Made by a program: the position numbers and the translations under genes. Below, in pieces: positions 1-23,344 of a stretch of 23,344 bases of DNA (positions are counted from its first letter, which is position 1; each line of letters starts with the position of its first letter). The stretch comes from a virus. The stretch spans positions 1-23,344 of the IMG/VR virus record IMGVR_UViG_3300045453_000089. One strand, written 5' to 3'. Under the pieces are notes generated by a model. That model saw only the letters and a program-made list of their open reading frames with translations, was not told the origin of the DNA and ran no database searches.

Positions 1-327
1 ATGGCGCTCTACGAGCTGCGCACCTACACGCTCTATGTCGGCAAGATGGCCGAGGCCGTGAAGCTTTATCAGAAGTTCGGGTTCCCGGCGCTCGACAGGG
101 GCGGGCACGCAAGGAACCTCGTCGGTTACTTCCAAGGCGACACCGGCACGATCAACCAGCTCGTGCATCTCTGGAAGTTCACGGACGACGCCCACCGTCG
201 TGCCCATTGGGCCGCGGTCTTCGCCGATCCCGCCTTCATGGAAGGCTTCGCGGCGAAGTTCCGTCCGCTGGTCATGACCCAGGAGGTCAAGCTGCTGAAC
301 GCCGCGCCCTGGGGTCCTCACCCCTAG
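1..327 (+). CDS. NIPSNAP family protein
   Basis: This 108-residue protein opens with MALYELRTYTL and contains the segment VHLWKFTDDAHRRAHWAA, the pattern of the small NIPSNAP proteins. They form a dimeric alpha/beta barrel (ferredoxin-like) fold. The bacterial members are cytosolic proteins of unclear function, often near metabolic genes. The length matches single-domain bacterial members, so the gene looks complete. The window begins exactly at its ATG, so its ribosome binding site and upstream context cannot be seen. It is a host-type gene with no link to the phage genes that follow. Family assignment is good; a biochemical role cannot be given. Confidence 0.8.
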   Translation: MALYELRTYTLYVGKMAEAVKLYQKFGFPALDRGGHARNLVGYFQGDTGTINQLVHLWKFTDDAHRRAHWAAVFADPAFMEGFAAKFRPLVMTQEVKLLNAAPWGPHP

Positions 328-515
328 GGGAGTCCGCCAACGAGCAAGCGTCGTTACCCCTGACGGCCGCCGTGCCCGGCGACGGGCGCGATCCCTCCAC
401 TCCGGAGCGGAACGACCGTCCGGGCCTCCACATCGGAACGGTTGCCGCTCCCGGTCCGGCCGCGGGCACCGCACGGTCGCACGGCGCCCCGTCGACGGAG
501 TCGCCGGAGGGCGCG

Positions 516-734
516 ATGGTCCTGTTCATCCTGGTCGAGGGGCTGGCCCTGATGGCGGCCGGAGCCTTCATCCTGCATCGCTTCGGCGCGCGGCCGCTGC
601 CCGGCGCCGTCGCGCCGGGACCGGCCGCCGCGCCGCCCGATTCCGCCGACCAGGCCGATCGGGCCGGCTGGCATCTCGTGCTCGCCGGCCTCGCGGTGCA
701 GCTCGCCGCCGTCGCGCTGGCGGCCTTCGGCTGA
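516..734 (+). CDS. small two-helix membrane protein, unknown function
   Basis: This 72-residue reading frame starts at an ATG with a GGAGG at 506-510, five bases upstream. It has two hydrophobic segments, at roughly residues 2-20 (VLFILVEGLALMAAGAFIL) and 53-71 (WHLVLAGLAVQLAAVALAA). A Pro/Ala-rich linker joins them, so it is probably a small inner-membrane hairpin protein. A longer frame open from 207 overlaps the preceding gene and lacks a good ribosome binding site, so the short start is preferred. No family is recognised. It lies among host-type genes. Confidence 0.5.
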   Translation: MVLFILVEGLALMAAGAFILHRFGARPLPGAVAPGPAAAPPDSADQADRAGWHLVLAGLAVQLAAVALAAFG

Positions 735-819
735 GGCGTGCGCCCCGCGGCGGGCCGACCGCCGCGCGCACGGGCCCGGAATCCTGCTATCGTCGCCGCG
801 ACTGACGACGGAGCTGGTG

Positions 820-1320
820 ATGGCGGCCTCGCTGGGATTTTTGGGGAGGCGCGCCGTCATCCCCTGGGGCGCGGTCGCGGCGGCCGCTTCGATCCTGTCC
901 GGCTGCGTCTCCTCGTCGTCCGACCTGTCGCATCTTCCCGTGGTGCTGCGCGCGCCCTACGACACGCTGCCGCCGGCGCCGGCCGGCGCGACCGTGCGGG
1001 CCGGCGTGCCCGCGCCGATGACGCCGCTCCAGCAGGAGGCGGTGGTGAAGGGCGTCATGTTCTTCATGAAGGACGGCCCCTCGGTGCGCTTCCCCAACCT
1101 GCGGGCCGCGCGCGATGCGCGGGGCATCGTCACCGTCTGCGGCGAGGTCGACGGCCGCAACGGCGCCGGCCGGCCGGCCGGCTTCGCGCCCTTCATCGGC
1201 GTGCTGATGCCGCCGCCGCAGCGCAACGCCCTGCCCGATTTCGTGCTGGTCGAGATCGGCAGCACCGCGCGCGACCGCGCCGTCGTCGAGGGCCTCTGCC
1301 GCGAGAGCGGCGTCATCTGA
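820..1320 (+). CDS. putative lipoprotein, unknown function
   Basis: This 166-residue protein has an N-terminal signal sequence with positive residues (GRR), a hydrophobic stretch and the lipobox LSGC, whose cysteine is residue 29. This indicates lipidation and anchoring in the envelope. The start is the ATG at 820, with GGAG six bases upstream at 810-813; a GTG at 817 is too close to that site. The mature part contains AVVKGVMFFMKDGPSVRFPNLRAARD and IVTVCGEVDGRNGAG, a layout common in small alphaproteobacterial lipoproteins of unknown role. It is the last host-like gene before the phage cluster begins. Confidence 0.7.
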   Translation: MAASLGFLGRRAVIPWGAVAAAASILSGCVSSSSDLSHLPVVLRAPYDTLPPAPAGATVRAGVPAPMTPLQQEAVVKGVMFFMKDGPSVRFPNLRAARDARGIVTVCGEVDGRNGAGRPAGFAPFIGVLMPPPQRNALPDFVLVEIGSTARDRAVVEGLCRESGVI

Positions 1321-1352
1321 CCTGCCGCGCGCGATAGGATGCTTTTCCCGAT

Positions 1353-1410
1353 TTATCCACAGGATCGTGCTGCAGGTTCAGCAGGAATAGGCTAGGAAAA
1401 AGCCTACACT
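1353..1410 (+). promoter_or_regulatory. repeated 58-bp leader module, copy A
   Basis: First of three copies. It has TTATCCACA (1353-1361, a perfect match to the DnaA-box consensus), nine bases, a block starting TGCAGGTTCAGCAGGAATAG at 1371, and the -10-like hexamer TACACT at 1405-1410. A GATAGGA motif lies exactly 20 bases before the box, as in the copy at 11843. No convincing -35 hexamer sits 16-18 bases before the hexamer, so if this is a promoter it probably needs an activator or a dedicated sigma factor. It lies between the host lipoprotein and the small terminase. Confidence 0.6.
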
Positions 1411-1447
1411 GACGATCAGTGCGTCAGACCCGACAGATCAGACCCCA

Positions 1448-1480
1448 GGCCCGGACCGTCCGTCCGGGCCTTTCGTTTTC
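1448..1480 (+). terminator. leader hairpin with T-rich tail, before small terminase
   Basis: GGCCCGGAC (1448-1456) pairs perfectly with GTCCGGGCC (1462-1470) around a five-base loop and is followed by TTTCGTTTTC. This has the form of an intrinsic terminator. It lies 37 bases after the -10-like hexamer of leader copy A and directly upstream of the GGAGAA ribosome binding site at 1481, so it sits inside the leader of the terminase operon rather than after a gene. Confidence 0.6.
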
Positions 1481-1490
1481 GGAGAACCGC

Positions 1491-2006
1491 ATGAGCAGCA
1501 AGCCTGCCGGCCGCAAGGCCGGCCCGCGCGCGGCTGCGCGCAACAACGCACCGCAGCGCCGCACGCCCCATCTCCTGCGCGGCAAGCTCGACATCTTCAT
1601 CGAGGTCCTCGCCCGCACCGGCTCGGTCAGCCAGGCCGCCGAGGCGGCGGGTCTTGGCCGCACCCAGGTCTACGAGCGCCGCCGCACCCACAAGCGCTTC
1701 GCTACCGCCTGGAGCAGGGCGCTGTCGCTGGGCGTCGACAGCCTGCACGACAAGGCGATGCAGCGCGCCATGGAGGGCGAGGAGCGCGCCATCGTGCGCG
1801 GCGGCGAGGTGGTCGCCACCGAGCGTCGTGTCAGCGACGGCATGGTGAAGTTCCTGCTGAAGGCCCATCGCCCGGAATTCTCCGGCGCTGCGCCCGCGGC
1901 GTCCGCCTCCGAGCAGGAGGCGATGGCGAATCGCCTCAAGGCCGCCCGCGAGCGGCTGGAAGCGCACCGCGCACGCGAGGCGAAGAACAAAGGAGGCGGG
2001 TCGTGA
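1491..2006 (+). CDS. terminase small subunit (HTH DNA-binding)
   Basis: This 171-residue protein begins with a basic, disordered stretch (SSKPAGRKAGPRAAARNN). A helix-turn-helix follows at about residues 42-65 (TGSVSQAAEAAGLGRTQVYERR), typical of small terminase subunits that recognise the packaging site. The middle part contains SDGMVKFLLKAHRPEF, a signature often seen in these proteins. The C-terminus is a charged helix. The ATG at 1491 has GGAGAA at 1481-1486; an in-frame start at 1419 would put the leader hairpin inside the gene. The stop overlaps the GTG start of the large terminase (GTGA), indicating translational coupling. Confidence 0.85.
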   Translation: MSSKPAGRKAGPRAAARNNAPQRRTPHLLRGKLDIFIEVLARTGSVSQAAEAAGLGRTQVYERRRTHKRFATAWSRALSLGVDSLHDKAMQRAMEGEERAIVRGGEVVATERRVSDGMVKFLLKAHRPEFSGAAPAASASEQEAMANRLKAARERLEAHRAREAKNKGGGS

Positions 2007-3535
2007 AGGCCCGCCGCCGCACCGACCCGCTGACCGAGCAGGCCGAGACCATCGCCGCCCTGCGCCACGATCCGCTGGCCTTCGTCGAATGGGCGTTCCC
2101 GTGGGGCGAGCCCGGCCCGCTGGCCGCCTGCACCGGCCCCGAGAAGTGGCAGCGCGACGTGCTCGACGACATCGGCCACGCCCTGCGTGAAGGCAAAGGA
2201 CCGGTGCGCGTCGCCGTCGCCTCCGGCCATGGCGTCGGCAAGTCGGCGCTGGTCGCCTGGCTGGTCCTGTGGGCCGCCGTCACCGACCCCGCGACCCGCG
2301 GCGTCGTCACCGCCAACACCGAGACCCAGCTCCGCACCAAGACCTGGGCGGAGCTGGGGAAGTGGCATCGCCTGGCGCTGACCTCGAAGTGGAACGAGCT
2401 CGGCGCCACCTCGCTGGTCTCGACCCTGCCGGTCGAGGAGGGAGCCGGCCGCATCGACATGGTGCCGTGGTCGGCCTCCAACCCCGAGGCCTTCGCTGGC
2501 CTGCACAACAAGGGCAGCCGCGTGCTGCTGGTGTTCGACGAGGCCTCCTCGATCGCCGACTCGGTCTGGGAGACCGCCGAGGGCGCGCTGACCGACGCCG
2601 ACACCGAGATCGTCTGGCTGGCCTTCGGCAACCCGACGCGCACCACCGGCCGCTACCATGGCTGCTTCGGCCAGTTCCGTTCGCGCTGGATCGGCCGGAG
2701 GGTCGACTCGCGCACCGTGTCGCTGACCGACAAGCGCCAGATCGCGCAATGGATCGCCGACTACGGCGAGGAGTCCGACTTCGTGAAGGTCCGCGTGCTG
2801 GGCCAGTTCCCGCGCTCGGGCAACCTGCAGCTCATCGAGCCCGATGCGGTGCGCGAGGCGATGGACCGCGCGCCCGACCTTGCGGCCGAGCGGGGCCAGC
2901 CGCTGGTCATGGGCGTCGACGTCGCGCGCTTCGGCGCCGACCGCTCGGTGATCGTGCTGCGCCGCGGCCGCGACGCGAAGTCGTTCCCGATCGCGAAGTA
3001 CCAGGGCATGGACACCATGGCGCTCGCCGCGAAGGTGGCCGAGCGCGCCGCCGCCGAGCGGGTGAGGGCGGTGTTCGTCGACGAGGGCGGCTATGGCGGC
3101 CCGGTCGTCGACCGCCTGCGCCAGCTCGGCGTGCCCTTCGTGTTCGGCGTCAACTTCGCCGGCAAGCCCGAGACCTTCGGCCCCGAGGGCGCCAAGCCGC
3201 GCTACGCCAACAAGCGCGCCGAGATCTGGGGCAACCTCAGGGACTGGCTGGCGACCGGCTGCCTGCCCGACGATCCCGAGCTGATGGCCGACCTGACGGG
3301 CTGCCAATACGGCTACGACGCCAGGGGCCACATCCAGCTCGAGAAGAAGGAGGACATGAAGAAGAGGGGACTCGCCAGCCCCGACATCGGCGACGCGCTG
3401 GCGCTCACCTTCGCCTGGCCGGTGCACGGCCCCGCCTGGGACCTCGCCCCGGTGCAGCACACCTACGAGACCGACTACGACCTCTACGCCGAGTTCGACG
3501 AGGACTACTGGTGGGGTGATGACGAGGACGATTGA
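2003..3535 (+). CDS. terminase large subunit (ATPase/nuclease)
   Basis: This 510-residue DNA-packaging motor has both domains complete. The N-terminal ATPase shows a Walker A motif SGHGVGKSA (residues 74-82) and a Walker B VLLVFDE (174-180, D179/E180). The C-terminal RNase H-fold nuclease shows VMGVDVARFGAD (D306, D313), VFVDEGG (D360) and SPDIGDALALTF (D461, D464), the expected acidic metal ligands. It starts with GTG at 2003, overlapping the small subunit stop, with AGGAGG at 1991-1996. The C-terminus is acidic (DEDYWWGDDEDD). The last 31 bases overlap the end of a convergent minus-strand gene. Length and motifs agree with a functional enzyme. Confidence 0.95.
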   Translation: MKARRRTDPLTEQAETIAALRHDPLAFVEWAFPWGEPGPLAACTGPEKWQRDVLDDIGHALREGKGPVRVAVASGHGVGKSALVAWLVLWAAVTDPATRGVVTANTETQLRTKTWAELGKWHRLALTSKWNELGATSLVSTLPVEEGAGRIDMVPWSASNPEAFAGLHNKGSRVLLVFDEASSIADSVWETAEGALTDADTEIVWLAFGNPTRTTGRYHGCFGQFRSRWIGRRVDSRTVSLTDKRQIAQWIADYGEESDFVKVRVLGQFPRSGNLQLIEPDAVREAMDRAPDLAAERGQPLVMGVDVARFGADRSVIVLRRGRDAKSFPIAKYQGMDTMALAAKVAERAAAERVRAVFVDEGGYGGPVVDRLRQLGVPFVFGVNFAGKPETFGPEGAKPRYANKRAEIWGNLRDWLATGCLPDDPELMADLTGCQYGYDARGHIQLEKKEDMKKRGLASPDIGDALALTFAWPVHGPAWDLAPVQHTYETDYDLYAEFDEDYWWGDDEDD

Positions 3536-4083
3536 GAGCCACCACTAACCGTCCCCTCCGCCGCAGTGGATTCTCTCCAACGTGGCACAGCGAGTCTTGG
3601 ATAGATCACATGGAAGCAGATTGCCGACCAGATGCCTGTAGTGATGGCGCAAAGAAGGACGAGCAGCCCAAACCACAACGGTGCCATGACGGCCATCAAG
3701 AACATGGACATCAAACCTAAAGCAACGCCGCTCATTGCTTCTGCAGGACGGGAAGCCGCCATGGAGAGTCCGACGACGGCGCCCGAAATCGGGAATGCGA
3801 AAAGTGGCACGATGGCGGATTGCTTCAGGATCTGACGCGCCATGTTTGCGGGGCGCCGCTTCAAGTCGGATAGGGTCAATGTGTACGCCAGATAGCCGCC
3901 AATCCAGGTGCTGACGGCGCCAGAAAACGCAACCAGCTGCTCGACCCAGAAAGTCGAGGTGTGGTGGCCATCAATTGAAGGCGGTGAACTGTCGAATGCG
4001 ATTACGCCATTCATGACTGCGAATGTCAGGACAGCCAAACCGAAGCTGAACCACCGACGTTCACGACGGAATGGGGGACCCAT
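3505..4083 (-). CDS. multi-pass membrane protein, unknown function (cargo)
   Basis: This 192-residue minus-strand protein has four or five predicted transmembrane helices, at about residues 11-30, 46-68, 88-110 and 117-160 (the last probably two). Its tail is Ser-rich (GGSQSSSSSPHQ). No family is recognised. It starts at the ATG at 4083, with GGAAAG nine bases upstream. It runs against the phage genes and overlaps the 3' end of the large terminase by 31 bases. Together with the minus-strand gene upstream of it, it separates terminase from portal, which are normally adjacent. I infer acquired cargo (a moron), perhaps an envelope or exclusion function, but the sequence does not prove a role. 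Confidence 0.65.
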   Translation of the reverse strand: MGPPFRRERRWFSFGLAVLTFAVMNGVIAFDSSPPSIDGHHTSTFWVEQLVAFSGAVSTWIGGYLAYTLTLSDLKRRPANMARQILKQSAIVPLFAFPISGAVVGLSMAASRPAEAMSGVALGLMSMFLMAVMAPLWFGLLVLLCAITTGIWSAICFHVIYPRLAVPRWRESTAAEGTVSGGSQSSSSSPHQ

Positions 4084-4112
4084 CTACGGCATCTTTCCGG
4101 ACTTCGCGGCCG

Positions 4113-4658
4113 CTAGAGAGGAGAGGCGCAGGGCTGCCCAATCTCGGCATACCTTGCCATCGTCTCCCTGACCCAACCCTCTTTCTCCAATGGCCACTGC
4201 GCCACCTGCCAGCGAACATCCGGGCTGCTGGAGCGACGAGTGTAGTAAATGAATGCTTCGCCTGTGTAAGCCTTGGTCAAGGCCGCGTCGGGAATGACGC
4301 TGTTGAATGGGCCTTGGAACTTGAGGCCACCGTAGTGCCCGAAGCTGGGGGGCGACGGAGCTACCTCTGCATACGTTATTGCCGTCAGGGTATCCCCCGG
4401 GCCGAGAACTGGCCCGGCCTGTTCAAGGGCTCCAATTATCCGGTGGACTGCGATGCTCAGATCGACGCGAGTGCCGCGGCGGGATGCCGTCTCGGTCTGA
4501 CTTCTGACAGGTGTGGCCTTGGTGGCCTTGCCCACGAAGATGTAGTTCGCCAGGCACAGGATTTGTTCCGGTGAGGCCGGGCTGGTTGCCTCTGCCTTGG
4601 CAACGCACAGGCCCACGGCCGCCGACGCAAGGACCAGCAAGGATGTAATCCGCCTCAT
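4113..4658 (-). CDS. secreted protein of unknown function (cargo)
   Basis: This 181-residue protein has a clear Sec signal peptide: MRRITSLLVLASAAVGLCVA, with cleavage likely near AEA at residues 22-24. The mature part includes CLANYIFVGKATKATPV and FNSVIPDAALTKAYTGEAFI, suggesting a small beta-rich periplasmic or exported domain. No family is recognised. The start at 4658 is supported by GAGGTG a few bases upstream; the frame stays open further upstream, but that part runs into the portal gene on the other strand. It is likely co-transcribed with the minus-strand membrane protein that follows 29 bases later. A TTGTGG and CAGAAT pair in the 75 bases upstream could be a promoter, but this is weak. 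Confidence 0.65.
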   Translation of the reverse strand: MRRITSLLVLASAAVGLCVAKAEATSPASPEQILCLANYIFVGKATKATPVRSQTETASRRGTRVDLSIAVHRIIGALEQAGPVLGPGDTLTAITYAEVAPSPPSFGHYGGLKFQGPFNSVIPDAALTKAYTGEAFIYYTRRSSSPDVRWQVAQWPLEKEGWVRETMARYAEIGQPCASPL

Positions 4659-4731
4659 GATCACCTCGCCGATTATTCTGTAACAGACCTGCAACCGCCA
4701 CAAGGCGGCGCCTCCAAAGCAAGGACACGAC

Positions 4732-6126
4732 ATGCAATCCCCCTCACTCCGCCGCCATTGCGAGCGGCGGCTGGCGGCGCTCGACCGCGAGCGTTCGTCG
4801 TGGTTCGCGCACTGGCGCGAGCTCAGCGAATACATCCTGCCGCGTCGCGGCGCCTTCATCGGCGCGACGGCGCGCAGCAACCGCGGTGCCAAGCAGAACG
4901 GCAAGCTTCTCGACTCCACGGCCATGCTGGCCGCCCGCACCATGGCCTCGGGCCTGATGGCGGGCGTCACCTCGCCGACGCGGCCGTGGTTCCGCCTCGG
5001 CCTCGGCAGCCCGACGATCTCGGCGATCCCCGAGGTGCGTGCCTGGCTGGACGACGTGACGGCGCGCATGTTCCGCGTCTTCGCCCGGTCCAACCTCTAC
5101 AGCGCGCTGGCCGTCGCCTACGAGGAACTGGGCGTGTTCGGCACCGCCGCCGTGGTCGTGGTCGAGGACGCGAAGGAGGTCGTGCGCGCCTATCCGCTGA
5201 CCGTGGGCGAATACTGGCTGGGCGCGTCGGAGCGGCTGACCGTCAACACGCTCTACCGCTCGCTCGCCATGACGACCTTCCAGCTCGTCGAGCGCTTCGG
5301 CCGCGACGCCGTCTCCATACAGGTGCGCGAGCGCCACGATCGCGGCGAGTGGGACCACGAGGTCGAGGTGGTCCACTGCGTCGAGCCCAATCCCGACGCG
5401 GCGCCCTACGGCCGGTTCGGCCGCTTCCGCGAGGACATGCCGTTCCGCTCGGTCTGGTTCGAGAAGGCGGGCGCCGGCGAGGCCCTGCTCGACGTCGGCG
5501 GCTTCGAGGAGTTCCCGGCCTTCTGCCCGCGCTGGCACCTGATCGGCAACGACGTCTACGGCCGCTCGCCCGGCATGGACGCGCTGCCCGACGCCAAGAG
5601 CCTGCAGCGCATGCAGCAGAGGTTCGCCGAGGCGCTCGACAAGATGGTCCACCCGCCGCTGGTCGCGCCGCCCTCGATGCGCGGCGAGCGGGCCAGCCAG
5701 AAGCCGGGCACCATCACCTATGTGGCCGACACGACGGGGCAGGCGCTGCGCCCGGCCTACGACGTGAAGGTGCCGCTCGACCAGATGACGGCGGCCATCC
5801 GCGACCGCCAGCAGGCGGTGCGCGCGGCCTTCTATGCCGACCTGTTCCTGATGGCGACCCAGCTCGAGGAGGTGCGCAGCGCCACCGAGATCGCCGAGCG
5901 CCGCGAGGAGAAGCTGGTCATGCTGGGGCCGGTGCTGGAGCGTCTGCACGATGACCTGCTGGAGCCGCTGATCGGCCGGGTGTTCCAGATCATGTGCCGC
6001 AACGGCTACATCCCGCCGCCGCCGTTCGAGGAGCTGGACGGGATGAAGCTGCAGCCGGAATACGAGTCACCGATGGCGGCGATGCAGGTGGGGGTGTATT
6101 CGCGCGCTCTTGCCATGCCGCAATAG
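4732..6126 (+). CDS. portal (head-tail connector) protein, C-terminally truncated
   Basis: This 464-residue protein has the pattern of podovirus head-tail connector proteins. It begins with SLRRHCERRLAALDRERSSWFAHWRELSEYILPRRG, with SGLMAGVTSPTRPWFRL and LGVFGTAAVVVVED in the first third. A late segment reads ATQLEEVRSATEIAERREEKLVMLGPVLERL. The portal forms the dodecameric DNA channel at one capsid vertex. The start has AAGGA at 4721-4725. Family members I know continue well past the last recognisable part (LQPEYESPMAA), usually to over 520 residues. Here the frame turns into YSRALAMPQ and stops, exactly where GC content falls and cargo begins. The missing end was not found elsewhere in the window. 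Confidence 0.85.
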   Translation: MQSPSLRRHCERRLAALDRERSSWFAHWRELSEYILPRRGAFIGATARSNRGAKQNGKLLDSTAMLAARTMASGLMAGVTSPTRPWFRLGLGSPTISAIPEVRAWLDDVTARMFRVFARSNLYSALAVAYEELGVFGTAAVVVVEDAKEVVRAYPLTVGEYWLGASERLTVNTLYRSLAMTTFQLVERFGRDAVSIQVRERHDRGEWDHEVEVVHCVEPNPDAAPYGRFGRFREDMPFRSVWFEKAGAGEALLDVGGFEEFPAFCPRWHLIGNDVYGRSPGMDALPDAKSLQRMQQRFAEALDKMVHPPLVAPPSMRGERASQKPGTITYVADTTGQALRPAYDVKVPLDQMTAAIRDRQQAVRAAFYADLFLMATQLEEVRSATEIAERREEKLVMLGPVLERLHDDLLEPLIGRVFQIMCRNGYIPPPPFEELDGMKLQPEYESPMAAMQVGVYSRALAMPQ

Positions 6127-6241
6127 AACGACTGCCGTCGACGCGGCCTTCGTTTGTCAACCACCAATCTGACCCAAGCGAGTCCATTGTAGGTTTCTTG
6201 CCGCGACCAGAAAGCCGGTCGCACACCATTAGGAGAGCGCA

Positions 6242-6860
6242 ATGGCAACGACTGGACTAGTGACGAAAGAAGCTTCAGCGCCTAGCACAGCTTCAAAAGC
6301 TGAGGAGCCCATTCAAGCCCTATGGGACGCTTACAAGAGTGCGGAGCGAGCGTGGGAAGCGATCTCATCAGCGGCAGACAAGATGCGGTTTCTCGCGCGG
6401 AAACATCACCCAAAGCGGCCGGAGAATCTCTATGGCCGTCGGCCAGTCATCGACCGCCAAAGATGGCTATGAACTATTTCCGCTAACCGAGGAGCAACTC
6501 AAAGCAGGTAGGGCGTCAATGATCCGTATGTGGGGTCGGAAGTCCAAGGGGCTTGCGGGCTACGACAAGCGACTCAAAGATTTCAAGAGTTGGGAGGCAG
6601 CGTGCGTCAGTGTTGATGTGGCCTATGGGCGCCCCGCGTTGGAGGCGGCAGCTAGTCAGGCGTGGGAAAAGGTGATGAAGCTTGAGGATCGGATCGTCAA
6701 AACTCCTGCAAAAACCAATCAGGGAATCCTGCTGAAGTTGAGACTTGTCGATCAAATCGAGGGCTACACGGCAATCGCGAAGAAAGGAACAAGATCAACG
6801 GTACCGCGCGTTGTTGCCGGTCTAATCGTGGAGCTACAGCGTCGGTCCGTTCCTCAGTGA
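6242..6860 (+). pseudogene. unknown cytosolic protein, frameshifted
   Basis: Two overlapping frames appear to make one gene. The first starts at ATG 6242 (AGGAGA at 6231-6236), reads to a stop at 6472, and ends ENLYGRRPVIDRQRWL. The other frame carries on as KDGYELFPLTEEQLKAGR to a stop at 6860. Removing one C from the CC at 6457-6458 joins them as VIDRKDGYELF. The joined product would be about 205 residues, charged and helical, with a charged centre (GRKSKGLAGYDKRLKDFKSWEA). It resembles an uncharacterised alphaproteobacterial protein type that I recall but cannot name. GC is lower than in the phage genes, which suggests acquisition. It may be a true pseudogene or a sequencing error. Confidence 0.55.
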
Positions 6861-6974
6861 GGACGGTATGGGTTACGGAACTGCTGCACAGTGCCGCCAG
6901 TCTTCATTGCGGACCTCGCCACGAATGCGGTGCCTGTCGGTTGCGGGCGTCAATCGATGTTCATGTGGCTTGAG

Positions 6975-7032
6975 TTATCCGCAGAAACGAGTTGCAGATT
7001 CAGCAGGAATAGGCTAGGAAAAAACCTACACT
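6975..7032 (+). promoter_or_regulatory. repeated 58-bp leader module, copy B
   Basis: Second copy with the same internal spacing. The box is TTATCCGCA at 6975-6983 (one base off the DnaA consensus), followed by nine bases, then TGCAGATTCAGCAGGAATAG from 6993, one base different from copies A and D, and TACACT at 7027-7032. The hairpin follows 23 bases later, as in copy D. Confidence 0.6.
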
Positions 7033-7055
7033 GAAGATTGATGTATCGACGCCCT

Positions 7056-7110
7056 GCCCGGGGTTCCGCCTCAGATGCTGAGAGGCCGGAGCCGCCGGGC
7101 CTTTTCATTT
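7056..7110 (+). terminator. leader hairpin copy B
   Basis: GCCCGG (7056-7061) pairs with CCGGGC (7095-7100). Inside it, GGTTCCG pairs with CGGAGCC, and a distal CTCAG/CTGAG stem closes a short loop. CTTTTCATTT follows. The stem is about 18 base pairs with a bulge, in the form of a strong intrinsic terminator. It matches the hairpin at 8323 in 53 of 57 positions. Confidence 0.65.
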
Positions 7111-7208
7111 GGGCGTGCATCGGCCAGGTCCGAGGCATGAAATGTTCATCGGCGACCTCGGAACCGGCTCCTGGGAAGCTCGTTCAGTTATTTCGAATGA
7201 TTCGGTTA

Positions 7209-7236
7209 TTGCGTTTATGGAGAGGTGTCCTATATA
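7209..7236 (+). promoter_or_regulatory. candidate promoter of the toxin-antitoxin operon
   Basis: TTGCGT (7209-7214) and TATATA (7231-7236) are 16 bases apart, about 28 bases upstream of the antitoxin start and its AGGAGAG ribosome binding site (7251-7257). The -10 region runs into TACGTA, a small palindrome that could serve autoregulation by the antitoxin. The assignment is by pattern only. Confidence 0.4.
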
Positions 7237-7263
7237 CGTACTGACCGATGAGGAGAGAGTGTC

Positions 7264-7719
7264 ATGCCCCTCGATGGATCCCTTTCAGAGCGGCTCCCGA
7301 CGCGCGACGAAGCTGACAAGGCCAAGAAGGCAATCGCCACTCTTGCGGGGCAAACCGACAAGCAGGGGGCTCTCGTATTGCGTCTGGCGCCGGGTGGTGA
7401 AGCTTCCCGGGTCGAATTGCCGCCCGCGGTGAGCAAGCTGGTGCTCGATCTGCTTTTGCTGGTCAGCAAGGGCGAGGCGGTGACGCTCGTGCCGTTCGGG
7501 GCAGAGCTCTCCACCCAGGAAGCGGCGGATTTGCTGAACGTGTCCCGTCCGTTTCTCGTCAAGCTGATCGAGGAGGGCGAAATTCCCCACTTCAAGGTGG
7601 GAACTCACCGCCGGATCAAGGCCGAGGATTTGTTCAAGTACAAGCGTCGTCGCGACAAGATCCGTCACGATGCCCTGAACAAGCTCGCCTTGCTCGGCCA
7701 GGAAATCGACGCCGAATGA
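7264..7719 (+). CDS. antitoxin, excisionase-type HTH DNA-binding protein
   Basis: This 151-residue protein has a MerR/excisionase-like helix-turn-helix at residues 82-127: LSTQEAADLLNVSRPFLVKL, a short wing with GTHRRI, then a basic helix FKYKRRRDK. This architecture is common in antitoxins paired with PIN-domain toxins. The N-terminal part (residues 1-80) is helical and probably mediates dimerisation or toxin binding. The start has AGGAGAG six bases upstream. The stop overlaps the ATG of the next gene by four bases (ATGA), so the two proteins are translationally coupled. It probably represses its own operon by binding near the TATATACGTA promoter region. GC is lower than in the virion genes. 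Confidence 0.8.
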   Translation: MPLDGSLSERLPTRDEADKAKKAIATLAGQTDKQGALVLRLAPGGEASRVELPPAVSKLVLDLLLLVSKGEAVTLVPFGAELSTQEAADLLNVSRPFLVKLIEEGEIPHFKVGTHRRIKAEDLFKYKRRRDKIRHDALNKLALLGQEIDAE

Positions 7720-8294
7720 GGCATGTCGCCGATCGCTTCACGGCGATGCTCGATGCGAACGTCCTGTATCCCTTCCTGGTGCGGGACGTCTTGCTGTCAC
7801 TCGCAGAAGCCGGGCTCTATCGCCCTGTCTGGACAGCGGAAATCAATGCCGAATGGTCGGAGAATCTGATTGCCGCGAAGCCCGAACGGGAAGCTGCGAT
7901 CAAGGCGACGATCGAAGCAATGAACGCGGCCTTTCCGGAGGCAACGACAACTGGCTACGAAGATCTGATCTCCTCCCTCTCGCTTCCCGATGCTAACGAT
8001 CGACATGTCCTCGCTGCTGCAATCCGGAGCGGCGCGAGTGTCATCGTCACCGAAAACCTGAAGGATTTTCCGCCCGACATATTGGCCAAATACGACATCG
8101 AGACGCGTTCTGCCGATGAATTCGTCCTCAATACGTTCGAGCTTTATCCGACGGACGCGCTGCATGCCCTGAGGACGATGCGCGCACGCTACCACAAGCC
8201 TCCGGTGACGCCGGCCGAGCTGATCCAGCGAATGCTGAAGGTGGGGCTGATTGCGACCGTTGCGGCGCTTCAAGGGTACGAAGACTCGATCTAG
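7716..8294 (+). CDS. PIN-domain toxin (ribonuclease)
   Basis: This 192-residue protein has a PIN domain with the expected acidic residues. D13 lies in MLDANVLYP, a glutamate in TAEINAEWSENL (E42 or E46) is next, and D92/D95 lie in LPDANDRHVLAAAI. The typical IVTENLKDFP strand follows at residues 110-119. Such proteins are metal-dependent RNases, and with the preceding HTH protein this forms a toxin-antitoxin pair. The C-terminal 60 residues (PTDALHALRTMRARYHKPPVTPAELIQRM) match the longer PIN_3-type members. Start and overlap are fixed by the ATGA junction at 7716. The module is flanked by two copies of the phage leader hairpin, which marks it as an insertion. Confidence 0.85.
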   Translation: MRHVADRFTAMLDANVLYPFLVRDVLLSLAEAGLYRPVWTAEINAEWSENLIAAKPEREAAIKATIEAMNAAFPEATTTGYEDLISSLSLPDANDRHVLAAAIRSGASVIVTENLKDFPPDILAKYDIETRSADEFVLNTFELYPTDALHALRTMRARYHKPPVTPAELIQRMLKVGLIATVAALQGYEDSI

Positions 8295-8322
8295 GGACCG
8301 GCTTCGCACAACCACCACCCCC

Positions 8323-8377
8323 GCCCGGGGCTCCGCCTCACACACTGAGAGGCCGGAGCCGCCGGGCCTTTTCATTT
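8323..8377 (+). terminator. leader hairpin copy C, directly before the Bbp19 gene
   Basis: GCCCGG (8323-8328) pairs with CCGGGC (8362-8367), with an inner GGCTCCG/CGGAGCC stem and a CTCA/TGAG tip, then CTTTTCATTT. No 58-bp promoter module lies upstream, because the toxin-antitoxin pair occupies that place. The ribosome binding site GGAGAA of the next gene begins at 8378, right after the T-rich tail. Confidence 0.6.
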
Positions 8378-8388
8378 GGAGAACCTGC

Positions 8389-8712
8389 ATGACCGACCAG
8401 GCTGCCGGCTACGATGCCGGCGATCGCGCCCACGTGTCCGAGCGCCAGAAGAAACGGCGGCTGCGCGCCGAGCGCGCCGACGCCGATCTCCTCTGGCTGA
8501 TGAACCAGCGCGAGGGACGGCGCTTCGTGGCGCGCCTGCTGCAGAGCTGCCACCTCTACGAGTCGAGCTTCACCGGCCCTGGAAGCTCCAGGAGCGCCAC
8601 CTTCTTCCGCGAGGGCGAGCGCAATGTCGGCCTGCGGGTGCTGGCCGACATCACGCGCCTCTGCCCCGATCTCCATGCCCGCATGCTGGGCGATTCGCAG
8701 GACGAGACCTGA
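8389..8712 (+). CDS. Bbp19 family phage protein
   Basis: This 107-residue protein is recognised by the string DLLWLMNQREGRRFVARLLQ, then YESSFTG and FFREGERNVGLRVLADI. These match the small Bbp19-type proteins encoded next to portal and capsid genes in BPP-1-like podoviruses. Their exact role is not settled; a place in head assembly is usually assumed from gene position. The ATG at 8389 has GGAGAA at 8378-8383, five bases upstream. An extra insert (PGSSRSA) splits the usual SSFTG-to-TFF junction. The next gene begins one base after the stop. Confidence 0.85.
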   Translation: MTDQAAGYDAGDRAHVSERQKKRRLRAERADADLLWLMNQREGRRFVARLLQSCHLYESSFTGPGSSRSATFFREGERNVGLRVLADITRLCPDLHARMLGDSQDET

Positions 8713-8713
8713 C

Positions 8714-10321
8714 ATGGCGAGCGTGATCCATCCGACTGTGCCGGTGGCAGGGTCAGCGGCGGAGCCGTGGCCATCTGGCGTCAAGGATGGCGATGAAGTG
8801 ACGATCCGCGCCGACGAGATGTTTGCGCGCAAGCTCGACACCGAGTTCGCAACCGGCGTGCGTGGCCTGCTGCACAGCCCCAAGACGGGCCTTTCCTCTC
8901 TCGAGGGAGAAGCGGCCCTCGAAGCCATCGCCGGCATCTATCCGGCGCTGGAGGAACTGAGGCAGCGCACCCTCGGCGAAGCTATCGGCCCGCGCCAGCG
9001 CGTGCTGGTGGAGCCCGCGATCAATGCCCGCCTCGACTGGGCCGCCGGCACGATCGGTCGCCTGGCCGAGCGCGCCACGGTCGAGGTCGACGACGCCAGC
9101 GTGGCCGAGCGGCTTGCCGGACTGCGGCAGGATGCCGAGATCTCTTGGCACGACCCGGCCTGGCTGCGGCAACTCGGCCGCACCACAGTGAGCGAGCTGC
9201 GCGGGCAGGGCGAACGCCGTGGCTGGAATGACGCCGAGACCGACACGCGGGCGAGAGCAGGCCTTTCCGACCTCTATGCCGGCGCGGTCGAGGCCGCGAT
9301 CGGGCGCGACCCCGACGGCGCAGTCAACCTGCTGGCGCACGCCCGCGAGGCGATCGATCCGGCGCGACTGAAGACGATCGACCGCTCTCTCGCCCGCGCC
9401 CGCGAGAACGGCTTCCTGCGGGAGGTCGATGCCGCCTTGAGCGCACTGCCACTCGATCCCACGACACCGCCGGCCCTCGACGTCTTCACCGCCCGCACGA
9501 CGGAGCTGACACCGGAAGACGCGACCGACGAAGTGCGTGGGCGCCTCGGCGAGCTAGCGTCGCACGCCCAGCGTCGCGCCGAGCGGCAGTGGCACCGGCG
9601 CCAGGCCGAGGCCGGCATCGCCGCCCTCGACTGGCTGAAGCAGAACCCCGATGCCTCGTCGCTGTTCCGGCCGGAGGAGGTGCGCGAGTGGCTGGCGCCG
9701 GACCAGCTCGACGGGCTCAGGACGATGGAGCAGCGGGGTCGCTTCCTCACCGACCCCGACCTGTTCTGGCGTCTAGAGCGGTTGTCCGTCTACGAACCCG
9801 AGGCCTTCGCTGCGCTCGATCTCGACCGCCATCGCCTGTCGCTCGACGATGCGGATCACGCCCGCCTCGTCGGATGGCAGAAGGCCATCGCCGAGGACGC
9901 GGCCGATCCCGCCTTTGCCTGCCACCTCTGGGCACGGATCGGCCTCGATCGCGCCCTCCAAGAACGAGGCATCAGCACCGAGAGCCCCGACGCGGCGGAC
10001 ATCCGCATCGAGATGGGCGACCTCCTCGACAGCACCGAAGCCGTCGAGGGCCATTCCGCAACCGGTGACGACATCGACGCGATCGTGACGCGGCCCACCG
10101 ATCCGGCCGCACCAGACGGCAAACATGTAGTTCCGGTCGCAGCGGGCGACTTGAAGTGCGTGGGCGGTAGTTGCGCCAGTGGCGGAAGCTGGGGAACTAC
10201 GGGCATGTACTACATTGAGGGTAAGACCCTCTGCCGGAGTTGTGCCGTCAAGCAGCTCGGCATGGAAAACAGTCCGGCAGACGAGCTGATCAGGACGCTG
10301 GAGCCATTCGAGAAGCGGTAG
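8714..10321 (+). CDS. large helical virion protein with Cys-rich C-terminal module
   Basis: This 535-residue protein starts one base after the Bbp19 stop. Residues 30-450 are almost entirely helical and include VRGLLHSPKTGLSSLEGEAALEA and SDLYAGAVEAAIGRDPDGAVNLLAHARE. That layout is shared by large podoviral virion proteins thought to sit inside the head or be ejected with DNA. From about residue 475 the character changes: GC falls and a compact module appears with C482-x4-C487 and C507-x2-C510, followed by AVKQLGMENSP. This could bind a metal. The change of character suggests the original C-terminus was replaced; the displaced end may be the frame at 10797-11432. Assignment as an internal virion or ejection protein is an inference from position and composition. 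Confidence 0.6.
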   Translation: MASVIHPTVPVAGSAAEPWPSGVKDGDEVTIRADEMFARKLDTEFATGVRGLLHSPKTGLSSLEGEAALEAIAGIYPALEELRQRTLGEAIGPRQRVLVEPAINARLDWAAGTIGRLAERATVEVDDASVAERLAGLRQDAEISWHDPAWLRQLGRTTVSELRGQGERRGWNDAETDTRARAGLSDLYAGAVEAAIGRDPDGAVNLLAHAREAIDPARLKTIDRSLARARENGFLREVDAALSALPLDPTTPPALDVFTARTTELTPEDATDEVRGRLGELASHAQRRAERQWHRRQAEAGIAALDWLKQNPDASSLFRPEEVREWLAPDQLDGLRTMEQRGRFLTDPDLFWRLERLSVYEPEAFAALDLDRHRLSLDDADHARLVGWQKAIAEDAADPAFACHLWARIGLDRALQERGISTESPDAADIRIEMGDLLDSTEAVEGHSATGDDIDAIVTRPTDPAAPDGKHVVPVAAGDLKCVGGSCASGGSWGTTGMYYIEGKTLCRSCAVKQLGMENSPADELIRTLEPFEKR

Positions 10322-10388
10322 GAACAGAGACCCAAAATGCAACTTTTGCGTGCTGTACTTAGTGGACCCCTCGCGATACCAGTTGGAA

Positions 10389-10739
10389 ATGCCCGAGAAG
10401 AGGATCGATCTCCAAAAGCTCCGTCCGGGAGACCTGTTCCATGCCGAGTATCCGGGTGGTGCAACAGTCATCGGGATCACGCTGGAAGTGACGGCCACGC
10501 GCATCAGGGGAAGAGACATCACCCGGCAGGAAGTTCTGGAGATCGATCGGGCCACCGGCGTGTCCATCACCGCCGACGGTGATCCCTGCACAATCTATTC
10601 GACGGAGCCCCTGCCGCCCGATCTCCACGAAGCGATCCTCGGCCTGGATCGCAAGTACGGCTCGGGCCGCACTCCGACCGACGAAGAAAGCAAACTGACG
10701 CTCGCGGAGCGGAAGGCACTGATATTCGTCTCTCCTTGA
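10389..10739 (+). CDS. small acidic protein, possible partner of the Cys-rich module
   Basis: This 116-residue protein begins MPEKRIDLQKLRPGDLF and ends ESKLTLAERKALIFVSP. No known family is recognised with confidence. It is predicted to be a mixed alpha/beta cytosolic protein with a beta-rich first half (GGATVIGITLEV) and a helical end (LPPDLHEAILGLDRKYG). The start is uncertain: ATG 10389 has only a very close GGA, and the frame stays open back to GTG 10350. It lies 67 bases after the virion protein with the Cys-rich end. In a toxin/immunity reading it would be the immunity partner of that end; this is inference from gene order only. Confidence 0.5.
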   Translation: MPEKRIDLQKLRPGDLFHAEYPGGATVIGITLEVTATRIRGRDITRQEVLEIDRATGVSITADGDPCTIYSTEPLPPDLHEAILGLDRKYGSGRTPTDEESKLTLAERKALIFVSP

Positions 10740-10922
10740 GTTGGCCGATGGAACCACAACTGTTGGCTTTGCATCACCTCTTGCCCAGGCGCATGACCGG
10801 TTGGCGTCAGACCAACTCGAGGGGCCGACGGCGATCGCGCTGACAATCCCGACGTCATCCTCGCCAACAGCGGCAACGCGCGGCGAGGCTCGGGGCCACC
10901 CGATCCTGCGTTCACCGAGGCG
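10740..10922 (+). other. start-less 5' extension of the toxin-like frame
   Basis: The frame of the next gene is open from 10797 but has no usable start codon before 10923. Its translation (for example RADNPDVILANSGNARRGSG, then PPDPAFTEAM) reads as real linker protein rather than random codons. I read it as the remains of a longer protein whose N-terminal part is gone or separated. Confidence 0.45.
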
Positions 10923-11432
10923 ATGCGGCGCGAGGTCTATCGATCCCATCGGGAGGCCTTGGAGAGGCTGGAACCCAACAATCCGTTCCTGACGTCCGTC
11001 GGCGCACCCGGTGGAATACCCGATCGGGCGGCGATGGTCCGACTTCACCAGGAACTGCAGGCGGCGAGGGCCCGGGCCGCGGGCGGTCCGCTCCCCGCGT
11101 CAGGCGGATCGCTCACCGCGTCGGGCGACGGGCCGGGGCTTCCCGGGGGCGGCAGGCTGGAGCGGGCTCTGGGCATTCCAAAGGACTGGCGCGTGATCAT
11201 GTCGGACAAGGGCGGCGGCGTGACCTACATCAATCCCAACAACCCGAACGATCGCATAAGGGTCATGCCCGGCAATCCCGACGGTCAATACCCGCATCAA
11301 CGTCGCCCATACGTGGTTGGTCAGAGCTGGGGCGCATATGTAAACCGGGACGGCAGGCCGCTCGGTGGGGCGGATCCAAGACGCCATCCAGACGCGCACA
11401 TTCCCTACGACGCTTATGTCTTCTGGAGATAG
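10923..11432 (+). CDS. orphan polymorphic-toxin-like C-terminal domain
   Basis: This 169-residue product from the first ATG has two parts. Residues 1-75 are a helical and Gly/Ser-rich linker (LQAARARAAGGPLPASGGS). Residues 80-169 form a compact domain with YINPNNPNDRIRVMPGNP (102-119), RRPYV (127-131) and HPDAHIP (155-161). The MPGNP, PYV and DAHIP series is one I associate with C-terminal toxin domains of polymorphic (CDI/Rhs-type) toxins, possibly the type 17 group; the family name is from memory and unverified. The ATG at 10923 has a GAGG only two bases away, so independent translation looks weak. A small gene with a good ribosome binding site follows three bases after the stop, the usual toxin/immunity layout. 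Confidence 0.55.
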   Translation: MRREVYRSHREALERLEPNNPFLTSVGAPGGIPDRAAMVRLHQELQAARARAAGGPLPASGGSLTASGDGPGLPGGGRLERALGIPKDWRVIMSDKGGGVTYINPNNPNDRIRVMPGNPDGQYPHQRRPYVVGQSWGAYVNRDGRPLGGADPRRHPDAHIPYDAYVFWR

Positions 11433-11435
11433 AAC

Positions 11436-11789
11436 ATGCCGTTCATCAAAAAGATCTGGCTCAGGAATGCGTGCAGTGTCCTCGATGCGATCGCCGATCG
11501 AAGCGTCTTGCATGATGCCTGGTCGGGGAAGAGCGACTATCCGACCTCGCCCGAGGAAATCTATAATGAAGTCTTCAGCGACGCGGTCGTCGACGAGTAC
11601 GCCGATCCCGACCTCGAACTCGACGAGGCGCAGAAGGCGGCGGGCAAGACCTTCGTCGACAGCATGCGACAGTTCGACGAGATCGGCGGCCCCGAGCTGC
11701 CGTGGCAGGAGGTGATCGACCATCCCGGCTGGGTGAAGGTGCGCGAGGCGGCGCGGACGTTCCTCGACCTGCTGCGCCCGGCTGCCTGA
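11436..11789 (+). CDS. putative immunity protein for the toxin-like domain
   Basis: This 117-residue acidic protein starts three bases after the toxin-like frame, with GGAGA at 11425-11429 inside that frame's last codons. It is helical and rich in Asp/Glu (EEIYNEVFSDAVVDEYADPD) and ends WVKVREAARTFLDLLRPAA. Small size, acidity, tight coupling and position after a toxin-like C-terminus fit an immunity protein that neutralises a nuclease-type toxin. No named immunity family is recognised. It is followed by leader module copy D, so the toxin/immunity pair closes a transcription block. Confidence 0.5.
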   Translation: MPFIKKIWLRNACSVLDAIADRSVLHDAWSGKSDYPTSPEEIYNEVFSDAVVDEYADPDLELDEAQKAAGKTFVDSMRQFDEIGGPELPWQEVIDHPGWVKVREAARTFLDLLRPAA

Positions 11790-11842
11790 TCGTCGAAGTC
11801 GCCATCGGAACGCCCCTTCGGTGATAGGAAAGATTCTTCGAC

Positions 11843-11900
11843 TTATCCACAGATTCGAGTTGCAGGTTCAGCAGGAATAGGCTAGGAAATTAACTATACT
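11843..11900 (+). promoter_or_regulatory. repeated 58-bp leader module, copy D
   Basis: Third copy: TTATCCACA at 11843-11851, nine bases, then TGCAGGTTCAGCAGGAATAG from 11861 (identical to copy A), then TATACT at 11895-11900, the best -10 hexamer of the three. GATAGGA lies 20 bases before the box, as in copy A. It precedes the scaffold-capsid block. Confidence 0.6.
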
Positions 11901-11923
11901 TCCGACCATAGCGTCGGCGCCCC

Positions 11924-11973
11924 GCCCGGGGCTCCTGCCTCGAAGCATCGAGGCCGGAGCCGCCGGGCTTTTT
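11924..11973 (+). terminator. leader hairpin copy D
   Basis: GCCCGG (11924-11929) pairs with CCGGGC (11963-11968), with an inner GGCTCC/GGAGCC stem and a distal CCTCG/CGAGG stem, followed by five T residues (11969-11973). The distal stem differs from copies B and C but keeps pairing. The scaffold gene begins 60 bases further on. Confidence 0.7.
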
Positions 11974-12033
11974 GTTTCCATTTCGAGTCCAGCGCGTCGC
12001 CCGGCAGGGGCGGCGCAGAGAGGAGAGCTGACG

Positions 12034-12732
12034 ATGACAGAGTCCCTGATCGCACCGGATCCCATCCCCCGAGGTGCCGAGGGCGACGTCGTTCCGCCCG
12101 GTCCCGAGGAGCGCGCCACGGCCGACCCGGCGCCGTCATCGGTCGCGGCTGCGGCGATCTATCGAGGGCCAGAAGCGGAGACGGCAGCGGAGACGGCAGC
12201 GGAGGCGGCGGAGCCGCCGGCAGAAGCGGAGGCTCCCGCAACGGCAGAGGAAGAAGAAGGGGCGGAGACGCCCCCTTCTTCGTATGAGCCGTTCGCACTG
12301 CCCGAAGGCGTGACGATCGACACCGAGGCGCTCGAGGTGGCGCAGTCGCTGTTCGCCGAGGCGAGGCTCAGCCAGCCGCAGGCCCAGAAGTTCGTCGATC
12401 TCTACACGGCCAGGATGAACGAGCTGACCCGGCGCCAGGTCGCGGCGGCGGAGGACCGCCAGGCCGCCTGGGTCGCCGAGGTGAAGAACGATCCGGAGCT
12501 GGGCGGGAGGCGATTCGAGTCCGCCCGCGCCGCGGCCCAGAAAGCGCTCGCCCGCTTCGGCACGCCCGAGCTCAGGCAGACGCTGAACGATCTGTGGGTG
12601 GGCAACAACCCGCAGCTCTTCCGCTTCTTCGTGCGCGTCGGCCGGGCGATGGCGGAGGACAGGCATGCGGGCGCCGCTGCCGGTGCCGCGCGCGCCTCTG
12701 CCGCCGAGACGCTCTACCCCAACGACAAATAG
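12034..12732 (+). CDS. capsid scaffolding protein
   Basis: This 232-residue protein stands directly before the major capsid gene. Its N-terminal third is disordered and very rich in Ala, Glu and Pro (AAETAAEAAEPPAEAEAPAT). A conserved core follows: YEPFALPEGVTIDTEALEVA, then LSQPQAQKFVDLYTARMNEL, and a helical end with GNNPQLFRFFVRVGRAMAED. This layout (acidic disordered start, the PEG segment, a coiled helical region) is typical of podoviral scaffold or capsid-assembly proteins. AGGAG at 12021-12025 supports the start. The acidic stretch is partly coded by a 12-base tandem repeat, so its length may vary between strains. Confidence 0.75.
   Translation: MTESLIAPDPIPRGAEGDVVPPGPEERATADPAPSSVAAAAIYRGPEAETAAETAAEAAEPPAEAEAPATAEEEEGAETPPSSYEPFALPEGVTIDTEALEVAQSLFAEARLSQPQAQKFVDLYTARMNELTRRQVAAAEDRQAAWVAEVKNDPELGGRRFESARAAAQKALARFGTPELRQTLNDLWVGNNPQLFRFFVRVGRAMAEDRHAGAAAGAARASAAETLYPNDK
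12181..12204 (+). repeat. 12-bp tandem repeat within the scaffold gene
   Basis: ACGGCAGCGGAG occurs twice in tandem (12181-12192, 12193-12204) and partly beyond, coding for the Ala/Glu-rich disordered part of the scaffold. It keeps the reading frame, so slippage would only change linker length. Confidence 0.6.
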
Positions 12733-12750
12733 CAACACAGGAGTGAAAGA

Positions 12751-13737
12751 ATGGCCGCCATCGGCAATACCGCGCTGACCTACGCAGATTGGGCCAAGCG
12801 CTACAATGACGGGAAGATCTCGGTGATCGTCGAGCTGCTCGCGCAGACCAACGAGATCCTCGACGACATGCGCTGGGTCGAGGGTAACCTGCCGACCGGG
12901 CACCGCACGACCGTGCGCACCGGCCTGCCGGAGGGCACCTGGCGCCAGCTCAACTACGGCGTCCAGCCGACCAAGAGCACGACCGCCCAGGTCAACGATT
13001 CCTGCGGCATGCTCGAGACCTACAGCGAGATCGACAAGGCTCTGGCCGACCTCAACGGCAACACCGCCGAGTTCCGGCTGAGCGAGGACAAGGCCTTCCT
13101 CGAGGGCCTGTCGCAGCAGATGGCCGACACGATCTTCTACGGCGACACCGACGAGACGCCGGAGAAGTTCACCGGGCTCGGCGCCCGCTACAGCAGCTTC
13201 GATGCCGAGGCCAAGTCGCGGCAGAACATCATCGATGCCGGCGGCAGCGGCTCGAACAACACCTCGGTCTGGCTGGTCGTGTGGGGCGATCTCACCGTGC
13301 ACGGCATCTTCCCCAAGGGCAGCAAGGCCGGCATCCAGATGCGCGACCTCGGCGAGCAGACGCTGACCGACGCGCAGGGCAACCGCTACCAGGGCTATCG
13401 CACGCACTACAAGTGGGACGCCGGCCTCACGGTGCGCGACTGGCGCTACGCGGTGCGCATCGCCAACATCGACGTGGGCGCGCTGGCCGGCGGCACGCCG
13501 CCCGACCTGATCAAGCACATGATCCAGGCGACGCACAAGGTGCCGTCGCTCAAGACCGGCCAGCCGGTCTTCTACATGAACCGCACCGGCCGGCAGTGGC
13601 TCGATATCCAGGCCGCCACCAGGGACAACGTGATGCTGAAGATCTCGGAGTTCGAGGGCCGTCCGGTCCGCGAGTTCCTCGGCATCCCGGTCCGCACCTG
13701 CGACCAGATCGTCAACAGCGAGGGCCGCGTGGTCTGA
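12751..13737 (+). CDS. major capsid protein (BPP-1-like)
   Basis: This 328-residue protein opens MAAIGNTALTYADWAKRYNDG, a start seen in the major capsid proteins of BPP-1-related podoviruses, which have an HK97-type fold. Internal landmarks are LPTGHRTTVRTGLPEGTWRQ, FLEGLSQQMADTIFYGD and the late segment NRTGRQWLDIQA. It is complete, with AGGAG upstream, and lies 18 bases after the scaffold gene. The cement-protein gene follows 29 bases downstream, the same pairing as in BPP-1. No protease or cleavage site is evident. Confidence 0.9.
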   Translation: MAAIGNTALTYADWAKRYNDGKISVIVELLAQTNEILDDMRWVEGNLPTGHRTTVRTGLPEGTWRQLNYGVQPTKSTTAQVNDSCGMLETYSEIDKALADLNGNTAEFRLSEDKAFLEGLSQQMADTIFYGDTDETPEKFTGLGARYSSFDAEAKSRQNIIDAGGSGSNNTSVWLVVWGDLTVHGIFPKGSKAGIQMRDLGEQTLTDAQGNRYQGYRTHYKWDAGLTVRDWRYAVRIANIDVGALAGGTPPDLIKHMIQATHKVPSLKTGQPVFYMNRTGRQWLDIQAATRDNVMLKISEFEGRPVREFLGIPVRTCDQIVNSEGRVV

Positions 13738-13766
13738 CGGCCGCCCGCGAACACAGGAGCACAACC

Positions 13767-14192
13767 ATGTACATCGATCGTCAGAACCTGTTCGGCCGCG
13801 ACCAGGCCGTCACCGCGAGCGCCCCCAGCACCGACCATATCGACTGCGGGGCGGCGCGCGACATCGGCAACGGCACGCCGCTCGAGATCCTCGTGCTGTG
13901 CACCGAGGCCGTCACGGCCGCCGGCGCCGCGACCGTCACGGTGGCGCTGCAGAGCGACGACAATCCGTCGTTCTCCTCGCCCGCCAACCTGGTGCTGAGC
14001 GACGCCACTCCCAAGGCGGCACTCATCCCGGGAGTGGAGCTGCTGCGCGTGCCGGTGCCGTACGGCGCCGAGCGCTATCTGCGCCTCTACTTCAGCGTCG
14101 GCAGCGGCCCGCTCACCGCGGGCAAGTTCACGTCCGGTCTCGTGCCGATGCGTCAGGCCAACACGGCCTATGCGTCGGGCTACGCGGCGTAA
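13767..14192 (+). CDS. Bbp16 family capsid cement protein
   Basis: This 141-residue protein begins MYIDRQNLFGRDQAVTASAP and has DIGNGTPLEILV, ATVTVALQSDDNPSFSSPAN and ERYLRLYFSVGSGPLTAGKF. This pattern matches the jelly-roll capsid cement protein of BPP-1-type phages, which binds the outside of the head and stabilises it. The length fits the family. AGGAG at 13755-13759 lies seven bases upstream. It closes the capsid block, with a strong hairpin about 100 bases after its stop. Confidence 0.85.
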   Translation: MYIDRQNLFGRDQAVTASAPSTDHIDCGAARDIGNGTPLEILVLCTEAVTAAGAATVTVALQSDDNPSFSSPANLVLSDATPKAALIPGVELLRVPVPYGAERYLRLYFSVGSGPLTAGKFTSGLVPMRQANTAYASGYAA

Positions 14193-14295
14193 CGGGGAGG
14201 CGCCGCCGGCGCGACCGAGGCGTGCTCGTCGAGTAAGCGGGTGACCCGGGCTCCGCCCGGCTCTCTCCCAGCCGCCGCGCGCCGCGCCACCTCCC

Positions 14296-14337
14296 GGGCG
14301 GCGGAGGAGCAATCCTCCGCCGCCCTTCCTTTCTCTC
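14296..14337 (+). terminator. strong hairpin with GCAA tetraloop after the capsid block
   Basis: A perfect 13-base-pair stem, GGGCGGCGGAGGA (14296-14308) with TCCTCCGCCGCCC (14313-14325), encloses a GCAA loop (a GNRA tetraloop). TTCCTTTCTCTC follows. A smaller CCGGGC/GCCCGG hairpin lies upstream at 14246-14260. The hairpin ends about 15 bases before the next coding start, as with the repeated leader hairpins. Confidence 0.7.
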
Positions 14338-14352
14338 GTGACGGGGCCAGTC

Positions 14353-14949
14353 ATGCCGAACGCCGAAGTCGATCTCTGCAACCGCGCGCTGTCGCGGCTG
14401 GGCACGCGCGCCACCATCGCGGCGCTCAGCGAGAACAGCACCGAGGCGCGGACCGTCTCGATCTGGTACGCTGCAACGCGCGATGCCCTGCTGCGCGTCC
14501 ACGACTGGAACTTCGCACGACGCCGGGTTGCGCTGGCTGACCTGGGGTCGCCATCGCCACGAGACATGGGAAACTGGGCCTACAGGTTCGCCCTGCCATC
14601 CGACTGCCTGCGCCTGCTGCGGCTCGAGACGCTTCCCGGCCTGCCGTCACCGCGCTTCGAGGTGGCCAGAGACGGGGCGGGCCGCATCGTGCTTTGCGAC
14701 GAGCCGGCGCCGCTTGCTGTCTATACCGCGCGGATCACCGACCCTTCCCTGTTCGATACCGGTTTCGCCCAGGCACTGGTCGACCAGCTCGCCGCACACG
14801 TCGCCTACCCCGTGACGCAGAAGACCGATCTCGCCGTGCGACTGGCTCAGGCTGCGCGGCTTGCACTGGCGGAGGCGATGACGGCCGACAGCGGAGAGGT
14901 GGGTAGTGGAGTGGAGGAGATGCCAGATTGGATCGCCGCTCGGGCTTGA
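14353..14949 (+). CDS. tail tubular protein A-like (head-tail adaptor)
   Basis: This 198-residue protein has the N-terminus MPNAEVDLCNRALSRLGTRATI, with TVSIWYAATRDALLRVHDWNFARRR shortly after. This is the clear signature of podoviral tail tubular protein A (T7 gp11-like), the ring below the portal. The middle has WAYRFALPSDCLRLLRLE and the end has AYPVTQKTDLAVRLAQAARLAL. GTG at 14338 is a possible earlier start, but it directly abuts the hairpin tail; the ATG at 14353 has a GGGG six bases away. Its usual partner, tail tubular protein B, is displaced by about 1.5 kb of inserted DNA. Confidence 0.85.
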   Translation: MPNAEVDLCNRALSRLGTRATIAALSENSTEARTVSIWYAATRDALLRVHDWNFARRRVALADLGSPSPRDMGNWAYRFALPSDCLRLLRLETLPGLPSPRFEVARDGAGRIVLCDEPAPLAVYTARITDPSLFDTGFAQALVDQLAAHVAYPVTQKTDLAVRLAQAARLALAEAMTADSGEVGSGVEEMPDWIAARA

Positions 14950-15026
14950 GAGGCGCGTGCGTGAAACGGAGTTGATGCTGTCGCCTGCAGCCGGCAGCAC
15001 TATAGTCTCTTATGCTCGGAGGTGCC

Positions 15027-15803
15027 GTGGATCTGAATGCCAGTCCTTTAGCCGAGAAGACATTCAGGCTGGCCGGGCTTGGCCTCCTGGGCTTCGCGAC
15101 CGTCACAATGACGATCGACGTCTTCGACGACATCACGCTGGGCGGCGCTGATTTCTGGTCGCGGCTGGTCAAGTTTCAGTTCTCGCTTGCTGCGCATTTC
15201 TTCACCCTGGCGCTGGTCATCCAGACCCTGAATAGCGCCTGGCGCGTCTCATGGCTGCTCACTGCGCTAGCCTTGGCGACGGCGGCGGCCGGTCTGGGCG
15301 AGGTCATCTGGATGATGTGGCTTGCCGCCATTTCGTTCGGGCCGACGGCGCTCGCCCGGTTTGTCTACGGCATCGTCGGGGCCGGTGCCGTGGCGGTCAT
15401 GGGCTCCGCCTTCGTGGTCGGCTTGGCGGCGGCATTCGATCGGCGTTCGCGGATCACCTCGGCGCTGCGGCTGGCGGTCGTAATCGGCCTGGTGGGCGGC
15501 TCGGCGCTCACCCTGCTGGTGGGGCTCGCGCTCGGCGCACGCGGCGGCAGTCATGTCGGCGTTCATCCTCCGGGCGGCGCGGTGGTGCCGTTCCTCGGCT
15601 GGTCGCTGGTCGCGGGCGACCTACGGACGCCCTACTTCTTCGCTCTCCACAGCATGCAGGTCGTGCCGCTCTGGGGGTGGCTGGTAGCGCGGCTGTTCGG
15701 CGGTGGTTTGGCGACTGCGCTCGTCCTCGGTGGCGGCGCTTCGTGGACCGCGCTCACTCTCTTCTTGCTGGAGCGTGCCTCTCGCGGGGAGCCGGCGTTC
15801 TAG
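15027..15803 (+). CDS. multi-pass membrane protein, unknown function (cargo)
   Basis: This 258-residue protein has about seven hydrophobic helices, roughly at residues 14-30, 50-68, 75-98, 112-136, 148-170, 203-222 and 226-247. It has no signal peptide. The strongest motif is RTPYFFALHSMQVVPLWGW (from residue 200), which I have seen in uncharacterised bacterial integral membrane proteins. GTG 15027 is chosen because GGAGG lies at 15018-15022; ATG 15012 is an alternative adding five residues. It is a host-type gene standing between the two tail tubular genes, which are normally neighbours, so it is probably inserted cargo. No function can be given. Confidence 0.65.
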   Translation: MDLNASPLAEKTFRLAGLGLLGFATVTMTIDVFDDITLGGADFWSRLVKFQFSLAAHFFTLALVIQTLNSAWRVSWLLTALALATAAAGLGEVIWMMWLAAISFGPTALARFVYGIVGAGAVAVMGSAFVVGLAAAFDRRSRITSALRLAVVIGLVGGSALTLLVGLALGARGGSHVGVHPPGGAVVPFLGWSLVAGDLRTPYFFALHSMQVVPLWGWLVARLFGGGLATALVLGGGASWTALTLFLLERASRGEPAF

Positions 15804-16499
15804 AACCTGTAGTGGATGGATCGGATCATCTTCGAGCAGGCGCGCGCGTCCCGGAAACGGTGAAAGCGGAATATTTTGCCGAGCCGTCGGCCGTGCCAGT
15901 CCGAGGTGGTCGGCGAAGTCAGTTCGCTGCAGCGTGCCGGGCAGCATGTCGACATAGGCTGGGTGAAGATACCTGAGGAGCATATTCTGGAGGTCGTTCC
16001 TGCCGATCTAAAAGACGGCGCGGCGCAGTGCGGCAGGACCTTGCCCAAGGGAGCAACGTGTCCGACGGCGCCAGCCGGAGAAGCGTTCGCCGCCGCATTC
16101 ACCGGAATGCGGAACTTGCGTTGCTGGCGCCGGTGCGGATGGCGAAGGCGTCGGCGCTGACGCAGATCGGCACGCTCGCGGTCCATTCGTGGCCCGACGC
16201 CTTGTCCTGCGCGTCGAGGGATAACTGCGGTACAGCATCAGACCGGGCCAGAGAAAGGCGCAGGCCTGCGGCGGCAGCCAATACCTGCCTCCCAAGATGA
16301 CGATCGGAGCGGGGCCGTCGTGTTGGCGCCGGTCCTCGTGCCGAGGCGTCGCTCGCAAAGCCAGTGACCTCGAAGGCGCGGACCGGGATGCGGCAGTCAC
16401 GTGAGCGATGACACGCGCGTAGTGAAGCGCAGACTTTGAGGGCCAAACCTGAAAGCGGGCGGACAAGGCGGCGGTGATCCTGCGCCGCCGCGATGCTGC
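15804..16499. other. 700 bp without a supported gene
   Basis: Several open frames overlap here on both strands, but none has a convincing start, ribosome binding site or known pattern. The minus strand carries fragments such as LLRYLHPAYVDMLPGTLQRT, and the plus strand carries EVVGEVSSLQRAGQHVDIGW in the same place, so neither can be preferred. It may be a decayed minus-strand gene brought in with the membrane-protein cargo. Near the right end, GGCGGCG (16467-16473) can pair with CGCCGCC (16483-16489) just upstream of the tail tubular protein B-like gene, but no T tract follows. Confidence 0.45.
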
Positions 16500-16517
16500 A
16501 TGCAACGAGGAGAAAAC

Positions 16518-19040
16518 ATGCCTGTTCCGATGATCCAGCCAAGCTTTGCCGCGGGCGAGATTTCGCCGGCGCTTCACGGCCGTGTCGATCTCGCCAAGTA
16601 TCAGGTCGGCTTAGCAACCTGCCGAAATTGGTTCGTCCACCCGTTCGGCGGGGTCAGCACGCGCGCGGGTACCGCCTTTGTGGGGGAGGCCGTCGACTCT
16701 TCGGTGCGTTCGCGCTTGGTGCCGTTCCAGTTCAGTGCGATGGAGACCTACGTGCTGGAGTTCGCGCACCGGAAGATGCGCGTTATATCGGCCGGTTCCG
16801 GAGGAACTGCCGAGGATGGTGGCTATGTCCTCGAGACAGCAGTTCCGATAGCCAACATCGTCAACGCGACAACAGGCCTAGTGACGACGGCAGCGCCGCA
16901 CGGCTTTGCCGCCGGTGACCATGTCTGGATCGATGGCGTGCAAGGCATGCTCGAGATCAATCGCTGCCGCTTCACCGTGGCGGCTGCGACTGCCACTTCA
17001 TTTCAGCTCGCCGGCACCGACACCTCGATGTGGAACACCTGGAGTGGAGGCGGAACCGTGGCCCGCCTTTATACACTCGCCACGCCCTATGCCGGCTCCG
17101 ATCTCGCGTTGCTTAAGTATGTGCAGTCGGCGGATACGATGACGCTCACCCATCCCGGCTATGCGCCGCGCAATCTGACTCGCACTGGGCATACGGCCTG
17201 GAGCCTGGCGACCATCGACTTCGCTCCCGAGGTCGCCGCACCAACGGGGCTGGCCAGTTCCAATCCGGGCAGCGCCCAGAGTTACGTCCTGACAGCGGTG
17301 AACGACGAGACCGGCGAGGAGAGCCTTGCCAGCTCTGGAGTCGGTGCCGCTGACGCGCTCTCAGCCATTACTTTTTCGCCAGTTGTAGGCTGCACCTACT
17401 ACAACGTCTACAAACGGAGAAACGGAATCTACGGCTTCATCGGTCGCGTGAGATCCGGCAGCGCCTTCGCGGACAGCAATATCGCTCCCGATACGTCGGA
17501 CACGCCGCCGCAGCAACGCAATCCCTTCGTAGGGGCTGGCGACTGGCCCGGTTGCTCCACTTGGCACGACGGTAGGCAATGGTTCGCGCGCACTGACAAG
17601 GGCCCGCAGACCCTGTGGGCGAGTCAGTCCGCGAATTTCCGGAACATGAGCGTGTCGGAGCCGACTCGCGACTCTGATGCGATCACGCGCACCATCGCCA
17701 GCCGCGAGGTCAACGAAATCCGCTTTCTCCTGAGCCTCAACGCGCTTTTGGTCTTCACCTCTGGAGGGGAGTGGAAGTGCTGGGCCGGCAGCCAATCTGA
17801 TGTCATCACACCGGCCAATACGGCGCTGAAGCCGCAGGGCTACTCGGGCATCGCGCATGTGCCGCCAATCGTTAGCGGCAATTCAGCGCTGTTCGTCACG
17901 TCATCGGGCAGGAAGGTGCGCAATATTTCCTACGATCTAGGGGCCGACGCCTGGGCGGGCCGCGATGTCGGAATTCTTTCCGGCCATCTCTTCGAAGGGC
18001 GGCAGATCGAAGAGTGGGCATATGCCCGCGACCCCGACTCGATCGTGTGGTGCGTTCGCTCAGACGGCGTGCTGCTGGGCTTCACCTATTTGAAGGAGCA
18101 CGACGTTTACGCCTGGTCGCACCATATTACCGACGGTGCCGTCGAGAGCGTGTGTGCAATCCAGGAGCGAAACGAGACGGCGCTTTACCTTCTCGTGCGT
18201 CGTATCGTCGGGAACAGGGCCGTTCGTCATGTCGAACGCATGGCCTCGCGCCAGTGGGATGGAAATCCCGCCGACGTCCGGTCGGCGTGGTGCGTCGATT
18301 CGGGTGTTCGCTATGACGGCTGGAACGCAGACCCGGCGCGTACGATCGCGATGACGGGCACGGACTGGCAGGCCGGTGCCACCGTCGGCCTGACGGCCAG
18401 CGGTCATGCACCTTTCGTCGCCGTCAGCGAAGGTCAAAAGTACATCCTGCGCAATGGTGGCTTCGAGATCGCGGTAACCGTCGTCTCCGCCGCCGATGCC
18501 GAGCACGCTTCCGCGACGCTAGACGCGGCAGCCCCTAGGGAGATGCAAAACGTCGTCGTGGCGGACTGGGCGTTAGCAACTTCGACCCTTCGAGGGCTCT
18601 GGCATCTTGAGGGGCGGTCACTCGCTGTCGTTGCCGACGGCTCAGTACAGCCCGTGGCGACCGTGACTGAGGGCAGTGTCACGATTCCCCAGACGGCCGG
18701 GCGGATTCTGGCTGGTCTCCCCTATGTTTGTGACCTTGAAACCCTTGATCTGGAGGGCGACCCGCCGACGCTGCAAGGCCGCACGAAGCGTGTTCAGGAA
18801 GTCGCGCTGCGTGTACGGCTGAGCCGTGGTCTCAGCGTTGGCCCCAGTGCGGATCGCTTGGTTGAGATCAAGGAACGGTCGGTCGAACCGCCCGGCACGC
18901 CGACAGTGCTGGCGACGGGCGACGAGCGTGTGCTGGTGGACCCGTCGTGGAATGCCGACGGCCGGGTCTTCGTCCGTCAGGCCTTTCCGCTGCCGGCAAC
19001 GATCGTGGCCGTCATGCCGCGCCTCGAGGCTGGCGAATGA
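16518..19040 (+). CDS. tail tubular protein B-like (tail nozzle/hub)
   Basis: This 840-residue protein begins PMIQPSFAAGEISPALHGRV, then LATCRNWFVHPFGGVSTRAGTAFV, the standard opening of podoviral tail hub or nozzle proteins (T7 gp12-like). A beta-sandwich-like insert at about residues 240-325 (PTGLASSNPGSAQSYVLTAV to YYNVYKRRNGIYGF) looks like an Ig/fibronectin-type domain. It is followed by beta-propeller-like sequence (STWHDGRQWFARTDKGPQTL, then FTSGGEWKCWAGS). The start has GAGGAG at 16507-16512; ATG 16500 lies upstream of that site. The stop overlaps the next start (ATGA at 19037). Confidence 0.8.
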   Translation: MPVPMIQPSFAAGEISPALHGRVDLAKYQVGLATCRNWFVHPFGGVSTRAGTAFVGEAVDSSVRSRLVPFQFSAMETYVLEFAHRKMRVISAGSGGTAEDGGYVLETAVPIANIVNATTGLVTTAAPHGFAAGDHVWIDGVQGMLEINRCRFTVAAATATSFQLAGTDTSMWNTWSGGGTVARLYTLATPYAGSDLALLKYVQSADTMTLTHPGYAPRNLTRTGHTAWSLATIDFAPEVAAPTGLASSNPGSAQSYVLTAVNDETGEESLASSGVGAADALSAITFSPVVGCTYYNVYKRRNGIYGFIGRVRSGSAFADSNIAPDTSDTPPQQRNPFVGAGDWPGCSTWHDGRQWFARTDKGPQTLWASQSANFRNMSVSEPTRDSDAITRTIASREVNEIRFLLSLNALLVFTSGGEWKCWAGSQSDVITPANTALKPQGYSGIAHVPPIVSGNSALFVTSSGRKVRNISYDLGADAWAGRDVGILSGHLFEGRQIEEWAYARDPDSIVWCVRSDGVLLGFTYLKEHDVYAWSHHITDGAVESVCAIQERNETALYLLVRRIVGNRAVRHVERMASRQWDGNPADVRSAWCVDSGVRYDGWNADPARTIAMTGTDWQAGATVGLTASGHAPFVAVSEGQKYILRNGGFEIAVTVVSAADAEHASATLDAAAPREMQNVVVADWALATSTLRGLWHLEGRSLAVVADGSVQPVATVTEGSVTIPQTAGRILAGLPYVCDLETLDLEGDPPTLQGRTKRVQEVALRVRLSRGLSVGPSADRLVEIKERSVEPPGTPTVLATGDERVLVDPSWNADGRVFVRQAFPLPATIVAVMPRLEAGE

Positions 19041-19517
19041 CCGGCAGAATCGAGATGGGGATGGGGGTCGAGATCGCGACCGCGACTCGGGCGGATGTCT
19101 ACTCGCTCCTGCCCGCCCTGCGGCAGGCAGACATCGACGAGATTCGCACGGCATCGGGTCTGACGCCGGAGGCCGGCCTGCATAGGTCCTTCGCGCTCAG
19201 TACCCACGTGTGGGCCGCCCGGGAGGATCGGACCGCGGCGATCGCGCTGTGGGGGGGGGGGCCCGCTGTCGCTGAGTGCGGGCAAAGGGTGCCCCTGGCT
19301 GCTGGCTTCGGCGAGCTTCGATCGCCGCATTCGGCAGGTCGTCAGCCTGTCGCGACCGATGCTCGCCCGCATGCGCGCGGCCTATCCGCAGCTCGAGAAC
19401 CATGTCGATGCCCGCAACCGCCGGGCCCTCCGCTGGCTCGGCTGGCTGGGATTCACCATCGAGGCGCCGGCACCCTGGGGTGTCGAAGGCCGTCCCTTCC
19501 ATCGTTTCTGGATGTGA
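19037..19517 (+). pseudogene. T7 gp13/DUF2833-like virion protein, frameshifted at a poly-G tract
   Basis: The gene starts in an ATGA overlap with the tail tubular B-like gene. The first frame reads ADIDEIRTASGLTPEAGLHR up to ALWGGGP. After a run of 11 G at 19251-19261 the matching sequence lies one frame on: PLSLSAGKGCPWLLASASF, then LENHVDARNRRALRWLGWLGF and GRPFHRFWM to a TGA at 19515-19517. The joined product is about 160 residues. It has the GNAT-like pattern of T7 gp13-type internal virion proteins (PWLLAS, NHVDARN, RWLxxLGF). One G fewer, or two more, restores the frame. It may be a real slippage site or a sequencing error. Confidence 0.75.
19251..19261 (+). repeat. 11-G homopolymer inside the gp13-like gene
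   Basis: There are eleven consecutive G bases after GCGCTGT. With ten, the downstream coding frame continues. This is a classic slippage-prone tract and the longest homopolymer I noticed in the window. Confidence 0.9.
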
Positions 19518-19534
19518 TTGCCAGGGAGATCTCC

Positions 19535-20817
19535 ATGTCCCTCACCACGACGACCAACAAGATCGTCTACCAAGGCAATGGATCCACCACGGAGTGGCCT
19601 TCGCCTTCCCCGTTCTCGATGCGAGCCACCTCGACGTCATCGTCACCGATGCCGACGGTCACGAAACCAGCCTTTCGGCGAGCGCCTACGGCGTCAGCGG
19701 CATCGGCGCGCCGACCGGTGGGGCGGTGACATATCCGTTGGCTGGTGCGCCCCTCGCGACGGGCACGAAGCTCACCATCGTCCGGACGGTGCCCTACACG
19801 CAGACCACCGTGCTTTCTAATCAGGGCGGCTACTATCCCGAAGTCGTTGAGCGCCGCCTCGACGAAATCTACATGGCGTTGCAGCAGCTCGAGGAACGGG
19901 TCGGCCGCGCGAGCCTCTACGCGATCAGCGATCCGGCCACGGAGCAGAGCAACCTCGCCCTGATCCAGCAGCTTCAGGCCATGAACCTGCTCGACACGCA
20001 GGGCGATCTCCTGACCCATGACGGGTCGGCGTATCGGCGGCTGGCACGCGGCGGCGCGACCCAGGTCCTCGGCGGCGGCACCGAGCTCGTGTGGCGCGAC
20101 ATGGTGATGCCGGCCATGCACATCCACGGGCTGACCTACTCGCGGAGTGCCGCCAATGCGATCGACATCGCGGCGGGTGGGGCCATGTCGGAGGATGGTA
20201 CCGCGTGGCTGGCCTGGCCCGGCGGGACAGCGATCGCCATCGATGAAGGCTTCGGCGCGGGCGCCGGCGCGCTCGACACCGGCGCGATCGCCAATGGCGA
20301 TTACTGGATCCACTTGGTCAGACACGATGGCACCGGCGCCGTGAAGCCGCTGGTGTCGCTGTCGCGCACCGCCCCGACGATGCCGGCGGGCTGGACGAAG
20401 AGGCGGCTGATCGGCTGGCTGCGGCGCACGTCGGGAACCATCGTGGATTTCCACACGGCCGAGCTGACGGGCGGCGGCCTGTCCTTCGAATGGAAGCCGC
20501 CGGCCCTGGACGTGAATGCCGCGCTCGGGACGTCCACCCGGACCGACACGATCAGGGTGCCGGTCGGGATCGCCGTCAGGGCCCATGTCGCGGTCACGGT
20601 CGGCGGCGTCGGCAATGCCATCTTCGGCCAGGTCTGGAACCCCGATGCCGGACCTCCGGGCACCTTCAACGTGAGCTGCTGCGCCAACAACGGCTGGCAT
20701 CAGGGCCACGATCTCTGGCTGTTCACCAGTGCGGGCGGCCAGCTCTCAGGCGCCTGCAACTACAACACGTCGCAGTACTACATCAGCACGCTCGGCTTCG
20801 AGCTGCCGCGGAGGTAG
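19535..20817 (+). CDS. tail fibre protein, frameshifted near the N-terminus
   Basis: The start MSLTTTTNKIVYQGNGSTTEW has GGAG at 19525-19528. At GG 19596-19597 the frame breaks, and the rest continues one frame over as FAFPVLDASHLDVIVTDADG to the stop at 20817. One extra G would join them (TEWAFAFPV). The joined product is about 427 residues. Its first 130 residues are the T7 gp17-type virion-attachment domain, ending in the coiled-coil-like EVVERRLDEIYMALQQLEER. The C-terminal part has Gly-rich beta repeats (AIDIAAGGAMSEDGTAWLAW) and ends in WKPPALDVNA to TLGFELPRR, likely the receptor-binding tip. No C-type-lectin variable region or template repeat is seen, unlike the BPP-1 tropism determinant. 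Confidence 0.75.
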
Positions 20818-20819
20818 CC

Positions 20820-21233
20820 ATGTTCGTCAACAAGGAGAACGGCGTCATCGTCGAAAGCTGGTCGTCGGCACAGACCGACGCGCAGCGCGCGCTGGGCGAG
20901 GCCCATCCGGACTGGCTGCCGGACGATCATCCCGACGCGGTCGCGCGCCTGGCCGGTCCCGTGCCCGCGGCGGCGCCGTCCATTCCCAACTGGAAGGCCC
21001 ACGGAATCCTGACGATGGACGGGAAGCGACAGGCCGTGCTGGACCTGATCGGCGCGATCGGCGATCCAGCGAAGCGCGAGCTGGTCCTGTCGGCCTTCCT
21101 GCGTCTCGACCCGATTCCACGCGACAGCGCAACGCTCGTCGAACTGCTCACGCATCCCGCCGTGGGCTACGACGAGGCGGGCATCGACGATCTGTTCGAG
21201 CGCGGCAACGCGCTCCGGATCGACTGGGACTGA
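20820..21233 (+). CDS. small protein after tail fibre, possible fibre-assembly factor
   Basis: This 137-residue protein starts two bases after the fibre stop, with GGAGG at 20810-20814 inside the fibre gene's last codons. The N-terminal part (MFVNKENGVIVESWSSAQTD) is beta-rich. A Pro/Ala linker follows, then a helical part with MDGKRQAVLDLIGAIGDPAK and LRLDPIPRDSATLVELL. No family is recognised. Its position directly after the fibre suggests a fibre chaperone or tip protein, but this is inference from gene order. Confidence 0.6.
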   Translation: MFVNKENGVIVESWSSAQTDAQRALGEAHPDWLPDDHPDAVARLAGPVPAAAPSIPNWKAHGILTMDGKRQAVLDLIGAIGDPAKRELVLSAFLRLDPIPRDSATLVELLTHPAVGYDEAGIDDLFERGNALRIDWD

Positions 21234-21293
21234 CCGATGACCGACCCGTCGATCCACATCCCGGCGCTCCGGCCGGCCCGAACGGGAGCCGTC

Positions 21294-21572
21294 ATGAGCC
21301 CCTCCGACAACCCCTCGATGGTCAGCCTGCCGCGCGAGGCCCTGGAGGCGCTTCTGGAGGACGCCGCCGAGCGCGGCGCCAAGAAGGCGCTGGCCGGCGT
21401 CGGGCTCGGCGACGAGGACGCGCCCGACCACATCCGCGGCCTGCGCGATCTCTTCTCGATGTACCGCGTCGTGCGCAACGGCGCGCTCAAGCAGATCGGC
21501 CAGGGCATCGCCCTCGTGCTGATCGGCGCCCTCGTGTTCTTCGTCACCACCAAGGTCCAGTCCCCCAAGTAG
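21294..21572 (+). CDS. DUF6127-like single-pass membrane protein
   Basis: This 92-residue protein has a helical segment SLPREALEALLEDAAERGAK (11-30) and HIRGLRDLFSMYRVV, followed by one transmembrane helix at residues 68-86. The pattern matches the small DUF6127 proteins that sit next to holins in alphaproteobacterial prophages. ATG 21294 is chosen for its GGGAG at 21284-21288 and family-like length. ATG 21237, three bases after the previous stop, would add 19 residues and remains possible. It probably takes part in lysis or lysis timing, from its position before the holin. Confidence 0.7.
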   Translation: MSPSDNPSMVSLPREALEALLEDAAERGAKKALAGVGLGDEDAPDHIRGLRDLFSMYRVVRNGALKQIGQGIALVLIGALVFFVTTKVQSPK

Positions 21573-21583
21573 GAGGTATCGTC

Positions 21584-22054
21584 ATGCTCGCATTGTTGGG
21601 TTCGCTTCTCGGCCTGCTGGGCTCGCTCGCGCCCCGCATCATCGGCTTCTTCGAGCAGCGCATGCAGCACCGCCAGGAGCTCGAGATGCTGCAGGTGCAG
21701 GGCCGCTTCCAGCTCGAGATGATCCAGGCCGGCCACACCGCGAAGATGGCCGAGATCAACGCCACCGCCGACATGCGGACCGAGCTCGCCGCCTTCGCCG
21801 CGGCCAACCGGCCGACCGGCATCAGGTGGGTCGACGCCTTCAACGGCGTCATGCGGCCCTTCCTGACGCTCTGCTTCTTCATGCTCTACGCCGCGGTCAA
21901 GACCGCGCAGTTCATCGTGCTCGCCCAGGACGGCGGCATGGGGGCGGCGACGGTGCTGTCGCTGTGGAGCAACGAGGACTGGGCGGTGTGGGCCGCCATC
22001 ATCACCTTCTGGTTCGGCAACCGCACCTTCAACAGGGAACGCGGCCGCGGCTAG
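21584..22054 (+). CDS. 3TM-type holin (GTA-holin family)
   Basis: This 156-residue protein has three hydrophobic segments: residues 1-23 (LLGSLLGLLGSLAPRIIGFF), 90-113 (RPFLTLCFFMLYAAVKTAQF) and 131-146 (WAVWAAIITFWFGNR). A long charged helix separates the first two (QELEMLQVQGRFQLEM to TADMRTELAAF). NRPTGIRWVDAFNGVMRPF and FWFGNRTFNRE are hallmarks of the 3TM holins found in alphaproteobacterial phages and gene transfer agents. The start has AGGAGG at 21571-21576. It forms the lysis unit with the endolysin that follows 23 bases later. Confidence 0.88.
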   Translation: MLALLGSLLGLLGSLAPRIIGFFEQRMQHRQELEMLQVQGRFQLEMIQAGHTAKMAEINATADMRTELAAFAAANRPTGIRWVDAFNGVMRPFLTLCFFMLYAAVKTAQFIVLAQDGGMGAATVLSLWSNEDWAVWAAIITFWFGNRTFNRERGRG

Positions 22055-22077
22055 GCCGGCCGGACAGGGAGGCTCCG

Positions 22078-22545
22078 ATGCCCTTCGACGGCACATGGTC
22101 GCTGCGCCACGTCAGCACGCGCGGGCGGGCGCTCATCAAGGCGTTCGAGGGCTTCATGCCCTCGACCTACATCTGCCCGGCCGGGCATCCCACGATCTGC
22201 TACGGCCATGTCGTGCTGCCGGGCGAGAGCTTCCCCGAGCCGATGTCGGAGGGGGCCTGCGAGGATCTGCTGGTGCGCGACCTGCCGCGCTACGAGATGG
22301 CGGTGTGCCGGCTGATCGAGGTGCCGCTGCCCGATGCGTGCTTCGACGCGCTGGTGTCGTTCACCTTCAACCTCGGCGAGGGCGCGCTCGCGGCCTCGAC
22401 CCTGCGGCGGCTGGCCAATGCCGGCCGGCTCGAGGAGTGCGGGCCGCAGTTCGACCGCTGGGTGTTCGCCGGCGCCCGCAAGCTGCCCGGCCTGGTCGCC
22501 CGCCGCGCCGCCGAGCGGGTCATGTGGGAGGCGGGGTTTCGCTGA
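22078..22545 (+). CDS. GH24 endolysin (T4-type muramidase)
   Basis: This 155-residue lysozyme shows the GH24 catalytic spacing E-8-C-5-T: E24 in KAFEGFMPS, C33 in YICPAG, T39 in PTICYGH. Cys at the middle position is an accepted variant of this family. SFTFNLGEGALAASTLRRL and the final RWVFAGARKLPGLVARRAAE are typical of the second half. It cleaves the peptidoglycan glycan strand. No signal or SAR sequence is seen, so it should need the holin for release. AGGGAGG at 22066-22072 supports the start. It is the last recognisable phage gene. Confidence 0.92.
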   Translation: MPFDGTWSLRHVSTRGRALIKAFEGFMPSTYICPAGHPTICYGHVVLPGESFPEPMSEGACEDLLVRDLPRYEMAVCRLIEVPLPDACFDALVSFTFNLGEGALAASTLRRLANAGRLEECGPQFDRWVFAGARKLPGLVARRAAERVMWEAGFR

Positions 22546-22657
22546 TGCCCGCCCTCGCCGGGCCGGAAGCCGGCCGCGCGGCTCCGGCGCAACTGGCGAG
22601 CCTTCCGCCGGCCTGCTAGTAGCTTGCCGACCTTCAGAACCGGAACCCTCGTCGACC

Positions 22658-23344
22658 ATGCAGGCACTCGACAGATATCGCGAAAAGTGGCGCGAGGTCC
22701 CCTCGGGCGCCGAAGGCCGCGTGTTCGGCGACAGCATTCTCGAGCTCGATGACGAGCGGTTCCTCGCCTACTGGTCGGGCATGGCGACCAAGCGGACCGC
22801 AAGCGTCGTCGGGGGGCTCTATCCGCTCTACCGCGACCATTTCGCCGGCAGGCGGGTGCTCGAGCTGGGCGGCGGGCTGGGGTTCGACGGCATGCACTAT
22901 GCCGGGCACGGCGCGCAGTGGACCTTCGCCGACATCGTGCCGAGCAACCTCGCCGCCATCCGGCGCGCGGCGAAGCTGAAAGGCGTCGACGTCGCGACGC
23001 ATCAGATCGGCGACGATCTATCGTTCGATGCCCTGGACGAGTTCGACGCCATCATGGTGATCGGGTCCATCCACCACGTCCCGTTCGACATCGCGCGCCG
23101 GGAGGCGGTGGAGGCGCTCCGGCATCTCAGGGTCGGCGGCCGCTGGATCGAGCTGGTCTATCCCCGTGAGCGCTGGCTGCGCGAAGGCTCGATGCCGGCA
23201 GACCGCTGGGGCACGCGCACCGACGGCGAGCGCACGCCCTGGGCCGATGGCACGACGCCGAGAAGATCCGGCATCGGCTTCGCCCGGCCCGGCTGCGGAC
23301 GGTCCTCGACATGGAGCTCTCCTGGGGCAGCTTCCGCTGGATAG
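22658..23344 (+). CDS. class I SAM-dependent methyltransferase, frameshifted and cut by the window end
   Basis: As read, the frame gives 228 residues. Motif I is VLELGGGLGFDG (67-78), with D92 as the likely ribose-binding acidic residue and IMVIGSIHHVPFD as the post-motif strand, so it is a Rossmann-fold methyltransferase with unknown substrate. The frame as written ends in an unlikely Ser/Gly/Arg-rich tail. After about 23246 the +1 frame reads WHDAEKIRHRLRPARL, then RTVLDMELSWGSFRWI, which is far more protein-like and stays open to the window edge. One missing base near 23244-23247 would explain this. The real protein therefore probably runs beyond 23344. Whether it is phage cargo or a host gene cannot be decided here. 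Confidence 0.7.
   Translation: MQALDRYREKWREVPSGAEGRVFGDSILELDDERFLAYWSGMATKRTASVVGGLYPLYRDHFAGRRVLELGGGLGFDGMHYAGHGAQWTFADIVPSNLAAIRRAAKLKGVDVATHQIGDDLSFDALDEFDAIMVIGSIHHVPFDIARREAVEALRHLRVGGRWIELVYPRERWLREGSMPADRWGTRTDGERTPWADGTTPRRSGIGFARPGCGRSSTWSSPGAASAG

Follow-up and report, generated by a model that had tools for sequence, protein, structure and literature searches.

The virus record IMGVR_UViG_3300045453_000089 (23,344 bases, classed as linear), analyzed here over its full length and referred to as the window, contains a run of 11 G residues at which the frame of a virion gene changes. This locus raises the question of whether such a run is a reversible switch, a slippage site, the mark of a very recent gene loss, or an error in the assembled sequence. 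The original prediction, made from the DNA alone, envisaged on/off particles or two protein isoforms and named an assembly error at the homopolymer as the main rival. The features concerned are collected in Table 1.

Table 1 Positions in the window of the two interrupted genes and of the sites at which their frames change
Feature	Positions	Strand	Evidence
gp13-like N part, frame 2; ATG at 19037 overlapping the gp12 end	19037..19261	+	phrog_308 profile 3-62, E 1e-7; 50-60% identity to L017-L020, L026
G11 run; frame of homology changes here	19251..19261	+	Sequence; absent at the equivalent codons in 38/38 covering relative loci
gp13-like C part, frame 3, includes stop	19254..19517	+	phrog_308 profile 70-148, E 9.2e-23; 62-71% identity to L017-L020
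Tail-fibre gene, first 22 codons, frame 2	19535..19600	+	tblastn to relatives with continuous frame
Second break within short C and T runs; one base short of the relatives	19593..19606	+	Junction DNA versus 12 relatives; tblastn
Tail-fibre remainder, frame 1	19600..20817	+	PHROG tail and tail-fibre families; ORF 19276-20817

The gp13-type gene and its surroundings

The window encodes packaging, head, tail, and lysis functions of the epsilon15/BPP-1-like podovirus type. The C half of its gp13 is 62-71% identical to four loci, L017-L020, from metagenome-assembled genomes whose titles name Reyranella or Alphaproteobacteria. The gp12 match ends at position 19037, which is also the start of gp13, and the order of the two genes is the same as in epsilon15. 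The N and C parts of gp13 match consecutive stretches of the phrog_308 profile (151 positions) in different frames and are, therefore, one gene in two frames, as was originally proposed. The phrog_308 family is annotated as internal virion protein, and the epsilon15 record also names it an acetyltransferase. Judged by its sequence and by its position directly after a gp12-type tail gene, the broken gene is an epsilon15-type gp13 and an ordinary member of phrog_308. The likeness to T7 gp13/DUF2833 that had been put forward stands as regards the identity of the gene as a gp13; the link to T7 is weak, and no Pfam gp13/DUF2833 model was matched by either piece (E up to 1) or by three intact relatives (E up to 0.01).

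A structure prediction for gp13 of L018 from an alignment of 26 relatives gave a mean pLDDT of 94.9 and a pTM of 0.86. The top PDB matches of this model were GNAT acetyltransferases, e.g., SpeG (E 2e-8, TM-score 0.69 by query length), and gp13 is thus predicted to have a GNAT-like fold. The residues of the tract map to strand 61-71 within the single predicted domain of the model so that a protein ending at the tract would be half a fold. The GNAT fold accounts for the gene, not for the tract.

Several other observations concern the surroundings of gp13. Between gp11 and gp12, L017, L018, and L020 share with the window a conserved stretch (16132-16319); its best reading is on the minus strand, and it has no Rfam match. 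A scan of the window for RNA features found neither a tRNA nor, at gathering scores, an Rfam match. The portal ORF (window 4732-6126; also L067 3454-4848 and L195-L198) ends approximately 100 amino acids short of the 24 other portals examined (22 of 80 portal loci plus L021 and L024). The six ORFs of this short-portal lineage end 15-28 amino acids past a common motif, and their tails and the DNA that follows differ. The missing C-terminal part was convincingly found by profile search nowhere in the window, L067, L147, or L017-L020. A shortened portal that is conserved may point to a domesticated element. The genomes G059 and G065 contain seven and six portal-like matches, respectively, some of them short or in pieces, and G065 has its best portal on one contig and its capsid gene on another. 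In L018 (3238-8582) both the capsid gene and gp12 are in pieces, some of them inverted, as in a rearranged prophage or a misassembly.

A repeat of approximately 60 bases (7052-7112, 8319-8379, and 11920-11973), made up of a GC-rich hairpin-like stretch followed by T, is located at gene-block boundaries. A short stretch of L067 also matches the window at 1371-1422, 6975-7029, and 11841-11889. The repeat copies at 7052-7112 and 8319-8379 flank a likely toxin-antitoxin pair (7264-8294; HTH_17 and PIN_3 domains) that separates the shortened portal from the next head gene. The ORF at 8624-10321 (565 amino acids) shows ~26-31% identity to large ORFs located 3' of gp13 in L022 and is followed on its own 3' side by two small ORFs (10923-11789) without firm family matches.

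The G run and its site in relatives

The 11 G residues are present in the sequence as described, preceded by a T and followed by CCC. They form the sole G or C run of at least seven in the window, the next longest being six. The run-length distribution of the window itself predicts 0.015 runs of G and 0.009 runs of C with 11 or more bases. When the codons of 12 further genes of the window (10,305 bases) were shuffled, a G or C run of 11 arose in 17 of 2000 trials. A chance origin of the run is unlikely, although the excess is weaker when counted as 8-G words (four observed against a mean of 1.53; four or more in 9 of 100 dinucleotide shuffles). The tract encodes glycine in place of a near-invariant valine codon. 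As to the claim of one G too many, the surplus base was borne out; the alignment is compatible with its placement in the G run as well as in the adjoining C run.

The tract was looked for in related phages at 43 loci (L002-L044), and a G run longer than six was present at the site in none of the 38 loci that cover it: in close relatives, the tract is neither kept nor varied in length. The 38 rows represent 37 contigs (L012 and L044 are on the same one), L013-L016 look alike, and the site is outside coverage in L002, the second gp13 copy of L022, L031, L032, L036, and L040. The nearest relatives read TGG GGC GTC GGG CCG or near variants, encoding W-G-V-G-P. At the position following the invariant glycine, a count by eye over the 26 aligned rows gave V in 22, L in two, I in one, D in one, and G in none. 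A stop within the hit is absent from 33 of the 38 covering rows; the five hits with a stop (L009, L010, L019, L025, and L026) all start upstream of the query gene's start codon, and L019, L025, and L026 are open from their own starts.

Among 75 genomes from the family of the L020 genome, 48 gave gp13 matches, 68 in total and all without an internal stop; several of these are partial, such that breaks beyond the matched part would escape, and the set includes the genomes of L017-L020, L022, and L024. Ordinary codons occupy the site in the six gp13 matches at least 74% identical to L018 (L018 included). A tract common to the lineage was rejected, as the 38 covering loci and the six matches nearest to L018 are without it. 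Its absence in relatives is not decisive on its own because, in what is reported for Campylobacter, homologues can also lack tracts (PMC6321876).

Across L002-L044, which partly overlap and add up to 420,288 bases, runs of at least eight G or C occur only twice, as a C11 in L020 and a C8 in L043, both off-site. The C11 of L020 (7165-7175) lies upstream, by ~76 bases, of the segment aligning with the start of gp12 and is the sole G11/C11 run in a 5.2-Mb genome. Runs of 11 number 2, 1, 0, and 1 in four close host-type genomes (~19.2 Mb), none of which is the window's own host; these genomes are, thus, not enriched in such tracts. Genome G005 (L045, L060, and L063) contains 59 overlapping 11-G positions, and several of its runs, 13-14 G in length, adjoin scaffold gaps or a contig end. 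These look like assembly artefacts, and their location indicates that poly-G artefacts do enter such assemblies. When a second copy of the phage was sought, an exact 22-base right-flank pattern had no match in the viral contigs, a collection from which near-identical records were possibly omitted, and the 17 matches to a left-flank pattern of 17 bases had 4 or 5 G with a different sequence beyond them.

A second break and the constraint on both genes

The tail-fibre gene contains a second one-base frame break, ~340 bases downstream of the G tract, which was absent from the original prediction. The two fibre parts form one continuous frame in relatives such as L017-L020 and L026. This break is not at a long repeat, and a contingency tract fails to explain it. 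The other conserved genes of the window have no comparable break.

Differences were counted separately for each gene part, and pN was divided by the L017-L020 value. Between the window and L017 or L020, respectively, pN of the gp13 C half is 0.20 or 0.23 and pS 0.52 or 0.47; pN of the fibre part is 0.14 or 0.135. The resulting pN ratios were 1.9 for the gp13 C half, 1.55 for the gp13 N half, and 1.4 for the fibre, and 1.8, 2.15, and 1.1-2.2 for the intact capsid gene, gp11, and nine blocks of gp12, respectively; a Bbp16 comparison with L017 was dropped, being misplaced with 14-15 codons aligned. All 10 residues that are invariant after the tract in alignment A2 are kept in the gp13 C half, as judged by eye. 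The pN/pS of this half is 0.36-0.59 in comparisons with the window versus 0.13-0.49 among five relatives, which may reflect slight relaxation or merely the outgroup place of the window. Both halves of gp13 and the fibre are constrained like the intact neighbours. Hence, the breaks either arose very recently, can be reversed, or do not exist, and the locus is not an old pseudogene.

Explanations and known systems

The leading explanation, to which we give slightly less than an even chance, is that the change of frame at the G run reflects a consensus error in a metagenome-derived contig, in a locally poor stretch with a second one-base error in the fibre gene. The real gene would then be a single intact gp13 frame, as in the relatives. 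Such an error agrees with the constraint, with the loss of the valine codon, and with two one-base breaks lying close together; a point in its favour is that the two breaks, in adjacent genes, involve one surplus base and one base fewer. The run, both breaks, their absence in relatives, and the constraint on both halves are observed; the reading of the breaks as errors rather than mutations is our inference. In contigs of 10x Illumina metagenomes, ~1% of proteins are reported to have homopolymer errors and ~3% any single-base error (PMC3277595), and GGC followed by GC-rich triplets has been associated with strand-specific Illumina errors (PMC3431227). As a counterpoint, short homopolymers are described as generally read correctly by MiSeq and GGC errors as a minor fraction (PMC3431227; PMC3277595). 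Two errors in ~12 genes would, moreover, be uncommon at published rates unless coverage was low. The homopolymer error has thus moved from main rival to leading explanation.

Close behind, and nearly as likely, is a real inactivation: both frameshifts would be genuine and very recent, gp13 and the fibre having just been lost in a partly eroded prophage without any switch. It is a close rival because related prophages carry genuine-looking broken genes. The capsid gene of L018 is in two pieces on opposite strands, gp12 of L019 and of L024 is in two ORFs, and scattered portal fragments occur in two related genomes. Also in line with inactivation, no integrase or repressor was recognized among the window proteins scanned (a subset of the ORFs), and the pN/pS of the gp13 C half could indicate slight relaxation. 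However, given a constraint as in the intact neighbours, both mutations would need to be very young, and both would have to fall within ~340 bases while longer genes stay open.

Phase variation, in which replication slippage would alter the length of the G run and turn gp13 on and off to give particles with or without the protein, is unlikely. With 11 G in the coding strand of an ORF, the run is within the range of known contingency tracts; of those reported for Campylobacter, lengths of 9 and 10 are the commonest and 11 is less so (PMC6321876). The constraint on the C half is compatible with a reversible state, and the related prophage L020 has its single C11 run elsewhere. Against this stand the private nature of the run (0 of 38 covering relatives), the rarity of such runs in close host-type genomes, the near-invariant valine removed by it, the fibre break left unexplained, and the failure to find a second phage copy with the two flank patterns. 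The on/off switch of the original prediction is, thus, not supported.

That ribosomes or the polymerase slip on the G tract and so yield two isoforms from one gene, in the way that T7 makes two capsid forms via frameshifting, is highly improbable. The tract is a possible slippery site, but the C half requires +1 or -2; in the -1 frame, a stop comes after a few codons instead of a continuation into the homologous C half, and two isoforms from a -1 slip of the ribosome would not work. The relatives do not conserve the site, and the short form would, according to the model, be half a fold.

The case is mostly one of caution on striking homopolymers in metagenome phage records. Such a homopolymer can be tested without reads by means of the same codons in relatives, further nearby breaks, and the constraint beyond the break; here, the relatives and the nearby break argue against a switch, and the constraint excludes an old pseudogene. 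If mixed tract lengths were true, this would be a phase-variable virion gene worth further work. Among the titles listed in literature searches of partial coverage, none concerned a phage virion gene switched by poly-G. There is a slim chance that the poly-G run is a genuine contingency tract, reversible and located in a virion gene of a prophage, in which case lysogens would release mixed particles with and without a GNAT-like internal virion protein.

Poly-G tracts inside ORFs are reported to drive phase variation in Campylobacter (PMC6321876) and Neisseria (PMC5953494). The window tract resembles these contingency tracts in being a long coding-strand G run inside an ORF, and its length would fit. 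It was not grouped with them because it is unshared by relatives, the close host-type genomes are not rich in tracts, and no length variation was seen here; the second break, moreover, has no tract. With gp13 of phage T7, the window gene shares its place after gp12 and a weak profile match (116 columns, probability 49.9, E 1.6e-4), whereas it lacks a Pfam gp13/DUF2833 match. In one account of the Salmonella phage epsilon15, the ejection proteins are numbered differently from the annotated record, gp13 being there a protein of 708 amino acids (PMC8954989). In epsilon15, gp13 is one open frame and is followed by gp14-gp16, whereas in the window it is broken and followed by a tail fibre. The C half of the window gene is 47.1% identical to epsilon15 gp13 over 87/87 residues, the place after gp12 is the same, and the GNAT-like fold predicted for a relative of the window gp13 adds to this likeness.
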